Part shown: one piece after another, positions 1-64,000 of the stretch
Position numbering within the stretch: the stretch's first letter is position 1
How the letters are laid out: every line of letters starts with the position of its first letter
Assembly (NCBI RefSeq): GCF_016862795.1
Contig: NZ_BONQ01000110.1
Coordinates: 1 to 64,000 of the forward strand
Direction of reading: 5' to 3'
Source of the DNA: Dactylosporangium siamense
Lineage (GTDB): Bacteria; Actinomycetota; Actinomycetes; Mycobacteriales; Micromonosporaceae
DNA: 64,000 bases
Position numbers and translations under genes: made by a program
The notes under the pieces: model-generated
Seen by the model: only the letters and a program-made list of their open reading frames with translations
Told to the model about the DNA's origin: nothing
Database searches by the model: none

Positions 1-95
1 GCTCGCGCCACGGACCGCGGGCGGGCGCCACGGACCGCGGGCGGGCGCCACGGACCGCGGGCGGGCGCCACGGACCGCGGGCGGGCGCCACGGAA
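1..95. repeat. 20-bp minisatellite, about 4.7 copies
   Basis: The unit GCGGGCGCCACGGACCGCGG repeats exactly at 21-40, 41-60 and 61-80. A two-mismatch copy lies at 1-20 and a partial copy at 81-95. The array may continue left of the window. It sits 3' of the DUF4235 gene, which is read leftwards. The copies are adjacent with no unique spacers, so this is a tandem repeat and not a CRISPR array. Confidence 0.9.
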
Positions 96-122
96 CGGTG
101 ACGCCCGGGGGTGAGGACGTGC

Positions 123-395
123 TCAGGTCGGCCAGCGGCCGGTGGCCTTGCGGACCCCGACGGCGCCGCCGCGGTCCACGGCCGCCTTCACGACGGCGAA
201 GATCGCGCCCTGCAACGCCGCCGCGATCAGGATCTCGGTCCAGCCGCGGTCCTCGTCGGTGGCGTTCGGTGCGTCCCGGTCGTCGCCGATGACCTTCCAC
301 ACCTGCTTGAAGATCAGCCCGGCCGCAAGACCGGCGCCGGCGCCGAGCAGCAGCCCGACCGGCTTGTACGCGAGCTTCCCGACGATGCGGCTCAT
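123..395 (-). CDS. DUF4235 family small membrane protein
   Basis: A 90-aa protein with a Gly/Ala-rich membrane segment at about residues 10-30 (GLLLGAGAGLAAGLIFKQVW) and a second hydrophobic stretch near 53-72. The layout matches the actinobacterial DUF4235 family, whose function is unknown. The ATG at 395 overlaps the stop of the upstream DUF3618 gene in an ATGA junction, so translation is probably coupled. It is the last gene of a three-gene operon. The longer reading frame upstream of this start runs antisense-style through the neighbour and is ignored. Confidence 0.8.
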   Translation of the reverse strand: MSRIVGKLAYKPVGLLLGAGAGLAAGLIFKQVWKVIGDDRDAPNATDEDRGWTEILIAAALQGAIFAVVKAAVDRGGAVGVRKATGRWPT

Positions 396-865
396 GCCCG
401 CCTCCTGCGCACCACGACGACGACCACCCCGATGAACACGGCCGCCAGGGCGATCGCGGCCAGCGGCACCGGCCGCCGTCGCGCCGTCCCCGCCGCCGCC
501 GAGGAAGCCCTGGAAACCGTCCCGGCCGCCGCCGAGGAAGCCCTGGAAACCGTCCCGGCCGCCGCCGAGGAAGCCCTGGAAACCGTGCCGGCCGCCGCCG
601 AGGAGGCCTTCGTGACCTTGCCGGCGGCGGTGCCGGCTGCCTCGCCGACCTTCACCGCAGCGGTGCCGGCGAGCTGGACCGCCTGGTCCCGGGCCGCACC
701 GACCTGCGCCTTCACCTGGTCGGCGGCCTGCCCGGCGGCCTCCTTCGCCCTCGCCTTCACGTCCGCCTTCGCGGCCAGGGCCTCGACGGTCTCGCCGAGC
801 TCGGCGCGGGTCCGGGCGATCTCGGCCCGCAACAGCTCCGGGTCCGTCGGGGTGTCTGCCGGCAT
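392..865 (-). CDS. DUF3618 family protein with 11-residue repeats
   Basis: A 157-aa protein. The N-terminus (residues about 5-50: PTDPELLRAEIARTRAELGETVEAL) is the typical DUF3618 amphipathic helix. Residues about 86-128 are four tandem copies of ASSAAAGTVSR, followed by one C-terminal membrane helix (about 132-151) and a polyarginine cytoplasmic tail. Proteins of this type co-occur with Act_Holin-X and DUF4235 proteins in actinobacteria; a membrane or stress role is inferred only. Start and stop both overlap their neighbours (TGATG upstream, ATGA downstream), indicating an operon. Confidence 0.8.
   Translation of the reverse strand: MPADTPTDPELLRAEIARTRAELGETVEALAAKADVKARAKEAAGQAADQVKAQVGAARDQAVQLAGTAAVKVGEAAGTAAGKVTKASSAAAGTVSRASSAAAGTVSRASSAAAGTVSRASSAAAGTARRRPVPLAAIALAAVFIGVVVVVVRRRRA
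497..607. repeat. 33-bp in-frame tandem repeat inside the DUF3618 gene
   Basis: About three near-identical 33-bp units (GAGGAAGCCCTGGAAACCGT plus GC-rich filler), with degenerate flanking copies. They encode the 11-residue ASSAAAGTVSR repeats. The length is a multiple of three, so copy-number change would keep the reading frame. Confidence 0.85.
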
Positions 866-1275
866 CACGACCGTCCTTCCCGGACGGCGGCCTTGACCGC
901 GTCCACGTCCTGGTTGACGCTGGCGAGCGTGGCGCTCGGCGCCAGCGGGGTGGCGGCGGCGAACTGCCGCCGGCCGAGCAGCGCCGCGACACCGGCCGCG
1001 GCGAACACGACCACCGTGACGGCCAGCAGCGCCAGCCACAGCGGCCAGACCAGGTCCAGCGCCACGACCGCGAGGGCGAGCGTCAGGCCGAGCCCATACA
1101 GGCCGAGGGCCGCCGCGCCGCCGAACAGGCCGCCGCCGAGGCCGGCGTGCTTACCCTTCTCGACCAGCTCCACCTTCGCGAGCGCGAGCTCGTCCCGCAC
1201 CAGCGTCGAGAGCTGCTCGGCGACCCGGCTCACCAGCTCACCGGTGGACACGTCGGGTGCTTGTTCGGATGGCAC
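865..1275 (-). CDS. Act_Holin-X / phage holin family protein
   Basis: A 136-aa protein. A charged N-terminal helix (ELVSRVAEQLSTLVRDELALAKVELVEK) is followed by two hydrophobic helices (about residues 50-75 and 80-103), the pattern of the Act_Holin-X/DUF1469 family. The name is historical; nothing nearby is phage-like. The GTG at 1275 is preferred because AAGGAGG at 1284-1290 lies 8 nt upstream; the GTG at 1284 abuts that site. First gene of the operon with the DUF3618 and DUF4235 genes. Confidence 0.8.
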   Translation of the reverse strand: MPSEQAPDVSTGELVSRVAEQLSTLVRDELALAKVELVEKGKHAGLGGGLFGGAAALGLYGLGLTLALAVVALDLVWPLWLALLAVTVVVFAAAGVAALLGRRQFAAATPLAPSATLASVNQDVDAVKAAVREGRS

Positions 1276-1342
1276 GGCAGTCACCTCCTTCGACTTTTGC
1301 CGCCAAGGTGCCCGCGCCCGCCCACCGCCAAACGCACCGATC

Positions 1343-1882
1343 TCACCCGAGCCGGTACTCCCAACCCTCCGGCTGCCACTCGAAGTCCGCGGCGACGAGG
1401 TCGCGCACGTTGAGCCCGGTGCGCATCCGCTCCAGGGCCCGATACGTGGCGAGGTGCCCGATGAGCATCACCCGCTGCCCGTCCCACCTGCTCGGCAGGT
1501 CCGCGAGGAGCCCGGCGACGCGGTCGAGCGCCTGGCTGTGGCTCTCCCCGCCGGGGTACGGCCGGTCGACGTAGTCGAGGCGGTCGGCCTTCACGTCGGG
1601 CGCCGGCGAGCCGTTGCGCGTGCCGAAGTCGCACTCCCGCAGCCGCCAGTCGTGCAGGACCGGGATGCCGCTGTCGCCGAACGCGATCTGCGCCGTCTCC
1701 ACGGCCCGCCACAGATCCGAGGTGAACACCGCCGCGATGCCGTCGTCCCGCCGCCGCTGTCCCATGTCGGCCGCGAGCCGCCGTCCCTGTGCACTGAGCC
1801 GGCCGGGCAACCACCCGGTCGCGAAGCCCTGCTCGTTGTCCTCGGTCAGCGCGTGCGTCTCGTACACGATCTCGATCGACAT
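1343..1882 (-). CDS. Histidine phosphatase superfamily protein
   Basis: A 179-aa protein of the phosphoglycerate mutase-like superfamily. The usual RHG motif is replaced by T9-H10-A11 (YETHALTEDNEQG), which keeps the phospho-accepting His. A conserved Arg (TSDLWRAVETA), Glu (RECDFGTRNG) and second His (LIGHLATYRAL) follow in family order. The signature ETH-LTEDN...GWLPGRLS marks an actinobacterial subgroup. The substrate cannot be told. The ATG at 1882 has an AGG-type ribosome site about 8 nt upstream; a TTG at 1885 is an alternative. Confidence 0.85.
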   Translation of the reverse strand: MSIEIVYETHALTEDNEQGFATGWLPGRLSAQGRRLAADMGQRRRDDGIAAVFTSDLWRAVETAQIAFGDSGIPVLHDWRLRECDFGTRNGSPAPDVKADRLDYVDRPYPGGESHSQALDRVAGLLADLPSRWDGQRVMLIGHLATYRALERMRTGLNVRDLVAADFEWQPEGWEYRLG

Positions 1883-1910
1883 CAAGCGATCCTACCGAGC
1901 GGGCAGCGGG

Positions 1911-2972
1911 TCAGTCGGTGTCGCTGGCGGCCAGGACGGCGAGGCGGCGCCCGTCCGGCGACACGACCGCGAGGCCGACGTCCCAGGCGACCTCGTCGAA
2001 CCACGCGGTGGCGCCGGCGAAGGAGTGCCACGACGCGGCCCGGGCCACGGACTCGACGTCGGCCGGTGACGCGTCCGGCGGGGCGCCCGCGAGCGCGGCG
2101 ACCGACCGCCACGCGAAGAGCCTGCCGTACGCGCCGAAGTCGCCGGCGTTGTACGCGCCGCCGGTGGACGCCGCGAGGAACAGCTGCCGCCAGGCCTGGT
2201 GTGCCGTGCACGGGCCGGGTTGCTGCCGCAGGCCGGGGACACTTTCCAGGCCGAGGCCGAGCAGGGTGGCGCCGACCGCGTCCGGGTGCGGGTCGCCGTC
2301 GAGCGCGAACGTCCGCGCCTCGACGCGCCCGTTGGACCAGTCCGCCCAGTTCGCGACCGCGGCGCCGAGCGCGGCGGCCTCGGCGTCCGTGGTGGTCTCC
2401 CGGGCCGGGACCGCCGGACCGCCGCCGGGCGCGGGTGAGACGCTGATGCCGGCGGTGCCGTGGCTGCGGCCGGTGATGCTGTAGAACGGCAGCTCGGGAC
2501 GGCCCTCGAGGGGCGTCAGCGACCGCGGCAGCCAGGACAGCGGATGCTGGCCGGCCGGCCGGTGCTGCAGCTGCGCGCCGCGCACCACCAGCTCGTGCAC
2601 CAGGCAGGCGCGCAGTTCCTCGGACCCGGCGCCGTCCAGGACCTGGGCGAGGTCCGCGGGGGTGTGCGCCGAGGCGAGCAGGGCGGCCGCGAACCGGACC
2701 CGGTGCGGGTCCAGGGTCACCGAGATCAGCCGGAGTGCCTCGTCGACCGCCGGTGCCCGCAGGGCCAGCAGCCGCAGCATCCGGTCGAACGCGCTGTGAT
2801 ACTGCCACGGCGGGACGGGTTGCCGGCCGTACCGCTGCCACATCGCGATCCCGAGATCCGCGACGAAGGCGGCATCACCGGCCTCGAGTCGCCGCTCGGC
2901 GAGCGCCCACACCTCCTGCACGTCGGCCACGCTTTCGAGCCGGGCCGCGACGGCCTCGGGACTGTCGTCCAT
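1911..2972 (-). CDS. Hypothetical protein, possibly DUF6183-like
   Basis: A 353-aa, mostly alpha-helical soluble protein with no signal peptide or membrane segment. It has Arg/Ala-rich helical repeats in the first 200 residues (for example LACVHELVVRG-like helices) and a mixed C-terminal part ending in WDVGLAVVSPDGRRLAVLAASDTD. It resembles actinobacterial proteins grouped as DUF6183, but I am not certain of that assignment. Its ATG lies only 16 bp from the divergent hydrolase start, so at least one of the two promoters must lie inside the other gene. Confidence 0.6.
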   Translation of the reverse strand: MDDSPEAVAARLESVADVQEVWALAERRLEAGDAAFVADLGIAMWQRYGRQPVPPWQYHSAFDRMLRLLALRAPAVDEALRLISVTLDPHRVRFAAALLASAHTPADLAQVLDGAGSEELRACLVHELVVRGAQLQHRPAGQHPLSWLPRSLTPLEGRPELPFYSITGRSHGTAGISVSPAPGGGPAVPARETTTDAEAAALGAAVANWADWSNGRVEARTFALDGDPHPDAVGATLLGLGLESVPGLRQQPGPCTAHQAWRQLFLAASTGGAYNAGDFGAYGRLFAWRSVAALAGAPPDASPADVESVARAASWHSFAGATAWFDEVAWDVGLAVVSPDGRRLAVLAASDTD

Positions 2973-2988
2973 GCCGGAAACTGTACGG

Positions 2989-3690
2989 ATGGATGCCCTG
3001 TTCGTGCTGGTGCACAGCCCGCTCGTCGGTCCGTCGACGTGGACTCCGGTCGCCGCGGCGCTGCGGGCCCTGCACCGGACGGCGGTGGTGCCGTCGCTGC
3101 TCGGGGTGACGGACGGGCCACCGCCGTTCTGGCCGTCCATCGCGGACCGGGTCGCCGGCGCAGTCACCGACCTGTCGGAAGGTCGGCCGCTGGTCGTGGT
3201 GGCGCACAGCAACGCCGGCTACTTCGTGCCGGTGATTGCCGAGGCGGTGCGGCGGACCAGCAGCGTGGTCGCCGGCTGCGTGATCGTCGACGGAGCCATG
3301 CCGGCCCGCACCGGCCCGACCCCGGTTGTCGCGCCGGGCCTGCTCGACCGGTTGCTGCCCAGGGTCGTCGACGGCCGGCTGCCGCCGTGGAGCGCCTGGT
3401 GGGACGAGGACCCCGGGCCGTTGTTCCCGGACGAGGAGACCCGGCGGGCCGTGGAGGCCGAGCAGCCGCAGCTGCCGCTGACCTACTACGACCAGCAGGT
3501 TCCCGTCCCGGCCGGCTGGGACCGCGCGCCGTGCGGATACCTGCGGTTCAGCGAGCACTACGAGCCGGCGGCGCGGGAGGCCCTGGACCGCGGCTGGGCC
3601 GTCGCGCACGTGCCCGGCCTGCACCTGCACCAGCTCGTGGATCCGGAGCCGGTCGCCGCCCAGCTGGTCGCGATGACCGGCGGCTGGTGA
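2989..3690 (+). CDS. Alpha/beta hydrolase
   Basis: A 233-aa alpha/beta-hydrolase fold protein. The N-terminal strand (MDALFVLVHSPLVGPSTW) carries the oxyanion region, and the nucleophile elbow is VVVAHSNAGYF, where Ala replaces the first Gly of GxSxG. The C-terminal His is in VPGLHLHQLVDPE. There is no signal peptide. The in-frame ATG at 2971 would overlap the divergent start codon, so the ATG at 2989 is preferred. Neither start has a clear ribosome site, suggesting a leaderless mRNA. Substrate unknown. Confidence 0.7.
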   Translation: MDALFVLVHSPLVGPSTWTPVAAALRALHRTAVVPSLLGVTDGPPPFWPSIADRVAGAVTDLSEGRPLVVVAHSNAGYFVPVIAEAVRRTSSVVAGCVIVDGAMPARTGPTPVVAPGLLDRLLPRVVDGRLPPWSAWWDEDPGPLFPDEETRRAVEAEQPQLPLTYYDQQVPVPAGWDRAPCGYLRFSEHYEPAAREALDRGWAVAHVPGLHLHQLVDPEPVAAQLVAMTGGW

Positions 3691-3693
3691 CGG

Positions 3694-4095
3694 TCAGCGG
3701 GCGCGGATGCGGTTGTTGCGGGCCTCGTGGGTCAGCTCCGCCAGGCCGAGCTCCTCCAGCAGCGGCGGCAGGTACATGCCGAACCGTCCGCGGTAGCCCT
3801 TGCGCAGCCCGTACCAGCCGCCCACTGGGTTGTCGGCGGCGCGGCCCCACGCCTCGACGGTGCCGTCGGCGGCGGGCTTGTTCTCGTCCGCGGCGCCGAG
3901 CGGGACCCAGTCGCCCTGCGCCGTCAGCCACCCGTGCAGGTCCTCGATCGCCCGCAGCCGGTAGGTGAGCCGGGTGCTGCCGACCTGGCAGACCAGCGCC
4001 GGCGGGTCGGCGTCCTCGTCGCGGTGCATCGTGTACTGCGACGAGCCCGGCGGGGTGCGCAACACCCACGGGTCGTCCTTCGAACCGGCGGCCAT
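3694..4095 (-). CDS. Conserved actinobacterial hypothetical protein
   Basis: A 133-aa soluble protein. It begins MAAGSKDDPWVLRTPPGSSQ and contains the strongly conserved-looking stretches CQVGSTRLTYRLRAI, GDWVPLGAADENKPA and NPVGGWYGLRKGYRGRFGMYLPPLLEELGLAE. Proteins with these blocks are common in Streptomyces and relatives (possibly DUF6855). No catalytic motif is evident. The longer upstream frame reads through an intergenic region and the antisense of the next gene, so the ATG at 4095 is used. It is convergent with the hydrolase, 3 bp apart. Confidence 0.65.
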   Translation of the reverse strand: MAAGSKDDPWVLRTPPGSSQYTMHRDEDADPPALVCQVGSTRLTYRLRAIEDLHGWLTAQGDWVPLGAADENKPAADGTVEAWGRAADNPVGGWYGLRKGYRGRFGMYLPPLLEELGLAELTHEARNNRIRAR

Positions 4096-4233
4096 GCGAT
4101 GGACTGTAGGCCGCGGCGGCCCGGGGCGGGCGCCGACCGGGCGAGATGCACCCGTCGGCGCGCGGGTTCGCCCTCGCCCGGGCCTCACCCGGCGCGGGCA
4201 ACGGAGGTGGGCACATTGATCTATCGTCGTGCG

Positions 4234-4812
4234 ATGGTTGACGAATCGGACGAGGTCGGCGTCCGGCAGGCGGTCGGCAGGCTCATCGAGCTCGGGCTGG
4301 TGACCGCGGACGCGGTTGCGGAACGCGTGAGCCCGGTGGTTCTCGCCAGGACGCTGGACTACTTCGGCCGGCCCACCCGGAACGGGGCGTTGGGGCTGCT
4401 CCGAGATCTGGGCATGACATACGGCATGGACCACAAGACGCTGCAGTACGCCTGCGAGGACGGCGTGGAGGCGTACGAGGAAGAGTTCCGCTCCATCGCC
4501 GCCGCCACCGGTGGCGTGCTCACCATCACCGACGTGACACTCGTCGACGACGAGGATGACCACCTGCTGCAGTTTCTGTGCAACGGGGTACCCCAGACCT
4601 GGGAGATCCCACACGTGGAGGACGACGACGAAGGCCTTGAGGCGCGACTGATCTTCGCCACCCAACTTCGAGAGCTGACAGCCGACGGCTCGCCAGCAAC
4701 GTGGTGCCATGTGGAGTCACCGCCGGACGGGTACGGGTTCTTCGCCGTCTTCGCCGAACACGAGCTGCTGAACCAGTTCGGCGCGCCGTACGGTCTGACC
4801 TTCGAGGATTAG
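4234..4812 (+). CDS. Hypothetical acidic protein
   Basis: A 192-aa, strongly acidic protein (DDEDDHLLQFL, VEDDDEGLEARL). The N-terminus is helical (VGRLIELGLVTADAVAERVSPVVLARTLDYFGRP), and an alpha/beta C-terminal domain contains GYGFFAVFAEHELLNQFGAPYGLTFED. No family is recognised. The acidic, compact two-part build resembles immunity proteins of polymorphic toxin systems, but no toxin gene is adjacent, so this is only a possibility. Base composition is slightly less GC-rich than its neighbours. ATG at 4234; the upstream frame extension lacks coding character. Confidence 0.55.
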   Translation: MVDESDEVGVRQAVGRLIELGLVTADAVAERVSPVVLARTLDYFGRPTRNGALGLLRDLGMTYGMDHKTLQYACEDGVEAYEEEFRSIAAATGGVLTITDVTLVDDEDDHLLQFLCNGVPQTWEIPHVEDDDEGLEARLIFATQLRELTADGSPATWCHVESPPDGYGFFAVFAEHELLNQFGAPYGLTFED

Positions 4813-4865
4813 CCCCCGAACCGCCGCGATCGACCGCCGCGTAGCGCTGGTGAGACCATGGATCG

Positions 4866-5534
4866 GTGATCTTCGAGGCTGGTCAACGCATCGTCTTCAT
4901 CGGCGACAGCATCACCGACTGCGGGCGGCGGGACGTGCGCGCGCCGTACGGCGACGGGTACGTGAACCTGGTCCGCGCGCTCGTCACGGCCCGCTTCCCG
5001 GCCACCCCGCTGACCTGGGTCAACCGCGGCGTCGGCGGCGACACCGTGCGCGACCTGGCGGCCCGGTGGGAGCGCGACGCCGTCGGTGAACGCCCCGACT
5101 GGCTGTTCGTGATGATCGGCATCAACGACGTGTGGCGGGCGTTCGCCGGCCGGCCCGACGACGCCGTGCCGCTGGACGAGTACGAGGCCACGCTGCGCAC
5201 CCTGCTGCGCCGGGCGGTCGAGGCGACCGGGTGCCGGCTGGTGCTCGCCGACCCGTACCTCATCGAACCCGACCGGGCCGACCCGCAGCGCGCCGAGAGC
5301 GACCGGTACGCCGCCGTGGTGGCCCTGCTGGCAGCGGAACTCGGCGCACCGCACGTGGCGACGCAGCGGGCGTTCGACGAGGTCCTCGCGGTGTCGCCGC
5401 CGACCCTGTGGGCCGACGACCGGGTCCACCCCGACCTGCCCGGGCACGCGGTCATCGCCGACGCCTTCCTGCGCGTCATCACCTCCGGCAACGGTGGTGG
5501 TTCGCCTCTTGCGGGCGATGCGGAGACCGGCTGA
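4866..5534 (+). CDS. SGNH/GDSL-type lipase/esterase
   Basis: A 222-aa SGNH hydrolase. Block I is VFIGDSITDCG (Ser nucleophile), block II WVNRGVGGDTVRDLA (Gly), block III VMIGINDVWR (Asn), and block V DDRVHPDLPGHAVIA (Asp-x-x-His). All four catalytic or oxyanion residues are present, so it should be active on an acyl or acetyl ester. There is no signal peptide, so it probably acts on an intracellular or sugar-ester substrate. GTG start at 4866. It precedes an SDR gene by 55 bp on the same strand. Confidence 0.85.
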   Translation: MIFEAGQRIVFIGDSITDCGRRDVRAPYGDGYVNLVRALVTARFPATPLTWVNRGVGGDTVRDLAARWERDAVGERPDWLFVMIGINDVWRAFAGRPDDAVPLDEYEATLRTLLRRAVEATGCRLVLADPYLIEPDRADPQRAESDRYAAVVALLAAELGAPHVATQRAFDEVLAVSPPTLWADDRVHPDLPGHAVIADAFLRVITSGNGGGSPLAGDAETG

Positions 5535-5589
5535 CCCCTCGACGATCGGAGGCGGACGACTGCAGCCGAGCGGGAGGGGACGCCGCAGC

Positions 5590-6327
5590 ATGCATGGCGA
5601 CAGGACGCTGGAGGGTCAGGCGGTCGTCGTCATCGGCGGCAGCGCCGGCATCGGCCTCGAGACGGCCCGCCACGCCCGCGCCGCGGGCGCCGACCTGATC
5701 CTCGCCGCCCGTGACCCGGACCGCCTGGCCCGGGCCGCGACCGAGGTCGGCGCCCGGCACGCCGGGGCGTTCGACGCCACCGACGCGGTCGCGCTCGAAG
5801 GCTTCTTCCAGAGCCTGCCGCGCACCGTCGACCACGTCCTGGTCACCGCCGGCCGTCCCTACTACGGCGGGCTCGCCGACGTCGACCTGGAGGCGGCGCG
5901 CCGGTCCGCGGACGAGCACCTGTGGCTGCCCGTCGCCGTGGCCCGGCACGCGATCGGCCGGGTCCGGCCCGGCGGCACGCTGCTGTTCATGGGCGGCACC
6001 GGCGCCCGCCGCCCGGCACCCGGGCTGCTGTTCGCGGCGATGGGCACGGCGGCGCTGGCCGCCGTGACCGCCAACCTCGCCCTCGAGATCGCCCCGATCC
6101 GGGTCAACCTCATCGCCGCCGGCTTCGTCGACACGCCACTGTCCGCGGAGCTGCTCGGCGACGACCTCAACGGCCGCCGCGAGGAACTGCGCAACACGCT
6201 GCCCATCCGGCGGGTCGTCGAGGCGGCCGACGTCGCCGCCCTCGCCGTGCACATCATGGTGAACGACGCGCTCACCGGCGGGACATACGACATCGACGGC
6301 GGCCAGCAGCTGCTGCCCGCCCGTTGA
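5590..6327 (+). CDS. SDR-fold protein lacking the catalytic Tyr-x-x-x-Lys
   Basis: A 245-aa Rossmann-fold short-chain dehydrogenase/reductase. The nucleotide-binding motif is intact (VVVIGGSAGIGLETA, about residues 12-26), and the C-terminal GGTYDIDGGQQL block is typical of SDRs. The catalytic YxxxK is absent: aligning AAMGTAALAALT-type sequence with YSASKAAL puts Ala149 for Tyr and Thr153 for Lys. Members of this actinobacterial subgroup are annotated as SDR oxidoreductases, but classical redox chemistry is doubtful. GGGAGGGGA about 10 nt upstream of ATG 5590 supports the start. Confidence 0.8.
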   Translation: MHGDRTLEGQAVVVIGGSAGIGLETARHARAAGADLILAARDPDRLARAATEVGARHAGAFDATDAVALEGFFQSLPRTVDHVLVTAGRPYYGGLADVDLEAARRSADEHLWLPVAVARHAIGRVRPGGTLLFMGGTGARRPAPGLLFAAMGTAALAAVTANLALEIAPIRVNLIAAGFVDTPLSAELLGDDLNGRREELRNTLPIRRVVEAADVAALAVHIMVNDALTGGTYDIDGGQQLLPAR

Positions 6328-6421
6328 CGCCGGGGAGGTCACCAGCAGCGGCCAGTCAGCGGCCATGTGCCCGGTCCGTGAAAGTCGGCTGACGTTTGCC
6401 GTCGGGCTCCACAATGCGCCC

Positions 6422-7327
6422 GTGAAACGCGTCGCGGTGGTGTACAACGCTCGCTCCGGCGCGCTCCTGGCCGGCGCGGACGGCTCGCCGGCGGAGCTGC
6501 TCACGCAGCTGTTCGGCCGGTGGGACGTGACCGCCGACGTCCGCGCGTTCAACCCGGAGACCGTGGGCGCCGAGATGGGTCAGCTGCTCGCGGCCCGGCC
6601 GGACGCGGTGATCGTCGCCGGCGGTGACGGCACCGTACGCACCGTCGCGGCCCGCATGCTCGGCGGTGACGTGCCGCTCGGCGTCCTACCGGCCGGCACG
6701 ATGAACGTGCTCGCCCGCGACCTGGGTGTCCCCGACGACCTGGAACGCGCGGTGGCGGCGCTGCTCACCGCGCCGGTCGAACGCATCGACGTGGCCACCG
6801 TCAACGACCAGCCGTTCCTGTGCAGCTCGATGCTGGCGATGATGCCGCACCTGGGCCGGCTCCGCGAACACGCCCGCGGCCGGTTCCGGCTGAGCGCGGT
6901 GCGCCTGCTGGGCCGTGCGGTGCGGCTGCTGCGGCGGTACCCCCGGATGCGGCTCACGATCGTCGTCGACGAGCAGGAGTACCAGGCGCGGACCAGGGCG
7001 GTCGTGGTGTCCTGCAACCCGCTCGCGGCGGGGCCACCGCCCATGCCCGGCCGGGACCGGCTCGACGCGGGCACGCTCGCGGTGTACGTGACGAACGACC
7101 GGACCAACTGGGACCTGCTCGCGGTCGCCGGCAAGCTGTTCCGCGGCAACTGGCAGCAGGACCCGCGGATCCGCCGGTACGAGGGCAGGGCCGTGCAGGT
7201 GCGGTCGTCCGGCCCGGCGATGATGAGCGTCATGAGCGACGGCGAGATCGCCCAGCTGTCCGTGCCGCTGCGCTACGACCTGCAGCCGCGGGCACTGGCG
7301 GTCCTGGCACCGAAGCAGGCATCGTGA
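6422..7327 (+). CDS. Diacylglycerol/lipid kinase family protein
   Basis: A 301-aa DAGK-catalytic-domain protein (YegS/BmrU/LCB5 type). The N-terminal VAVVYNARSGA is followed by the nucleotide-binding VIVAGGDGTVRTVAARML and GVLPAGTMNVLARDLGVP motifs, and by a C-terminal beta-sandwich with MMSVMSDGEIAQLSVPL. It likely phosphorylates a membrane lipid or a sphingoid/diacylglycerol-like substrate with ATP. The GTG at 6422 gives the normal family length. Its stop overlaps the next gene's start (GTGA), so lipid kinase and metallophosphoesterase are co-translated. Confidence 0.85.
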   Translation: MKRVAVVYNARSGALLAGADGSPAELLTQLFGRWDVTADVRAFNPETVGAEMGQLLAARPDAVIVAGGDGTVRTVAARMLGGDVPLGVLPAGTMNVLARDLGVPDDLERAVAALLTAPVERIDVATVNDQPFLCSSMLAMMPHLGRLREHARGRFRLSAVRLLGRAVRLLRRYPRMRLTIVVDEQEYQARTRAVVVSCNPLAAGPPPMPGRDRLDAGTLAVYVTNDRTNWDLLAVAGKLFRGNWQQDPRIRRYEGRAVQVRSSGPAMMSVMSDGEIAQLSVPLRYDLQPRALAVLAPKQAS

Positions 7328-8121
7328 CGGTACGCCTCGCCCAGATCTCCGACCTGCACTTCGGGCGCGACGTGCCGGCCGTCGCCCGGGCGCTGCTGGC
7401 CGACCTGCGCGAGGCCGCGCCGGCCATGGTCGCGGTGTGCGGCGATCTGACCCAGAGGGCGACGGCGGCGGAGTTCGCGGCCGCCCGCGCCTTCCTGGAC
7501 GAGCTTCCGGCGCCCGCCCTCGTCGTGCCGGGCAACCACGACCTGCCCGGCTGGCGGGTGTGGTCCCGGTTCGGCCGTCCGTGGCGGCTGTGGCGGCTGC
7601 ACATCGGCACCGATCCCGGCGAGGCGGTCACGCACACCGCCGACGGGCTGGTCGCCGTCGGTGTCACCACCGCCCGGCGGTGGGGCCCGCACCACGACTG
7701 GTCGCGCGGCCGGATCAACTCCCCGCAGCTGGCCGCGATCCTGGCGGCCTTCGCCGCGGCGCCGCGCGACGACCTGCGGGTTCTCGTCGCGCATCATCCG
7801 TTCCTGCTCACGCCGCCGGTCCTGGGCCGGGGGCTGGTCGGCCGGTCCGGCCTCGCGCTGCGGCGGCTGGGCGGGCAGGCGGATCTCCTGCTCGGCGGGC
7901 ACACCCACCTCGCCTACAGCGGCGTCGTCAACGGCCTGGTCGTGGCGCAGAGCGGCACCGCCTGCTCCGACCGGCACAAGGGCGAGCCCAACAGCTACAA
8001 CCTGATCGACGCCGACGGCGACCACCTGACCGTCTCCACCCGCCGCTGGAACGGCGACCGCTTCGCCGCCCACCAGCGCAGCGAGTACCTCCGCGCGGGC
8101 CACGAATGGCGCGCCGTCTGA
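7324..8121 (+). CDS. Calcineurin-like metallophosphoesterase
   Basis: A 265-aa metallophosphoesterase with all five metal-binding blocks: ISDLHFG, CGDLTQRA, VPGNHDLPG, LVAHHPFLL and LGGHTHLAYSG. This is the class III cyclic-nucleotide phosphodiesterase/lipid phosphoesterase layout. It is translationally coupled to the lipid kinase by a 4-nt overlap, so the two probably act on linked lipid or phosphoester substrates. No signal peptide. Its last 127 bp are antisense to the C-terminal coding region of the DUF998 gene. Confidence 0.85.
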   Translation: MTVRLAQISDLHFGRDVPAVARALLADLREAAPAMVAVCGDLTQRATAAEFAAARAFLDELPAPALVVPGNHDLPGWRVWSRFGRPWRLWRLHIGTDPGEAVTHTADGLVAVGVTTARRWGPHHDWSRGRINSPQLAAILAAFAAAPRDDLRVLVAHHPFLLTPPVLGRGLVGRSGLALRRLGGQADLLLGGHTHLAYSGVVNGLVVAQSGTACSDRHKGEPNSYNLIDADGDHLTVSTRRWNGDRFAAHQRSEYLRAGHEWRAV

Positions 8122-8780
8122 GCCCGTCCGGCAGGCTGATCTCCGCGATCCTGCATGGCGCGGGACCATCTCGTCAGCGTCGCGATCGTCCAGATGTCGA
8201 TCGCCACGATGCCGCGCTCGATCAGGCCGAGCGCCTCGCCGGCGACTCCCGCGTCGTTGCTGTGGACGAGGAACGCCGCCGCGAACGGCACCGCGCAGGC
8301 GACGTGCAGCGCCGCGAGGACGCCGACGGTGCGGGCGTTCCTCCGCCACGGCGGCGCGGTGCGGAACCGCCACCACAGCAGCGCGCACAGCGCCGGCAGG
8401 CAGGCGAAGTTCGCCATGGTGGCCAGCTTGTGCACCTCGCCGTACCAGGTGCCGGCCGAGCCGGCGGGATCCTTGAGGAACACGGTCAGCGCCAGCAGGC
8501 TCGTGCACCACGCGCCGAGCAGCGCCTTCGCCGGCCACCCGCGCAGGAGCCCGTGCCTGGCCATGGCGATGCCGGACCGGACCGTGGCGAGGTTGCCGCT
8601 CAGCAGGGCGAGGGCGTAGGGCGCGCCGACCTCCACCGACCGCAGCGGATACTCCGACAGCCACCCGTGCACGGGGTTGACGCCGCCATGGCCAGGCAGG
8701 CAGTGCAACCCGACGAGCACCACGACGGCGGACCCGCCGAGCAGCAGGGTTTTGTCAGGGGTTGATCCCACCAGTCCCAC
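7995..8780 (-). CDS. DUF998 family integral membrane protein
   Basis: A 261-aa protein with about six hydrophobic helices (first about residues 12-30, others near 55, 85, 120, 155 and 185) and the family-like motif HGWLSEYPLRSVEVGAPYALAL. The last about 45 residues (from QPAGRAQTARHSWPARR) are Arg-rich, unlike the family, and are encoded antisense to the metallophosphoesterase gene. The original stop was probably lost and the frame extended into the convergent neighbour. GTG at 8780; a second in-frame GTG three codons on is equally possible. Confidence 0.7.
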   Translation of the reverse strand: MGLVGSTPDKTLLLGGSAVVVLVGLHCLPGHGGVNPVHGWLSEYPLRSVEVGAPYALALLSGNLATVRSGIAMARHGLLRGWPAKALLGAWCTSLLALTVFLKDPAGSAGTWYGEVHKLATMANFACLPALCALLWWRFRTAPPWRRNARTVGVLAALHVACAVPFAAAFLVHSNDAGVAGEALGLIERGIVAIDIWTIATLTRWSRAMQDRGDQPAGRAQTARHSWPARRYSLRWWAAKRSPFQRRVETVRWSPSASIRL

Positions 8781-8916
8781 GAAACACCACCGCCCGGCGC
8801 GGCACAGTCACGGCAGCAGGCCGATGCGCACTGGGGCTGGCCCCACCACGGAAGGGTGGATCGACACCGGCGGATCTGCGATACGGTGTGGGCCGCAGAC
8901 CCCGGGGAGGTCAACG

Positions 8917-10395
8917 GTGCTCGATCCGACCCAACTGTCCAGAATGGACGCGCTGATCCCGGCGCCCGTCCACGCGCGTCCCGACCCGGCCGCGGACTTC
9001 GCCGTCACCGCGGCGACCGCCGTGCACGCCGCCGACGCCGCGGCGTCGGTGGGGGAGCATGTCGCCGAGGTGCTGCGCGCCTGCACCGGCCACCCGATCC
9101 CGGTGCGCGAGGGACCCGCACCCGACGGAGCGATCACGCTCACCCTGGACTCCGCCGTCGGGCACCCCGAGGGGTACCGGCTGAGCGTGACGAACCGCCA
9201 GGTGACGCTCCGCGCGGCCGCGCCGGCGGGCCTGTTCGCCGGGGTCCAGACGCTGCGGCAGCTGCTCCCGGCCGTCGCCGGCCCGTGGACCATCGCGGGT
9301 GGCGAGATCCGCGACCAGCCGCGGTTCGCCTACCGCGGCGCGATGCTGGACGTGTCCCGGCACTTCTACACCGTCGCCGAGGTCAAGCGGTTCATCGACC
9401 AGATCGCCCGGTACAAGCTCAACGTGCTGCACCTGCACCTCACCGACGACCAGAGCTGGCGCATCGAGATCCGCAGCTGGCCACGGCTGGCCACCTACGG
9501 CGGCAGCACCCAGGTCGGCGGCGGCCCCGGCGGTCACTACACCCAGGAGCAGTACCAGGACCTGGTCGCGTACGCGGCGAGCCGGCACATCACCGTCATC
9601 CCGGAGATCGACGTGCCCGGGCACACCACGGCGGCGCTCGCCTCGTATCCCGAACTCAACGCCGACGGGGTCGCGCCGGCGTTGTTCACGGGCCAGGGCA
9701 ACGCGACCGGGTTCAGCTCGCTCGCCACCGACAAGGAGCTCACCTACCGGTTCGTCGACGACGTGCTGCGCGAGGTCGCCGCGCTCACCCCCGGCGACTA
9801 CCTGCACCTGGGCACCGACGAGACGCACGCGACCCCGGAGGAGGGCCGCCTCGCGTTCATCGACCGGGTCCTGCCCATGGTCGCCCGGCACGGCAAGACG
9901 GTCATCGGCTGGCACGAGCTGCTCCGCTCGCCGGACCTGCCCGTCTCGGCGATCCCGCAGTACTGGGGCCGGGAGCGCAGCGACCCGCTGATGGCCGCCG
10001 CCGTCGCCGGCGGCCACCGGGTCCTGCTGTCCCCGGCGCACCGGGTGTACCTCGACATGAAGTACGACCTCAGCACCCCTATCGGCTACAAGTGGGCCGG
10101 CTGCATCGACGTCGCCGACACCTACGACTGGGACCCGGGCACCTACATGGACGGCGTGCCCGAGCCGGCGGTCCTCGGCGTCGAAGCTCCACTGTGGTCG
10201 GAGACCCTGAACTCCTACGCCGACGTGGAGTACATGGCGTTCCCCCGGCTCGCGGCCCTCGCCGAGGTGGCGTGGTCGCCGTGGAGCACCCACGACTGGG
10301 ACTCCTTCGCCCGGCGGCTCGCCACGCACGGCCCCCGCTGGGAGGCGCAGCAGATGAACTTCTACCGCTCGCCGCAGATCCCGTGGATCAGCTGA
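8917..10395 (+). CDS. Beta-N-acetylhexosaminidase, GH20
   Basis: A 492-aa enzyme. Residues about 10-130 form the GH20b-like N-terminal domain. From about 138 (FAYRGAMLDVSRHFYTVAEVKRFID) follows the GH20 TIM barrel, with LHLTDDQSWRIEI, PEIDVPGHTTAALA and the catalytic Asp301-Glu302 pair in HLGTDETHATPEE. It removes terminal beta-GlcNAc/GalNAc from chitooligosaccharides or glycans. No signal peptide is seen, so it likely works in the cytoplasm on imported sugars. GTG 8917 has GGGGAGG at 8904-8910. Its TGA abuts the convergent GAPDH stop. Confidence 0.9.
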   Translation: MLDPTQLSRMDALIPAPVHARPDPAADFAVTAATAVHAADAAASVGEHVAEVLRACTGHPIPVREGPAPDGAITLTLDSAVGHPEGYRLSVTNRQVTLRAAAPAGLFAGVQTLRQLLPAVAGPWTIAGGEIRDQPRFAYRGAMLDVSRHFYTVAEVKRFIDQIARYKLNVLHLHLTDDQSWRIEIRSWPRLATYGGSTQVGGGPGGHYTQEQYQDLVAYAASRHITVIPEIDVPGHTTAALASYPELNADGVAPALFTGQGNATGFSSLATDKELTYRFVDDVLREVAALTPGDYLHLGTDETHATPEEGRLAFIDRVLPMVARHGKTVIGWHELLRSPDLPVSAIPQYWGRERSDPLMAAAVAGGHRVLLSPAHRVYLDMKYDLSTPIGYKWAGCIDVADTYDWDPGTYMDGVPEPAVLGVEAPLWSETLNSYADVEYMAFPRLAALAEVAWSPWSTHDWDSFARRLATHGPRWEAQQMNFYRSPQIPWIS

Positions 10396-11391
10396 TCAGC
10401 CGGCCATCAGCTCAAGGGTGTCGATGACCCGGTTGGCGAAGCCCCACTCGTTGTCGTACCAGGCGACCACCTTGACGTGCCGGCCGGCGACGCGGGTGAG
10501 CGCGGCGTCGAAGACGGCCGAGGCCGGGTTGCCGGTGATGTCGCTGGAGACGAGCGGATCGTCGGTGTACTCGAGGATGCCGTGCAGTGCCCCGCCGGCC
10601 GCGGCACGGTACGCCGCCAGCACGTCGTTGCGGCTCACGGCGTGGGCGACCGTGGCGTTCAGCTCCACCAGCGAGCCCACCGGCACCGGCACGCGGATCG
10701 CGTCGCCGTCCAGCTTGCCGTCCAGCCGCGGCAGCACCTTGCCGATCGCCTTGGCGGCACCGGTCGTCGTGGGCGCGATGTTCACCGCGGCCGCGCGGGC
10801 CCGGCGCAGATCGCGGTGCGGCCCGTCCTGCAGGTTCTGTTCCTGCGTGTAGGCGTGCACCGTGGTCATGAAGCCGTGTTCGATGACGGCCAGGTCGTCC
10901 AGCACCGACGCCAGCGGCGCCAGCGCGTTGGTCGTGCAGGACGCGTTGGAGACGATCAGGTGCCGCTCCGGGTCGTACGCGTCGGTGTTGACGCCGAAGG
11001 CCAGCGTGACGTCGGCGCCCTCGGAAGGAGCGCTCACCAGCACCCGCCGGGCACCGGCGTCCAGGTGGGCCCGGGCGGTCTTGGCGGCGGTGAAGCGGCC
11101 CGTGGATTCCAGCACGATGTCGACGTCGAGCTCGGCCCAGGGCAGGGCGGCCGGGTCGCGCTCGGCGAACACGCGGATGCGGTGGCCGTCGACCGTGAGA
11201 TCGGTCCCGTCGGCGTCGACCGGGCGTCCGAAGCGTCCCAGCGCGCTGTCGTACTTGAGCAGGTGTGCGAGGGTCCCGGCGGGTGCGAGGTCGTTGAGCG
11301 CCACGACCTCGAGTTTGCTGTCGCGTTGCAGCAGGGCTCGCAAGGTGTTGCGCCCGATGCGTCCGAATCCGTTGATGGCGATGCGAGTCAT
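10396..11391 (-). CDS. gap: Type I glyceraldehyde-3-phosphate dehydrogenase
   Basis: A 331-aa NAD-dependent GAPDH of normal length. The Rossmann motif INGFGRIGRNTLRALL starts the protein. The catalytic Cys152 lies in SNASCTTNALAP, His179 in TTVHAYT, and the C-terminal motif WYDNEWGFANRVIDTLE is intact. It is not next to pgk or tpi, so it may be a second copy rather than the central glycolytic enzyme. It lies 85 bp downstream of a GlxA-like regulator on the same strand. Its ATG at 11391 has no strong ribosome site. Confidence 0.9.
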   Translation of the reverse strand: MTRIAINGFGRIGRNTLRALLQRDSKLEVVALNDLAPAGTLAHLLKYDSALGRFGRPVDADGTDLTVDGHRIRVFAERDPAALPWAELDVDIVLESTGRFTAAKTARAHLDAGARRVLVSAPSEGADVTLAFGVNTDAYDPERHLIVSNASCTTNALAPLASVLDDLAVIEHGFMTTVHAYTQEQNLQDGPHRDLRRARAAAVNIAPTTTGAAKAIGKVLPRLDGKLDGDAIRVPVPVGSLVELNATVAHAVSRNDVLAAYRAAAGGALHGILEYTDDPLVSSDITGNPASAVFDAALTRVAGRHVKVVAWYDNEWGFANRVIDTLELMAG

Positions 11392-11476
11392 GCCTCTGAT
11401 CGTCTGCGCCGCGCCTCCTGCACGAAAGTGGCTTGAGAGCCACCATGCGCAAGGATCTCGCCATCAAGATCAAGAC

Positions 11477-12415
11477 TCACGAAGAGAACGTGTTCCGGTA
11501 CTCCGTCGGCGAGGTGCCGAGGATGCGCTGGAAGTGCAGCCGCAGGTTGGCGGCCGTGCCGAGACCGACCCGGGCGGCGACCTGCTCCACGCCGAGGCCG
11601 GTCACCTCCAGCAGTTCGCGGGCGAGGTCGACGCGGGCGCGCAGCACCCACTGCATCGGGGTGTATCCGGTGTCCTCCACGAACCGCCGCGAGAACGTGC
11701 GCGCCGACACCCGGGCATGACGCGCGAGGGTCTCCAGGGTCAGCGGCCCGTCCAACCGGGCCAGGGCCCACTCGCGAGTGCCGGCGAAGACGTCGCCGAG
11801 CGGCTCGGGGACACTGCGCGGCACGTACTGCGCCTGACCGCCGCTGCGGTACGGTGCCGCGACCAGCCGCCGCGCCACGATGTTGGACAGCCCGACACCG
11901 TGGTCCCGCCGCACCAGGTGCAGACACAGGTCGATGCCGGACGCCGCGCCGGCCGACGTCAGCACGTCGCCCTCGTCCACGAACAGCACGTTCTCGTCGA
12001 CCCGCACCAGCGGATGCTTCCCCGCGAGGTCCCTCGTGTAGTGCCAGTGGGTGGTCGCGCGCTTGCCGTCCAGCAGTCCGGTCGCCGCGAGCGTGAACGC
12101 ACCCGTCGAGATCGCCGCGAGCCGGGTGCCACGCCGGTGCGCGGCCCGCAGCGCCGCGACGACCGCGGCCGGCGGCTCGGTGGTGACCGGCTGCCGGTAT
12201 CCGGGGATGAAGATCGTGTCCGCGCGCTCGAACGCCGCAACCCCCTCCGCCACGTGATACGACAGCCCGTCCCCGCCGGCCACCAGCCCCGGCGCGGCCC
12301 CGCACACGGACACCTCATACGGCATGGTCGGCCGGCTCGCGAACACCTGCGCGGGAATGCCCACGTCAAGCGGCTTCGCGCCATCCAGTACGAGCACCGC
12401 CACCCGATGATTCAT
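11477..12415 (-). CDS. GlxA-type AraC regulator with DJ-1/PfpI domain
   Basis: A 312-aa regulator. Residues about 1-180 form a DJ-1/PfpI (class I amidotransferase-like) domain. The usual elbow Cys is Ser here (AISTGAFTLAATGLLDGKRATTHW), so the domain is probably a sensor and not an enzyme. Residues about 215-312 carry two AraC helix-turn-helices (LTLETLARHARVSARTFSRRFVEDTGYTPMQWV and LGVEQVAARVGLGTAANLRLHFQRILGTSPTEYR). It is upstream of the GAPDH gene and may control it. ATG 12415 is preferred over the upstream in-frame start. Confidence 0.85.
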   Translation of the reverse strand: MNHRVAVLVLDGAKPLDVGIPAQVFASRPTMPYEVSVCGAAPGLVAGGDGLSYHVAEGVAAFERADTIFIPGYRQPVTTEPPAAVVAALRAAHRRGTRLAAISTGAFTLAATGLLDGKRATTHWHYTRDLAGKHPLVRVDENVLFVDEGDVLTSAGAASGIDLCLHLVRRDHGVGLSNIVARRLVAAPYRSGGQAQYVPRSVPEPLGDVFAGTREWALARLDGPLTLETLARHARVSARTFSRRFVEDTGYTPMQWVLRARVDLARELLEVTGLGVEQVAARVGLGTAANLRLHFQRILGTSPTEYRNTFSS

Positions 12416-12464
12416 GGCCAGAATGGTACCGGCCGCAAGGATCACGCCAGGGCATCATGATGAG

Positions 12465-13325
12465 ATGCGGATCCGACTGGCCCATGTCGATGATTTCGAC
12501 TGGCGCGAGCTCCAGCACGCATTCGGCTCGGCGGAGGACGCACCCAGACACCTGGAGGCGCTTCTCCGCATCGATGTGGACGCTCGCGGCGCCGCGGTCG
12601 AGTTCCTGAGGGACAAGGTGTCGCACGACCTCACCATCTATTCGGCGGCGTTGCCGGCACTGCTTTGTGTGAGCAGCATCCTGGACGACCCGAGGATCGA
12701 CGGACAGTATGCGGTCAGCGCAGACGCGGACGACTACGAGCGACCGCTGCGAGCGGCATTGCTCGATTGGATCAGATTCGTCGTCGTGACCGCCGTCGAA
12801 TACAGCGCCCACATCGCACTGGAAGGCGCCGAACACTGGCCGGAAGGCGACCTCAGCACCATCGAGGGCATTCTTGCGGCGCGTTCCGTCATATTGCCAA
12901 AAATCCAGACCTGTTCGGAAGATCCCGCGCCGATCGTTCGCCGGACCGCCGCGGAGGTGCTCGGTGAAGTCCTCGGCGCACCGGAGCTCGCCGCTCAGCG
13001 TGGTCGTTTCGCAGTCCGTCTGACTCGGTCCGTCCGGTCAGACGTCGCTGAAGCGAGGGCGAGCGCCGCCTTCATCCTGGACAGACTCGGAATCTCGCCG
13101 GCCGGCCTTCTTCGGGACGAGCACCCAGGCGTTCGCGCCTGTGCCGCCGTGTCCCGCACGCTCGACGAAGATCCGGCAGCAATCGCCGAGGTGCAACAGG
13201 TTCTGGCCGATCACCGGGCGATACGCACCTGGTTCAGTAACCGGCCGTATCCACCGACCGGCACGATCGTCACGGCATTGGAACGAGCCGCCGCGCGCCG
13301 TTTCGGCGCTTTCAGCCGTTCATAG
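12465..13325 (+). CDS. Hypothetical HEAT-like repeat protein
   Basis: A 286-aa all-helical protein. Several helical pairs resemble HEAT/armadillo repeats (PAPIVRRTAAEVLGEVLGAPELA, SDVAEARASAAFILDRLG, DEHPGVRACAAVSRTLDEDP). No catalytic motif or signal peptide. GC content is visibly lower than in surrounding genes, with A/T-ending codons, suggesting recent acquisition. Similar proteins in Streptomyces are annotated as hypothetical. ATG 12465; transcribed divergently from the GlxA-like regulator with 49 bp between starts. Confidence 0.65.
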   Translation: MRIRLAHVDDFDWRELQHAFGSAEDAPRHLEALLRIDVDARGAAVEFLRDKVSHDLTIYSAALPALLCVSSILDDPRIDGQYAVSADADDYERPLRAALLDWIRFVVVTAVEYSAHIALEGAEHWPEGDLSTIEGILAARSVILPKIQTCSEDPAPIVRRTAAEVLGEVLGAPELAAQRGRFAVRLTRSVRSDVAEARASAAFILDRLGISPAGLLRDEHPGVRACAAVSRTLDEDPAAIAEVQQVLADHRAIRTWFSNRPYPPTGTIVTALERAAARRFGAFSRS

Positions 13326-13390
13326 CCCGCCCGACCAGGGACAGCGCTGCGCAAACGCAGCGTTCGCAGTGGCCTACCCGCACAGATCGG

Positions 13391-13972
13391 TCAACGGCGC
13401 ACCCGATAGCGCAGGTGGAGCACCCGGTTGCCCTGAATCGCCACGTCAGGATCCTCCAGCAGGTGCTGCGCGTCGACCGAGCCGAAGAAGCGCTTGCCGG
13501 ACCCGAACACGACGGGCACGACGTCCATGCGCACCTCGTCGACCAGGCCCGCGGCGAGCACCTGGCCACCGACGTCGCCGGCGGCGACCTCGACCAGGCG
13601 GTCACCCGCGAGCTCCCGCGCCTTGGCCACGGCTGCCTCGACGCCGTCGACGAAGTGAAACGGCGCTCCGGGGTCCCAGCCGTCGGGCGCCGGCCGGTGC
13701 GTCACGACGACCACGTGGTCGATCCCGCCCGGAGGCTTCCCGTCCCAGCCGTCCGTCAGGTCGAAGACGTGGCGGCCGGCGATCGTCACCCCGATCTGGT
13801 CCCAGTACGGCCGGGTGTGGTCGTAGGACGTCTGCGACACCGTCAATACGCCGCTGTCGTCCAACGGGACGTCACCGCTGGTCAACCAGTCGAACAGCGG
13901 TCCGGGCTGATCCTGCTCGTCCGCGATGAAGCCGTCCACCGACACCGAGCTGTACATGACCACCTTGCCCAC
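13391..13972 (-). CDS. Dihydrofolate reductase/RibD C-terminal family protein
   Basis: A 193-aa protein of the DHFR-like RibD_C superfamily. It starts MGKVVMYSSVSVDGFIADEQDQPGPLFDWL, the typical family opening, and has IAGRHVFDLTDGW, VVVVTHRPAPDGW and AAGDVGGQVLAAGLVDEVRMDVVPVVFGSGKRFF, the NADPH-binding fold. Members are often called dihydrofolate reductases without proof; the substrate is unknown. GTG 13972 is preceded by AGAGGAGAG, a good ribosome site. Confidence 0.85.
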   Translation of the reverse strand: MGKVVMYSSVSVDGFIADEQDQPGPLFDWLTSGDVPLDDSGVLTVSQTSYDHTRPYWDQIGVTIAGRHVFDLTDGWDGKPPGGIDHVVVVTHRPAPDGWDPGAPFHFVDGVEAAVAKARELAGDRLVEVAAGDVGGQVLAAGLVDEVRMDVVPVVFGSGKRFFGSVDAQHLLEDPDVAIQGNRVLHLRYRVRR

Positions 13973-14038
13973 AGGGCTCTCCTCTGCTTGGGGATGCCCT
14001 CAAATTAGCGGGTCGTGAGCTGTGGCTCTTGTAAGAAA

Positions 14039-14878
14039 TCAATCGGCCGGCAGCGACCAACCGTCGAGCACGTGGCCGGGATGTTCGCGCAGGAACCGCC
14101 GTCGGACGTCGGCGTAGCGGGTCGGCGTGAGCCCGGTGAACGCCCGGAACTCGTGGCCGAAGTGGGCCTGGTCGAAGTAGCCCGCGCCAGCGGCGATGTC
14201 GCCCCAGTCGATCGGTTGGGCGAAGTCGATCGCGAGCAAGGTGGCGGCGAAGCGGTGGGTGCGGGCCAGCCGCTTCGGTGTGACGCCGATGAGCTGCTTG
14301 AACCGCTGGGTCAGATGCGTACTGCTGACACCCGCCCCCACGCTCAGGCCGCCGATCGCCACCGCCCCGCTGGTCGCCGCGATGACGCTGCTCGTGCGGT
14401 GGACCAGCCCCAGGCCGGCGGTCTCGCACAGCCGTCGCATCAGCTCCTCCTCGAGCAGCGTCAGCATCTCGTGCGGTCCGACCGCCGTGGCCAGCCGGTC
14501 CCGCAGCTCAGCAACGGCGGGCCGGCCCCAGACCTGCTCCACCGTCACCGGCCGGTCACACAGCTCGGCCGCGGGCATCGGCAGGAACGGCGCCAGCCCC
14601 CACGGTTTGACGTGCACGCCGACAGACCGGGTCCGGAGTGGGTAGCTGAACTCCAGCGCACGGGTGGGCGTGGTGATCACGCAGCCGTCGGCGTACTCGG
14701 CCGTCTCGATGTCGGTGCCGGCGCGCATGCGGAACGGCGCCCCGAGGTTGACGATGAGCAACGCCCCCGGCATCGGCGGCAGCATCAGCCGGGCGTACGG
14801 CGGCGCACCCTCCAGGTAGTAGAGGTCGTCGATCAGCCCGTCCAGCGGCGGTCGCGGCACTCTGGACACGTACTGCAC
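14039..14878 (-). CDS. AraC family regulator (DUF6597-type N-terminus)
   Basis: A 279-aa regulator. The N-terminal sensor domain (about residues 1-150, MQYVSRVPRPPLDGLIDDLYYLEG...) matches the domain found in actinobacterial AraC proteins annotated DUF6597. The C-terminal HTH_18 (about 180-270) has GAGVSSTHLTQRFKQLIGVTPKRLARTHRF and AGYFDQAHFGHEFRAFTGLTPTRY. Starts at 14878 or 14884 (both GTG) are possible. The much longer frame upstream is antisense to the L,D-transpeptidase. It is divergent from that gene, 138 bp away, and is a candidate regulator of it. Confidence 0.8.
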   Translation of the reverse strand: MQYVSRVPRPPLDGLIDDLYYLEGAPPYARLMLPPMPGALLIVNLGAPFRMRAGTDIETAEYADGCVITTPTRALEFSYPLRTRSVGVHVKPWGLAPFLPMPAAELCDRPVTVEQVWGRPAVAELRDRLATAVGPHEMLTLLEEELMRRLCETAGLGLVHRTSSVIAATSGAVAIGGLSVGAGVSSTHLTQRFKQLIGVTPKRLARTHRFAATLLAIDFAQPIDWGDIAAGAGYFDQAHFGHEFRAFTGLTPTRYADVRRRFLREHPGHVLDGWSLPAD

Positions 14879-15016
14879 GCCCACAGCATCGCCGACGCCC
14901 CGCCGGCATCGCGCGCCGGGATGGTCCAGCCGCGCCGCCGCCGGCGTCGATCCGGCCGATTGTGACGTGGTCGAGCCGGACAGCGGTGGCGGCGGGCGTG
15001 CATAAGGGGCATCGTC

Positions 15017-15973
15017 GTGGCTATGCGATCTTTTCACCGGGTGCGGGTGGTGGCGCTGCTGGTCGGCGTCGGTCTCGGGTTGACGGCGTGCGGCGGGGAC
15101 TCCACGCCGCGGGCTGCGTGGTCGGGGGCGCCGTCGTCGGGCCAGCAGCCGGCCGGGGGCGCGTCGCCTTCGGTGTCGCCGGCGCCGAGCGGTAAGCCGG
15201 TGCACGTGCGGTTGTACGAGAAGGACGGTGCGACGTACGGCGTGGGCATGCCGATCATCGCGTACCTGTCGGCGTCGATCACCAGCGCCAAGGACTTCGA
15301 CGCGGCGACCCAGGTCACCGTCGACGGGGCGCCGGTCGAGGGCGCGTGGTACTTCCAGAAGTCCACGATCTACGCCGGCTATCCGATCGAGGCGCACTAC
15401 CGCCCGGCGGAGTTCTGGCCGGCGCACGCCGAGGTCGCCATGAACCTCGACACCAAGGGCAAGTCGGGCGGCACCGGGCTGGTGTACGACAACAGCCTGA
15501 CCCTCGACATGAAGACGGGCCCGGCGAACATCGGCAAGGTCGACGGCAAGACGCTGCACATGGTCGTGACCTCCGACGGCAAGCAGGTCTTCGACTTCCC
15601 GGTGTCTCTGGGCAAGGCGAGCACCCCCACCTTCAGCGGCACCAAGGTCGTCATGGAGAAGAAAGCCGTCGAGCACATGGTCGGCGACGGCTATGACGAG
15701 CAGGTGCCGTGGTCGGTGCGGGTCACCAACTCCGGCGAGTACGTCCACTCGGCCAGCTGGAACGGCGGCAACATCGGCCAGCGCAGCACCTCCCACGGCT
15801 GCACCAACCTGACCGAGGCGAACGCCAAGGCGTACTTCAACTTCGCCCAGGTCGGCGACCCGATCACCTACACCAACACCGGAGGCCCGACGATGCCGAC
15901 CTGGGACGGGTACGGCGACTGGAACGTGCCCTGGAACACCTGGCAGGCAGGTGGCGCGGTGCCGGCCAGCTGA
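15017..15973 (+). CDS. L,D-transpeptidase lipoprotein (Ig-like + YkuD)
   Basis: A 318-aa secreted lipoprotein. The signal peptide ends in the lipobox LTAC (Cys25), followed by a Ser/Pro/Gly linker, an Ig-like domain (about 60-150), and a YkuD catalytic domain (about 170-290). The domain carries the signature HSASWNGGNIGQRSTSHGCTN, with His244 and nucleophile Cys262. It should form 3-3 peptidoglycan cross-links, as LdtMt2-type enzymes of actinobacteria do. GTG 15017 or ATG 15023 could be the start. Divergent from an AraC regulator. Confidence 0.92.
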   Translation: MAMRSFHRVRVVALLVGVGLGLTACGGDSTPRAAWSGAPSSGQQPAGGASPSVSPAPSGKPVHVRLYEKDGATYGVGMPIIAYLSASITSAKDFDAATQVTVDGAPVEGAWYFQKSTIYAGYPIEAHYRPAEFWPAHAEVAMNLDTKGKSGGTGLVYDNSLTLDMKTGPANIGKVDGKTLHMVVTSDGKQVFDFPVSLGKASTPTFSGTKVVMEKKAVEHMVGDGYDEQVPWSVRVTNSGEYVHSASWNGGNIGQRSTSHGCTNLTEANAKAYFNFAQVGDPITYTNTGGPTMPTWDGYGDWNVPWNTWQAGGAVPAS

Positions 15974-16035
15974 CGCTCCTGCGGGCGAACTCGGCCTGAC
16001 CCGGGCGAACTCTGAAGGGGCGTTTCGGGACCGGC

Positions 16036-16666
16036 TCAGGCACCGCCGGCCACGGCCTGCCACGACGACCGATCGTTGGGCAGGCCGAGCCGGCAGAATG
16101 TCGCATCCCAGGCTTCGAGGTGGCGGCCCAAGGACGACAGCGCCCGGATGTCAGCCTCGCGGAAGGGCGCGTGCCGGGCGACCGTCTCGGCGAGCCGGCG
16201 CTGGGCGGGCGTGGCCGCCGCCGGCGACGGCAGCCCGTCTGGGAAGACCACACGCAGGTATGGCTCGGCCAGCGCGCCGAACGCCCGGCGTTGCTCGCCG
16301 ACGTCGAGATACGTCGGGGCGGACGGCACCGCGGCGATCGCCGCCGGCAGGAGGCGGTCGACGTCGCGGACGGCCGCGCACAGCCGTTCGGCGAGCGCGG
16401 CTTCCGGGTACGGCAGGGATGGCCGCGATGCGCAGCGTCGGGTCCTCGCCGCCGAACTCGGGCTCTCCGATCGTCCGGACGAGGTACCGCACTCCCTCGA
16501 CGGTGGCCGGAGTCAGGGTCCCGCCGCAGTACAGCGCCGACCACAGAAACGAGGACGGCGCGCGGCAGAACGGCTCGTCAGGACGCTGCGGACGGTCGTC
16601 ACCCCGGCGAAGGTCGTCGAGGAGGGCCAGGTCGTCGCCGGACGGCCCATAGGTGTGGAAGGACAC
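16036..16666 (-). pseudogene. Frameshifted hypothetical gene
   Basis: Two frames together make one protein of about 209 aa. Residues 1-83 run from GTG 16666 (MSFHTYGPSGDDLALLDDLRR...GGEDPTLRIAAI). The rest continues in another frame from about 16416 (LPYPEAALAERLCAAVRDVDRLLPAAIAAVPSAPTYLDVGEQRRAF...) to the stop at 16036. The break is at a GGG run (16416-16418 on the + strand) and is explained by one extra base. Either this is a real inactivation or a sequencing error. The family is not recognised. Confidence 0.7.
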
Positions 16667-16774
16667 GGCTCGCCGTCACCGGCACGAGCGCCGCAGCAGG
16701 CTGGTCATGCGGCGAAACCCTAACAGGGCCCGCTCCGGACGCCTCGACCACAAGCATGAGTCCTGCCCGGCAGT

Positions 16775-17185
16775 ATGGTCGAGACCGTGCATGTCACTGC
16801 CCGCCTTTCGGGTCTGCCCGAGCTGAGCGAGGTCCGGAAGGTTTGGTTCAGCGACTGGTACGACGGGCCCGTCACGGGCGTTGCCGTGCACGACGAGCGC
16901 GAGTTCTGGTTCGTCATGGTCGCCAACGAGGACCCTGGCGGGACGTGGGACTTCGAACCTCGCGTCTACGTTGTTCACCGCCTGTCGAGTGAGCAACTGG
17001 CGCAGGCGTGGAGTATGCATCGCGGCTTCGCGAGTGCAGGTCTCCCAGGATGCCTGCACTCGCCGCCGTGCGAGGTCGTGGGTGCCACGGCCGAGGAGCT
17101 GGATATGCTGCGCGATCGTTGGCCGCCCGAGGTTGAGGACGACTTCACGGACGCTCCGGCGGTTGGGTGGTTCCGGGACACGTAG
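16775..17185 (+). CDS. Hypothetical protein
   Basis: A 136-aa soluble alpha/beta protein beginning MVETVHVTARLSGLPELSEVRKVWFSDWYDGPVTG, with an aromatic-rich centre (EREFWFVMVANEDPGGTWDFEPRVYVVHRL) and an acidic C-terminus. No family is recognised and no active-site motif is visible. Its slightly lower GC and lack of an operon partner suggest an accessory gene. ATG 16775; an internal in-frame GTG five codons on could also start translation. Confidence 0.55.
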   Translation: MVETVHVTARLSGLPELSEVRKVWFSDWYDGPVTGVAVHDEREFWFVMVANEDPGGTWDFEPRVYVVHRLSSEQLAQAWSMHRGFASAGLPGCLHSPPCEVVGATAEELDMLRDRWPPEVEDDFTDAPAVGWFRDT

Positions 17186-17318
17186 CGTCTCGGCAGTGGC
17201 AGCGCCGGCGCGATCCTGCTGACCTACGCCAGCGCCGGGCCGCGGGCCGGTGTTTCATCGCTGCGGCTGTCGCGTGCAAACCGCGGTCATGGCTTTGGAG
17301 CCGGCCGTCCGATCGCGG

Positions 17319-17729
17319 CTAAGGGGCGAGGGCCGCAAGCGCCGCTTCGGCGCACTCGTCGTCCTGCCCGGGCACCGTGCCGCCGCTGACTGCCAGCGCA
17401 CCGAGGATGGTGTCCCCTCGCGTGATGAGCGCCGCGCCGGCGCCCACGAGGATGGGCACCCGCACGGCCCGTTCCAGCTGGGCGAAGAACGCGGGCGAGG
17501 TCTCCTGCATCTTGCGCAGCACGGCGCCGTCGCGGCGGAAGAGGGCAACGCTGGCCGCCTTGACCTCGGCGATCTGCGCTGAGAGCGGCGGTGCGCCGGT
17601 CATGCGGCCGAGGGCCTGGAGGTGCCCGCCTTCGTCGACAACCGCGACCGTCACCGGTGCGGTGATCTTCGCGGCGTGCTCGTGTGCGCCGGCGATGACC
17701 GCCTGAGCCTCTTGGAGCGTCAACGGCAT
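17319..17729 (-). CDS. GlcG/HbpS family protein
   Basis: A 136-aa protein covering the full GlcG/HbpS (DUF336) domain: LTLQEAQAVIAGAHEHAAKI, VTVAVVDEGGHLQALGRMTGA, AEVKAASVALFRR, VPILVGAGAALIT, ILGALAVSGGTVPGQDDECAEAAL. Family members bind heme or small cofactors (HbpS of Streptomyces) or accompany glycolate and diol metabolism genes. No signal peptide, so it is cytoplasmic. It is divergent from a TetR gene, which probably regulates it through the dyad at 17785. Confidence 0.85.
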   Translation of the reverse strand: MPLTLQEAQAVIAGAHEHAAKITAPVTVAVVDEGGHLQALGRMTGAPPLSAQIAEVKAASVALFRRDGAVLRKMQETSPAFFAQLERAVRVPILVGAGAALITRGDTILGALAVSGGTVPGQDDECAEAALAALAP

Positions 17730-17784
17730 CGTGGCCTCCCTGAAGGTTGCGGACAGTGCGTCATGCCGACCAGCATGATTGAAG

Positions 17785-17818
17785 TACAGCTGTAGCGCAA
17801 TGGGTGTTCAGCTATTCT
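17785..17818. promoter_or_regulatory. Candidate TetR operator and promoter
   Basis: The perfect 10-bp palindrome TACAGCTGTA lies at 17785-17794 in the 96-bp divergent region between the GlcG-family and TetR genes. A possible -10 (TATTCT, 17813-17818) lies 8 bp before the TetR ATG, with a weak -35 (CTGTAG, 17790-17795) 17 bp upstream. The palindrome would overlap that -35, as expected for autorepression. Inferred only from position and symmetry. Confidence 0.4.
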
Positions 17819-17825
17819 TGCCGGG

Positions 17826-18431
17826 ATGGACATCAAGGGCCGGCGCAAGCAGAACACCCGCGGGCAGGGAGACCTGCTCCGCGAGGAGATCCTGACGGCC
17901 GGCGTGCGCATGCTCGACGAGCTCGGCGACGATCAGGCGCTGTCGCTCCGCGCGGTCGCCCGCGCCGTCTCCGTCGCCGCGACCTCGGTCTACCTCTACT
18001 TTCCCGACCGGGACGCACTCGTGCTTGCCGCAACCCAACGCTGCCATGAGGAACTCGTCGCCATCGGCGACGCGGCCGAGGCCGCCCACGAGCACCACCC
18101 CGCCGCGCAACTACGGGCCCGCATCCTGGCCCAGGCCGAATGGGCGCAGACCCACCCCGGGCTCTACAAGGTGCTGCATGAAAGCGGCGTCCACCGCCGC
18201 CTGGGCATGCCGTTCAAGGAGGTCATGGTCGAGCGCACCCGCACTGCCGTGCAGCGGTGCATGGACGCCGGCGCCGCCCCGCACGACGACGCGCTCACCG
18301 TGACGATCGACCTGCGCACCGCCGTCAACGGCATGCTGGCTCAGCGCATCAACGAACCCGACCTGCCCTGGCCGCCCCTGGCCGACCAGCTCGACCGCTT
18401 CCTGACCAAACTGGTCGGCCTGCAACGCTGA
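17826..18431 (+). CDS. TetR/AcrR family regulator
   Basis: A 201-aa regulator. The N-terminal HTH is LREEILTAGVRMLDELGDDQALSLRAVARAVSVAATSVYLYFPDRDALV (about residues 18-65), and a WHG-like C-terminal domain spans about 95-200 (AEWAQTHPGLYKVLHESG). Divergent from the GlcG/HbpS-family gene. The ligand is unknown. The ATG at 17826 has no ribosome site and lies close to the predicted -10, so the mRNA may be leaderless. Confidence 0.85.
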   Translation: MDIKGRRKQNTRGQGDLLREEILTAGVRMLDELGDDQALSLRAVARAVSVAATSVYLYFPDRDALVLAATQRCHEELVAIGDAAEAAHEHHPAAQLRARILAQAEWAQTHPGLYKVLHESGVHRRLGMPFKEVMVERTRTAVQRCMDAGAAPHDDALTVTIDLRTAVNGMLAQRINEPDLPWPPLADQLDRFLTKLVGLQR

Positions 18432-18471
18432 CGCGAAGGTGGCGACGTGGACGTGGACGTGCCGGTGCTGG

Positions 18472-18792
18472 CTACGGGACGCCGTTGTCGTGGTGGCGGC
18501 GGGCTTCGAGGCGCTGGTCGGGGGTCAGGTCGTCATCGCGCATCAGGCGCACGGCGGTGACGTGGTCGCCCACCGGGCAGCGCTGGACGCGCACCAGGCC
18601 GAGCCGGATCGCCTTGAACGACACCATCGGGATCCACGTCGTCATGAACAGGTGCCCGTCGCGGCACCGCACGATCACGTCCCTGCCGAACCGGTAGCCC
18701 TGCTGCCGCGACGTCCTTCGGACCCTGACGACCACGGCGCCCAGGATCACCAGGGCGAGCAGGTAGATCAGGAACTGCGTCAGGGGAGACAC
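18472..18792 (-). CDS. Single-pass membrane hypothetical protein
   Basis: A 106-aa protein with one N-terminal transmembrane helix (VSPLTQFLIYLLALVILGAVVV, about residues 1-22) and a basic cytoplasmic domain holding VIVRCRDGHLFMTTWIPMVSFKAIRLGLVRVQRCPVGDHVTAVRLM. The paired Cys residues in CRDGH and RCPVGDH could bind a metal or hold a fold together. The domain recurs in Streptomyces and Micromonosporaceae proteins of unknown function. GTG 18792 places the membrane helix at the N-terminus; the longer frame adds a non-coding-looking stretch. Confidence 0.65.
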   Translation of the reverse strand: MSPLTQFLIYLLALVILGAVVVRVRRTSRQQGYRFGRDVIVRCRDGHLFMTTWIPMVSFKAIRLGLVRVQRCPVGDHVTAVRLMRDDDLTPDQRLEARRHHDNGVP

Positions 18793-19033
18793 CCATCGAC
18801 CATAACGCCGCCCGGCGTGGAACATGCAGGTTGCCGGGTGCACCCGCGACGCACTCGCCGGGCGTCCGTCCGCGCGGGCGGACCGTGACCTGCACGGAGT
18901 ACAGGACTCCGAGTGCTGAGCACCTGGTTCAGGCCTCCCGTATGGCGCGGATTTTGCGGATTGTCGCACCCGTCGATGCGTACGTACATTCTGTTGACAG
19001 AGTCCTTACCGAACGTAATTCGGGGAGGGTCAG

Positions 19034-19612
19034 ATGAAGATTGACGTCCGCATGGATCTGGTCGATGAGCAGCTCGAACAGGCGTGGCTGCTGTACTGCA
19101 CCGCGTTCCGCCATCTCAACGCGCTCACCGTGCAGCGCCACCTGATGTACCGAACCGAGTTCGACGACGTGATGACCGACCGCCGGATCGAGAAGTGGCT
19201 CGCCTACTCGGACGACGGGGTCATGCTCGGGCTCGCCACCTACACCAACCAGCTCAGTGCCTGGCCGCTCATCTCGCCGGAGTACTTCGCCCGCCGCTGG
19301 CCCGCGCACTACGCCGGCAACCGCATCTGGTACTGCGGCTTCGTCGCCGTCCCCGGTCACGAGCACGGCGTGTTCGTCAAGCTCATCGAGGCGATGTACC
19401 GCCACGCCGAGGAGCACGAGGGCGTGATCTCGCTGGACATCTGCCGGCACAACATCGAGGCGTACCGGCTGGACCGGGCGATCGCCACGTGGCTGCGCCG
19501 GATCTCCGGTGGCAAGGTCCGCAGCGAGGCCGCCGACTCGCAGACCTTCATGACCTACGAGACCGCACCGGGCGCCTACGAGGCAGCACCGGGTCTGGAG
19601 AGCGCGGCGTAG
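19034..19612 (+). CDS. GNAT-like hypothetical protein
   Basis: A 192-aa protein. The layout suggests a GNAT acetyltransferase-like fold: an N-terminal helix pair (VDEQLEQAWLLYCTAFRHLN), strands around WLAYSDDGVMLGLATYTNQL and IWYCGFVAVPGHEHGVFVKLIEAMYRHAEEH, and a C-terminal part with SLDICRHNIEAYRLDRA. A clear acetyl-CoA pyrophosphate loop is not seen, so activity is unsure. GGGGAGGG just upstream of ATG 19034 is a strong ribosome site. A TTGACA element lies at 18994-18999. The 3' end overlaps the convergent TetR gene by 37 bp. Confidence 0.6.
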   Translation: MKIDVRMDLVDEQLEQAWLLYCTAFRHLNALTVQRHLMYRTEFDDVMTDRRIEKWLAYSDDGVMLGLATYTNQLSAWPLISPEYFARRWPAHYAGNRIWYCGFVAVPGHEHGVFVKLIEAMYRHAEEHEGVISLDICRHNIEAYRLDRAIATWLRRISGGKVRSEAADSQTFMTYETAPGAYEAAPGLESAA

Positions 19613-20265
19613 CCGGCCAGCAGGATGTCGATGGCAGCAGTGAAGCGGGTGTCGAAGTCGAGGCCCGCGCGGGTGGTGATGACCTCGGTCAGGTTGGGGA
19701 ACCGGGCCGGGTCCAGTTCGTCGGCGCGCTGGTCGAGGTCGGGTTCGGTGCCCTCGTGACCGGGGGTCTGGCCGACCTCGGCGAGGGTGTGCCCGATGGT
19801 GAACGTGGCGATCACGTTGATCACGTCCAGCGCCATGCCCAGCGGGAGGCCGGCGGCGCGCATCGCGGCCAGCCAGCGCTCCGACATCTGTAGCGCGTCG
19901 GGCGAGTTCACCGGGCGGGTCGCGGCCAGGGGCAGCACCCCGGGGTGGGCGCGCAGCGCCGCCCGGAGGCTGTGCGCGAACTGCCGCACCCACGGCACCC
20001 ACGCATCGGGCGGCGGGTCCTGCAGGTCGGCGAACGCGAGCTGCATGACCCGGTCGACGAGCCCGTCCAGCAGGGCGCCCTTGTTCGGCACGTGCCGGTA
20101 GAGCGACATCGCCTCGACGCCCAGGTGCGTGCCGAGCTTGCGCATCGACAGTGCGGGCAGGCCGTAGGTGTCGAGGTACTCCAGCGCGCCGTCGAGGACG
20201 CGTTCGCGGCTCAGTCCCGCCTTGGCGCCGGCGCGGCGATCCGTCAACGCAACCCCCTTGACCAT
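19576..20265 (-). CDS. TetR family regulator (TetR_C domain)
   Basis: A 229-aa regulator. The HTH (LSRERVLDGALEYLDTYGLPALSMRKLGTHLGVEAMSLYRHVPNKGALLDGL) is followed by a TetR_C-type ligand domain. The ATG at 20265 directly borders the inverted repeat at 20266-20280; the longer form (20283) would translate the operator. A TTG preceded by AAGGGGG, six codons on, is another candidate. Divergent from a membrane protein gene and very likely its repressor. Confidence 0.85.
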   Translation of the reverse strand: MVKGVALTDRRAGAKAGLSRERVLDGALEYLDTYGLPALSMRKLGTHLGVEAMSLYRHVPNKGALLDGLVDRVMQLAFADLQDPPPDAWVPWVRQFAHSLRAALRAHPGVLPLAATRPVNSPDALQMSERWLAAMRAAGLPLGMALDVINVIATFTIGHTLAEVGQTPGHEGTEPDLDQRADELDPARFPNLTEVITTRAGLDFDTRFTAAIDILLAGYAALSRPGAAS

Positions 20266-20316
20266 GCTTACGGCGTAAGCCACGATAGCAGCGGCAAGGA
20301 TGCTTACAGCGTAAGC
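20266..20316. promoter_or_regulatory. Twin TetR operators
   Basis: Two near-identical 15-bp inverted repeats lie between the divergent TetR and membrane protein genes: GCTTACGGCGTAAGC (20266-20280) and GCTTACAGCGTAAGC (20302-20316). They differ only in the central base and are 36 bp apart centre to centre. The first abuts the TetR ATG, and the second lies 26 bp before the divergent GTG. This is a textbook arrangement for TetR autoregulation and control of the neighbour. Confidence 0.85.
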
Positions 20317-20342
20317 ATTCGTCGGACCATCGTGGAGGACCC

Positions 20343-20813
20343 GTGCTCGCGCTCGCGTTGACCCTGCTCCTGGCCGCCGTGGCCTACTTCCTGCTCGTCA
20401 CGCTCGTCGATCTGTTCCCGCTCAACAACGTGCGGGACGCCAAGCGCGAGGAGCAGCGCACCGAGGTGGCGATCAACGCGCCGATGATGACGCTGCCCGC
20501 GGTGCTGCTGGGGCTGGCGGCGGTGCTGTCCGCGCCGGTGCTCGGCTACGTCGCCGGTTCGCTGGAGCTGCTCTTCGCCGCCGGTGGCCTGGTGCTGTGG
20601 TGGATGCCCTACCTCATCGGTGTCGCCGCGCCGTGGGCGACCGCCGGCACCGGCACCACCTGGGCGGAGCTGCACGCCCGCACCTATGCGCAGACCCTGA
20701 TCGTCCTGCCCCGCATCGGCGACCGGCCCCGGCCCAACGTCGAGCACATGATCCTGCACGGCCTGATGCTCGCCGGCGGCGTCTGCGCCGTCCTGGCGGC
20801 GGCGCGGCTGTGA
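20343..20813 (+). CDS. Four-helix membrane protein, TetR-linked
   Basis: A 156-aa integral membrane protein with about four helices (residues 2-25, 50-68, 72-95, 135-155) and a cytoplasmic loop with NVRDAKREEQRTEVAINAPM. No transporter family motif is recognised. GTG 20343 has TGGAGGA a few bases upstream. Its position opposite a TetR gene with a doubled operator indicates ligand-induced expression, as for efflux or detoxification proteins, but the function is unknown. Confidence 0.65.
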   Translation: MLALALTLLLAAVAYFLLVTLVDLFPLNNVRDAKREEQRTEVAINAPMMTLPAVLLGLAAVLSAPVLGYVAGSLELLFAAGGLVLWWMPYLIGVAAPWATAGTGTTWAELHARTYAQTLIVLPRIGDRPRPNVEHMILHGLMLAGGVCAVLAAARL

Positions 20814-20932
20814 CCGCCGTAAACCACGTCGAGTAACGTCAGACAAATTGTACGGAAGATCTCCGGAGAGTGGCACGGAAAGCGTCAATTTTCGGCTTCA
20901 GAAAAGGATCTCGCATTGTCGTATTGAAAGGG

Positions 20933-20961
20933 TTGCCATCGGTGGCCGGCGGGTCTAGAAC
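20933..20961 (+). promoter_or_regulatory. Candidate sigma-70-type promoter
   Basis: TTGCCA (20933-20938) and TAGAAC (20956-20961) are separated by 17 bp within an unusually AT-rich 190-bp gap. They lie 43 bp before the 76-aa gene at 21004. The fit to the consensus is moderate. Confidence 0.4.
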
Positions 20962-21003
20962 GGTAACCGGGAAAAGACCTCGGCCCGTGGGGGAGAATCC
21001 GGA

Positions 21004-21234
21004 ATGGATGCCGGTTCGGTCCGTCGGCGACACGAAAGTCAGTTGCTGAGCCTGCCGGACGTCATCGGTGTCGGCATCGGTCGGGACGACGCGGGGGCGG
21101 AGGTCATCGACGTCTACGTGCAGCGTGCAGTGCCCAGGCGGGACCTGGACCTCGGCGCGACGATTCCCGACGCACTCGAGGGAGTGCCGGTCCGAGTCGT
21201 CCCCATTGGAGAGGTGACCGCCCAGGGTAATTGA
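21004..21234 (+). CDS. Free-standing NAL1-like N-terminal domain protein
   Basis: A 76-aa protein that matches the N-terminal domain of the protease-fold protein encoded next. Compare DVIGVGIGRDD...VIDVYVQRAVPRRDL...IPDALEGVPVRVVPIGEVTAQ here with NVIGFGLGVKW...MLVFVTSKIPEAGL...VVPGRL...VVAIGHVAAQ there. This module is known to me only as the N-terminus of trypsin-fold proteins related to plant NAL1. As a separate gene it could act in trans as an inhibitor, chaperone or scaffold. GGGGAGA about 8 nt upstream of ATG 21004. First gene of a probable three-gene operon. Confidence 0.65.
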   Translation: MDAGSVRRRHESQLLSLPDVIGVGIGRDDAGAEVIDVYVQRAVPRRDLDLGATIPDALEGVPVRVVPIGEVTAQGN

Positions 21235-21270
21235 CGCGCGTCAGCACGCGCCCCGGAGGTGGCGGACACC

Positions 21271-22407
21271 ATGACCCAGAATGAAATGATGCGCGGACCG
21301 GCCGGTGGGCGGCTCAGTGAGGCCGCTCGGGAACAGGCCCAGCAACAACTGCTCGACCCGCAGGGCCCGGCCGCGAACGTCATCGGTTTCGGGCTCGGCG
21401 TGAAATGGACGGACGGCCGGCCGACCGGTCAGCCGGCAATGCTGGTCTTCGTCACCAGCAAGATCCCGGAGGCGGGCCTCAGCCGCCGCGACGTCGTGCC
21501 CGGCCGGCTCGACGACGGGACCCTCACCGACGTCGTCGCCATCGGCCACGTCGCCGCCCAGCAACGCGTCCTGAGCCCGCCGGACATGGAGGTCTTCGTC
21601 CGCGTGCCGGACACCGTGCTGGAGCGGCGCCCGACCGAACTGCCGCCGGAGCGCCCCGCGCCGATGGAGGCCGAGCCGCAGCTGCTCGCCCGCCGGATGC
21701 GACCCTGCCCGGCCGGGTTCTCGATCGGCAACGTGGCCATCACCGCGGGCACCCTCGGCAGCGTCGTCTACGACTTCCTGCCCGGCGCGACCACCGACCC
21801 ACCGGCCCCCGGCCTCGGCGCGCCGCCGCGCTACTACGTGCTGAGCAACAACCACGTGCTGGCGGCCAGCAACGCCGCACCGATCGGCAGCTCCATCGTG
21901 CAGCCGGGCCCGTTCGACGGCGGCGTCGACCCCCGGGACCGGGTGGCCACGCTCAGCCGCTTCATCCCGATCCAGTTCGCGCCGCAGGTGCCGCTGGACC
22001 GGCACAACAACGTCGTGGACGCCGCGATCGGACAGTGCGAGTTCTCCGACGCGACCCGCGAGGTGTACTTCAACGGGCCGCCGCGGGCCTGGCGGCGCAA
22101 GGCGAACGTGGCCGTCGGTGACCGGGTCCGCAAGGTCGGCCGCACGACCAACGCCACCTACGGCCGCATCATCAGCGTCGACGCGACCGTTGACGTCAAC
22201 TACGGCTCGGCCGGCGTGGCCCGCTTCCACGACCAGATCATCACCACCGCCATGTCGGCCGGTGGGGACTCCGGGTCGCTGGTGACGAGCTACGACAACG
22301 TCGCGATCGGGCTGCTGTTCGCCGGCTCGTCGCAGGCCACCATCCTCAACCACATCGAGACCGTGCGGTCCCTGCTGCGCGTCGAGATCGCCGAACTGCT
22401 GGCCTGA
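21271..22407 (+). CDS. Trypsin-fold (S1-like) protein, NAL1 type
   Basis: A 378-aa protein. Residues about 35-98 form the VIGFGLG-type N-terminal domain shared with the preceding gene. A linker and a chymotrypsin-like domain follow. The likely triad is His195 (VLSNNHVLAAS), Asp250 (NNVVDAAIGQ) and Ser334 (SAGGDSGSLV). There is no signal peptide, which is unusual for an S1 protease, so it should act in the cytoplasm or be exported by another route. ATG 21271 has GGAGG 11 nt upstream; the GTG at 21259 overlaps that site. Confidence 0.75.
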   Translation: MTQNEMMRGPAGGRLSEAAREQAQQQLLDPQGPAANVIGFGLGVKWTDGRPTGQPAMLVFVTSKIPEAGLSRRDVVPGRLDDGTLTDVVAIGHVAAQQRVLSPPDMEVFVRVPDTVLERRPTELPPERPAPMEAEPQLLARRMRPCPAGFSIGNVAITAGTLGSVVYDFLPGATTDPPAPGLGAPPRYYVLSNNHVLAASNAAPIGSSIVQPGPFDGGVDPRDRVATLSRFIPIQFAPQVPLDRHNNVVDAAIGQCEFSDATREVYFNGPPRAWRRKANVAVGDRVRKVGRTTNATYGRIISVDATVDVNYGSAGVARFHDQIITTAMSAGGDSGSLVTSYDNVAIGLLFAGSSQATILNHIETVRSLLRVEIAELLA

Positions 22408-22430
22408 GCCCGGACGGGAGGAACACCACC

Positions 22431-22853
22431 ATGAGCACTGACGTCACCGAACACACCGACGTGCAGCGCACGTACTTCAACCCGAAGGGCACCCAGGTCG
22501 GGTCCCGCGAGGAGGCCTTCGCCGCGCCGGAGGCCGTCAGCACCAAGGTGAAGCTGACCCTGCACAACGCCGGCGTCAGCTTCCAGATCTCCGCCGAGAT
22601 CAACCTGGGCACCTACCCGTTCGTGCTGACCGGCGGCCAGATCACCGCCGGCATCTGCGGCGCGCCGTGGACCATCACCGGCGGCGTCCTCGGCGACGAC
22701 CTGCGCCTGGAAGCCCAGCGGGCGGGTGAGGGCTCCTGCGCCAACTCGATCATCGTCGTCGGCGAGTACGTGCAGCCCGGCGCCTACCGCGGCACGTACG
22801 GCTTCAACGGCACGAGCAGCGCGTTCCGGCACACGACCGTCTTCCAGGCCTGA
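22431..22853 (+). CDS. Hypothetical beta-rich protein
   Basis: A 140-aa protein of unknown family. From residue about 38 it alternates strand-like segments (KVKLTLHNAGVSFQISAEINLG, PFVLTGGQITAGI, GAPWTITGGVLGDDLRLEAQR, SIIVVGEYVQPGAYRGTYGF), suggesting a small beta barrel or sandwich. Two Cys (ICGAPW and SCANS) could pair. There is no signal peptide. It sits 23 bp downstream of the trypsin-fold gene with a GGGAGG ribosome site, so it is probably co-expressed and could be its partner or substrate. Confidence 0.55.
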   Translation: MSTDVTEHTDVQRTYFNPKGTQVGSREEAFAAPEAVSTKVKLTLHNAGVSFQISAEINLGTYPFVLTGGQITAGICGAPWTITGGVLGDDLRLEAQRAGEGSCANSIIVVGEYVQPGAYRGTYGFNGTSSAFRHTTVFQA

Positions 22854-22879
22854 CTGTCCGCCGGGCCTGGCGCGCGCCT

Positions 22880-22912
22880 GGTCCCGGGGGCATGACCCCC
22901 GCCCCCGGGACC
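22880..22912. terminator. Bidirectional hairpin terminator
   Basis: A perfect 12-bp stem (GGTCCCGGGGGC pairing with GCCCCCGGGACC) with a 9-nt loop lies between the convergent genes ending at 22853 and 22920. It has no U-run, as is common in GC-rich actinomycetes. Confidence 0.75.
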
Positions 22913-22919
22913 GGCACCG

Positions 22920-24434
22920 TCAGCTCGCGTAGGCCTTGACCTCCAGCAGCCCGACCGAGTTCGTGCCGTTGGACTGCAGCACGACCCGCAGCCGGGCGGT
23001 GCTGACCTGGGTGAAGGTGACCGTGATGTACGCGTTGGCGGTCACCGGGTACCCACTGGCGCCCGGCACGTCGGCATAGGCGCTGCCCGTCCAGTACTGC
23101 AGCCGCCAGCTCGACGGCAGGTCGATGCCCTGGTTGTCGTCGAACAGGTACACCTGCGCCCGCCGGACGGACACGGCCGCCGGCCAGGTCAGCTCGGCCC
23201 ACTGCTGGCCGCTGTTGGGCCAGGTGCCCCACCGCGGGTGCACGGTGTCGTTCGACGACGACGGGTCGATCCCGTCGTTGATCGCCGCGACCGACTCCCA
23301 GGCCGAGGTGTAGGACGCCGACGCGACCGCCGACCGCGCGAGGTTGCTGTCGGGCTGGGGGTTGGAGCCCTTGATGAGGAACAGGTTGTCCGCGACGTTG
23401 TAGTACTGCGACAGGTACGACCCGGCCGGCGGGTTGGTGCTGTAGTAGTCGTCGTGGTTGCAGTCGAGCCGGTCGTCGTGGGACCGGTTCGTGCACACGG
23501 TCCGCACGACCACGTTGTCGCCGTCCTTGTAGCACATGACGTCCCACTCGTCGGTGCAGTGGCCGTACCCGGACGCGTTCGGCGCGTTGTTGTTGACGGC
23601 GCCGAGGGTGTGGCCGAGCTCGTGCGCGGCGACCCCGGCTGACCAGCAGCCGTTGTCGGCGCGGGCGTACTCGGGCCCGCTGTTGGACCGGTTCGCGTCG
23701 CTCTTGCGGGTGTCGCCGGCCAGGCCGCCGATGCCGCAGTACACATTGGCGTCGACGAACTGCAGATACTTGCGGTCCGTCCTGGTGTAGCCGGCGGCCT
23801 TGACGGCGTTGAGCAGCGGCGCCCAGTCGTTGGCGTTGAGCGCGGCGTCGGCGATCTGCACGTCGCGCACGACCGGCCGGCACGCGCCGCTGACGGTCTC
23901 GGTGACGTACCGGACGTGCCGCTCGCCGCCGGTCTCCTTGGCGCTCTCGTTGAAGATCGTGTCGACGCCCTCGGCGAGGGTCCGGAACGTCTCCAGGTAC
24001 TGGGTGTATCGGCTGGTCGAGCCGTGGATGTACAAGACCTCGACCCGGCGGCCGCTGGTCCCGTCGCCCTCGCACACGGCCAGGGACTGGGCGGCGGGAG
24101 CCGCGGCGGCGAGCGCCGGCACGCCGGCCTTCACGGACAGCCCGGCGGGCGCCGCGTCGGGGCCGTGCGTGCACATGACCGGGCTGGTGCCCGTGACCTC
24201 CAGCAGGCCCGGTCCGCAGGGGCCGGCCGGGCGGCGCTGCAGCCCGGTGTAGATCAGACCCTTGGCGACATCGTCGGAGGGGAGATTGGCGGGGAGAGTC
24301 GTCCGGATGGTCCGGTCGCCGGCGAGTGCGGTGCCGGCGAAGGTGTTGAGGCCGAGGAGTCCGAGCGCTGCGGCGACCACGGCGGTGATCGCGACGGCGA
24401 CCCGGGTGGTGCCGGGTCGGGCGGATCTGGGCAT
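22920..24434 (-). CDS. Secreted zinc metalloprotease with F5/8C domain
   Basis: A 504-aa exported protein. The signal peptide (about residues 10-38) ends near AGTALAG. A reprolysin-like domain has HELGHTLGAVN at 271-281, where Asn replaces the usual third His; His292 (SGYGHCTDEWDVMCY) may be the third ligand, and Met300 the Met-turn. Several Cys pairs are present. Residues about 365-504 form a discoidin/F5-8C carbohydrate-binding domain (NLARSAVASASYTSAW...WAELTWP...VGLLEVKAYAS). It likely degrades surface- or polysaccharide-associated proteins. Confidence 0.82.
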   Translation of the reverse strand: MPRSARPGTTRVAVAITAVVAAALGLLGLNTFAGTALAGDRTIRTTLPANLPSDDVAKGLIYTGLQRRPAGPCGPGLLEVTGTSPVMCTHGPDAAPAGLSVKAGVPALAAAAPAAQSLAVCEGDGTSGRRVEVLYIHGSTSRYTQYLETFRTLAEGVDTIFNESAKETGGERHVRYVTETVSGACRPVVRDVQIADAALNANDWAPLLNAVKAAGYTRTDRKYLQFVDANVYCGIGGLAGDTRKSDANRSNSGPEYARADNGCWSAGVAAHELGHTLGAVNNNAPNASGYGHCTDEWDVMCYKDGDNVVVRTVCTNRSHDDRLDCNHDDYYSTNPPAGSYLSQYYNVADNLFLIKGSNPQPDSNLARSAVASASYTSAWESVAAINDGIDPSSSNDTVHPRWGTWPNSGQQWAELTWPAAVSVRRAQVYLFDDNQGIDLPSSWRLQYWTGSAYADVPGASGYPVTANAYITVTFTQVSTARLRVVLQSNGTNSVGLLEVKAYAS

Positions 24435-24504
24435 GGCGAAGCTCCCTTCGCGAGGATGAGGGATCGACGCGACGGCCCGGGGCGGCGGGCGCGCGTCACA
24501 CTGA

Positions 24505-24634
24505 CGAAAACCTTTTCGAACTGTCGCAGGGAAAATCGTCAGATGTCAATCATGTGACAACTTGTGCCAAGGACTTAAGCAGCGCCAAAGCGCTTCAGGC
24601 GCGGCCGAAAGGTTTTCGGTGGTGAAAGGTTCAC
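24505..24634. promoter_or_regulatory. Cluster of short inverted repeats
   Basis: In the 196-bp gap between two leftward genes lie CGAAAA-CC-TTTTCG (24505-24518), the AAGCGCTT palindrome inside GCGCCAAAGCGCTTCAGGCGC, CCGAAA-GGT-TTTCGG (24605-24619), and GGTGAA-AGG-TTCACC (24620-24634). The first could be an operator of the metalloprotease gene. The last three could form the terminator region of the S41 peptidase gene. Which applies cannot be decided from sequence alone. Confidence 0.4.
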
Positions 24635-25521
24635 CGGGCCCGGCGGATCCAGTCGACGGCCGCGGCGAGGGGGTCGGTGCCGCCGGACTCGTCGGGCTGC
24701 AGCGGCCCTCGGTGCACGGTGTGGTGGTGGTCGGCGAACCAGGAGGCCGTCACGGACAGCAGGGCGCCGTCGCGCAGCTGATACGTCTCGTTGGAGCTGG
24801 TCATGCCGGCCGTCTCGGACCCGAACGTGCGCACGTCCGGCCGCCCGCGGAACGCCACCGCGACGGCCTCGCCCGAGCTGCCGGTCTGCCCGTCGGTGAG
24901 CACCGCCACCGGCACGTCAGGGCGGTGCGGGCCGATGGTCCGGGCCGTGGTGCGGGCACCGAACCGCACCCGGCGGTTGTCGAGCAGCACCCGGCCGTCC
25001 CGCACCCGCCACTCCAGGTCGGGTCCGGCCGGTGGCACGAAGTAGCCGAGCACCCCGTCGGGCAACAACGACCCCGCCACGGAGAGCATCGGCCACATGT
25101 TGCCGCCCTGGTTGCCGCGCAGGTCCACGACCCATCCGTGCGGCCCGGCGGCGGTGAGGTCCCGCATCAGCCGGTGACCGGTGTCGCGGTACGTCCGGGC
25201 GCCGCCGCCACAGGAGGGCAGCCGGAGCCGGCCGATGCCGTCGACGACCTCGCCGCTGGGCATCGTGGCGCCACCCCATGCGCCGCTCGGCTTGGGCGGG
25301 CGCAGCCCGCTGTGCATCCCACCCGCCCGCTTCGCCACGGCCTTCAGGGTCTGATGGGTGTCGGCGTAGGCGACCGCGCCGGCACATGCGGCCACGGCCT
25401 CGGCGCGGACCTCGGGCCAGTCCACGGTGTCCCTGAACAACGCGCGGCGTTCGACGATCTCGAGTGCGTGCAACAGGTACCGCCGGGTCCGCCGCTGCCG
25501 CCAGTCGCCGGTGATCCCCAC
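24631..25521 (-). CDS. S41 family peptidase
   Basis: A 296-aa protein. A helical N-terminal part (RRYLLHALEIVERRALF) precedes the S41 core. The core has WVVDLRGNQGGNMWPML (substrate strand), VAVLTDGQTGSSGEAVAVAFRG (nucleophile Ser in SSGEA), VRTFGSETAGMTSSNETYQL and the C-terminal GGTDPLAAAVDWIRR. This matches interphotoreceptor retinoid-binding/tail-specific protease-like S41 members without a PDZ domain or signal peptide. GTG 25521 follows the TIGR03086 gene by 7 bp, so the two form an operon. Confidence 0.8.
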   Translation of the reverse strand: MGITGDWRQRRTRRYLLHALEIVERRALFRDTVDWPEVRAEAVAACAGAVAYADTHQTLKAVAKRAGGMHSGLRPPKPSGAWGGATMPSGEVVDGIGRLRLPSCGGGARTYRDTGHRLMRDLTAAGPHGWVVDLRGNQGGNMWPMLSVAGSLLPDGVLGYFVPPAGPDLEWRVRDGRVLLDNRRVRFGARTTARTIGPHRPDVPVAVLTDGQTGSSGEAVAVAFRGRPDVRTFGSETAGMTSSNETYQLRDGALLSVTASWFADHHHTVHRGPLQPDESGGTDPLAAAVDWIRRAR

Positions 25522-25528
25522 GGCGGCC

Positions 25529-26083
25529 CTACAGCGGGTTCCGGCCGATGAAGGCGAGGAGCTGGGTCTGTGCGTCGGCGCCGTCGGGCACCTCGACGCG
25601 GGGGCCGTAGTGGCCGCTGCCGCGCAGCACCTCGTCCATCGGCAGCATGCCGGCGAGCATGACCGCGCAGCGGTGCGGGTCCAGGCGCTCGTCCTGGCCG
25701 GTGGCGCGGGCCAGGTCCCACGTGTGCAGGAAGACGTCGGCGGTGTAGAACTGGCTGATCGCCGCGTCGAGCGGGAGCTCGCCGATGTGCGGGTTGCTGA
25801 GCACCCGGTCGCCGCAGCCGGGGTCGTCGAGGACCGCCTGCACGGCGTCGGTGTGCACCTGCCAGGCCTCGACCGGGTCCTCGCTGACCTTCGGTCCCTT
25901 CGGCAGCTCGATGCCGGTGCCGGCCTGCAGGAACCCCGTGAACCACTCGACCAGGTGGCCGACGACGTCCCGGGCCACCCAGCCCTCGCACGGCGCCGGC
26001 GCGTCCCAGCCACCGGCCGCGACACCGCGGACCCGGTCGGTGAACGTGCCGGCGATGCTGCGGTGCTCCTCCGCTGGCGTCAT
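25529..26083 (-). CDS. TIGR03086/DinB-like metal-binding protein
   Basis: A 184-aa four-helix-bundle protein of the mycothiol-dependent maleylpyruvate isomerase/DinB group. Metal-ligand His candidates are in DVVGHLVEWFTGF and FLHTWDLARATGQDERL. The PCEGWVARDVVGHL block is the family signature, and the C-terminus QTQLLAFIGRNPL is typical of TIGR03086 members. Such proteins likely use mycothiol or metal in thiol-transfer or detoxification; the actual reaction is unknown. First gene of a two-gene operon with the S41 peptidase. Confidence 0.85.
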   Translation of the reverse strand: MTPAEEHRSIAGTFTDRVRGVAAGGWDAPAPCEGWVARDVVGHLVEWFTGFLQAGTGIELPKGPKVSEDPVEAWQVHTDAVQAVLDDPGCGDRVLSNPHIGELPLDAAISQFYTADVFLHTWDLARATGQDERLDPHRCAVMLAGMLPMDEVLRGSGHYGPRVEVPDGADAQTQLLAFIGRNPL

Positions 26084-26219
26084 CCGGCCACCGTATCGCC
26101 TCGCACCGGCCGCCCGTGGCCCTTCCCGCGAACGGACGCCGTTTGATCAATGCCGGCCTGGGCACCATGCATCGTGATGGATGTCGCCGGAGCGCCGGCG
26201 ACCGAGCGAAGGAGCTGTC

Positions 26220-26342
26220 ATGCCCTGGGTCAGAGGACATTACGCCAGGCCGCCGCGCAACGGCCGGTCACCGCTCGGCGTCGGCGCGATCATCGGCATC
26301 GCGGTCGCCATCTTCGTCGTGATCTACCTCGTCACCCGCTGA
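26220..26342 (+). CDS. Small 40-aa membrane protein
   Basis: A short frame running from ATG 26220 to TGA 26342 encodes 40 residues. A basic N-terminus (MPWVRGHYARPPRNGRSPLG) is followed by one hydrophobic helix ending in IYLVTR. AAGGAG at 26209-26214 is a good ribosome site 5 nt upstream. Its last codons are the first copy of a 26-bp direct repeat. No family is recognised. Length and topology suit a membrane microprotein. Confidence 0.6.
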   Translation: MPWVRGHYARPPRNGRSPLGVGAIIGIAVAIFVVIYLVTR

Positions 26343-26405
26343 GGCCTTCCACCGATGTCACCCGCTGAGGCCTTCAGCCGACATTACCCGCTGAGGCCTT
26401 CAGCC
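26334..26405. repeat. 26-bp tandem repeat, three copies
   Basis: ACCCGCTGAGGCCTTC recurs at 26334, 26360 and 26386 with exact 26-bp spacing. The first copy encodes the C-terminus and stop of the 40-aa protein, and the third runs into the stop of the gene at 26400. Both convergent gene ends therefore share the repeat. Confidence 0.85.
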
Positions 26406-26822
26406 GATCTCGATGACCAGCGCCTGATCGTCGCGCAGCGCCGCGACCTGATCGCGCAGCAGGGTCAGCGTCTCCTCGACCGCGATGGGGGACTCCTCGA
26501 AGGAGCCCCCCATCGCGTCCAGGTAGTCGTCGAACGCCGCCTGATCGAACGTCGCGACGTCCAGCCGCGGCAGGTGCGCCTGGTGTTCGGCCGTGAGCAC
26601 GAAGCGTAGGCCGTCCGCCGGGTCCGGCAGGACCTCGTCGTACCGTGACCGCGACACCGGCACGTCCTGCTCCTCCTCCAGGAACAGCAGCAGGTACAGC
26701 ATGAAATACCCGGACCAGTGGAACGCGTCGCGCAGTTCCAGGTCGTCGGGTGCGTGACCGGACTCGGCCAGGGTGCGGACGTCCGGTTCGCGGAGCAGGT
26801 ACAGCGAAGCGATCGACGACAT
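26400..26822 (-). CDS. Hypothetical protein
   Basis: A 140-aa acidic helical protein starting MSSIASLYLLREPDVRTLAESGHAPDDLELRDAFHWSGYFMLYLLLFLEEEQDVPVS. The aromatic stretch HWSGYFMLYLLLFL looks like a buried helix, not a membrane span, because acidic residues follow at once. The opening loosely recalls DUF1877/YfbM proteins, but the match is too weak to assign. ATG 26822. Divergent from the S15 peptidase gene, with 93 bp between starts. Confidence 0.55.
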   Translation of the reverse strand: MSSIASLYLLREPDVRTLAESGHAPDDLELRDAFHWSGYFMLYLLLFLEEEQDVPVSRSRYDEVLPDPADGLRFVLTAEHQAHLPRLDVATFDQAAFDDYLDAMGGSFEESPIAVEETLTLLRDQVAALRDDQALVIEIG

Positions 26823-26915
26823 CGACGTAGCGTATGCGCCTACCCGATCGCCGCCGCCACTGGCAAGAGATATGCCGCGTAACGGACAAAGGCGATCCGG
26901 CCGCGAGGCTGGCCC

Positions 26916-28784
26916 GTGCAATCGGGCATGACAGGCATATCGCAAATTTCCAGACTCGTCACCGCGGCCGCGATCGTCATCGCCGGCGGACTCGCACTAC
27001 CGTCCACGGCCCGGGCGGAACCGCCGCCGAAGCACGTCTCCGGCAACACGACCATCCCGGTGTACTCCTACGCCGGTGCGGCCCGCGAGGTCGTCTGGGT
27101 GCGGAGCAGCGTGGACAGCGACGGCGACGGCGCTCTCGACCGCATCGCCGTGGACATCGTCCGGCCGGTCGACCCGACCCAGCCGGACCTCAAGGTCCCC
27201 GTGATCATCGAGGCGTCGCCGTACTACACGTGCACCAACGCCTGCGGGCGCGGCAACGAGCTGGAACGCAAGCTCTACGCGACGACGGACCCGGCCAGCC
27301 CGGTGAGCAGGATGCCGCTGTACTACGACAACTTCTTCGTGCCACGCGGCTACGCGTTCCTCGCCGTCGACCTGTCCGGCACCGGCCGGTCCAAGGGCTG
27401 CGCCGACATCGGCGGCCCCGGCGAGGTCCTCGGCGCGAAGGCGGTCGTGGACTGGCTCAACGGCAAGGCCAAGGCGTTCCGCGCCGACAACACCCCGGTC
27501 ACCGCGCCCTGGACGAACGGCAAGGTCGGCATGATCGGCAAGTCCTGGGACGGTGCGATCGCCAACGCCGTCGCCGCGACCGGCGTCCCCGGCCTGCGCA
27601 CCGTCGTGCCCATCTCGGCGGTGTCGAGCTGGTACGACTGGGAGCGCCTGAACGCGGGACTCGTCGCCGCCGTCAGCAGCATGGACGACCTGCACCTGAA
27701 GGTGACCGGCCGGCCGCCCGCGGCGTGCGCGGCGACCCGCACCACACTGCAGACCGCCGGCGCGGCCGTGGACCACAACGCGTTCTGGGGCCAGCGCGAG
27801 CCCGTCGCCCAGGCCGGCAACGTGCAGGCCAGCGTCTTCGCCGTACACGGGATGAACGACCTCAACGTGAAGTCCTCGAACTTCGGGCGCTGGTGGCAGC
27901 AGCTCGCCGCCCACGGCGTGCCGCGCAAGGTGTGGCTGTCGCAGGAAGGCCACGTGGACCCGTTCGACTTCCGCCGGGCGGCGTGGGTGCAGACCCTGCA
28001 CCGGTGGTTCGACCAGTGGCTGCAGGACCTCGACACCGGCATCATGTCCGAACCGATGGGCAGCGTCGAACGCGGCGCCGACGTGTGGGCCGACAGTGCC
28101 GTCTGGCCGCCCACCGGCACGCACAACGTCGTCTGGTCGGTGCGGTCCGGCAACGGCGTCACCGGTGAGCTCACCACCGGCGCCCCACAGGGCGGCGAGG
28201 CCGCGGTGACCGACGTGGCGATCAGCGAGCCGAACGCCGCCGCGGCACCGGAGATCGGCAAGGCCGGGCGGCACGTGTTCCTCACCGCGCCGCTCGCCGC
28301 GGACCTGCACACCGCCGGCGCCGCCACCGTGGTGCTGCGCATCCGCTCCAGCGTGCCCAGCAGCGCGCTCACCGTCCGGCTCGTCGACTACGGCCCGCGG
28401 CAGCGGGTCAACTGGGAGCTCGGCAGCGGCATCACCACCCTGGCACCGGAGACCTGTTGGGGCGCACAGACCCCGGCCGACGACGCCTGCTACCACGAAA
28501 CCACGAAGAACGTCATCGCCACAGACACGTCGGTCCTGAGCCGCGCCTGGCTCGACACGGCACACCGGAAGTCCCTCGCCGACCCGACGCCGATGCCCGC
28601 GGACACCTGGGAGACCGTGGTGCTGCGGCTGCACGACACCGACCAGGTGATCCCGGCCGGGCACCGGCTCGGCCTCGTCGTGAGCCTGACCGACAGCACG
28701 TACACGTGGAAGGCGGCGACCGGCGGGTCCGTGCAGATCGACCTGCACCGCTCGCTGCTGCGGCTGCCGACCGCGCCCGCCTGA
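26916..28784 (+). CDS. Secreted Xaa-Pro dipeptidyl-peptidase (S15)
   Basis: A 622-aa exported protein. The signal peptide ends near STARA (residue about 34). The S15 alpha/beta-hydrolase domain carries Ser210 in GKSWDGAI, Asp315 in HGMNDLNV and His346 in EGHVDPF. A C-terminal jelly-roll domain (about 390-620, PepX_C) ends with GHRLGLVVSLTDSTYTWKAATGGSVQIDLHRSLLRLP. It should release Xaa-Pro dipeptides outside the cell. GTG 26916 or ATG 26928 may be the start. Confidence 0.9.
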   Translation: MQSGMTGISQISRLVTAAAIVIAGGLALPSTARAEPPPKHVSGNTTIPVYSYAGAAREVVWVRSSVDSDGDGALDRIAVDIVRPVDPTQPDLKVPVIIEASPYYTCTNACGRGNELERKLYATTDPASPVSRMPLYYDNFFVPRGYAFLAVDLSGTGRSKGCADIGGPGEVLGAKAVVDWLNGKAKAFRADNTPVTAPWTNGKVGMIGKSWDGAIANAVAATGVPGLRTVVPISAVSSWYDWERLNAGLVAAVSSMDDLHLKVTGRPPAACAATRTTLQTAGAAVDHNAFWGQREPVAQAGNVQASVFAVHGMNDLNVKSSNFGRWWQQLAAHGVPRKVWLSQEGHVDPFDFRRAAWVQTLHRWFDQWLQDLDTGIMSEPMGSVERGADVWADSAVWPPTGTHNVVWSVRSGNGVTGELTTGAPQGGEAAVTDVAISEPNAAAAPEIGKAGRHVFLTAPLAADLHTAGAATVVLRIRSSVPSSALTVRLVDYGPRQRVNWELGSGITTLAPETCWGAQTPADDACYHETTKNVIATDTSVLSRAWLDTAHRKSLADPTPMPADTWETVVLRLHDTDQVIPAGHRLGLVVSLTDSTYTWKAATGGSVQIDLHRSLLRLPTAPA

Positions 28785-28790
28785 TCCGGC

Positions 28791-28824
28791 CGGTGGCGTC
28801 CGCGACAGTTCGCGGGCGCCACCG
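28791..28824. terminator. Bidirectional hairpin terminator
   Basis: A 15-bp stem with one T-G wobble (CGGTGGCGTCCGCGA against TCGCGGGCGCCACCG) and a CAGT loop lies between the convergent S15 peptidase and AraC genes. No U-run. Confidence 0.75.
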
Positions 28825-28833
28825 TGCGACGGC

Positions 28834-29673
28834 TCACGACACCTGAGTGGTCGGCCAGGCGATGTGGTCGATCGCGAGCCACGGCGCGACGGCCACGGCG
28901 GCCGGGGTGAGGCCGGCGAAGGCCTTGACGTCGCGGTGCAGGTGGGACTGGTCGACGTAGCCGCACCTGGCGGCGACGTCGGCGCCGGCGTGACCGGCCG
29001 CGAGCAGGTGCGCGGCCCGGTCGAAGCGCACCAGCCGGGCGGCGCGCTTGGGGCTGATGCCGAGCTGGGCGCCGAACCGCGACCACAGCCGCTTGCGGCT
29101 CCAGCCGACCTCGCCGGCCAGGTCCTCCACCCGCAGGCGACCCCGGCCGGCGAGCGTCCGCCGCCAGATGTGCGCGACCTCCGCGTCGACCGCCGGGCGG
29201 GTGCGCAGGCGCCGGGCGAGGACCTCCGCCGCGATGCCGAACCGTTCGTCCCACGACGCGGCGGTCCGGAGCCGGTCGGCGGTCCGCCCGGCGTCGCGAC
29301 CCCAGACGTCGTCGAGGGACACCACCGCCCCGCTGAGCGCCGCCGGGGTGCCGAGGATCGCGGCCGCGACGGCCGGGTCCAGCCGGATCTGCAGGCATAC
29401 GCCCGCACGGCCGCCGGCCCGCAGGTCGCCGGGGGCGAGCCCGACGACGATGCTGCCGTGCTGGCGGCGGCCGCGGACGTCGTAGACGAGCCCGCCCTCG
29501 TCGCTCAGGTCGACCAGGACGGTGACCGATGGGTGGGGGACCATCGCGATGTCGACGGGCCCGGCCCCGTGGGCCTCGAACCCGGCCATCCTGACCCCCG
29601 GCAGCCGGTCCGGCGGGCCGGGGACCGCGACGGCCATCCGCGACCAGTCCGGTGGTGTCCCGTTCGGCGGCAC
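28834..29673 (-). CDS. AraC family regulator
   Basis: A 279-aa regulator with an N-terminal sensing domain (VTVLVDLSDEGGLVYDVRGRR, GLAPGDLRAGGRAGVCLQIRLDP) and a C-terminal HTH_18 (LRVEDLAGEVGWSRKRLWSRFGAQLGISPKRAARLVRFDRA and ADVAARCGYVDQSHLHRDVKAFAGLTPAAV). It lies 10 bp downstream of an alpha/beta-hydrolase gene and is likely co-transcribed. The GTG at 29673 is chosen; the ATG at 29637 would trim 12 residues. Confidence 0.8.
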   Translation of the reverse strand: MPPNGTPPDWSRMAVAVPGPPDRLPGVRMAGFEAHGAGPVDIAMVPHPSVTVLVDLSDEGGLVYDVRGRRQHGSIVVGLAPGDLRAGGRAGVCLQIRLDPAVAAAILGTPAALSGAVVSLDDVWGRDAGRTADRLRTAASWDERFGIAAEVLARRLRTRPAVDAEVAHIWRRTLAGRGRLRVEDLAGEVGWSRKRLWSRFGAQLGISPKRAARLVRFDRAAHLLAAGHAGADVAARCGYVDQSHLHRDVKAFAGLTPAAVAVAPWLAIDHIAWPTTQVS

Positions 29674-29683
29674 GGCATTCAGT

Positions 29684-30472
29684 TTAGCGGGTCGCCGCCG
29701 CCGTGAACTGCAGCAACAACTCGCTGGTCGCCTCGGGCGCCTCGAGCATGGGCAGGTGCCCGACGCCGGGCAGCAGGTCCACCCGGGCGTCGGGCAGCGC
29801 GGCGTAGCGCTGGGCCGAAGCCGGTTTCCAGCGTGGGTCGGCGGCACCGAAGACCACCAGCACCGGGACCCGGAGCGCGGCGAGCCGCTCCGGCACACCA
29901 CGGGCGGTGATGTACTCGGCGTTGCGCCGCAGCACCGCCCGGAATGTCCGGTACCCGGTGCCGCGCAGGTCCGCGACCAGGTCGTCGGGGACGTCGATCG
30001 GGCGCACGGCCGTCGCGCTGAGTCCCTTGCGGATCATCGCGTCCGAGCGCCGCGCCCACAGCAGCGGGCCGAGGGGCGGGGACAGCAGGGCGCGCAGGAT
30101 GAGCGGCTGCGGCAGCAGCGCGTCCATGCTCGGGCCGCAGCTGATCAGCGTGATCGACCGCACCAGGTCCGCGCGCTGCTCGGCGAGCGCGGTGGCCACG
30201 TAGCCGCCGCTGGAGTGCCCGGCCACGGCGACCCGCCGCAGGCCGAGCTCGTCCAGCAGCGCCGCCACCTGGCCGGCCTGAGCCGGCACGGCGTAGGACG
30301 GCGGGGGTGGGGACTGCCCGCAGCCCGGCAGGTCCACCACGATGACGTGATGCCGGGCGGCCAGCGCCGCGACCATCGGCCGCCACGTCGCGCCCGAGGC
30401 GCCCGACCCGTGGACAAGCAGGAGCGGTGGCGCGTCCCGCGACCCCTCGTGAACCACATGCAGCTCGCTCAT
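29684..30472 (-). CDS. Alpha/beta hydrolase
   Basis: A 262-aa alpha/beta hydrolase. The oxyanion loop is LLLVHGSGASGATW, the nucleophile elbow VAVAGHSSGGYVATALAE, the acid Asp in VVFGAADPRW, and the catalytic His in LLPGVGHLPMLEAPE. No signal peptide. It precedes an AraC regulator by 10 bp in the same operon, suggesting that the regulator senses its substrate or product. ATG 30472; the longer frame adds a non-conserved leader. Confidence 0.85.
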   Translation of the reverse strand: MSELHVVHEGSRDAPPLLLVHGSGASGATWRPMVAALAARHHVIVVDLPGCGQSPPPPSYAVPAQAGQVAALLDELGLRRVAVAGHSSGGYVATALAEQRADLVRSITLISCGPSMDALLPQPLILRALLSPPLGPLLWARRSDAMIRKGLSATAVRPIDVPDDLVADLRGTGYRTFRAVLRRNAEYITARGVPERLAALRVPVLVVFGAADPRWKPASAQRYAALPDARVDLLPGVGHLPMLEAPEATSELLLQFTAAATR

Positions 30473-30636
30473 GCCCGAAACGATGCCCGCGGCGCGGCTC
30501 GTGCGTCTTGGACAAATGTCAGGCGCGGAAACGGGCATCGGAGCAACGGCGTGAGCGGGGGAGTCGTTGGCCGGGCGTTCGGCGGGTGTTCGGGCGCCGC
30601 TCCCCGGCTGCTCGGTCGTGGCGGGTCTACTGCGGC

Positions 30637-31548
30637 GTGGGCTTGTCGGGGCAGGTGACCGCCGTCGTGGGGTCGCTCGCCGCGGCGTTGTTGTTCGCGG
30701 TGTCCGCCGCGTTGCAGCAGCGGGCGGCCGGTGACGCGCTGCGCTCGGCGCCCGTGGAGGCGCAGCGCCGGCGCCGGTGGCTGCCGGTGGTCGCGGTCTT
30801 CGGCCGGCTGGTCCGGGACCGTCGGTGGCTGCTCGGCTGGGCGGTCAACGTCGCCGGGTTCGGGTTGCACGCGGTCGCGCTGCACTTCGGGTCGATCACG
30901 GTGGTGCAGGCGCTGCTGCTGGCGCAGCTGATGTTCGCGCAGCTGCTGCTGCGCCGCCGGCCCGGGTGGCAGGACTGGGCCGGCACCCTGACCGTGTCCG
31001 GTGGGCTGGGGCTGCTCCTGCTCGTGCGGCGGACGGTGCCGGCGGATCCGCAACGCGTGCACGTGCCGCTCGCGGTGTTCGTCGTCGCCGCGGGCATCGT
31101 CGGGCTGCTCGGGCTCGCGCGGGTCGTGCCGCGGAGCCTCGGGTGGTTGCGTGGCGCGGTGGTCGGCGGCGCCGCCGGGATGTGTTTCAGTCTCACCGCG
31201 GTGTTCGTCGTCCTGGCCGGTGCCGACCTCGCCCGCGGCGGTGTTGCGGCGCTGGCGACGGATTGGGTGCTCGCCGGGCTCGCGGCGTCGACGGTGGCGG
31301 GCACGGTGCTGGTCCAGGACGCGTTCGCGGCCGGCCCGCTGCCGATCGTGCTGACCGCCATGTCGATCGCCGACCCGGTCAGCAGCGCCGCGATCGACCT
31401 GCTCGTGTTCGACCCGCAGACCCTGGGCGTGCTCACCCTGTCCGCGTACGCCGGCGTCGGCGTGGTGCTGACCATCGGCGTCGTGCTGCTGGTGAGCTCT
31501 CCGACGCGGAAGGCCGAAGCACGCGTCGCGGCGGCCGCGGCCCGCTGA
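30637..31548 (+). CDS. DMT superfamily permease
   Basis: A 303-aa membrane protein with about nine to ten hydrophobic helices. Features include VVGSLAAALLFAVSAALQQRA at the N-terminus, an EamA-like repeat (FGLHAVALHFGSITVVQALLLAQLMFAQLLLRRRPGW), and the second-half motif ADPVSSAAIDLLVFDPQTLG. This is the DMT family of actinobacteria, with unknown substrate. GTG 30637 is the likeliest start; a GTG at 30655 is possible. The 3' end overlaps the convergent glycosyltransferase gene by 116 bp. Confidence 0.75.
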   Translation: MGLSGQVTAVVGSLAAALLFAVSAALQQRAAGDALRSAPVEAQRRRRWLPVVAVFGRLVRDRRWLLGWAVNVAGFGLHAVALHFGSITVVQALLLAQLMFAQLLLRRRPGWQDWAGTLTVSGGLGLLLLVRRTVPADPQRVHVPLAVFVVAAGIVGLLGLARVVPRSLGWLRGAVVGGAAGMCFSLTAVFVVLAGADLARGGVAALATDWVLAGLAASTVAGTVLVQDAFAAGPLPIVLTAMSIADPVSSAAIDLLVFDPQTLGVLTLSAYAGVGVVLTIGVVLLVSSPTRKAEARVAAAAAR

Positions 31549-32662
31549 CGTCGGCGGACGCCAGCAGCTCCGTGAAGCAGTCGAGCATCGCCGTGGCCGT
31601 GCCCGACCACGGCAGGTGTTCCGCGGTGGCTCGGGCGGCGGCGCGCCGGGCCGGTGCGGGCAGCGCCAGGAGGGCCTGGACACCGTCGGCGATGCCGGTC
31701 GGGGTGCCGTCGGTCACTGCGCCGGCACCGGCCGCGGTGATGAGTTCGGCCGCCGCGCCGTCCCGGGGCACGACGACCGGGACGCCGCACGCGAGCGCCT
31801 CCAGCGTGGCGAGCCCGAACGTCTCGGCCCGCGACGGTGACAGCGCGATGTCGGCCGACGCGAGCAGCTCCGCCAGCCGGGCCCGGCCGGGGACGTGACC
31901 GGCGAACGTGATCGGCAGTCCGGCGGCGCGCCGCCGCAGCCGGGCGCGCAGCGGGCCGTCCCCGACGACCTCGAGGTGCACCGGGATGCCGCGCCGGCAC
32001 AGCTCCCGGACCGCTTCCACGGCCAGCTCCGGCGACTTCTCCTTGGACAGCCGGCTCACCAGGACCAGCCGGACCTCGACCGGGTCAGCAGGGGACACGG
32101 CGTCCGCCGCGGAGGGCCGGAACACGTCGAGGTCGACGCCGAGCCGGACCCGCCGCACCTTCGCCGCCCCGAACGGCAGGAACTCCTCCGCGGAGAAGTC
32201 CGACGCCACCACGACCCGGTCGACCCGCGCGTGCAGCCGCCGGTTGAGCACGGCGGCGCCCGGCCGGGCGAGCCACCGTGACACCCGGACCCGGATCACC
32301 TCGTCGAGCCGTTCGTGCGAGAACATCACCAGCGGCACCCGATGGGCCCGGGCCCACGGCGCCAGCCAGGCGACACTGAGTTTGTCGTTGACCTCCAGGA
32401 CGTCCGGCCGCCAGTCCTCCAGCACCGCCAGGACCCTGGCGGCGTCGGTCAGGACCCGGTAACCGCCCGAGCCCGGCAGCACATGGCTGCGGATGGTGAC
32501 CTGCCGGCCGAGCGGCGACGTGCTGTCATCGTCGGTGGTGCCCGGCACCACCAGCAGCCGATCGTGCCCGGCGGCGACGTAGTGCCGGCCCGTCTGCGAC
32601 ACGCAGGTGCGCAGCCCGCCGGAGACCGGCGTGTAGAAGTTGGCCAGCTGGGCCACTCTCAC
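31433..32662 (-). CDS. GT4-type glycosyltransferase
   Basis: A 409-aa GT-B glycosyltransferase. The acceptor domain starts VRVAQLANFYTPVSGGLRTCVSQTGRHYVAAGHD. The donor domain has LVSRLSKEKSPELAVEAV, VVGDGPLRARL and the EX7E motif in SPSRAETFGLATLEALACGVPVV. It likely uses a nucleotide- or GDP-activated sugar to make a glycolipid. Start GTG 32662 overlaps the deacetylase stop by 3-4 nt, so the two are coupled. The last about 38 residues are a basic, Arg-rich tail encoded antisense to the permease gene. Confidence 0.85.
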   Translation of the reverse strand: MRVAQLANFYTPVSGGLRTCVSQTGRHYVAAGHDRLLVVPGTTDDDSTSPLGRQVTIRSHVLPGSGGYRVLTDAARVLAVLEDWRPDVLEVNDKLSVAWLAPWARAHRVPLVMFSHERLDEVIRVRVSRWLARPGAAVLNRRLHARVDRVVVASDFSAEEFLPFGAAKVRRVRLGVDLDVFRPSAADAVSPADPVEVRLVLVSRLSKEKSPELAVEAVRELCRRGIPVHLEVVGDGPLRARLRRRAAGLPITFAGHVPGRARLAELLASADIALSPSRAETFGLATLEALACGVPVVVPRDGAAAELITAAGAGAVTDGTPTGIADGVQALLALPAPARRAAARATAEHLPWSGTATAMLDCFTELLASADVSGPRPPRRVLRPSASESSPAARRRWSAPRRRRRTRTG

Positions 32663-33429
32663 CGCGGACCCGCCCCGAGCACCGCACCGTAGGTGACCGG
32701 CTGGGCGCCGCGGGCCAGCGCGGCCTCGATCGCCCGCAGCGTCACGTCGCGCAACCCCGGCCGGTGCAGGTCGTCGGGGTGCAGCGCGATGCGGACCACA
32801 CCGGGCCGCCGGCTCGCCCACCCGGCACCCGCACGCACCAGCGCCGCCCCCAGCCGCTCGCCGAACCCGCCACCCGGGCGGTGTGACAGCGCGAAACCAC
32901 GGTGCAACCGTCCGTCGCGAAGGTCTTTCACGCCGAAATGACTGGTGGTGTACCGGTAGCCCGCCGCGGCGAGGGCGCGCTGCGCGGCGGCGGAGGCGAG
33001 CCAGCCCGGCGGGGTGAAGCCCGCCATCCGCAGGCCGAGGGCGTCGAGCACCCGGCCGGCGTGGCCGAGCCGCTCCGCCGCCTGCCGCTCGTCCAGCGCC
33101 GCGAACTCCGCCGCGCCGCGGGCGACGGCATACCCGGCGGCCCTCCGCATCCGCCCGCCCTCCGGCCCCGCCCGGTGCGACCAGCCGTGCAGCACCAGCT
33201 CATCGCCGCGGGCCGCCCGGTCGCGCAGCAGCGCGGCGAAATCGGGATGCTCGGCGAGCCGCTCGCCGCGCCAGTGCCCGGGGATGACGAGCAGTGACAC
33301 CGGGATGCCCAGGGCATCGGCGTCGGCGCACCATCGCTCGGACTCCGTCGCGCTGCCCGGCGCGACGTCGTGCACACTCACCACGAGCAGCGGGGCCCGC
33401 CGCGCGTCGGTGCTGACAGTCTTCGGCAT
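32659..33429 (-). CDS. DUF2334 polysaccharide deacetylase-like protein
   Basis: A 256-aa protein. The NodB-like/DUF2334 domain has VVSVHDVAPGSATE (metal Asp), SLLVIPGHW, ELVLHGWSHRAGP (metal His pair), GFTPPGWLAS and VRIALHPDDLHRP. No signal peptide. Coupled to the glycosyltransferase by an overlapping stop/start, so both probably process the same glycan or glycolipid precursor in the cytoplasm (one deacetylates, one transfers). ATG 33429 is the second codon of a GTG-ATG pair. Confidence 0.85.
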   Translation of the reverse strand: MPKTVSTDARRAPLLVVSVHDVAPGSATESERWCADADALGIPVSLLVIPGHWRGERLAEHPDFAALLRDRAARGDELVLHGWSHRAGPEGGRMRRAAGYAVARGAAEFAALDERQAAERLGHAGRVLDALGLRMAGFTPPGWLASAAAQRALAAAGYRYTTSHFGVKDLRDGRLHRGFALSHRPGGGFGERLGAALVRAGAGWASRRPGVVRIALHPDDLHRPGLRDVTLRAIEAALARGAQPVTYGAVLGAGPR

Positions 33430-33638
33430 CACGCACTACCACCCGTGTCGGAGCGTGGCGACCTGTCGAACTCGATCGACAAGCGACGCTAACACCCGCA
33501 GTGCCCCTGTCCGGTCCCGGACGACCCCGGTGGGACCCTGATCACCAACCCTGACCGGACCCTGACGAAGGGTGCCGTGGAAAGTTAAGTGAAATAGCCG
33601 TGCTGGGGTCGAATCCATCGGCAACCTACGATGTCTGC

Positions 33639-34796
33639 ATGTTGAGAACCCGGCGGATCGCGGTGGCGCTCGCTCTGACTTTGACCGCGGCGGGTGCCGT
33701 GGTCGTGATGACCTCGACGGCGGCGGTGGCCGCCGATCTGTCCGTGAGCCAGGCCCTGGCCGCGCAGGACGGCCGGTCCGCGTCGGTCGTCGGCTACGTG
33801 GTCGGGCAGCCGACCGCCACGAGCACCGTGCTGCGGTCCGGGTTCACCGGCGACACCGCCCTGGCCCTCGCTGACACGGCGAGCGAGACCGGCACCACGC
33901 GGATGCTGTACGTGCAGATCACCGCCGCCTACCGCGCCGCCTTCGGGCTGCAGTCCAACCCGTCGCTGATGGGCCGGCGGCTCGTCGTGGCCGGGCAGCT
34001 CACGGCGTACTTCTCCCACGGTGGACTGAAGTCGCCGACCTCGATGAGTCTCGCCGGCACCACGCCGACCACGACCCCGACCACCGGCCCGACGCCGACC
34101 GGGCCCGTCGAGACGTACTACGCCGCGGCGTCCGGCAAGACCGGTCCCGCGCTGCGCTCAGCGCTGCACGGCATCATCAAGGTGCAGACGAAGATCACCT
34201 ATGACCAGGTGTGGGACGCGTTGAAGGACACCGATCAGGACCCGAACAACGCCAGCAACGTCATCCTGTTGTACTCGGGCCGGTCGCAGAGCAAGACGAC
34301 GAACGGCGGCGGCGCCAACGACTGGAACCGCGAGCACGTGTGGGCCAAGTCGCACGGCGACTTCGGCACCGCCACCGGGCCCGGCACCGACGTGCACCAC
34401 CTGCGCCCCGAGGACGTGTCGGTGAACGCCGCGCGCGGCAACAAGGACTTCGACCTCGGCGGGTCCACGGTCAGCGAGGCACCCGGCTGCCTGACCGACA
34501 GCGACTCCTTCGAACCGCGGGCCGCCGTGAAGGGCGACGTCGCCCGCATGATCATGTACATGGCGATCCGGTACGAGGGCGACGACGGCTGGCCGGACCT
34601 GGAAATCAACAACTCCGTCAGCAACGGGTCGGCGCCCCGCATCGGCAAGCTGTCGGTCCTGCTGCAGTGGCACCAGCAGGATCCCCCGGACGCCTTCGAG
34701 AAGCGCCGCAACGAGCGGATCTACGCCGCCTGGCAGCACAACCGCAACCCGTTCATCGACCACCCGGAGTGGGCCGCGGCGATCTGGGGCTCCTGA
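33639..34796 (+). CDS. Secreted endonuclease I family nuclease
   Basis: A 385-aa exported protein. The signal peptide (about residues 5-31) ends in AVAA. An OB-fold-like domain (about 33-125, DUF6359 type: SVSQALAAQDGRSASVVGYVVG), a Thr/Pro linker (TTPTTTPTTGPTPTGP) and an endonuclease I domain follow. The nuclease domain has WNREHVWAKSHGDFG, TDVHHLRPEDVSVNAARGNKDFDLGG and the C-terminal NERIYAAWQHNRNPFIDHPEWAAAIW. It should cut extracellular DNA or RNA. ATG 33639. Confidence 0.88.
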   Translation: MLRTRRIAVALALTLTAAGAVVVMTSTAAVAADLSVSQALAAQDGRSASVVGYVVGQPTATSTVLRSGFTGDTALALADTASETGTTRMLYVQITAAYRAAFGLQSNPSLMGRRLVVAGQLTAYFSHGGLKSPTSMSLAGTTPTTTPTTGPTPTGPVETYYAAASGKTGPALRSALHGIIKVQTKITYDQVWDALKDTDQDPNNASNVILLYSGRSQSKTTNGGGANDWNREHVWAKSHGDFGTATGPGTDVHHLRPEDVSVNAARGNKDFDLGGSTVSEAPGCLTDSDSFEPRAAVKGDVARMIMYMAIRYEGDDGWPDLEINNSVSNGSAPRIGKLSVLLQWHQQDPPDAFEKRRNERIYAAWQHNRNPFIDHPEWAAAIWGS

Positions 34797-35735
34797 ATGC
34801 CGACCGGGGACTGGTTCGCCCAGTTCGCCGCGGGGGAGGCGCGGGGCGTCTCACCGGTGTACGAGCGGCTCGCCCTGGCGGTCAGCGACGACGGCGTGCT
34901 GCTGCGGCTGCTCGACACGGTGCCGCCGCCGAAACGGCAGCCGAACCTGCTGTTCGGCGTGGTGCGGCTGCTCGGCGGGCCGGTCCACGACCCGGCGGCG
35001 TTCCACGACTTCACCGTGGCGAACTGGACGGCGGTCGAGGCGCAGCTGCGGGTCCGGGCCACGCAGACCAACGAGGTCGGGCGCTGCGCGCTGCTGCTGC
35101 CGGTCCTGGCGCGGCTGCCGCAGCCCCTGGCCCTGCTGGAGGTCGGCGCCTCGGCCGGCCTGGGCCTGTTCCCGGACCGGTACCGCTACCGCTACGGCGG
35201 GCACACCGTCGGCAACGGCGGGCCGGTCCTCGGGTGCGACCTCACCGGGGCGCCGCCGCCCACCACGCTGCCCCGCGTGGTGTGGCGGGCCGGGCTGGAC
35301 CTCAACCCGCTCGACGTGACGGATCCCGCCGACGTGGCCTGGCTGGAGGCGCTCATCTGGCCCGAACACGAGCACCGGCGGGAGCGGCTGCGGGCGGCGG
35401 CTGCGATCGCCGCGGCGGACCCACCGGTGCTCGTCCGCGGCGACCTCGTCGACGACCTGCCGGCCCTGGCCGCCCAGGCGCCGCCGGACGCGACCCTGAT
35501 CGTGTTCCACACGTCGGTGCTGTACCAGGTGCCCGCACCGCGCCGGACCGCGTTCATCGACCTGGTCCGCGGCCTGCCGGGGCACTGGATCTCGGTGGAG
35601 GGGGCCGACGTGGTCCCGCACCCGGAGCTGCCGGCGCCGCCGGGCACCGAGCTGCACAACGTGCTCGCGCTGGACGGTGCACCCCTGGCCTGGACCCGTG
35701 CGCACGGGCAGGGGATGACCTGGATCGGATCGTAA
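34797..35735 (+). CDS. DUF2332 family protein
   Basis: A 312-aa protein typical of DUF2332: FAAGEARGVSPVYERLALAVSDDGVLLRLL at the start, QPNLLFGVVRLLGG, TQTNEVGRCALLLPVLARLPQPLALLEVGASAGLGLFPDRYRYRYGG (a methyltransferase-like Gly-rich loop), and VFHTSVLYQVPAPRRTAF. The fold may be SAM-methyltransferase-like, but function is unknown. The ATG directly follows the nuclease TGA, so translation is probably coupled. Its stop overlaps the iron-box-like dyad. Confidence 0.85.
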   Translation: MPTGDWFAQFAAGEARGVSPVYERLALAVSDDGVLLRLLDTVPPPKRQPNLLFGVVRLLGGPVHDPAAFHDFTVANWTAVEAQLRVRATQTNEVGRCALLLPVLARLPQPLALLEVGASAGLGLFPDRYRYRYGGHTVGNGGPVLGCDLTGAPPPTTLPRVVWRAGLDLNPLDVTDPADVAWLEALIWPEHEHRRERLRAAAAIAAADPPVLVRGDLVDDLPALAAQAPPDATLIVFHTSVLYQVPAPRRTAFIDLVRGLPGHWISVEGADVVPHPELPAPPGTELHNVLALDGAPLAWTRAHGQGMTWIGS

Positions 35736-35752
35736 GTTAGGCTGCCCTAACT
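35732..35752. promoter_or_regulatory. Candidate iron box (DtxR/IdeR/DmdR type)
   Basis: AGTTAGG-CTGC-CCTAACT (35735-35752) is an imperfect palindrome with 7-bp arms. The 19-mer ending at 35750 matches the actinobacterial iron-box consensus TTAGGTTAGGCTAACCTAA at 15 of 19 positions by hand count. It lies 45 bp before the hydrolase ATG at 35797. Confidence 0.6.
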
Positions 35753-35796
35753 CATCCGGCCGGAAGGACGTCAGTGGCGCAGCGCGGGACCGACCC

Positions 35797-36612
35797 ATGC
35801 CGTTCGTGAACACCGGCGCCGCGACCCTGCACTACGAGGAGACCGGCACGGGCGACGCCGTCGTGCTCGTCCCCGGCACCGGCGCCGCCGGCCGGACCTG
35901 GCGGCTGCACCAGGTGCCGGCACTGGTCGCGGCCGGATACCGGGCGATCACCGTCGACAACCGGGGCGTGCCGCCCAGCGACCCGGCCGGACCCGGCCTC
36001 ACCGTCGCCGACCTGGTCGCCGACACCGCCGGGCTGGTCGAGCGGCTCGCCGGCGGGCCGTGCCGGCTGGTCGGCTCCTCGATGGGCGCGCACATCGTGC
36101 AGGAGCTGCTGCTGACCAGGCCCGACCTGGCCACCCAGGCGGTGCTGATGGGCAGCCGCGGCCGGCCCGACGCGTTCTCCCGCGCACTCGCCGCCGCCGA
36201 GCGGTCGCTGCACGACGAGCACGTCCAGGTCCCGGCCGGCTACGACGCCACGATGCGCGCGCTGCGGAACCTGTCGCCGCGCACGCTGCAGGACGACCAG
36301 GCGGTGCAGGACTGGCTCGACATCTTCGAGATGTCGGCACCCGACGTCACCGACCGGGGCGTCCGGGCGCAGCTCGACGTCGACATGCGCACCGACCGGC
36401 TCGGCGCGTACCGGCGGATCAGCACCCCGACGCTGGTGCTCTCCTTCGCCGACGACCTGGTCGCGCCGGCCGCCCGCGGGCGCGAGCTCGCCGCGGCCAT
36501 TCCGGGCGCCCGCTACACCGAGATCCGCGACGCCGGCCACTACGGCTACCTGGAGCAGCCCGACGCGGTCAACGCCGCGATGCTGCGGTTCTTCGCGGGG
36601 CAGGCCGCCTGA
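35797..36612 (+). CDS. Alpha/beta hydrolase, possibly iron-regulated
   Basis: A 271-aa alpha/beta hydrolase. Oxyanion loop VVLVPGTGAAGRTW, nucleophile Ser in LVGSSMGAHIVQELL, acid in LVLSFADDLVAPAA, and catalytic His in EIRDAGHYGYLEQP. No signal peptide. An iron-box-like dyad just upstream suggests repression by an IdeR/DmdR regulator when iron is sufficient; a role in siderophore ester handling would fit but is inference. The start has only a weak GGGA site and is overlapped by a short upstream reading frame (35774-35809). Confidence 0.8.
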   Translation: MPFVNTGAATLHYEETGTGDAVVLVPGTGAAGRTWRLHQVPALVAAGYRAITVDNRGVPPSDPAGPGLTVADLVADTAGLVERLAGGPCRLVGSSMGAHIVQELLLTRPDLATQAVLMGSRGRPDAFSRALAAAERSLHDEHVQVPAGYDATMRALRNLSPRTLQDDQAVQDWLDIFEMSAPDVTDRGVRAQLDVDMRTDRLGAYRRISTPTLVLSFADDLVAPAARGRELAAAIPGARYTEIRDAGHYGYLEQPDAVNAAMLRFFAGQAA

Positions 36613-36613
36613 G

Positions 36614-37018
36614 TCAGCGGACGACCAGCTGGACCAGCAGCAGGTGGTTGGCGTGGGTCTCGACCTCGAACATGCCGGTGCGGTCGGCGCGGAACTCCAC
36701 GGTCGCCGGGCGGCCCGCCTCCAGGGTGGCGCGCTGGTCGTAGCCGTGGACGTGCAGCTCGTCCGGCACGTCGGAGGTGACGGTCAGCCGGATCGTGCTG
36801 CCCTTGCCGACCTCGACCCGGCCGACCGGCGGGTCGACCTTCCCGCCGGTGATCGAGACGCTGATCGACCGGTCCTGCGCCGTCGCTCCGCCGGAGCCGT
36901 CGCGCAGCAGCAGCGCGACGACCGCACCGGCGACGAGGAGGATGGCGACGGCGACGATCCGGTAGACGGCGTCCCGGGACCGGGCGGGTGCGGCAGCGGG
37001 CGCGGAGGTTGAGGGCAC
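36614..37018 (-). CDS. Membrane-anchored cupredoxin-like protein
   Basis: A 134-aa protein. One N-terminal membrane anchor (VAVAILLVAGAVVALLL, about residues 20-37) precedes a cupredoxin-like beta sandwich (SISVSITGGKVDPPVGRVEVGKGSTIRLTVTSDVPDELHVHGYD and TGMFEVETHANHLLLVQLVVR). The usual copper Cys is absent; His in LHVHGY and ETHANH could still bind metal, as in EfeO N-terminal domains. It heads a set of copper-related envelope genes. GTG 37018. Convergent with the hydrolase, 1 bp apart. Confidence 0.75.
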   Translation of the reverse strand: MPSTSAPAAAPARSRDAVYRIVAVAILLVAGAVVALLLRDGSGGATAQDRSISVSITGGKVDPPVGRVEVGKGSTIRLTVTSDVPDELHVHGYDQRATLEAGRPATVEFRADRTGMFEVETHANHLLLVQLVVR

Positions 37019-37121
37019 GGCGGGTTCCTAACGCGAGCAGGGGCGAGGGCCCCGGTGCGCCGCACACCGAATCCCTGAGACGTCCGCCGGCCGCCGAGCC
37101 GCGAACGGGATCACAATAGCG

Positions 37122-37246
37122 GCCCGCCCGCGGCTCGGCGAGAGGTGACGTTGGACGCCCGTCCGCAGCTCGGCGCGGGGTGACGTGGCACGCCCGTCCA
37201 CGGCGCGGCGAGGGGCCGGGTGGCCCGCCCGCGCGTCGGCGAGGGG
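37122..37246. repeat. Degenerate 35-36-bp tandem repeat
   Basis: About 3.5 diverged copies of a unit like CGCCCGTCCRCGGCTCGGCG followed by AGGGGTGACG fill the gap between the cupredoxin-like and YcnI genes. The copies drift, so this is an old tandem expansion with no evident dyad. Confidence 0.6.
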
Positions 37247-37960
37247 TCAGCCGGCGCGGCCGGCCCGGCGGTAGGCGAGCACCCCGGCGACCAGACCGGC
37301 GAAACCGGCAAGCAGCCCGAGGATCGCGAGGGTGATGGTGGTGCCGTCGCTGTCCTTGCCGTCGTTCATGGCACCGGCGGCGTCCTGCCCGGCGCTCGCG
37401 TTGCCCGGTGCGCTGGTCGCGGCGCCGGGTTTGGTCAGCTTCAGCACCGGCGCCGGGTGTTCGGCCTCGGTGCCGGCGGCCGGCTCGTCGATCCAGCGGA
37501 CCACCTCCCCGTCGGAGTACGTCTGCAGCGCCTTGAACACGATCTGGTCCGTGGCGGGCAGCGGGCCCAGGGACACGTCGAACTCCTGGAACTGGTGCGG
37601 CTTGATGACCGCGGCGGGGTCGGCCGTCCAGGTGATCTTCGAGACGGCCTCGGTGATCTCGCCGTCGTCGGTCTTGACCGGCGTGGCGAGCTTGCTGCTC
37701 TCGGTCACCGCGGTCCAGCCGGGCACCGGTTTGATCGACACCGACGCGATCGGCTTGTCGGTCGGGATCGCGATCTCGACCTTCACGGTGTTTGCGTCGT
37801 CCTTCTCGTTCGGCACGCGGAAGCTCACCTTCGCGTAGCCGCCCTGGGTGGCGGTGCCCGGGTTGACGGTCACGTGGGCCGCGGCGGCCCCGGGCAGGGC
37901 GAGGGCGGCAGCCGCGGCGGCGACGACGGCCGTGGCCGCGCGGGCGACAACAAGACGCAT
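37247..37960 (-). CDS. YcnI family (DUF1775) copper-associated protein
   Basis: A 237-aa exported membrane protein. The signal peptide ends at PGAAAA, leaving His as the mature N-terminus (HVTVNPGTATQGGY), the copper-binding feature of YcnI proteins. The DUF1775 domain covers about residues 29-165 (VSFRVPNEKDDANTVKVEIAIP, ITWTADPAAVIKPHQFQEFDVSLG). A low-complexity linker and a C-terminal helix (ITLAILGLLAGFAGLVAGVLAY) anchor it outside the membrane. AAAGGA 8 nt upstream of ATG 37960. Divergent from the PepSY gene. Confidence 0.9.
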   Translation of the reverse strand: MRLVVARAATAVVAAAAAALALPGAAAAHVTVNPGTATQGGYAKVSFRVPNEKDDANTVKVEIAIPTDKPIASVSIKPVPGWTAVTESSKLATPVKTDDGEITEAVSKITWTADPAAVIKPHQFQEFDVSLGPLPATDQIVFKALQTYSDGEVVRWIDEPAAGTEAEHPAPVLKLTKPGAATSAPGNASAGQDAAGAMNDGKDSDGTTITLAILGLLAGFAGLVAGVLAYRRAGRAG

Positions 37961-38092
37961 GGATGAGGTCCTTTCGGGAACTTCGGCGGCGCTGCCAACG
38001 ACCAACTCAGTGACGCACAACCTAGTACATGCCAAATACCGATTTTTCATCACGTATCGCCGGGAACTTTCCGGGCCTGGGCGACGACTACC

Positions 38093-39592
38093 GTGCCGAA
38101 CCCCCAGTCGCCGCCCGCCACTTCACCCGGAGGTCCCGCCGTGTCCGTCGACACCGACGTCTCACCCACCGCAGAGGACGAGGCCGAGAGACCGCCGCCG
38201 CCCGGCCGGTCCTGGTCGATCGTGCCGCTGCTGACCAGGCTGCACTTCTACGCCGGGATCCTGGTCGCCCCGCTGCTCGTCCTGGCCGCCGTCACCGGCC
38301 TGCTGTACGTCCTCACCCCACAGCTCGACGACATCGCCTACGACCGGCAACTGCACGTCGCCGAGGTCGGCGCGGGGCTGCCGATGCCGCTGTCGGAGCA
38401 GGTCGCCGCGGCGGTCGCGGCCCATCCGACCGGCACCCTGTCCGTCGTGCAGCCGGCATCGGCGCCCGATGCGACCACGAAGGTCGTCTTCAGCGTGCCG
38501 GAGCTGGGGGAGAAGCAGCACACGGTCTACGTCGACCCGTACACCGGCGAGATCCGCGGCCAACTGACCACCTGGTGGGGCTCAACCCCGCTGACGACCT
38601 GGCTGGACGACCTGCACCGCAACCTGCACCTCGGTGACGTCGGCCGGGCCTACTCCGAGACCGCCGCCAGCTGGCTGTGGGTCCTGGTCCTGGGCGGGCT
38701 GATCCTGTGGTGCAACCGGCAGTGGCGCCGCCGCGGGGAACGCCGCCGCTCCCGCGCCGAGGCGACCCTGCTGTATGACCTCACCGCCGCCAAGGGCGTG
38801 CGCCGCACCCGCGGCCTGCACGCCGCGACCGGCGTCTGGCTCGTCGTCGGCCTGGTGTTCCTGTCCGCGACCGGGCTGACCTGGTCGCGCTGGGCGGGGG
38901 AGAACTTCGGGCTCGCGCTGGACGGCCTGGACTCCCGCACCCCCGAGGTGAGCACCACCGTCGGCGGCGGCGGTGCGGCACCCGCCGGCCACCACGGGGA
39001 GGCGGCCGCGGCCGCCGGCGACCCGGCGCAGATCGACGCGGTGCTGCACCTCGCCCGCGACGCCGGGCTCACCGGGCCGACCGAGATCGGGCTACCGGCG
39101 CAGGAGGGCGCGGCCTGGACGGTGAGCCAGATCGACTACGTGTGGCCGGTGCACCTGGACCGCATCGCCGTCGACCCGGTCGCCGGGTCCGTCGTGGACC
39201 GGTCCGACTTCGCGGACTGGCCGGTGCTGGCGCAGCTGACGAAGCTCGGCATCCAGGCGCACATGGGCCGCCTGTTCGGACCGGTCAACCAGCTGCTCCT
39301 GGCGGCGCTCGCGATCGGGCTGCTGTGCGTGATCGGGTGGGGGTACCGGATGTGGTGGCAGCGGCGCCCGACCCGCGCGGACCGCCGCGCCGCCGCCGGC
39401 CCGCCGCCCGCCCGCGGTGCCTGGCGCCGGCTGCGGCTGCCGCTGCTCGTCGCCGGGATCGTCGTGGTCGCCGGGATCGGGTGGGCGCTGCCCGCGTTCG
39501 GCGTCACCCTGGTCGCGTTCCTGCTGCTCGACGCGGCGACCGGTGCCGTGCAGCGGACGCGGCGCAGGCGGGCGGCGCCGGTCGGCTCCTGA
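38093..39592 (+). CDS. PepSY-associated TM protein
   Basis: A 499-aa membrane protein with four to five helices: LHFYAGILVAPLLVLAAVTGLLYVL (about residues 50-74), ASWLWVLVLGGLILW (about 190-206), GVWLVVGLVFLSATGLTW (about 250) and three near the C-terminus (380-480). Extracytoplasmic PepSY-like segments follow the first helix (VYVDPYTGEIRGQL) and the third (IAVDPVAGSVVDRSDFADWPVL), as in PiuB/DUF3239-type proteins linked to iron or copper uptake and reduction. GTG 38093. Part of the copper module. Confidence 0.85.
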   Translation: MPNPQSPPATSPGGPAVSVDTDVSPTAEDEAERPPPPGRSWSIVPLLTRLHFYAGILVAPLLVLAAVTGLLYVLTPQLDDIAYDRQLHVAEVGAGLPMPLSEQVAAAVAAHPTGTLSVVQPASAPDATTKVVFSVPELGEKQHTVYVDPYTGEIRGQLTTWWGSTPLTTWLDDLHRNLHLGDVGRAYSETAASWLWVLVLGGLILWCNRQWRRRGERRRSRAEATLLYDLTAAKGVRRTRGLHAATGVWLVVGLVFLSATGLTWSRWAGENFGLALDGLDSRTPEVSTTVGGGGAAPAGHHGEAAAAAGDPAQIDAVLHLARDAGLTGPTEIGLPAQEGAAWTVSQIDYVWPVHLDRIAVDPVAGSVVDRSDFADWPVLAQLTKLGIQAHMGRLFGPVNQLLLAALAIGLLCVIGWGYRMWWQRRPTRADRRAAAGPPPARGAWRRLRLPLLVAGIVVVAGIGWALPAFGVTLVAFLLLDAATGAVQRTRRRRAAPVGS

Positions 39593-39604
39593 GCTCCGGA
39601 CCGT

Positions 39605-39628
39605 CCCCGGACCCGCTTCGGTCCGGGG
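39605..39628. terminator. Hairpin terminator after the PepSY gene
   Basis: A perfect 9-bp stem (CCCCGGACC with GGTCCGGGG) and 6-nt loop start 12 nt after the PepSY stop. No U-run. Confidence 0.65.
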
Positions 39629-39651
39629 CCTGGTCCTCGCGGCCAGGCCGG

Positions 39652-39795
39652 TCCTAGCGGTCAGCCCTGGCCGGGGTCGGTCCTAGCGGTCAGCCTTGGC
39701 CGGGGTCGGTCCTAGCGGTCACCCCTGGCCGGGGGCGGGTGCTCGCGGTCACCCCTGGCCGGGGTCGGGTCCTAGCGGTCAGCCCTGGTCGGGGG
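39652..39795. repeat. 29-30-bp tandem repeat, about five copies
   Basis: Copies of TCCTAGCGGTCA plus CCCTGGCCGGGGTCGG begin at 39652, 39681, 39710, 39740 and 39770. The last copy includes the CopC stop codon and its final codons. Copies are adjacent, without spacers. Confidence 0.85.
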
Positions 39796-40372
39796 TCCGG
39801 CGGCGCCACCAGACGGCGCCGCCGGCCAGGACCAGCACCACCGCGACGGCACCGAGAATCACCCACAGCAGCCCGCTGTCGTCACTCGAATCCCCCGTCC
39901 GGTCCGTCGCGACGGTCGGCGTGGGGGTGTCCGGGACCACCGGCGCGGCACTCGTGGCCGGCGCGGCGCTGGTCGGTGCCGCGCTGGTCGGCGCGGGTGC
40001 CGCGTTCGTGAACGTGAACTGCCCCTCGAGCGGGTGACCGTCGCCGGACACGGTCCGCCACACCACCTTGATCGCCCCGGCCGGCAGCGGCTTCACCGGC
40101 TGGGTGAGGGTCTTGTCGACCGACTTCGGCGTGCCGTCGCTGTAGGACACCCCGTCGGCCCCGGTGACCACGACGGTGCTGAACTGCTGCTTCACCATCT
40201 CGTTGAAGGTGAACACGACCGCCGTGAGCGGCGCGCTGACGGTGGCTCCGCCCGCCGGGTCGGTCTTGACCAGCTTGGCGTGCGCCCACGCGGGCTGGGC
40301 CGGCAGCAGCATCACCAGGAAGGCCGCCGCAGCGGCGGCGAGGGTCGCGCGGAGCGTCGCATGCAGTCGCAT
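39779..40372 (-). CDS. CopC domain copper-binding protein
   Basis: A 197-aa exported protein. The signal peptide ends at PAWA, so the mature N-terminus is His (HAKLVKTDPAGGATVSAPLTAVVFTFNEMV), the CopC copper ligand. Further ligand candidates are in VSGDGHPLEGQFTFT. A Pro/Thr/Ala linker and C-terminal helix (LLWVILGAVAVVLVLAGGAVWW) with a basic tail anchor it. Within the copper module, it should bind periplasm-side Cu(II). ATG 40372. Divergent from the PCuAC gene. Confidence 0.9.
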   Translation of the reverse strand: MRLHATLRATLAAAAAAFLVMLLPAQPAWAHAKLVKTDPAGGATVSAPLTAVVFTFNEMVKQQFSTVVVTGADGVSYSDGTPKSVDKTLTQPVKPLPAGAIKVVWRTVSGDGHPLEGQFTFTNAAPAPTSAAPTSAAPATSAAPVVPDTPTPTVATDRTGDSSDDSGLLWVILGAVAVVLVLAGGAVWWRRRTPDQG

Positions 40373-40489
40373 GGACCAATCCTGGACCCTGCGGCATCGC
40401 GACCGTCGCACGGGGGTACGCCGGGAACTTTCCCCGCGCGGGCGCCGACTATCCCGTGGCAAGCTCTCCCACGAGGAAAAGGATCGCTG

Positions 40490-41059
40490 ATGTCGTTGCG
40501 CAACCATGGACCGCTGGCCGCGGCCGGCATGGTGCTGGTGCTCGCCCTGACCACCGCCTGCGGTGCCGGCGAACCGGCGGCCGGCACCGCGGCCGGCACT
40601 GCGGGCGGCACTGCGGGCGGCACTGCGGCGGCCGGCACCCCGGCGGCCGGCCCGAGCCAGCCGGCCGCGCTCGTGGTGAGGGACCCGTGGGTGAAGACGG
40701 CGAAGTCCGGCATGTCCGCCGCGTACGGCACGGTGCAGAACACGACCGGCAAGGACGTCGTGGTCGTGTCCGCGACGTCGGCGGTGTCGGCGATGATCGA
40801 GCTGCACGAGACGACCACGGTCGACGGGAAGATGGCGATGCGGCCCAAGGCCGGCGGGTTCGTCATCCCCGCCGGCGGCACCCACGAGTTCAAGCCCGGC
40901 GGTGACCACTTCATGCTGATGGACGTCACGACCGAGGTGAAGGCAGGCGATCAGGTGGCGTTCACGCTCACACTGCAGGACGGCGGCACGGTGCGGTTCA
41001 CCGCGCTCGGCAAGGACTTCGCCGGCGGCAACGAGACGTATATGCCGGGTATGGGCTGA
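40490..41059 (+). CDS. PCuAC copper chaperone lipoprotein
   Basis: A 189-aa lipoprotein. The lipobox is LTTAC (Cys24). A low-complexity Ala/Gly/Thr spacer with AAGTAGGT repeats comes next. The PCuAC (DUF461) domain carries the copper motif HxnMx~10MxnHxM-like set in AMIELHETTTVDGKMAMRP and HEFKPGGDHFMLMDV. Such proteins deliver Cu(I) to cytochrome oxidase CuA. ATG 40490 has AGGAAAAGGA upstream. The DyP gene follows after 1 bp, so the two are co-translated. Confidence 0.9.
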   Translation: MSLRNHGPLAAAGMVLVLALTTACGAGEPAAGTAAGTAGGTAGGTAAAGTPAAGPSQPAALVVRDPWVKTAKSGMSAAYGTVQNTTGKDVVVVSATSAVSAMIELHETTTVDGKMAMRPKAGGFVIPAGGTHEFKPGGDHFMLMDVTTEVKAGDQVAFTLTLQDGGTVRFTALGKDFAGGNETYMPGMG

Positions 41060-41060
41060 C

Positions 41061-42305
41061 GTGGCCGACCGCACCGGGGAGCCGCTCAGCCGGCGTGCCC
41101 TGCTGGCCGGCAGCGCCCTGTCCGTGGGCGGCGCGATCGGCGGCGCCGCCGCGGTCGCTGCCGTGGCGGCCCGCGAGAGCGGCGGCGGCGCGCCCGCCGT
41201 GCCGTCGTCCACAGTGGACTACGGTGGGCAGATGGTGCCGTTCCACGGCCGGCACCAGGCGGGGATCGCCACCCCGGCCCAGGCGCACGCCGCCTTCGTC
41301 GCCCTGGACCTGGCCGCCGGGGTCGACAGGGCCGCGCTGCGCCGGCTCATGCTGCTGCTGTCCGACGACGCGGCCCGGCTCACCCAGGGACGCGCGCCGC
41401 TTGCCGACGGCCAGCCGGAGCTGGCGCAGGTGCCGGCCCGGCTCACCGTCACGTTCGGGTTCGGTCCGCGGCTGTTCGACGTCGCCGGGCTGGTCGAGCA
41501 GCGGCCGGCGACGCTGCAGCAGCTGCCGGAGTTCCCGATCGACCGGCTGCAGCAACGGTGGTGCGGCGGCGACCTGCTGCTGCAGATCTGCGCCGACGAC
41601 CCGCTCACCGTCGCCCACGCCCAGCGCATGCTGGTGAAGGACAGCCGGTCGTTCGCCGCGGTGCGGTGGGTGCAGCGCGGGTTCCGCCGGAGCCGCGGCA
41701 TGCAGGACGACGGGGTGACCCAGCGCAACGTCCTCGGCCAGCTGGACGGGACCGGCAACCCGGTGCCGGGCAGCGCCGTGTTCGACGGCGCGGTCTGGAT
41801 CTCCACGACCGACAGCGGCCCGCAGTGGCTGCACGGCGGGACGACGGTGGTGCTGCGCCGCATCCGCGCGGAGCTGGAGTCGTGGGACGCCGCGGACACG
41901 GCCGGCAAGGAGTTCGCGGTCGGCCGCCGGCTGACCGACGGCGCCCCGCTGACCGGCCGGCACGAGCAGGACCTGCCGGACTTCGCCGCGAAGAACGCCC
42001 TCGGGCTGCCCGTCATCTCCGAGTTCTCGCACGTGGCCCGGGCCCACGTGACCGGTGACCGGCAGCGGATCTTCCGCCGCCCGTACAACTACGACGATCC
42101 GCCCGGCCCGGACGGCACCGCCGACACCGGACTGGTCTTCGCCGCGTACCAGCGCGATGTCGGCGGGCAGTTCCTGCCGATCCAGCGCAACCTCGCCGAG
42201 GCCGACCTGCTCAACGAGTGGGTCACGCCGATCGGCTCCGCGGTCTTCGCGGTCCCGCCGGGCTGCGAGGCGGGCGGCTGGATCGGCGAGGGGCTGCTGG
42301 GCTGA
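41061..42305 (+). CDS. Tat-exported DyP-type peroxidase (EfeB-like)
   Basis: A 414-aa heme peroxidase. The Tat signal is LSRRALLAGSALSVGG (residues about 9-24). The DyP motif GQLDG (226-230) holds the catalytic Asp229, the proximal His is in EFSHVARAH (His324), and the C-terminal IFRRPYNYDD, GLVFAAYQRDVGGQFLPIQRNLAEADLLNEW is typical. EfeB-type enzymes act with iron/heme uptake or peroxide detoxification outside the membrane. Directly downstream of the PCuAC gene. No efeU or efeO gene is adjacent. Confidence 0.9.
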   Translation: MADRTGEPLSRRALLAGSALSVGGAIGGAAAVAAVAARESGGGAPAVPSSTVDYGGQMVPFHGRHQAGIATPAQAHAAFVALDLAAGVDRAALRRLMLLLSDDAARLTQGRAPLADGQPELAQVPARLTVTFGFGPRLFDVAGLVEQRPATLQQLPEFPIDRLQQRWCGGDLLLQICADDPLTVAHAQRMLVKDSRSFAAVRWVQRGFRRSRGMQDDGVTQRNVLGQLDGTGNPVPGSAVFDGAVWISTTDSGPQWLHGGTTVVLRRIRAELESWDAADTAGKEFAVGRRLTDGAPLTGRHEQDLPDFAAKNALGLPVISEFSHVARAHVTGDRQRIFRRPYNYDDPPGPDGTADTGLVFAAYQRDVGGQFLPIQRNLAEADLLNEWVTPIGSAVFAVPPGCEAGGWIGEGLLG

Positions 42306-42308
42306 GCG

Positions 42309-43064
42309 TCAGCGGACGGCGGCCACGGCCGCGTCCGCGCCGCCGCGCCAGATCGTGCCGACCTCGGTGAAACCCGCCGCGCGTAGCGCGTCCAGGTGCC
42401 ACGAGATGGGTGGCAGCCACTCCGCGGTGTGCCCGGCCGGGTAGACCTCCCGCCGCAGTGCGGCGAGGGGCCCGAGCGCCGGGTCGGTGTCGACCCGGTC
42501 CCACCAGTCCCGCCAGGACAGCACCACCCCGGCCGCGTAGCGGGCGTCGCGGTCCCGGTCGGCCCGGGCGGTGATCCGCGCGGTCAGTCCGGGCAGCGCG
42601 TCGTCGGGCATGTGATCGGCGTTGACGAAGATGCCGCCGTCGTCGAGGAGCCGGTGGATCTCGCGGTACAGCCGGCCGAGCCGCTCGGCGGGCAGCCAGT
42701 GCAGGGCCGTGGCGGTGAGCACGGCGTCGAACCCGCGCGCCGGCAGCGTTGCCGCCCAGTCCGGCCGGCGCAGGTCCGCGGTCACGATCCGGGCCCGCCC
42801 GTGCAGCGAGGCCTCGGCGATCGCGAGCAGCACCGGGTCGAGGTCCAGCAGCGTGACATCCGCCCGGGGGAACCGCTGGAGGGCCCGCAGCGTGATGGAT
42901 CCGGTCCCGCCGGCGAGGTCGAGGATCCGTGGCGCGCCGGCGGCGGTCGCGTCGACGGCGTCGAGCATCGCGGCCAGCCGGTGCTCGCGGTCCGGCAGGT
43001 ACGCCTCCTGCTGCCGGTCCCAGCTCTCCTGCCATGCCCGCGCGTTCGCGATGTAAGGAGTCAT
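42309..43064 (-). CDS. Class I SAM-dependent methyltransferase
   Basis: A 251-aa methyltransferase. Motif I is RILDLAGGTGSITLRAL (about residue 50), the acidic residue ending strand 2 is in VTLLDLDPVLLAIAEA, and motif IV is GFDAVLTATALHWLPAERL, followed by LLDDGGIFVNADHM. This is the trans-aconitate/ubiquinone-type fold with unknown substrate. ATG 43064; the longer frame upstream lacks coding features. Convergent with the DyP gene, 3 bp apart. Confidence 0.85.
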   Translation of the reverse strand: MTPYIANARAWQESWDRQQEAYLPDREHRLAAMLDAVDATAAGAPRILDLAGGTGSITLRALQRFPRADVTLLDLDPVLLAIAEASLHGRARIVTADLRRPDWAATLPARGFDAVLTATALHWLPAERLGRLYREIHRLLDDGGIFVNADHMPDDALPGLTARITARADRDRDARYAAGVVLSWRDWWDRVDTDPALGPLAALRREVYPAGHTAEWLPPISWHLDALRAAGFTEVGTIWRGGADAAVAAVR

Positions 43065-43281
43065 AGGCCATAGGGTAGTTACGTAGCGGGAGCGGGGCAA
43101 GACCGGGAAGCCGGGCCGGCCCGGGGTGATCTTGAGGTTATCGGCGCCGTCGAGGGCGATGTGCCGCGTGCCGGTCGTGTAACTCTGGATCTCGCCGGTA
43201 TCGAAGTCAGCGGGGAACCTCCGGGAGCGGAACCACGAATCCGGCGGCGGATCGTGCCGATACGGCAGAGTGGAGGTGCGC

Positions 43282-45405
43282 ATGGGCAACGGGCCGGTGG
43301 TCGGTGTGCTGTCGCCGTTCGCCGGCGGCGCCTACTACGGCACGATCCTCGCCGGGATCAGCGCCGCCGCCGCCGCGGCCGGCAGCCGGACCGTCGCGGT
43401 CCAGACCCTCGACGCCGCCGCCGACATGGCGGTCAACGGCGGCACACCGACCTTCACCGCACCCGTCGCGTGGGACCGCATCGACGGCTTCGTGGTCCTC
43501 GCCGACGCGATCACCGACGCCTACCTCGACCGGCTGCGCGCCGCCGGCAAGCCAGTGGTGCTGCTCGGGCACAACGCCAGCCGCTGCGACCTGCCGGCCG
43601 TGATCGCCGACAACGGCCCCGGGATCCGCGCCACCGTCGAGCACCTGATCGGGCACGGGCACCGCAGGATCGCCTTCACCGGATTCACCGCCGTCTCCGA
43701 CGTGGCCGAGCGGCACCGCGCCTACACCGAGACCCTCCTGGCCCACGGCATCGACCCGGACCCCGCGCTGTTCCGGCCCGCGGTCGACAACCTGGAGAGC
43801 GGCGTCGCCTGGGCCACCCCGGCGGCGCTGCGGGACCTGGCCGCGACGGCGATCGTGGCGGCCACCGACCGCAACGCCATCGGGCTGCTGCGCGCCCTCG
43901 CCACGTCCGGACTGGCCTGCCCCGGTGACGTCGCGCTCACCGGCTTCGACGACGTCGAGGTCGCCGCGTACCTGACACCGGGCCTGGCCAGTGTCCGGCA
44001 GCCGCTGGAGGTGATGGCGGCCAAGGCCGTGGACCTGCTGCTGCAGGGCATCGCCGGGGTCCCGGTCGCCGCCGGGGACCGGCGGATCCCGACGGTGTTC
44101 GTCGCGCGCGGCTCGTGCGGCTGCTCCGAGGCGGCGCTGCGGCTGCCGGCGGCGGTGGCGGACGCGGGCCCGGACCGGCTCACCGAGCGCCTGGCGACGC
44201 TGCTGCCGCCCGGTGCCACGCGCACCGCCGAGCATCTCGCGGTGCTGGCGAAGGCGGCCGACGCGGTGGTCGACGTCGCGGCCGCCGCGATCGCCGGGCG
44301 CACCCCGGACCACAGCGGCGCCACGGCCGCCCTGCTGGCCCTGTTCGCCCTGCAGGCGCGGCCCGAGGGCCTGCGGATCGTCGCCCGCGCGGTGCAGGAG
44401 TTCACGCAACAGATCCCGGCGGCCGACGTGGCGACCGCCCGCCGCCTCGACGGAGAAGTGCAGGAGCTCATCCTCGCCGTCGTGCGGGTCCGCCAGGTCG
44501 CCAACTTCGGCGACCGGTGGCGGCTGCGGTCCACGATCAGCGCGCACTACGACCTGTCCATGGCGCTGCTGTACCACCGGCGGGCCGACCCGCGCGACCT
44601 CAGCTGGCTCGCGGTCACCCCCGCGAGCGCCGGTTCGCTCGGCCTGTGGGCCGGTGCCGACCGCCTGCAGGTTCCCGCCGGGTGGCGCCGGCTGCCGGGA
44701 CCGGCGATCGCCGCCGGCGAGACCTCCGTGCCGGCGTTCCCACCGGCCGAACTCATCGAGGCGGCCGGCCCCGGGGAAACCGTCTTCGTGGTGCCCGCGA
44801 AGGTCAACGCCAGCGACCGCGGGCTGCTCGCCGTGGTCGGCGTCGTGGAGAGCCAGGTCGAGGACGGGCGGGAGCTGGTCAACCAGTGCGCGGCGCTGCT
44901 CACCGTCGGGCTGGACCTGCGAGAGCAGGAGAAGCGGCTGCGCCGGGCGGCGCTGTCGGACACCCTGACCGGGCTGCCCAACCGGGCCGCGCTGGTGGAG
45001 ACCCTGGAGCGGGCGGTGCGCGCCACCGACCGCCGATTCGCCGTGCTGTTCCTGGACCTCGACGGCTTCAAGCAGGTCAACGACCGGCACGGGCACGCCG
45101 CCGGCGACGAGCTGCTGGTCTACGTGGCGGAGCGGATCCGCCGTTCGCTGCGGGTCGGTGACATGGCGGCCCGCTTCGGCGGCGACGAGTTCGTGGTGTT
45201 CCTCGCCGAGATCGACTCGCCGGACCGGTTGCGCCGCATCGCCGAGCGGCTACGGGCGTCGATCATGGCGCCGTACACGGTGGCCGGGGCGGTCGTGCGG
45301 GTCGGCGTCAGCATCGGCTGCATGCCGTGCGGCGACAGCGCCAGCGCCGACGAGATCCTGTCCGCCGCCGACGCCGCCATGTACCGGGAAAAGATCGGTC
45401 GCTGA
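43282..45405 (+). CDS. LacI-type sugar-binding domain fused to GGDEF
   Basis: A 707-aa cytoplasmic signalling protein. Residues about 1-285 are a periplasmic-binding-like domain of the LacI/GalR sensor type (VVGVLSPFAGGAYYGTILAGI, CPGDVALTGFDDVEVAAYLTPGLASVRQPLEVM), with no HTH. A middle region (about 290-540) is helical and GAF-like. The C-terminal diguanylate cyclase has RDxxT-type LSDTLTGLPNRAALVETLE and GGDEF at 633-637. It should make c-di-GMP in response to a sugar. ATG 43282 with GGAGG 5 nt upstream. Confidence 0.88.
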   Translation: MGNGPVVGVLSPFAGGAYYGTILAGISAAAAAAGSRTVAVQTLDAAADMAVNGGTPTFTAPVAWDRIDGFVVLADAITDAYLDRLRAAGKPVVLLGHNASRCDLPAVIADNGPGIRATVEHLIGHGHRRIAFTGFTAVSDVAERHRAYTETLLAHGIDPDPALFRPAVDNLESGVAWATPAALRDLAATAIVAATDRNAIGLLRALATSGLACPGDVALTGFDDVEVAAYLTPGLASVRQPLEVMAAKAVDLLLQGIAGVPVAAGDRRIPTVFVARGSCGCSEAALRLPAAVADAGPDRLTERLATLLPPGATRTAEHLAVLAKAADAVVDVAAAAIAGRTPDHSGATAALLALFALQARPEGLRIVARAVQEFTQQIPAADVATARRLDGEVQELILAVVRVRQVANFGDRWRLRSTISAHYDLSMALLYHRRADPRDLSWLAVTPASAGSLGLWAGADRLQVPAGWRRLPGPAIAAGETSVPAFPPAELIEAAGPGETVFVVPAKVNASDRGLLAVVGVVESQVEDGRELVNQCAALLTVGLDLREQEKRLRRAALSDTLTGLPNRAALVETLERAVRATDRRFAVLFLDLDGFKQVNDRHGHAAGDELLVYVAERIRRSLRVGDMAARFGGDEFVVFLAEIDSPDRLRRIAERLRASIMAPYTVAGAVVRVGVSIGCMPCGDSASADEILSAADAAMYREKIGR

Positions 45406-45424
45406 ATGCTGGCATGCTGGACCC

Positions 45425-45781
45425 GTGAGCCGCGCAGCGAACACGCCCGTGACGCCCGTGCCCATCGACACCCCGCGCGGGGCGCCGGAGGTGGTCGCCA
45501 AGCTGACGTTGGAGCGGGCCGATGTCGAGCGCCGGTTCGGGCTGTGGTTCACGGGGGTGGACCACGACCTCTCCCCGGCCGTCATGGCCCTCGGACGGCT
45601 GGCGGGCGGCACGATCATCGGATTCGCGAAGGTGGAGCTCGACCCCTCCCCGGGGGTTGAAGTGGTCCAGTTCGCCGGCCCGGTGCCGGAGCCGCGGGAC
45701 GTGGTGGCGGAGCTGCTGGAGGACACCGGTCTGACGTGGGACGAGGTGACGTGGCTGCTGCCGCAGCGGGGCGAGCCGTGA
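45425..45781 (+). CDS. Hypothetical protein
   Basis: A 118-aa acidic protein. After a Pro-rich leader (TPVTPVPIDTPRGAPE) comes a compact domain: VVAKLTLERADVERRFGLWFTGVDHDLSPAVMALGRLAGGTIIGFAKVELDPSPG, ending WDEVTWLLPQRGEP. Family not recognised. GTG 45425 lies 19 bp after the GGDEF gene stop, so it may be co-transcribed. Convergent with the acyl-CoA dehydrogenase, 4 bp apart. Confidence 0.55.
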   Translation: MSRAANTPVTPVPIDTPRGAPEVVAKLTLERADVERRFGLWFTGVDHDLSPAVMALGRLAGGTIIGFAKVELDPSPGVEVVQFAGPVPEPRDVVAELLEDTGLTWDEVTWLLPQRGEP

Positions 45782-45785
45782 CCCG

Positions 45786-46898
45786 TCACAGCCCGTAGGT
45801 CTTGCCGATGATCTCGCGCTGGATCTCGCTGGTGCCGCCGTACACGGTGGACACGACCGTCGAGCGGACCAGGCGCTCCATGCCGTACTCGGTGGCGTAG
45901 CCGTAGCCGCCCATCATCTGCATCGCGTCCAGGGCGACCCGGCGGGCGGTCTCGGTCGCCTTGAGCTTCACCATCGACGTCTCGCGGGGCAGCACGGTGC
46001 CGGGGTCGCGGTCGACGAGCTCGGCGGTGCGGTACACGAGCAGGCGGGTGCACTCGATCTCGGTGGCGAGGTCGGCGATGCGGTGCCGCAGCACCTGGAA
46101 GCTGCCGATCGGCCGGCCGAACTGGCGGCGCTGCTTGATGTAGCCGAGGACGTCGTCGAAGGCGCGCTGGGCGGTGCCGAGCATGATGGCCGCGAGGATC
46201 AGCCGCTCGACGTTCAGTCCGGCCATGAGTTGTCTCCAGCCCTGGTCGACGGCACCGACGACCGCCTCCGCTGGCACGAAGCAGTCCGTGAAGTACAGGT
46301 CGTTGACCTCCCGCCCGCCCATCGTGTCGATGCCGCTGATCCGCAGGCCCGGGTGGTCGGCCGGGACCTGGAGCATGGTCATGCCGGCGTGCTGGCCGGG
46401 TGCGCCGGAGGTGCGGGCGACCAGCAGGATGCCTTCGGCGATGTGGGCGTTGGAGCACCAGGTCTTCTGCCCGTTGACGACGAAGCCTCCGTCGCGGGGC
46501 TCGGCCCGGCAGGCCAGGGCCGCGACGTCGGACCCGGCCTCCGGTTCGGACATCGCGATCGACCAGACGTCGCCGGCGCCGATGCCGCCGAGCACGGTCC
46601 TGCGCTGCTCGGGTGAGCCGAAGCGTTCGTAGGTCCCGGCGACGATGATCGAGGTGCTGAAGCCGCCGATCGGGAGCTGGCCGTGCGCGGTCGCCTCCAG
46701 GAACAGGCAGGAGTCGAGCATGCCTCCGCCGGCGCCGCCGTGGTCCTCCGGGATGGCGACGCTGAGCCAGCCGAGCGCGGCGACCTTGCGGTAGAGCTCG
46801 GGATCGTGGGTCTCGCGCGGGCCGGTGCCGGCCTCGCGGCGGCAGAAGTCGGCGACGGCGGAGACGAACGCGCGTTGCTCGTCGGTGAGATCCAGCAT
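45786..46898 (-). CDS. Acyl-CoA dehydrogenase
   Basis: A 370-aa flavoprotein of the ACAD family. Features: LTDEQRAFVSAVADFCRRE, AMSEPEAGSDVAALACRAEPRDGGFVVNGQKTWCSNAHIAEG (FAD/substrate region), YIKQRRQFGRPIGSFQVLRHRIADLA, and the C-terminal VYGGTSEIQREIIGKTYGL. The Gly before GTSEIQ stands where MCAD has its catalytic Glu, so the base is elsewhere, as in isovaleryl-type enzymes. This favours a branched or bulky acyl-CoA. GAGGAG 8 nt upstream of ATG 46898. Divergent from an aldehyde dehydrogenase. Confidence 0.9.
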   Translation of the reverse strand: MLDLTDEQRAFVSAVADFCRREAGTGPRETHDPELYRKVAALGWLSVAIPEDHGGAGGGMLDSCLFLEATAHGQLPIGGFSTSIIVAGTYERFGSPEQRRTVLGGIGAGDVWSIAMSEPEAGSDVAALACRAEPRDGGFVVNGQKTWCSNAHIAEGILLVARTSGAPGQHAGMTMLQVPADHPGLRISGIDTMGGREVNDLYFTDCFVPAEAVVGAVDQGWRQLMAGLNVERLILAAIMLGTAQRAFDDVLGYIKQRRQFGRPIGSFQVLRHRIADLATEIECTRLLVYRTAELVDRDPGTVLPRETSMVKLKATETARRVALDAMQMMGGYGYATEYGMERLVRSTVVSTVYGGTSEIQREIIGKTYGL

Positions 46899-46933
46899 GC
46901 TGCCACTCCTCGGGATTGACAGCGACCGTAGCA

Positions 46934-46947
46934 TATCAAATATCAAA
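46934..46947. promoter_or_regulatory. Shared operator copy 1 (TATCAAATATCAAA)
   Basis: This AT-rich 14-mer stands out in the GC-rich region and lies in the 78-bp gap between the divergent acyl-CoA dehydrogenase and aldehyde dehydrogenase genes. The same 14-mer occurs at 49245-49258 before the GntR and racemase genes. On the other strand it reads as a tandem TTTGATA. Confidence 0.65.
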
Positions 46948-46976
46948 TCTGGAGCACCTGTCGTGAGGGGTTCGCC

Positions 46977-48413
46977 ATGCCGACGGAGACCGCGAAACCA
47001 CCGACGGAGACCGACGCCGTGCCGGTCGCGATCGCCGCGGCCCGGGCGGCCGCCGGCTGGTGGGCCGGGCTCGGATGGGACGGCCGCCGCCGCGCGCTGC
47101 TCGCCTGGAAACGCACCCTCGCCGGCCGCGTCGAGGAGCTCGCCGGGCAGATCCGCGCCGAGACCGGCAAGCCGCACGGCGACGCCGTCCTCGAGGTGAT
47201 GCTCGCCGTCGAGCACCTCGACTGGGCCGCCCGGCACGCCCGGGGTGTCCTGCGCCGGCGGCGGGTGCCGGCCGGGCTGCTCGCCGCCAACCAGGCGGCC
47301 AGCGTCGGCTACGAGCCGCTCGGCGTGATCGGCGTGATCGGCCCGTGGAACTACCCGGTGTACACGCCGCTCGGCTCGATCTCCTACGCCCTCGCGGCCG
47401 GCAACGCGGTCGTCTTCAAGCCCAGCGAGCACACCCCCGGCGTCGGCCGGTGGCTGGCCGAGCGGTGGGCCGAGGCGGTGCCGGGCCCGGCGGTGTTCCA
47501 GGCGGTGACCGGGGACGGCGAGACCGGCGCGGCGCTGTGCCGGGCCGGCGTCGACAAGCTGGCGTTCACCGGCTCCACCGCGACCGGCCGCACGGTGATG
47601 GCCGCGTGCGCCGTCACCCTCACCCCGGTCGTGATCGAGGCCGGCGGCAAGGACGCGCTCATCGTCGCCGCCGACGCCGACCTGGACGCGGCCGCCCGGG
47701 CGGCCGCGTTCGGCGGGTTCGGCAACGCCGGGCAGACCTGCGCGGGCGTCGAGCGCGTCTACGTCGAGCGGAGCGTCTACGAGCCGTTCCTGGACCGGCT
47801 GGCCGAACTGGCCCGGGCCACCCGGCCGGGCGAGGAGCCCGACGCGCGGTATGGCCGGATGACCACACCGGCGCAGACCGCGGTCGTCGCCGCGCACATC
47901 GAGGACGCCCTGGCCAGGGGCGGCCGGGCGGTCGTCGGTGGCCCGGCCGCGGTGCGCCCGCCGTTCGTCGACCCGGTGGTCCTCGCCGAGGTGCCGGAGG
48001 ACAGCCTGGCGGTGACCGCGGAGACCTTCGGCCCGACGGTGGTGGTGAACCCGGTCCGCGACCTGGACGAGGCGGTTGAGCGGGCCAACGCCTCACGCTA
48101 CGGGCTGGCCGCCTCGGTCTTCACCGGCAGCCGGCGCACGGCGGCGGACCTGGCGGCCAGGCTGCGGGCCGGCGCGGTGTCGGTGAACGCCGTCCTCGGC
48201 TTCGCCGCCGCCCCGGCGCTGCCGTTCGGCGGGGTCGGCGACTCCGGGTTCGGCCGCGTCCACGGCGCGGACGGGCTGCGCGAGTTCTCCCGGCCCAAGT
48301 CGGTGACCCGGCAGCGGTTCGCGGCGCCGATCGACCTGCTGCGGCTCGACCGCCGGCCGGCCGCGCTCGCCCGCGCGACCCGGCTGTTCCGGCTCCGGCA
48401 CGCGCGCGGATGA
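46977..48413 (+). CDS. Aldehyde dehydrogenase
   Basis: A 478-aa NAD(P)-dependent ALDH. It shows GVIGPWNYPVYTPLGSISYALAAGNAVVFKPSEHTP (cofactor binding), LAFTGSTATGRTVM, the general base Glu221 (VIEAGGKDALI), nucleophile Cys255 (NAGQTCAGVERVYVE) and TAETFGPTVVV. It should oxidise an aldehyde to its acid, feeding the acyl-CoA ligase of the same region. Divergent from the acyl-CoA dehydrogenase through a shared operator. ATG 46977. Confidence 0.9.
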   Translation: MPTETAKPPTETDAVPVAIAAARAAAGWWAGLGWDGRRRALLAWKRTLAGRVEELAGQIRAETGKPHGDAVLEVMLAVEHLDWAARHARGVLRRRRVPAGLLAANQAASVGYEPLGVIGVIGPWNYPVYTPLGSISYALAAGNAVVFKPSEHTPGVGRWLAERWAEAVPGPAVFQAVTGDGETGAALCRAGVDKLAFTGSTATGRTVMAACAVTLTPVVIEAGGKDALIVAADADLDAAARAAAFGGFGNAGQTCAGVERVYVERSVYEPFLDRLAELARATRPGEEPDARYGRMTTPAQTAVVAAHIEDALARGGRAVVGGPAAVRPPFVDPVVLAEVPEDSLAVTAETFGPTVVVNPVRDLDEAVERANASRYGLAASVFTGSRRTAADLAARLRAGAVSVNAVLGFAAAPALPFGGVGDSGFGRVHGADGLREFSRPKSVTRQRFAAPIDLLRLDRRPAALARATRLFRLRHARG

Positions 48414-48553
48414 CGGGCGCAACGGCACGAGCAACAGCGGCGGCACGAGCAATAGCGGCGGTAAGAGCAAGAGCAACGGCAACAGCGGCGGCACGAGCAG
48501 CAGCAACGGCTAGAGCAACGGCTAGAGCAACGGCTAGAGCAATGGCAGCGGGT
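48414..48553. repeat. Simple-sequence tract with 12-bp repeats
   Basis: The gap between the ALDH and GntR genes is filled by AGCAACGGC-type motifs. It includes exact 12-bp units GCAACGGCTAGA at 48503-48514, 48515-48526 and 48527-48538, plus a diverged unit at 48539. The frames through it encode only Ala/Thr/Arg runs, so it is treated as non-coding. Confidence 0.8.
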
Positions 48554-49216
48554 TTACGCCCAGTTGCCGAGCTCGTCCAGGTGCTTGATGAGGCGGTCGG
48601 CGCCGTCGGTGAAGTGCCGGGCCATCGCGGCCCGGGCCGCCGCCGCGTCCCGCTCGGTGAGCGCGGCGAGCAGCGCCTCGTGGTCGGCGAGCATCCCGGC
48701 CCGCCAGGCCGGGTCGCCGGCGAGGAACCGGGCCGGCGTGTAGCGCGTCGCCCAGTGCAGCAGCCAGGCCAGCTTGCGGGCGCCGGCGATCCGGTTGCCG
48801 GCCCGGTGGAACTCGAACTCGAGCCGCTCCAGCTCGGCGATGTCGGCGCGCCGGCCCTGCGCGGCGCGCCGGATCGCCGTGTGCACGGCCGACAGCTCGG
48901 CCAGGTCCTCCGCCGTCGCCCGCTCGGCGATCCGCGTGGCCAGGTCGCCGGCGATGTGCGCCTGCAGCTGGAATACGTCGACGATGTCCTGCCGGGACAG
49001 CGGCGCCACCACGTAACCCCGGCGCGGCTGCAGCTCGACCATGTCATAGCCGCGCAGCGTCAGCAGTGCCTCCCGGACCGGGGTGATGCTGACCCCGAGC
49101 TGCTCGGCGACCTCCTCGAGGCGGATCCGCTCGCCAGGGCGCAGGTCGCCCGACATGATCCGGTCCCGCAGGTGCGCCACGACCTCGTCGGCCAGCTGCG
49201 GCCGCTCGACGGCCAT
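48554..49216 (-). CDS. GntR family regulator, FCD type
   Basis: A 220-aa regulator. The winged HTH (LADEVVAHLRDRIMSGDLRPGERIRLEEVAEQLGVSITPVREALLTLRGYDMVELQPRRGYVVAPL) covers residues about 8-75. An all-helical FCD ligand domain (about 80-215) has metal-ligand-like residues in EFEFHRAGNRIAG and DHEALLAALTERD. FCD regulators usually sense carboxylic acids. It is divergent from the racemase gene across the operator at 49245 and is the best candidate to bind both 14-mers. ATG 49216. Confidence 0.9.
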   Translation of the reverse strand: MAVERPQLADEVVAHLRDRIMSGDLRPGERIRLEEVAEQLGVSITPVREALLTLRGYDMVELQPRRGYVVAPLSRQDIVDVFQLQAHIAGDLATRIAERATAEDLAELSAVHTAIRRAAQGRRADIAELERLEFEFHRAGNRIAGARKLAWLLHWATRYTPARFLAGDPAWRAGMLADHEALLAALTERDAAAARAAMARHFTDGADRLIKHLDELGNWA

Positions 49217-49244
49217 GGTGTCTCCTCCCGAAAGCGGCTGACTC

Positions 49245-49258
49245 TATCAAATATCAAA
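49245..49258. promoter_or_regulatory. Shared operator copy 2 (TATCAAATATCAAA)
   Basis: Identical 14-mer to the one at 46934-46947, here in the 65-bp gap between the divergent GntR and racemase genes, 23 bp before the racemase ATG. The position suits control of both genes by the GntR protein. Confidence 0.65.
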
Positions 49259-49281
49259 CTATCGGGCTTCCGGGAGATCCT

Positions 49282-50385
49282 ATGACTGGCCCACTGCACG
49301 GGCTGCGCGTCGTCGAGCTGGCCGGCATCGGGCCGGGGCCGTTCGCCGCGATGCTGCTCGCCGACCTGGGTGCGGACGTGGTCCGGGTCGACCGGGCCGG
49401 CGGCGGCTCGCCGATCGGCGCCGACCCCGCCGGTGACCTGCTCAACCGGGGCAAGCGCTCGATCGCGGTCGACCTCAAGCAGCCCGACGGCGTCGAGACG
49501 GTCCTGGGCCTCGCCGGCCGGGCCCACGCCCTCATCGAGGGCTGGCGCCCCGGCGTCGCCGAACGGCTCGGCGTCGGCCCAGACGCGGTCCTGGCCCGCA
49601 ACCCGGGACTGGTCTACGGGCGGATGACCGGCTGGGGTCAGGACGGCCCGCTCGCCACCACGGCCGGGCACGACGTCGACTACATCGCCCTCGCCGGCGC
49701 GCTGCAGCCGATCGGGCCGGCCGATGGCCCGCCGCAGATCCCGGTGAACCTGGTCGGCGACTTCGGCGGCGGCTCGCTGTATCTGGTCGTGGGGATCCTC
49801 GCCGCGCTGCGCGAGGCGGACCGCACCGGCCGGGGGCAGGTCGTCGACGCCGCGATCGTCGACGGCACCGCGCACCTCACCACGCTGCTGCACGGCCTGC
49901 GCGCGGCCGGCCGGTGGCAGGACCGGCGGGGCGCGAACCTGCTCGACGGCGGTGCGCCGTTCTACGCCGTCTACGAGACCGCCGACGCCGGGCACCTGGC
50001 GGTCGGCGCGCTCGAGCCGCAGTTCTACGCGGAGCTGCTGCGCCGCCTCGACCTGGACCGTGAGCCCGATCTGCCCGACCAGTACGACCCGGCCGGCTGG
50101 CCGCGGCTGCGCCGCGTGTTCGCAGCGCGCTTCGCCACCCGTACCCGGGAGGAATGGACACACCACTTCGCCGGCGGCGACGCCTGCGTCACCCCGGTGC
50201 TGACCCTGGACGAGGCGACCCGGGACGCGCACCTGGCCACCCGCGGGACGTTCGTGGAGCGGCACGGCACGATCCAGCCGGCGCTGGCGCCCCGGTTCTC
50301 GGCCACCCCGGCGCAGCTGTCCGGCCCGCCGCCGCTGCCCGGCCAGCACGGCCGGCAGATCCTCGACGAATGGAAGGTCCGTTGA
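49282..50385 (+). CDS. Alpha-methylacyl-CoA racemase (CaiB/BaiF)
   Basis: A 367-aa class III CoA-transferase-fold protein. The racemase catalytic residues known from the M. tuberculosis enzyme appear in matching contexts: His130 (TAGHDVDYIALAG), Asp160 (LVGDFGGGS) and Glu245 (AVGALEPQFYAEL). It should interconvert (2R)- and (2S)-2-methylacyl-CoA so that branched chains can enter beta-oxidation. The F420-type oxidoreductase gene overlaps its stop by 1 nt, forming an operon. ATG 49282. Confidence 0.88.
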   Translation: MTGPLHGLRVVELAGIGPGPFAAMLLADLGADVVRVDRAGGGSPIGADPAGDLLNRGKRSIAVDLKQPDGVETVLGLAGRAHALIEGWRPGVAERLGVGPDAVLARNPGLVYGRMTGWGQDGPLATTAGHDVDYIALAGALQPIGPADGPPQIPVNLVGDFGGGSLYLVVGILAALREADRTGRGQVVDAAIVDGTAHLTTLLHGLRAAGRWQDRRGANLLDGGAPFYAVYETADAGHLAVGALEPQFYAELLRRLDLDREPDLPDQYDPAGWPRLRRVFAARFATRTREEWTHHFAGGDACVTPVLTLDEATRDAHLATRGTFVERHGTIQPALAPRFSATPAQLSGPPPLPGQHGRQILDEWKVR

Positions 50386-51413
50386 TGCGCCTCGCCACGA
50401 CCCTGCAGTACGCCGCAGACCCAAGGACCGCCGCGGATCAGGCCGCCGGATGGGAATCGGCCGGGCTCGACGCGATCTGGGTCGCCGAGGCCTACGGGTT
50501 CGACGCCCCGACCATCCTCGGATACCTCGCCGCCCGCACCGAACGACTCGCGATCGGCTCGGCGATTCTGCCGATCTACTCCCGCACCCCGGCGCTGCTC
50601 GCGCAGACCGCGGCCGGGCTCGACGCGCTGTCCGGCGGCCGGGCCATGCTCGGCCTCGGCGCGTCCGGCCCGCAGGTCGTCGAGGGCTGGCACGGCGTGC
50701 CGTACGACAAGCCGCTCGCCCGGACCCGCGAGATCATCGAGATCTGCCGGCAGGCCTGGCGCCGCGAACCCCTGGCGCACGACGGCATCTACCGGCTGCC
50801 GCTGCCATCGGGCCAGGGCACAGGCCTGGGCAAGCCGTTGAAGATGCTCACCCACCCGGTCCGCGACCGGATCCCGATCTATCTCGCCGCGCTCGGCGAC
50901 CGTAACGTGACGATGACCGCCGAGCTGGCCGAGGGCTGGCTGCCGTTCCTGTACCTGCCGGAGCGCGCCGGCCAGGTCTGGGGTGACGCCCTGGCCGCCG
51001 GTGCGGCCCTCCGCGACCCGGCGCTCGGCCCGCTCGACATCGTGGCCGGCGGCCCCCTCGCGATCGGCGCCGACGTCACCCACCTGCGCTCGGTCGCGCG
51101 TCCCGTGATCGCGCTCTATGTCGGCGGGATGGGTGCCCGCGGCCGCAACTTCTACCACGACGTGGTCACCCGGTACGGCTTCGGCGCCGCCGCGGACCGC
51201 ATCCAGGACCTGTACCTGTCGGGCCGGAAGGAGGCCGCGGCCGCCGCCGTCCCCGACGAGCTCGTGGAGCTGTCGACCCTCATCGGACCGGCGGGATACG
51301 TGCGGGACCGGATCGCGGCCTTCAGGGACAGCGGCGTCACGACGCTCAACGTCACACCGCTCGGCCCCGACCCGCAGCGGCAGCTCGCCGCCGTCAAGGA
51401 CATGCTGGATTGA
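50385..51413 (+). CDS. F420-type LLM oxidoreductase
   Basis: A 342-aa luciferase-like TIM barrel. It begins MRLATTLQYAADPRTAADQAAGWESAGLDAIWVAEAYGFDAPTILGYLAARTERLAIGSAILPIYSRTP. It includes GRAMLGLGASGPQVVEGWHG and the C-terminal PAGYVRDRIAAFRDSGVTTLNVTPLG. These features are typical of actinobacterial F420-dependent LLM enzymes, though flavin use is possible. Co-translated with the racemase (TGATG overlap), so it probably oxidises or reduces an intermediate of the same branched-acyl pathway. Confidence 0.85.
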   Translation: MRLATTLQYAADPRTAADQAAGWESAGLDAIWVAEAYGFDAPTILGYLAARTERLAIGSAILPIYSRTPALLAQTAAGLDALSGGRAMLGLGASGPQVVEGWHGVPYDKPLARTREIIEICRQAWRREPLAHDGIYRLPLPSGQGTGLGKPLKMLTHPVRDRIPIYLAALGDRNVTMTAELAEGWLPFLYLPERAGQVWGDALAAGAALRDPALGPLDIVAGGPLAIGADVTHLRSVARPVIALYVGGMGARGRNFYHDVVTRYGFGAAADRIQDLYLSGRKEAAAAAVPDELVELSTLIGPAGYVRDRIAAFRDSGVTTLNVTPLGPDPQRQLAAVKDMLD

Positions 51414-51435
51414 GCGGCTGGACCTGGCTGCGCCG

Positions 51436-51455
51436 GCCCCGTCCGTGAGCGGGGC
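51436..51455. terminator. Short hairpin between convergent genes
   Basis: A 6-bp GCCCCG/CGGGGC stem with an 8-nt loop lies in the 54-bp gap between the LLM oxidoreductase and acyl-CoA ligase ends. A modest bidirectional terminator candidate. Confidence 0.45.
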
Positions 51456-51467
51456 GGGCGTCGTGCG

Positions 51468-53282
51468 TCAGTGGTACAGGCCGTCGATGACGTCGGCGTA
51501 GCGATCGACGATCACGCGGCGGCGCAGCTTCAGGGTCGGGGTCACCTCGCCGGTCACCGGGGACCAGGCCGCCGGCAGCACGTGGAACGTCTTGATCTGC
51601 TCGGGCCGGGACAGCTTGGCGTTCGCCGCGTCGACCGCTGCCTGGATCTCGGCCAGCAGCAGCGGGTCGGTCGCGAGCGCGGCCAGCTCCAGGGGGAGGT
51701 CGCGGGCGCGGGCCCACATCGGCGCCATCTCCTCGTCGAGGACGACGAGGGCGGTCACGTACGGGCGGCGGTCGCCGATCGCCACCGCCTGCCCGATCAG
51801 CGGATGCGCCCGCAGCAGGTTCTCGATCTGCGCCGGCGCGATGTTCTTGCCGCTGGACGTGATGATGAGTTCCTTCTTGCGGTCGGTGATGGTGAGGTAC
51901 CCGTCGTCGTCGAGCACCCCGACGTCGCCGGTGGCGAGCCAGCCGTCGGCGTCGGTGGCCGGCTCCACGCCACCGTCGGCGCGCAGGTAGCCGAGACAGA
52001 CCAGGGGGCCGCGGACCAGGATTTCGCCGTCGTCGGCCAGCCGCAGCCGCATGCCTGGGTTGATCCGCCCGACGGTGCCGGTGCGGAACGCGTCCGGTGC
52101 GTTGATCGTGGCGGTGCCGGTGGTCTCGGTCATGCCCCAGACCTCCAGCACGTCGAGGCCGCAGCCGGCGAGGAACCGCAGCACCGCGACCGGGATCGGC
52201 GCCGAGCCGCTGCCGGCCCAGCTCGTGCGGTCCAGCCCGAGGCGCGCCCGCACCGGCCGGAGGACCTGTTCGTCCAGGGTGGACACCCGGGCGGCGAGTT
52301 CGGCGGGCACCGGCAGGCTGGCCTCCCGCAGTACATGACGCTCCAACGCGGCGGACCGGGCCGCTTCGAAGGCGGCTCGGACGGCGGGGTCGGCGGCGGC
52401 GACGAAGGCCTGGATGCCGGCGACCATCTTCTCCCACACGCGGGGCACGCCGAAGAACGAGACCGGGCGGACCCGCAGCAGCCCGGCGGCCAGCTGCGCG
52501 GGGTCGGCGCAGATCGTGACGTGCCCGGCCCGGTACACCGCGTTGTAGATGCCCAGCATGCGCTCGGCGATGTGGGCGAGCGGCAGGTACGCCAGTGCCG
52601 GCGCGTGGTCGGGCACCGGCACGGTCGCCTCCAGCACCACCGACTGGTACACCACGTTGTGGTGGCTGAGCAGCACACCCTTCGGATCGCCGGTCGTGCC
52701 CGAGGTGTAGAGCAGTGTGACGGGCTGTTCCGGGCGCACCGCCCGCCACAGCCGCTCGAACGCCGCCGGGTCGGCCGCCGTCTCGAGGTCGTGCAGCGGC
52801 ACCGTGCCGGTCTCGGGCGGACCGTCGAGCTGGACCACCCGCGGCAGCGACGGCAGGTCGGGCAGGAACGGCCGGATCCGGTCGAGCTGGGCGGTGTTCT
52901 CGACCACGATCACGCGGGCCTGGCTGTGCTGGGCGACGTAGCGCAGCTGGTCGCCGCTGAGCGTGGCGTAGGCGGTGGCGGGCACGGCGCCGAGGTGCAC
53001 CGCGGCGAGGTCGATCAGCCAGTGTTCGGGCCGGCTGGACATCAACGTCAGCATGCGGTCGCCGGGGCGCAGGCCGAGCTCGTGCAGGCCGACGGTGAGG
53101 GCGGCGACCCGGTCGCGGACCTGCGCCCAGCTCAGGGTGTCGGCGCCGGCGAGGGTGCTGAGGGCGGGCAGGTCGCCGAACTCGCGGGCGTTGCGCTCGA
53201 GCAGCGAAGGGATGGTCAGGCCGGCGGCGGTCGCGGCGAACCGCCGCGCGAGGTCGTCCCGGGTGTCGGTGACAGGGGTCAT
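51468..53282 (-). CDS. fadD: Long-chain acyl-CoA ligase
   Basis: A 604-aa adenylate-forming enzyme. P-loop VTLLYTSGTTGDPKGVLLSH, LAYLPLAHIAERM, VWGMTETTGTATIN, YLTITDRKKELIITSSGKNIAPAQIE (hinge and linker) and C-terminal EVTPTLKLRRRVIVDRYADVI match the long-chain fatty-acyl-CoA synthetase group (FadD15-like). It activates a fatty acid with ATP and CoA. GGGAGG 8 nt upstream of ATG 53282. Downstream of the double-TetR gene on the same strand, with a GTTAACTTT element between. Confidence 0.9.
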   Translation of the reverse strand: MTPVTDTRDDLARRFAATAAGLTIPSLLERNAREFGDLPALSTLAGADTLSWAQVRDRVAALTVGLHELGLRPGDRMLTLMSSRPEHWLIDLAAVHLGAVPATAYATLSGDQLRYVAQHSQARVIVVENTAQLDRIRPFLPDLPSLPRVVQLDGPPETGTVPLHDLETAADPAAFERLWRAVRPEQPVTLLYTSGTTGDPKGVLLSHHNVVYQSVVLEATVPVPDHAPALAYLPLAHIAERMLGIYNAVYRAGHVTICADPAQLAAGLLRVRPVSFFGVPRVWEKMVAGIQAFVAAADPAVRAAFEAARSAALERHVLREASLPVPAELAARVSTLDEQVLRPVRARLGLDRTSWAGSGSAPIPVAVLRFLAGCGLDVLEVWGMTETTGTATINAPDAFRTGTVGRINPGMRLRLADDGEILVRGPLVCLGYLRADGGVEPATDADGWLATGDVGVLDDDGYLTITDRKKELIITSSGKNIAPAQIENLLRAHPLIGQAVAIGDRRPYVTALVVLDEEMAPMWARARDLPLELAALATDPLLLAEIQAAVDAANAKLSRPEQIKTFHVLPAAWSPVTGEVTPTLKLRRRVIVDRYADVIDGLYH

Positions 53283-53406
53283 CGTGGTGCCTCCCTTACC
53301 CGGTGACCGTGCGCGGGATGTGGTCACCGGAGCGTCGTGGCGTCTGACGTCGCCGGAGCGGGGCACGGGCACACCGCCGTCGCTCCTGTGGGCACTGTAA
53401 ACGACG

Positions 53407-53415
53407 GTTAACTTT
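53407..53415. promoter_or_regulatory. GTTAACTTT element, copy 1
   Basis: GTTAACTTT (with palindromic core GTTAAC) overlaps the stop of the double-TetR gene, 125 bp upstream of the fadD start. The same 9-mer occurs inverted at 54684-54692, before the thiolase gene. Confidence 0.4.
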
Positions 53416-54631
53416 CTGGGAAGGTGTGCAGCGCGACGAGCGCGAGCCGGGCGACGGCAGCGGGCACGCCGCCGGTCCCGGTGAAACGGACGGCCCGGCC
53501 CAGGTCGGTGACCAGGTTGATGGCCGCGTGCACGAGCACCCGGGCGTCGGTGGCCGGCAGGTCGGGGCGGGCCTGGGTGAGCAGCCGCACCCACTCCTCG
53601 ACGTGCAGCCGCTGGACCTTGCGCAGCTCGTGCCGGTCCGGCTCGGGCAGGTTGTTGTTCTCGGCGAGGTACACCGAGACCAGGTCGCTCTCGCCGAACG
53701 CGAAGCCGACGTACGCCGCGACGAGCCGGCGCACCGCGTCGCCGGGGCCGGTGGCGCCCCGCAGCGCCGTCGCCGTCGACGCGGCCAGCCGGTCCGAGGC
53801 GCGGTAGTACGCGGCGGCGAGCAGATCGCCCTTGCTCGGGAAGTAGCGGTACACACTGGAGGCGTTGATCCCGGCGGCGGCGCCGATGTCCTCCATGCCG
53901 ACGGCGTGATACCCGAGCCGGTGGAACAGCCGGATCGCCGCGGCCAGCAGCAGCTCCCGGCGCGACTCGAGCCCGTGCGCGGGCGGCTCGGCGGCGTGCG
54001 CGGCGAGGTGCGCGGCGCCGCGGGCGGACCGGATCGCGGCCGCGGGCGGCGCATCGGCGCGGAGCATCGCCCAGCCGAGCCGGTGCAGCGTCGCCTCGGC
54101 GCGGGCCTTCGGCGCGGCGGCCCGGTGCGTGGTCAGGCTGCCGAAGGTGCTCAGCGCGGCGCGCACCAGGAACTCGGCGCCGCCGGCGGACAGCTCCGGG
54201 CGCAGCCGCCGCAGCGGGGCGACGAGGCGGCCGTCGAGGGTGGCGAGGTCGGCGCGGAACTCGGTGCGGTGCTCCTCGGCGAGGTAGCGCCATTCCCACT
54301 GGTACAGCGCGCCGACCTTGCGCCGCTCCACGGTGAACCGGGCGAGCGCGGCCAGCTGCGCGTCGAGCACCTCGGCCGGGTCGTCGCCCGGCACCTCCCG
54401 CGCCGCGTCGAGTGCCGCGGTGACCAGCTCGCGGGTGGCGTGCACGAGGATCGCGTACTTGTTGGGAAAGTGCCGGTAGACCGCCGGCCCGCTGATCCCG
54501 ACCGCCGCCGCGATCTCGTCGATGCCGACCAGGTGATACCCGCGCTCGCAGAACAACTCGGCCGCGACGAGCGCGATCTGGGCCTTGCGGTTCTTCGGCC
54601 GCTTCCTGGGAGCGAGGTCGGTGGCTGGCAC
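53408..54631 (-). CDS. Double TetR-domain regulator
   Basis: A 407-aa regulator made of two complete TetR units in one chain. The first HTH is [49 protein letters not shown] (about residues 12-60). The second is [49 protein letters not shown] (about 218-268). Each is followed by its own helical domain. A normal TetR is about 200 aa and works as a dimer, so this is a covalent pseudo-dimer. It lies between fadD and the thiolase operon and likely controls both. Confidence 0.85.
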
Positions 54632-54683
54632 ACCGTGGAGCCTACGGCAGGCCGGGCCTTGACGGGCGCGGAGCGTCTCCGAC

Positions 54684-54692
54684 AAAGTTAAC
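54684..54692. promoter_or_regulatory. GTTAACTTT element, copy 2 (inverted: AAAGTTAAC)
   Basis: This copy lies in the 92-bp gap between the divergent double-TetR and thiolase genes, 32 bp before the thiolase ATG. It is a candidate binding site of the double-TetR protein. Confidence 0.45.
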
Positions 54693-54723
54693 GAAGATTC
54701 GCACACCGACCGGAGAGGTTGCG

Positions 54724-55926
54724 ATGACACCAGAGGCCTACGTGTTCGACGCGGTCCGCACGCCGCGCGGGCGGGGCATGCAGAACGGCGCGCTGCACGG
54801 CGTGAAGCCGGTGTCGCTGGTCGTGGGGCTGCTCGACGAGCTGCACGCCCGCCACCCGGACCTGGACCCGGCCGCGATCGACGACATCGTGCTGGGTGTC
54901 GTCTCGCCCGTCGGCGACCAGGGCTCCGACATCGCCAGGACCGCCGCGATCGCGGCCGGCCTGCCGGACACCGTCGCGGGGGTGCAGCTGAACCGGTTCT
55001 GCGCGTCCGGTCTGGAGGCGGTGAACGTCGCCGCGCAGAAGGTCCGCGCCGGTTGGGAGGACCTCGTCCTCGCCGGCGGCGTGGAATCGATGTCGCGGGT
55101 GCCGATGGGCTCCGACGGGGGAGCGTGGGCCCTGGACCCGGAGACGAACTACGCTACGCGGTTCGTCCCGCAGGGCATCGGCGCCGACCTGATCGCGACC
55201 ATGGAGGGCTTCAGCCGCGAGGACGTGGACGCCTACGCCCTGGAGTCGCAGACCCGCGCGGCGAAGGCCTGGGCGGGCGGCTACTTCGCCCGGTCGGTGG
55301 TGCCGGTCCGGGACCGCAACGGCCTGGTGGTGCTCGACCGCGACGAGCACCTGCGCGCGTCCACGGCCGAAGGCCTCGCGGCGCTGCCGCCGTCGTTCGG
55401 GGTTCTCGGCGGTTTCGACGCGGTGGCGTTGCAGCGGTACCACTGGGTCGAGCGGATCGAGCACGTGCACACCGCTGGGAACTCCTCCGGCATCGTCGAC
55501 GGCGCGTCGCTCGTCCTCGTCGGCACTGAACGGGCGGGAGCGGCGGCCGGGCTGACACCACGGGCGCGGATCGTCGCGGCCGCCGTGTCCGGCGCCGACC
55601 CGACGATCATGCTGACGGGACCGGCACCGGCCAGCCGCAAGGCCCTCGCGAAGGCCGGCCTCACCGTCGCGGACCTCGACCTGGTCGAGATGAACGAGGC
55701 GTTCGCCGCGGTCGTGCTGCGCTTCGCCAAAGACCTGGACCTCCCCCTGGACAAGGTCAACGTGAACGGCGGCGCGATCGCGATGGGCCACCCGCTCGGT
55801 GCGACCGGCGGGATGCTGCTCGGCACGATCGTGGACGAGCTGGAACGCCGCGGCCAGCGGTTCGGCCTGGTCACCCTGTGCATCGGCGGCGGCATGGGGA
55901 TCGCGACGATCGTGGAGCGGCTCTGA
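54724..55926 (+). CDS. fadA: Acetyl-CoA acyltransferase (thiolase)
   Basis: A 400-aa type II thiolase. Nucleophile Cys93 lies in [13 protein letters not shown], His356 in [10 protein letters not shown] and the second Cys386 in [16 protein letters not shown]. The [15 protein letters not shown] motif is intact. It cleaves 3-ketoacyl-CoA with CoA in the last step of beta-oxidation. The next gene (FadB-like) overlaps its stop by 1 nt. The operon is divergent from the double-TetR gene. ATG 54724. Confidence 0.92.
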
Positions 55927-58019
55927 TGACCATCCGATACGACCGCGGCGCCGACGGCGTCGTCGTGCTCACCGTCGACGACCCCAGCCGGGGCGTCAAC
56001 ACCATGAACGCGGCGTTCCTGGCGAGCCTGGACACCGTCCTGGACCGCCTCGAGGCGGAGCGGGCCGACATCACCGGCGTGATCATCACCTCGGCGAAGC
56101 GGTCCTGGTTCGCCGGCGGCGACCTGGACATGCTCGGCAGCATCGGCGCGGACCAGGCGGCGGAGGCGTACGCGGCCAGCATGCGGGTCAAGGCCCAGCT
56201 GCGCCGCCTGGAGACGCTGGGCCGGCCCGTGGTCGCGGCGATCAACGGCACCGTCCTCGGCGGCGGCCTGGAACTGGCCCTCGCCTGCCACCACCGGGTC
56301 GTCGCCGACGACCGCACGATCGAGATCGGGTGCCCCGAGGTCACGCTCGGCCTGCTGCCGGCCGGCGGCGGGGTCGTGCGGACGGTGCGCCTCCTCGGCC
56401 TCACCGAGGCGCTGCTGCAGGTGCTGCTCAAAGGCCAGCGGCACCGGCCGGCGAAGGCCCTCGAGATCGGCCTGGTCGACCAGGTGTCCCCTCACGAGGA
56501 GCTCCTGGACAGGGCGAAGGCCTGGATCGCGGCGAACCCCGGCGCGGTGCAGCCGTGGGACGTGCCCGGCTACCGGATCCCCGGTGGCGCGCCGAGCAGC
56601 CCGAAGCTCGCCGCGAACCTGCCCGCGTTTCCGGCGAACCTGCGCAAGGAGCTCAAGGGCGCCCCGTATCCGGCGCCCCGCAACATCCTCGCCGCCGCCG
56701 TCGAGGGCGCGCAGGTGGACCTGGCGACCGCGTTCGACATCGAGGCCCGGTACTTCACCGAGCTGGCCACCGGGCAGATCGCGAAGAACATGATCCGGGC
56801 GTTCTTCTTCGACCTGCAGGCCGCCAACGCCCGCGGCGGGTCACAGCGGTGCACCGAGGTCGCGGTGCTGGGCGCCGGGATGATGGGGGCCGGGATCGCC
56901 TACGTGTGCGCCCGGGCCGGCATGCGGGTGCTGCTCAAGGACGTCACCGTCGAGGCCGCCCGGCGCGGCAAGGCGTACTCGGAACGCCTCGTCGCCAAGG
57001 GGCGCGGCGGACCGGACCTCCTCGACCGGATCATCCCGACCGCCGACCCGGCCGACCTGGCCGGCGCGGACCTGGTCATCGAGGCCGTGTTCGAGGACCC
57101 GGCGCTCAAGCACAAGGTGTTCGCCGAGATCGAGGATATCGTCGCCGCCGACGCGCTGCTGTGCTCCAACACCTCCACCCTGCCCATCACCGGGCTCGCC
57201 GAGGGCGTGCGGCGCCGGGCGGACTTCGTTGGCCTGCACTTCTTCTCACCCGTGGACAGGATGCCTCTCGTCGAGGTCATCCGTGGCGCCGGCACCTCCG
57301 ACGCCGCCGTCGACCGCGCCCTGGGCGTCGTGCGACAGCTGCGCAAGACCCCGATCGTCGTCAACGACAGCCGCGGCTTCTTCACCAGCCGCGTCATCGG
57401 CACCTTCACCAACGAGGGCGTCGCGATGCTCGCCGAGGGCATCGCCGCGCCGTCGATCGAGCAGGCCAGCGCCCAGGCCGGCTACCCGGCGCCGGTGCTG
57501 CAGCTCATGGACGAGCTGACCCTCACCCTGCCGCGCAAGATCCGTCGCGAGAATGCCGCCGCCGGCGCCTGGACCCCACATCCGGCCGACGCGGTCATCG
57601 ACCGCATGATCGACGAGTTCGGGCGGCCCGGCCGGTCCGGCGGCGCCGGGTTCTACGGGTACGCCGACGGAAAGCGCACCAGGCTCTGGCCCGGACTGCG
57701 CGAACACTTCGCCCGGGACGGCGTCCGGCCGCCGCTGATCGACCTGCAGGAGCGGATGCTGTTCGCCGAGGCCCTCGAATCGGTGCGGTGCCTCGACGAG
57801 GGCGTCCTCACCTGCGTCGCCGACGCCAACATCGGCTCCATCCTCGGCATCGGCTTCCCCGGCTGGACCGGCGGCGTGCTGCAGTACGTCAACCAGTACG
57901 ACGGTGGCCTGCCCGGCTTCATCGCCCGGGCCCGCGAGCTCGCCACGCGCTACGGGTCCCGCTTCGACCCGCCCCGGCTGCTGCTGGACAAGGCCGTCCG
58001 CGGGGAGGAGTTCCGCTGA
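55926..58019 (+). CDS. fadB: FadB-like enoyl-CoA hydratase/3-hydroxyacyl-CoA dehydrogenase
   Basis: A 697-aa bifunctional enzyme. Residues about 5-200 are the crotonase domain (VVAAINGTVLGGGLELALACHHRVVADD oxyanion hole; GCPEVTLGLLPAGGGVVRTVRLLG). Residues about 315-500 are the NAD-binding 3HCDH_N domain (VAVLGAGMMGAGIAYVCARAGMRVLL, GLHFFSPVDRMPLVEV), followed by 3HCDH C-terminal repeats (NDSRGFFTSRVIGTFTNEG; SGGAGFYGYADGK). It performs hydration and dehydrogenation in beta-oxidation. Co-translated with the thiolase as a trifunctional-complex pair. Confidence 0.92.
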   Translation: MTIRYDRGADGVVVLTVDDPSRGVNTMNAAFLASLDTVLDRLEAERADITGVIITSAKRSWFAGGDLDMLGSIGADQAAEAYAASMRVKAQLRRLETLGRPVVAAINGTVLGGGLELALACHHRVVADDRTIEIGCPEVTLGLLPAGGGVVRTVRLLGLTEALLQVLLKGQRHRPAKALEIGLVDQVSPHEELLDRAKAWIAANPGAVQPWDVPGYRIPGGAPSSPKLAANLPAFPANLRKELKGAPYPAPRNILAAAVEGAQVDLATAFDIEARYFTELATGQIAKNMIRAFFFDLQAANARGGSQRCTEVAVLGAGMMGAGIAYVCARAGMRVLLKDVTVEAARRGKAYSERLVAKGRGGPDLLDRIIPTADPADLAGADLVIEAVFEDPALKHKVFAEIEDIVAADALLCSNTSTLPITGLAEGVRRRADFVGLHFFSPVDRMPLVEVIRGAGTSDAAVDRALGVVRQLRKTPIVVNDSRGFFTSRVIGTFTNEGVAMLAEGIAAPSIEQASAQAGYPAPVLQLMDELTLTLPRKIRRENAAAGAWTPHPADAVIDRMIDEFGRPGRSGGAGFYGYADGKRTRLWPGLREHFARDGVRPPLIDLQERMLFAEALESVRCLDEGVLTCVADANIGSILGIGFPGWTGGVLQYVNQYDGGLPGFIARARELATRYGSRFDPPRLLLDKAVRGEEFR

Positions 58020-58121
58020 ACCTCGTGCAGGGTAGCGGGTGGGGCGAGCCCCCGACATGAACAGCAGGTAGCGGGCGATCGTCCGGAAAGATTGGGCTTT
58101 GTCCACAGTCGCCGCTCGTCG

Positions 58122-59945
58122 ATGATGGACTGCGTGTCGCCCCCGGTGCCGCCTGACGTGGTCGGGCCCCTCGCACGTCCGATCGCCGTCGTCAACGCCA
58201 CCATGCGCTGCGGCGAGCTCGATCTACACTTCCGTGCGGACCCCGCACTGCCCTGCGTGGCGGTGCTGTATCTCGACGGCGGTGTCGGCCTCATCAACCG
58301 TGACCGGTTCGCGCAGCTGATGGCCGGGCCGTTCGGCTACGGACGGGCGTTGTGGGAGAAGACGCCGGCGGGTCGCACGGCCGACCCGGCGCCGATGATC
58401 GTGGCGGAGGACGCACTGGTCGTCGACGTGTGCGAGCAGCTCGGCCGGCGCGACCGGACCCGGCGCTACGACGACGTGCTGGTGCGCCGGCCCGGTGGTC
58501 AGCTCGCCCGGGTGTCCGCGGCGCGGCTCTACGAGGCGCTCGCCGATCTCATGAACCACCAGGCCGTTCGCGATCCGCTGAGCGGCCTGGTGAACCGGGC
58601 GCAGTTCCTCCGTGGGCTGGCCGCGGCCTGCCGCGACGCCGAGCACCCGGGCATCGCCGTCGTGTTCCTCGACCTGGACCGGATGAAGCAGGTCAACGAC
58701 ACGCTCGGTCACAACGTCGGTGACCGGCTCATCGTCTCCGTCGCCCGCCGGCTCGGCGCACTCGCCGGCGACGGCGACCTGGTCGCGCGGCTCGGCGGCG
58801 ACGAGTTCGCGGTGCTGACGAGGATCGCCGGAGGCGCCCGCGCGGACCTGTCGGCCGCGGCGCTCGGCGAGCGGTTCCGCGAGGCGGTCGCGACGCCCGA
58901 TCCGGCGCTGCCGGCCGGTGCGCACAGCACGGCCAGCGTCGGCGTGGCGATCGGCAGCGCGGGCTCCGACGCGGAGACCCTCCTGCGGGAGGCGGACCTG
59001 GCGATGTATCAGGCGAAGCGCGCCGGCGGCGGCACAGTCCGGATCGCGTCGGCCACCGGCTCCCAGGGGGACCCGCTGCCCGGCGCCGGCGACGGCATCC
59101 GCGGTGCCATCGACCGCGGCGAGCTGCGCCTGTTCTACCAGCCGATCATCGGTGTCAACGACGGCCGGGTCTGGTCCGTCGAGGCGCTCGTCCGCTGGCT
59201 GCACCCCCAGCACGGGTTGCTCACCCCCGAACGCTTCCTGCCGGCGGTGTCGCAGGCGGGCCAGCTCCCCGCCCTGGACCGCTGGGTCCTCGAGCGCGCC
59301 TGCGCCGACCTCGCCGCCTGGGAGGCGGCCTACGGCGGCCGGGCGCCGCGGTGCGTCAACGTGAACCTCACCGTCGAGACGCTCAACGACGCCGACCTCG
59401 CCGGCAGCGTCCTGGCCACGCTGCGCCGCGCCGGGCTCGCGCCGGAGCGCCTGCGGGTGGAGCTGCCGGAGTCGGCCGACCTCGCCCAGCTGCGGGGCGC
59501 CGTCGACCAGCTGCGGCGACTGCGCGACCACGGGGTCGGCATCGTGCTCGACGACATGGGAGCCGGCTCGGCGACGCTGCGCCACCTGTCGGTCCTGCCC
59601 GTGACCGGCATCAAGATCGACCGGTCGTTCGTGGCCAGGATGCTGGACAGCCGCAACGACCACGCGGTCGTCAAACTGCTCGGCGATCTCGGCCGCAGCG
59701 TCGGCATCGAGGTGACGGCCGAGGGGGTCGAAGTCGACGAGCAGCTCACCTGGCTGCGGCAGCTGCAGGTCCCGTACGCGCAGGGCTATCACCTCGGCAT
59801 GCCCGCGCCCGCCGACCATCTCACCGGCCTGCTGCGCACCGGGCGCAGGCAGGCCGCCGCGACGGGCGCGGTCGGCCGGCACCGGCTCCAGCCGTTGCCC
59901 GAGCTGCAGGACGCGCTACCGGGCGACCCGGCGGTCCGGTCGTAG
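58122..59945 (+). CDS. GGDEF-EAL c-di-GMP signalling protein
   Basis: A 607-aa protein. The N-terminal about 150 residues form a sensor of unrecognised type with no membrane helix (ARPIAVVNATMRCGELDLHFRADPALPCVAVLYLDGGVGL). The GGDEF domain has LSGLVNRAQFLRGL and GGDEF at 225-229. The EAL domain has EAL at 354-356, VNVNLTVETL, ELPESADL, DDMGAGSATLRHL, KIDRSFV and TAEGVEV. Most metal and catalytic motifs are present, so both synthesis and hydrolysis are possible. ATG 58122 or 58125; a TTG at 58092 is less likely. Confidence 0.88.
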   Translation: MMDCVSPPVPPDVVGPLARPIAVVNATMRCGELDLHFRADPALPCVAVLYLDGGVGLINRDRFAQLMAGPFGYGRALWEKTPAGRTADPAPMIVAEDALVVDVCEQLGRRDRTRRYDDVLVRRPGGQLARVSAARLYEALADLMNHQAVRDPLSGLVNRAQFLRGLAAACRDAEHPGIAVVFLDLDRMKQVNDTLGHNVGDRLIVSVARRLGALAGDGDLVARLGGDEFAVLTRIAGGARADLSAAALGERFREAVATPDPALPAGAHSTASVGVAIGSAGSDAETLLREADLAMYQAKRAGGGTVRIASATGSQGDPLPGAGDGIRGAIDRGELRLFYQPIIGVNDGRVWSVEALVRWLHPQHGLLTPERFLPAVSQAGQLPALDRWVLERACADLAAWEAAYGGRAPRCVNVNLTVETLNDADLAGSVLATLRRAGLAPERLRVELPESADLAQLRGAVDQLRRLRDHGVGIVLDDMGAGSATLRHLSVLPVTGIKIDRSFVARMLDSRNDHAVVKLLGDLGRSVGIEVTAEGVEVDEQLTWLRQLQVPYAQGYHLGMPAPADHLTGLLRTGRRQAAATGAVGRHRLQPLPELQDALPGDPAVRS

Positions 59946-59953
59946 GTCGCGGA

Positions 59954-62392
59954 TCAGGCGCTCCGGGTCACCGTGCACCGGGCGTCCGGCCCGGCGTGGA
60001 ACACGTACTCGCCGGGCGGGGCGACGAACCCACCGGCGACGGACCCACCGGCGACGGACCCACCGGCGACGGACCCACCGGCGACGGACCCACCGGCGAC
60101 GGACCCACCGGCGACGAACCCGCCGGACCAGTAGGCGAGGGCCGTCACCGGCACGGCGAAGCGGAGCTCGCGGGACTCGCCCGCGGCCAGGGGCACCCGC
60201 TCGAAGCCGACCAGCCGCCGGGCCGGCGCCGGCACCGGCCAGCACCGCGGGGTCACGAACAGCCGCACGACCTCGTCGCCGGCGCGGTCGCCGGTGTTGG
60301 TGACGGTCACGCTCGCGGTGTATCCGTCGGCGGTGGGCGTGACGTCCAGCGGGCCGTAGCCGAACGTCGTGTACGACAGCCCGTGGCCGAAGGGGTAGAG
60401 CGGCTCGCCGCGATGGTACTGGTAGGTCCACCCGGAGCCGATGATGTCGTAGTCGGTGGGTGCGGGCAGCGCGGTGTCGCCGCGATACCAGGTCTGCGGC
60501 AGCCGCCCGCCCGGGTTCGCCGCACCCAGCAGGACGTCGGCGAGGGCGTTGCCGAGCTCCTGCCCGGCGTGGCTGCTCCACAGGATCGCCGGCGCGTGCT
60601 CCTGGGCCCAGTCGATCGCATAGGGATAGCTGGACACCAGCGTGACGACCGTGGCCGGCGCGGCGTCGAGGACCGCGCGCAGCAGCGTCTCCTGTTCCGG
60701 CGGCAACAGCAGCGAGGAACGGTCGACGGTCTCCCGGCCGTTGATGTGCGGGTCGTTGCCCAGCACCAGCACGACCCGCGCCGCATCCCGGGCGGCCGCC
60801 ACGGCCGCCGCCACCCCGGAGGTCACCTCGAGGCGCGTGAACCGCAGCGCGCCGCCGTCGCCGACGGTCAGCCGCCCGTCGGCGGTCCCGGTCACGTACC
60901 GGCCGAGGGCGTTGGAGTGCAGCAGGAACTCCTCGGCACCGGCGGGGTGCAGCTCCCACAGCTCGCGCACCACCCAGCCGTCCGGCGTCACCGCGGTCGC
61001 GGCGAGGACGCCGGACTCCTCGACGGTGACGTAGTGGTCCGTGCGGTCCTCCCGCAGGGTGTGGACCGGCACCGGGCACGGCACGCTGGTGCCCCACTGC
61101 TGATGGGCGAACGTCGCGCCGGGCCCGTCGCCGAGCCGCAGCGTGCCGTCGGGGTCGAGGAGCACCTGGCGGCCGTCGGGGGTGGCGAGCCGGATCCGGT
61201 CGACACCGTCCACAGTGGTCACCGAACGCCGGCCGAGCCGGGCCCGTAGCGCGTCGGCGAGGGTGACCGTGTAGGGCGGTGTGCCGCTGTACCAGTCGGT
61301 TAGCACCCGGTCGCCGAGGTGCCCGATGACCGCGACGCCGCCGGTCCCGGTCCACGGCAGCGTGCCGGCGGCGTTCTTGAGCAGCACGACGCCCGAGTGC
61401 GCGGCGCGGGCCGCCAGCCGGGTGTGTGCTTCGCAGCCGATGACGTCGTCGCGGATCCCGGTGTACGGGTCCCGTGCCGGTGCGAACTCCCCGGTCCGGG
61501 CCCGCATCAGCAGGATCCGTCCCAGGGCCGCGTCGACGTCCGCCTCGGTGATCAGACCGCGCCGGAGGGCCTCGGTGAACCGGGCGACGGTGGGTGCCGC
61601 GTCGGGACCGTTGTCGGTGTAGCTGTCCACCCCGGCCCGCAGCGCCGCGGCGTGCGAGGTGGCGTGATCGGGGAAGTGCCGCTCGGTCTCCACCAGGTTC
61701 GACGGTGCCTGCGCGTCGGAGCACACCACCAGGTCGGGCGCGACGGCCCGCAGCACGCCGGCGATCAGCGGATGCACGTGGTTCGGCACGCCGTTGACGA
61801 GGTTGTAGGCCGGCATGACCCCGGCCGCCACCCCCGCGCGCAGCGGCTCGAGGAACCCGGGCAGCTCGTACTCGTGCAGGACCCGCTCGGGCACGGCGAT
61901 GTCGACGACGTCGCGGGCGGTCTCCACGTTGTAGGCGAGGAAGTGCTTGAGGACGGGCGCGGTCCGCCACACGTCGGGGTGCCCGCCGCGCAGCCCGGTG
62001 CAGTACGCGACGGCCAGCTCGGCGGTCATGAGCGGGTCTTCGCTGTAGCCCTCCTCGTTGCGCCCCCACCGCGGGTCGCGCAGCGGGTTGACCACCGGCG
62101 CCCACACGTTGAGCGAGGCACGCCCGTCCCGGTGCAGCGCGCGGACCTCGGTCGAGACGGCCTCGCCGACGGCGCGCAGTAGCGCCCGGTCCCAGCTCGC
62201 GCCGAGCCCGACGGCCTGCGGGAAGACGGTGGCCCGGCCGAGCCAGGCGACGCCGTGCAGCGCCTCGCAGCCGGTGTGGAACCCGGCCAGGCCGAGCCGC
62301 GGCACGGCCGGCTGCCGCTGGTGCAGCATCGCGATCTTCTCGGCGGTGGTGAGCCGCCGCAGCAGGTCCGCGACGGCGTCGGGCGAGCTCAT
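59954..62392 (-). CDS. GH3 beta-glycosidase with insertion and VAGGS repeats
   Basis: An 812-aa glycoside hydrolase family 3 protein without a signal peptide. GH3 N-domain (about residues 10-300): NVWAPVVNPLRDPRWGRNEEGYSEDP, nucleophile Asp226 in VVCSDAQAP. GH3 C-domain (330-680) is interrupted at about 395-525 by a beta-rich insertion (fascin/trefoil-like: DHYVTVEESGVLAATAV, LLHSNALGRYVTG). An Fn3-like domain follows, carrying six VAGGS/F repeats at about 760-790. A beta-glucosidase or beta-xylosidase for imported oligosaccharides is likely. Confidence 0.88.
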   Translation of the reverse strand: MSSPDAVADLLRRLTTAEKIAMLHQRQPAVPRLGLAGFHTGCEALHGVAWLGRATVFPQAVGLGASWDRALLRAVGEAVSTEVRALHRDGRASLNVWAPVVNPLRDPRWGRNEEGYSEDPLMTAELAVAYCTGLRGGHPDVWRTAPVLKHFLAYNVETARDVVDIAVPERVLHEYELPGFLEPLRAGVAAGVMPAYNLVNGVPNHVHPLIAGVLRAVAPDLVVCSDAQAPSNLVETERHFPDHATSHAAALRAGVDSYTDNGPDAAPTVARFTEALRRGLITEADVDAALGRILLMRARTGEFAPARDPYTGIRDDVIGCEAHTRLAARAAHSGVVLLKNAAGTLPWTGTGGVAVIGHLGDRVLTDWYSGTPPYTVTLADALRARLGRRSVTTVDGVDRIRLATPDGRQVLLDPDGTLRLGDGPGATFAHQQWGTSVPCPVPVHTLREDRTDHYVTVEESGVLAATAVTPDGWVVRELWELHPAGAEEFLLHSNALGRYVTGTADGRLTVGDGGALRFTRLEVTSGVAAAVAAARDAARVVLVLGNDPHINGRETVDRSSLLLPPEQETLLRAVLDAAPATVVTLVSSYPYAIDWAQEHAPAILWSSHAGQELGNALADVLLGAANPGGRLPQTWYRGDTALPAPTDYDIIGSGWTYQYHRGEPLYPFGHGLSYTTFGYGPLDVTPTADGYTASVTVTNTGDRAGDEVVRLFVTPRCWPVPAPARRLVGFERVPLAAGESRELRFAVPVTALAYWSGGFVAGGSVAGGSVAGGSVAGGSVAGGSVAGGFVAPPGEYVFHAGPDARCTVTRSA
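60021..60130. repeat. 15-bp in-frame tandem repeat, about seven copies
   Basis: CACCGGCGACGGACC repeats exactly from 60031 to 60105, with slightly changed edge copies. It encodes the pentapeptide VAGGS near the GH3 C-terminus. Repeats are contiguous and in-frame. Confidence 0.92.
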
Positions 62393-62425
62393 GCGTGGTC
62401 CCCGATCTGCTGGAGAGCCGGCCAG

Positions 62426-62439
62426 TCGAAGCGCTTCGA
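62426..62439. promoter_or_regulatory. LacI-type operator 1
   Basis: The perfect 14-bp palindrome TCGAAGCGCTTCGA lies 34 bp upstream of the GH3 start. Its central CG dyad is typical of LacI-family operators in actinomycete sugar regulons. Confidence 0.8.
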
Positions 62440-62573
62440 TGATCGATGCCCGGCCGGTGGCTGTCAAACTGGGCGAAACTTTCACGCCCGGCGGCACGGT
62501 CCACGTCGATGTCCCGGTCGTGTCCTTGTCGCCCGCGCATCGATGCCCTACGGTCTGGCCAGTCGTCGCGCTG

Positions 62574-62587
62574 TCGAAGCGCTTCGA
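62574..62587. promoter_or_regulatory. LacI-type operator 2
   Basis: A second exact copy of TCGAAGCGCTTCGA, 148 bp from the first (14 helical turns at 10.5 bp per turn) and 51 bp upstream of the substrate-binding protein ATG. The pair allows looping repression of both divergent genes. Confidence 0.8.
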
Positions 62588-62638
62588 TACTTCGCGCACC
62601 GCATCGTGCACCTCGATCACCCGGAGGGTGGAACCACC

Positions 62639-64000
62639 ATGCAAAGCGGAGCGATCCCAGACGCCGGCGGGCTGAGCCGGCGCGGCCTGCTCACCTCCAT
62701 CGCCGTCATCGCCGCCGTGCCGTTGCTGGACGCCTGCGGCAGCCCGAAGGAGAAGGGCGCCGGCACGACCAGCGAGGGCGACCTGTCCAAGGCGCTGCCC
62801 GCCTACGCGCCCAGCGACCTGGTCAAGCCCGACATCCCGGTCGTCGCCGGCGCCAACGGGGCGTCCACCGACCCGGCGTTCCTGGCGTACCCGGCCAACC
62901 CGGTCCGCACCGTGACCGGCGCGGTCGGCGCCGGCGGGACCTACGTGACGATGACCCCGCTGTGGGGCGCGATCCCGCCGTCCAGCGGCAACGCCTACTA
63001 CGACGCGGTCAACAAGGCACTCGGCGCGACCCTGAAGCTGCAACCCGCCGACGGCAACACCTACGCCGACCTGCTGCCGCCGCTGTTCGCCGCGGACAAG
63101 CTGCCGGACTGGATCGACGTGCCCAGCTGGACCACCACGAAACTCAACTTCGGCGAGGCGGTCCGCACCAAGTTCGCCGACCTCACCCCGTATCTGGCCG
63201 GCGACAAGGTCAAGCAGTATCCGAACCTCGCCGCGCTGTCCACCAACGCCTGGGTGTCCGGTGTGTGGAACGGCAAGCTCTACGGCCTGCCGATCTACTC
63301 CTCCAACGCCGTCATCGCCGGCGCCTACTTCTACCGCAAGGACATCTTCGACAAGGCGGGCGTCTCCGCCGACGTCACGAGCATCGCCGACCTGGAGGCG
63401 ATCGGGAAGGCGCTGACCAACGCCGCCGCCGGGCAGTGGGCGTTCGACGACCTGTTCGGCAACGACGCCGGCTACATCTGCCAGATCTTCGGCTTCCCCA
63501 GCCAGGGGTACCCGTGGACCACCGACTCCGGCGGCAAGCTGCAGCACCGGTACGAGACCGACGGCATCGTCGAGGCACTCAACTGGCACGCCAAGATGGT
63601 CAAGGCCGGCTACCTGCACCCCGACGCGGTCGCCAACAACAGCCAGAACGCCAAGCAACGTTTCTGGAGCGGCAAGGTCGCCGTGTGCGCCGACGGCACC
63701 GGCGCCTGGAACGGCGACGACGCGAAGTCCGGCGCCGCCGCCAACCCCAGCTACAACCGGCAGGCGTTCAAACTGTTCAGCGCCAAGGGCGACAAGCCGA
63801 CCATCCAGCTCGGCAACGGCGCGTCGATGTACAGCTACCTGAACAAGAAGCTCAACGACGGCCAGATCAAGGAACTCCTCGCGATCGCCAACTACCTCGC
63901 CGCGCCCTACGGCTCCGCCGAGTGGCTCACCGTCAACTTCGGCACCGCCGGCACGCACCACACGATGACCGCCGGCAACCCGCTGCTGACCGAGCAGGGC
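62639..64000 (+). CDS. ABC sugar-binding lipoprotein (partial)
   Basis: The frame is open from ATG 62639 to the window end (454 codons, 3' end missing). The twin-Arg signal LSRRGLLTSIAVIAAV leads to the lipobox LLDAC. A family 1 extracellular solute-binding domain follows (TYVTMTPLWGAIPPSSGNAYYDAVNKALGATLKL, DYFYRKDIFDKAG-like segments, ALNWHAKMVKAGYLHPDAV). It should capture an oligosaccharide for an ABC importer whose permease genes would lie to the right. GGAGG 11 nt upstream. Divergent from the GH3 gene with shared operators. Confidence 0.88.
   Translation, partial: MQSGAIPDAGGLSRRGLLTSIAVIAAVPLLDACGSPKEKGAGTTSEGDLSKALPAYAPSDLVKPDIPVVAGANGASTDPAFLAYPANPVRTVTGAVGAGGTYVTMTPLWGAIPPSSGNAYYDAVNKALGATLKLQPADGNTYADLLPPLFAADKLPDWIDVPSWTTTKLNFGEAVRTKFADLTPYLAGDKVKQYPNLAALSTNAWVSGVWNGKLYGLPIYSSNAVIAGAYFYRKDIFDKAGVSADVTSIADLEAIGKALTNAAAGQWAFDDLFGNDAGYICQIFGFPSQGYPWTTDSGGKLQHRYETDGIVEALNWHAKMVKAGYLHPDAVANNSQNAKQRFWSGKVAVCADGTGAWNGDDAKSGAAANPSYNRQAFKLFSAKGDKPTIQLGNGASMYSYLNKKLNDGQIKELLAIANYLAAPYGSAEWLTVNFGTAGTHHTMTAGNPLLTEQG

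What the first reader, a model, noticed from the sequence alone, without database searches (positions are those of the whole stretch)
21004..22853. Split-domain module: free NAL1-type N-domain, trypsin-fold protein and a beta-rich partner
The 76-aa protein matches the N-terminal domain of the next gene's trypsin-fold protein, including the VIGxGxG turn and the IGxVxAQ end. The protein has an intact-looking His-Asp-Ser triad but no signal peptide. The third gene encodes an unknown beta-rich 140-aa protein. A free prodomain-like copy beside its own protease suggests an in-trans inhibitor or assembly factor, with the third protein as substrate or effector. I know of no described system with this order.
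Basis: partly seen in the sequence, partly recalled or inferred. Interest (0 to 1): 0.6.

Follow-up and report, generated by a model that had tools for sequence, protein, structure and literature searches.

The report
Protease with a free N-domain partner
A small bacterial gene makes a stand-alone version of the front domain of the protease encoded next to it, and this pairing recurs across many bacterial phyla and an archaeon, which points to an undescribed partner subunit that probably regulates a protease family whose plant member, NAL1, controls leaf width.

Summary
Three co-directional genes encode a 76-aa free NAL1_N-type domain (free ND), a 378-aa NAL1-type trypsin-fold protein with its own N-domain (cis ND) and an intact His-Asp-Ser triad, and a 140-aa beta-barrel. 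The small protein's resemblance to the N-domain is true homology. In a scan of unannotated genomes, 41 of 50 protease loci have a free ND gene next to the protease, across 11 bacterial phyla and one archaeon. Two more have it fused to the protease C-terminus, five lack it, and two are cut by contig ends. Free and cis NDs are old, separate lineages: the free form has a short beta1-beta2 hairpin (about 9 residues, against 15). So p76 is a long-standing partner, not a recent copy. "Prodomain" is doubtful, because NAL1 crystal constructs contain the domain as an integral part and there is no signal peptide. Inhibition is untested. Several active proteases have lost the partner, which argues against an essential antitoxin-like inhibitor. 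The third gene is an add-on found only here and in three Streptomyces. Best reading: a dedicated regulatory or assembly subunit of an intracellular NAL1-type protease. I found no description of it in the papers available.

The parts
21004..21234 (+). p76: free-standing NAL1_N-type domain (free ND), helix-beta-beta-beta, short beta1-beta2 hairpin
21271..22407 (+). p378: NAL1-type trypsin-fold protein with its own N-domain (cis ND) and intact His-Asp-Ser motifs
21325..21561 (+). cis ND of p378 (15-residue beta1-beta2 hairpin with conserved Lys and TG motif)
21670..22395 (+). trypsin-fold domain of p378
22431..22853 (+). p140: predicted eight-strand beta-barrel, lineage-specific third gene
21232..21234 (+). 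TGA stop of p76; p76 and p378 lie in the same reading frame, separated only by this stop
22880..22912 (.). perfect 12-bp inverted repeat between p140 and the convergent gene, a possible bidirectional terminator without a T run
   Evidence: read directly; not picked up by the scan

Best explanation
The first two genes are a conserved two-gene unit: an intracellular NAL1-type serine protease and a dedicated partner built on the same N-domain fold. The most likely mechanism is that the free ND is made together with the protease, binds it as a separate subunit, and regulates its assembly or access to its active site. The binding surface could be the one used by the cis ND in an oligomer, or the catalytic domain itself. 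Shown here: homology, adjacency, often overlapping or closely spaced genes, co-inheritance, C-terminal fusions, and a consistent structural difference between free and cis forms. Inferred: physical binding and regulation. Open: whether the effect is activation, assembly or inhibition. The third gene is a sub-clade-specific accessory, possibly a substrate or ligand-binding protein.
For: 41 of 50 fetched protease loci carry the free ND next to the protease, across 11 bacterial phyla and an archaeon; two more carry it as a C-terminal fusion, five lack it and two are truncated by contig ends. Conversely, among the free NDs found by searching with the ND itself (E<=1.4e-4), about 12 of 16 lie beside such a protease. 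In 37 of 40 downstream pairs the ND starts within 200 bp of the protease stop, some overlapping it. The two fusions, in secreted deltaproteobacterial proteins, carry a short-hairpin, free-type ND at the protease C-terminus and no N-terminal ND. The window's free ND and cis ND each group with their Streptomyces counterparts (98/93 and 100/92), as expected of co-inheritance. Genome-wide searches of the window genome, Calidithermus, Amycolatopsis and a Streptomyces find exactly one free and one cis ND each. The one clade that lost its catalytic His (LSTNY, L041-L043) also lacks a free ND. The single-chain AlphaFold model gives both NDs and the trypsin domain high confidence (pLDDT about 94-97), with NAL1 as the nearest known fold.
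Against: No interface was obtained: the model's coordinates and predicted aligned error are not returned, so binding is inferred. Several lineages keep the protease without a free ND (L082, L085, L094, L095, L100, and the mycobacteria-like clade), so the partner is not strictly required. In the trypsin tree, starred branches force at least 5 changes of the 'none' label. An orphan free ND exists where the protease appears to have been lost (L036/L151).
Confidence: 0.6

Rival explanations
1. The free ND is an in-trans inhibitor: it occupies the active site or blocks the protease until it is removed, as free propeptide-like inhibitors do for subtilisins.
For: A free domain homologous to the protease's own N-domain, made first in the window-type operon. 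Loss of the catalytic His and of the free ND coincide in one clade. In one Streptomyces-like genome the ND survives without the protease.
Against: The domain is an integral part of the NAL1 crystal constructs, so it is not an obvious cleaved prodomain. Proteases with an intact Ser motif and no free ND anywhere in the genome exist. No match to any inhibitor family in Pfam. The C-terminal tail after the fold is short and varies in sequence and length, so there is no conserved active-site plug.
Confidence: 0.22
2. The free ND is a substrate adaptor or sensor: it binds a substrate or ligand and brings it to the protease, the cis ND being its docking counterpart.
For: Free and cis NDs are consistently different in the beta1-beta2 hairpin. 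NDs also occur at the end of other proteins, such as a lipoprotein-like protein (L115).
Against: No conserved third gene or common substrate appears beside the pair.
Confidence: 0.13
3. All three genes form one functional unit with p140 as the substrate or effector.
For: p140 lies directly downstream in all four members of the sub-clade (54-60% identical), with a 23-bp gap in the window.
Against: p140 is absent from all other loci with the pair and from every other genome in the sampled Actinomycetota. It can only be an accessory of one sub-clade.
Confidence: 0.2
4. The neighbourhood is chance or recent duplication without a functional link.
For: The pairwise score alone is modest.
Against: Recurrence in 41 of 50 loci, old separate lineages, co-inheritance and fusions.
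Confidence: 0.02

Closest known systems
NARROW LEAF 1 (NAL1), plant trypsin-like protease (PF25608 NAL1_N, PF25819 Nal1_C)
   Same: Same domain order (N-domain then trypsin fold). NAL1 entries are the top Foldseek hits of the model and the only PDB chains matched by the ND profiles below E 0.1. NAL1 also has the cis-type N-domain hairpin.
   Different: Low sequence identity (about 18% in the structural alignment); Nal1_C is below its cut-off. I found no free ND partner described for NAL1.
Trypco1/Trypco2, small trypsin-co-occurring proteins of bacterial conflict systems (Kaur et al. 2020, PMC7159879)
   Same: A small protein encoded beside a trypsin-like peptidase.
   Different: Free NDs match no Trypco model in Pfam and are homologous to the protease's own N-domain. 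No MoxR-vWA or VMAP genes were noticed nearby.
NucA-trypsin systems (Kaur et al. 2020, PMC7159879)
   Same: Related trypsin domains, and a recognisable N-domain in two protease-endonuclease fusions (L032, L146).
   Different: No endonuclease domain in the window module and no free ND seen beside those fusions.
Free propeptide-like protease inhibitors (I9 type) and the alpha-lytic protease pro region
   Same: The idea of a protease domain acting in trans as a separate protein (from general knowledge).
   Different: No sequence match. The predicted fold is a helix plus three strands, not the I9 topology. The proteases here look intracellular and keep their N-domain.

Membership tests
NAL1-type trypsin-fold protease | NAL1_N domain at the N-terminus | tested here: met
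   PF25608 at 27.0 bits, equal to the cut-off
NAL1-type trypsin-fold protease | Trypsin fold with His-Asp-Ser motifs | tested here: met
   LSNNH, NNVVDAAI, GDSGS; fold model and Foldseek
NAL1-type trypsin-fold protease | Nal1_C Pfam domain above cut-off | tested here: not met
   14.5 bits against 26.1; it is a bacterial relative, not a plant-type NAL1
NAL1-type trypsin-fold protease | Oligomeric assembly | not testable with these tools
   Single-chain prediction only
NAL1_N domain family (p76) | Homology to NAL1_N | tested here: met
   Profile-profile E 4.5e-22; 14 of 16 upstream-type free relatives hit PF25608. p76 alone does not reach the cut-off.
Trypco1/Trypco2 | Match to the Trypco domain models | tested here: not met
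   No Trypco match for p76 or for 26 free NDs at E<=1
NucA-trypsin system | NucA-type endonuclease fused to or beside the trypsin domain | tested here: not met
   None of the three proteins matches a nuclease in Pfam
Propeptide-type inhibitor (I9) | Match to an inhibitor or propeptide family | tested here: not met
   No match
Propeptide-type inhibitor (I9) | Inhibits the cognate protease | not testable with these tools
   Needs an assay
Known anti-phage defence systems | Match to PADLOC models | tested here: not met
   No match for the three proteins

The most novel reading that the evidence does not exclude
The free ND family is a dedicated subunit that controls NAL1-type proteases throughout Bacteria and some Archaea: an undescribed two-component protease system. 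Plant NAL1 would then descend from an enzyme whose cis N-domain now does alone what prokaryotes divide between a cis and a trans domain.
Probability: 0.45. Interest if true: 0.7.

Novelty: new variant of a known kind. Interest (0 to 1): 0.57.

Why it matters
NAL1 is a yield-determining plant protease, and I found no account in the accessible papers of how its N-domain works. A bacterial family in which the same domain exists both fused and free, in a two-gene unit with thermophilic members such as Calidithermus, offers a simple system to test that. It also puts a function hypothesis on a widespread small protein that is annotated only as 'hypothetical protein' in the public record where I could read the annotation of a clear member (Rubrobacter plasmid).

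Tried and rejected
Chance neighbourhood: rejected by recurrence. Recent duplication of the protease's own N-domain: rejected by the ND tree and the hairpin lengths. Trypco, known defence families and inhibitor families: no match. Mobile or phage origin: one IMG/VR contig and three phage-collection records (two are the same archaeal virus) carry a related protease; no free ND was found beside them. Viral relatives of p140: the only profile match is weak and covers about 29 residues, judged chance. A conserved neighbour beyond the pair: none outside the Amycolatopsis chromosomal locus. p140 as biotin-binding avidin: Foldseek hits are weak (best E 0.05, model pLDDT 68), so only a calycin/avidin-like barrel is suggested. 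First alignment for folding (A3) placed the free NDs on the cis columns and was replaced by A5. Literature searches for a description of a free NAL1_N protein or a bacterial NAL1 partner found none; the library is open-access only.

Full report
WHAT IS THERE. The window holds three co-directional genes between 21004 and 22853: p76, p378 and p140, with gaps of 36 and 23 bp. p378 carries a NAL1_N domain (PF25608, 27.0 bits, exactly the cut-off) followed by a trypsin fold with the motifs LSNNH, NNVVDAAI and GDSGS. No obvious signal peptide was seen on any of the three (by eye). p76 resembles the N-domain of p378 (30% over 80 columns). With relatives added, free-domain and N-domain profiles match at E 4.5e-22. 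The only PDB chains that either profile finds below E 0.1 are those of plant NARROW LEAF 1. 14 of 16 upstream-type free relatives hit NAL1_N in Pfam, though p76 itself does not.

RECURRENCE. I searched related genomes with p378 and the whole genome-contig collection with an alignment of close relatives, then scanned every fetched locus with profiles for the trypsin domain and the N-domain. Of 50 loci from genome contigs, 41 have a free ND gene beside the protease and two have a free-type ND fused to the protease C-terminus (L096, L102). Five lack it (L082, L085, L094, L095, L100) and two are truncated by contig ends (L067, L105). The pairs come from Actinomycetota, Acidobacteriota, Deinococcota, Spirochaetota, Bacillota, Pseudomonadota, Verrucomicrobiota, Thermodesulfobacteriota, KSB1, Bacteroidota, Chloroflexota and one euryarchaeote; many are metagenome bins, and Amycolatopsis is over-represented. 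The free ND lies upstream in the window, three Streptomyces, Acidobacteria, Calidithermus, a spirochaete and others. It lies downstream in Amycolatopsis, relatives from the window's own family, desulfobacteria, Siphonobacter and Chloroflexi, and divergently in two genomes. In 37 of 40 downstream pairs the ND starts within 200 bp of the protease stop; some overlap it. In the reverse direction, about 12 of 16 free NDs found by a search with the ND itself lie beside such a protease.

FREE AND CIS DOMAINS ARE OLD AND DIFFERENT. In the ND tree the cis label needs 3 changes against 41 for shuffled labels. The window's p76 groups with the Streptomyces free NDs (98/93), and its cis ND with the Streptomyces cis NDs (100/92). 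The tree rests on 82 columns, so many forks are unresolved. Independently of the tree, 56 of 61 cis NDs have exactly 15 residues in the beta1-beta2 hairpin, while free NDs have a median of 9 (range 5 to 13), and the two C-terminally fused NDs have 10. So p76 is not a recent copy of its neighbour's domain, and the fused ones are partners of the free type.

STRUCTURE. p76 and p378 lie in the same frame, separated by one TGA, so a table-4 read-through gives a natural single chain. With an alignment of 41 rows, AlphaFold2 gave pLDDT of about 94 for p76, 95 for the cis ND and 95 for the trypsin domain, pTM 0.72. NAL1 chains lead the Foldseek list (E 1e-14; TM by target 0.51-0.62), ahead of streptogrisin and alpha-lytic protease. 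Coordinates and predicted aligned error were not available, so no interface can be claimed. p140 (four sequences, pLDDT 68) is an eight-strand meander with weak avidin-like matches.

THE THIRD GENE. p140 relatives (54-60% identical) sit directly downstream of the protease in the three closest Streptomyces loci. No other relative was found among 346 sampled Actinomycetota genomes, the other loci, or the viral and plasmid collections. The three-gene order is therefore real but confined to one sub-clade; the constant unit is two genes.

LOSSES. Genome-wide searches found only the cis ND in the held genomes of the partnerless loci, while Calidithermus, Amycolatopsis and Streptomyces controls gave both. 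L082's genome was not held. In the trypsin tree the absence of the partner requires at least five changes along well-supported branches. One clade that lost the partner also replaced the catalytic His by Tyr (L041-L043). Most others keep the His-Asp-Ser motifs, so the partner is not an obligatory safeguard. Several partnerless rows are among the longest branches of the trypsin tree. That could mean changed constraint, but it could also mean that a diverged partner was missed.

MECHANISM. The simplest account is a dedicated subunit that binds the protease and regulates its assembly or active-site access. Homology, co-inheritance, gene spacing, fusions and the free/cis difference are shown. Binding and the direction of regulation are inferred. 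An inhibitor remains possible but has no specific support. 'Prodomain' is unlikely, because NAL1 crystal constructs contain the N-domain in the same chain and there is no export signal.

COMPARISON. By domain order and fold p378 is a bacterial relative of plant NAL1. It is not a member of the Trypco or NucA-trypsin systems of Kaur et al. 2020 (PMC7159879), though two NucA-trypsin-like fusions (L032, L146) have a recognisable ND. I found no description of a free NAL1_N partner. The paper library holds only open-access work, so this is not proof of novelty.

Noticed in passing
L151 6300-7001 (-), same as L036: Orphan free ND in a Streptomyces-like genome between relatives of the same flanking genes (a PhoX-like TAT protein and another conserved protein) that flank the three-gene operon in other Streptomyces; the protease and p140 appear lost and the ND tail is changed.
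   Followed up: partly
L115 1081-1710: A lipoprotein-like 210-aa protein ends in an ND without a protease nearby, so the domain also occurs in other architectures.
   Followed up: no
L144 2423-3412: The putative serine protease of the Aeropyrum coil-shaped virus has an N-terminal NAL1_N-like domain (E 2e-17).
   Followed up: partly
L041, L042, L043: A clade of NAL1-type proteins has Tyr in place of the catalytic His (LSTNY) and no free ND: probable pseudoproteases.
   Followed up: partly
L096 4908-6632; L102 4737-5825: Secreted deltaproteobacterial NAL1-type proteases carry a free-type ND at the C-terminus and none at the N-terminus.
   Followed up: partly
window 22880-22912: Perfect 12-bp inverted repeat between the convergent p140 and the minus-strand gene at 22920-24434, possibly a bidirectional terminator.
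   Followed up: no
window 22920-24434 (-): A secreted 504-aa protein with an HELGHTLGAVNNN zinc-protease-like motif is the convergent neighbour.
   Followed up: no
own genus, G198-G203: None of six other genomes of the window's genus has the protease (none at E <= 0.001), so the module is sporadic here; its closest relatives are in Streptomyces.
   Followed up: partly
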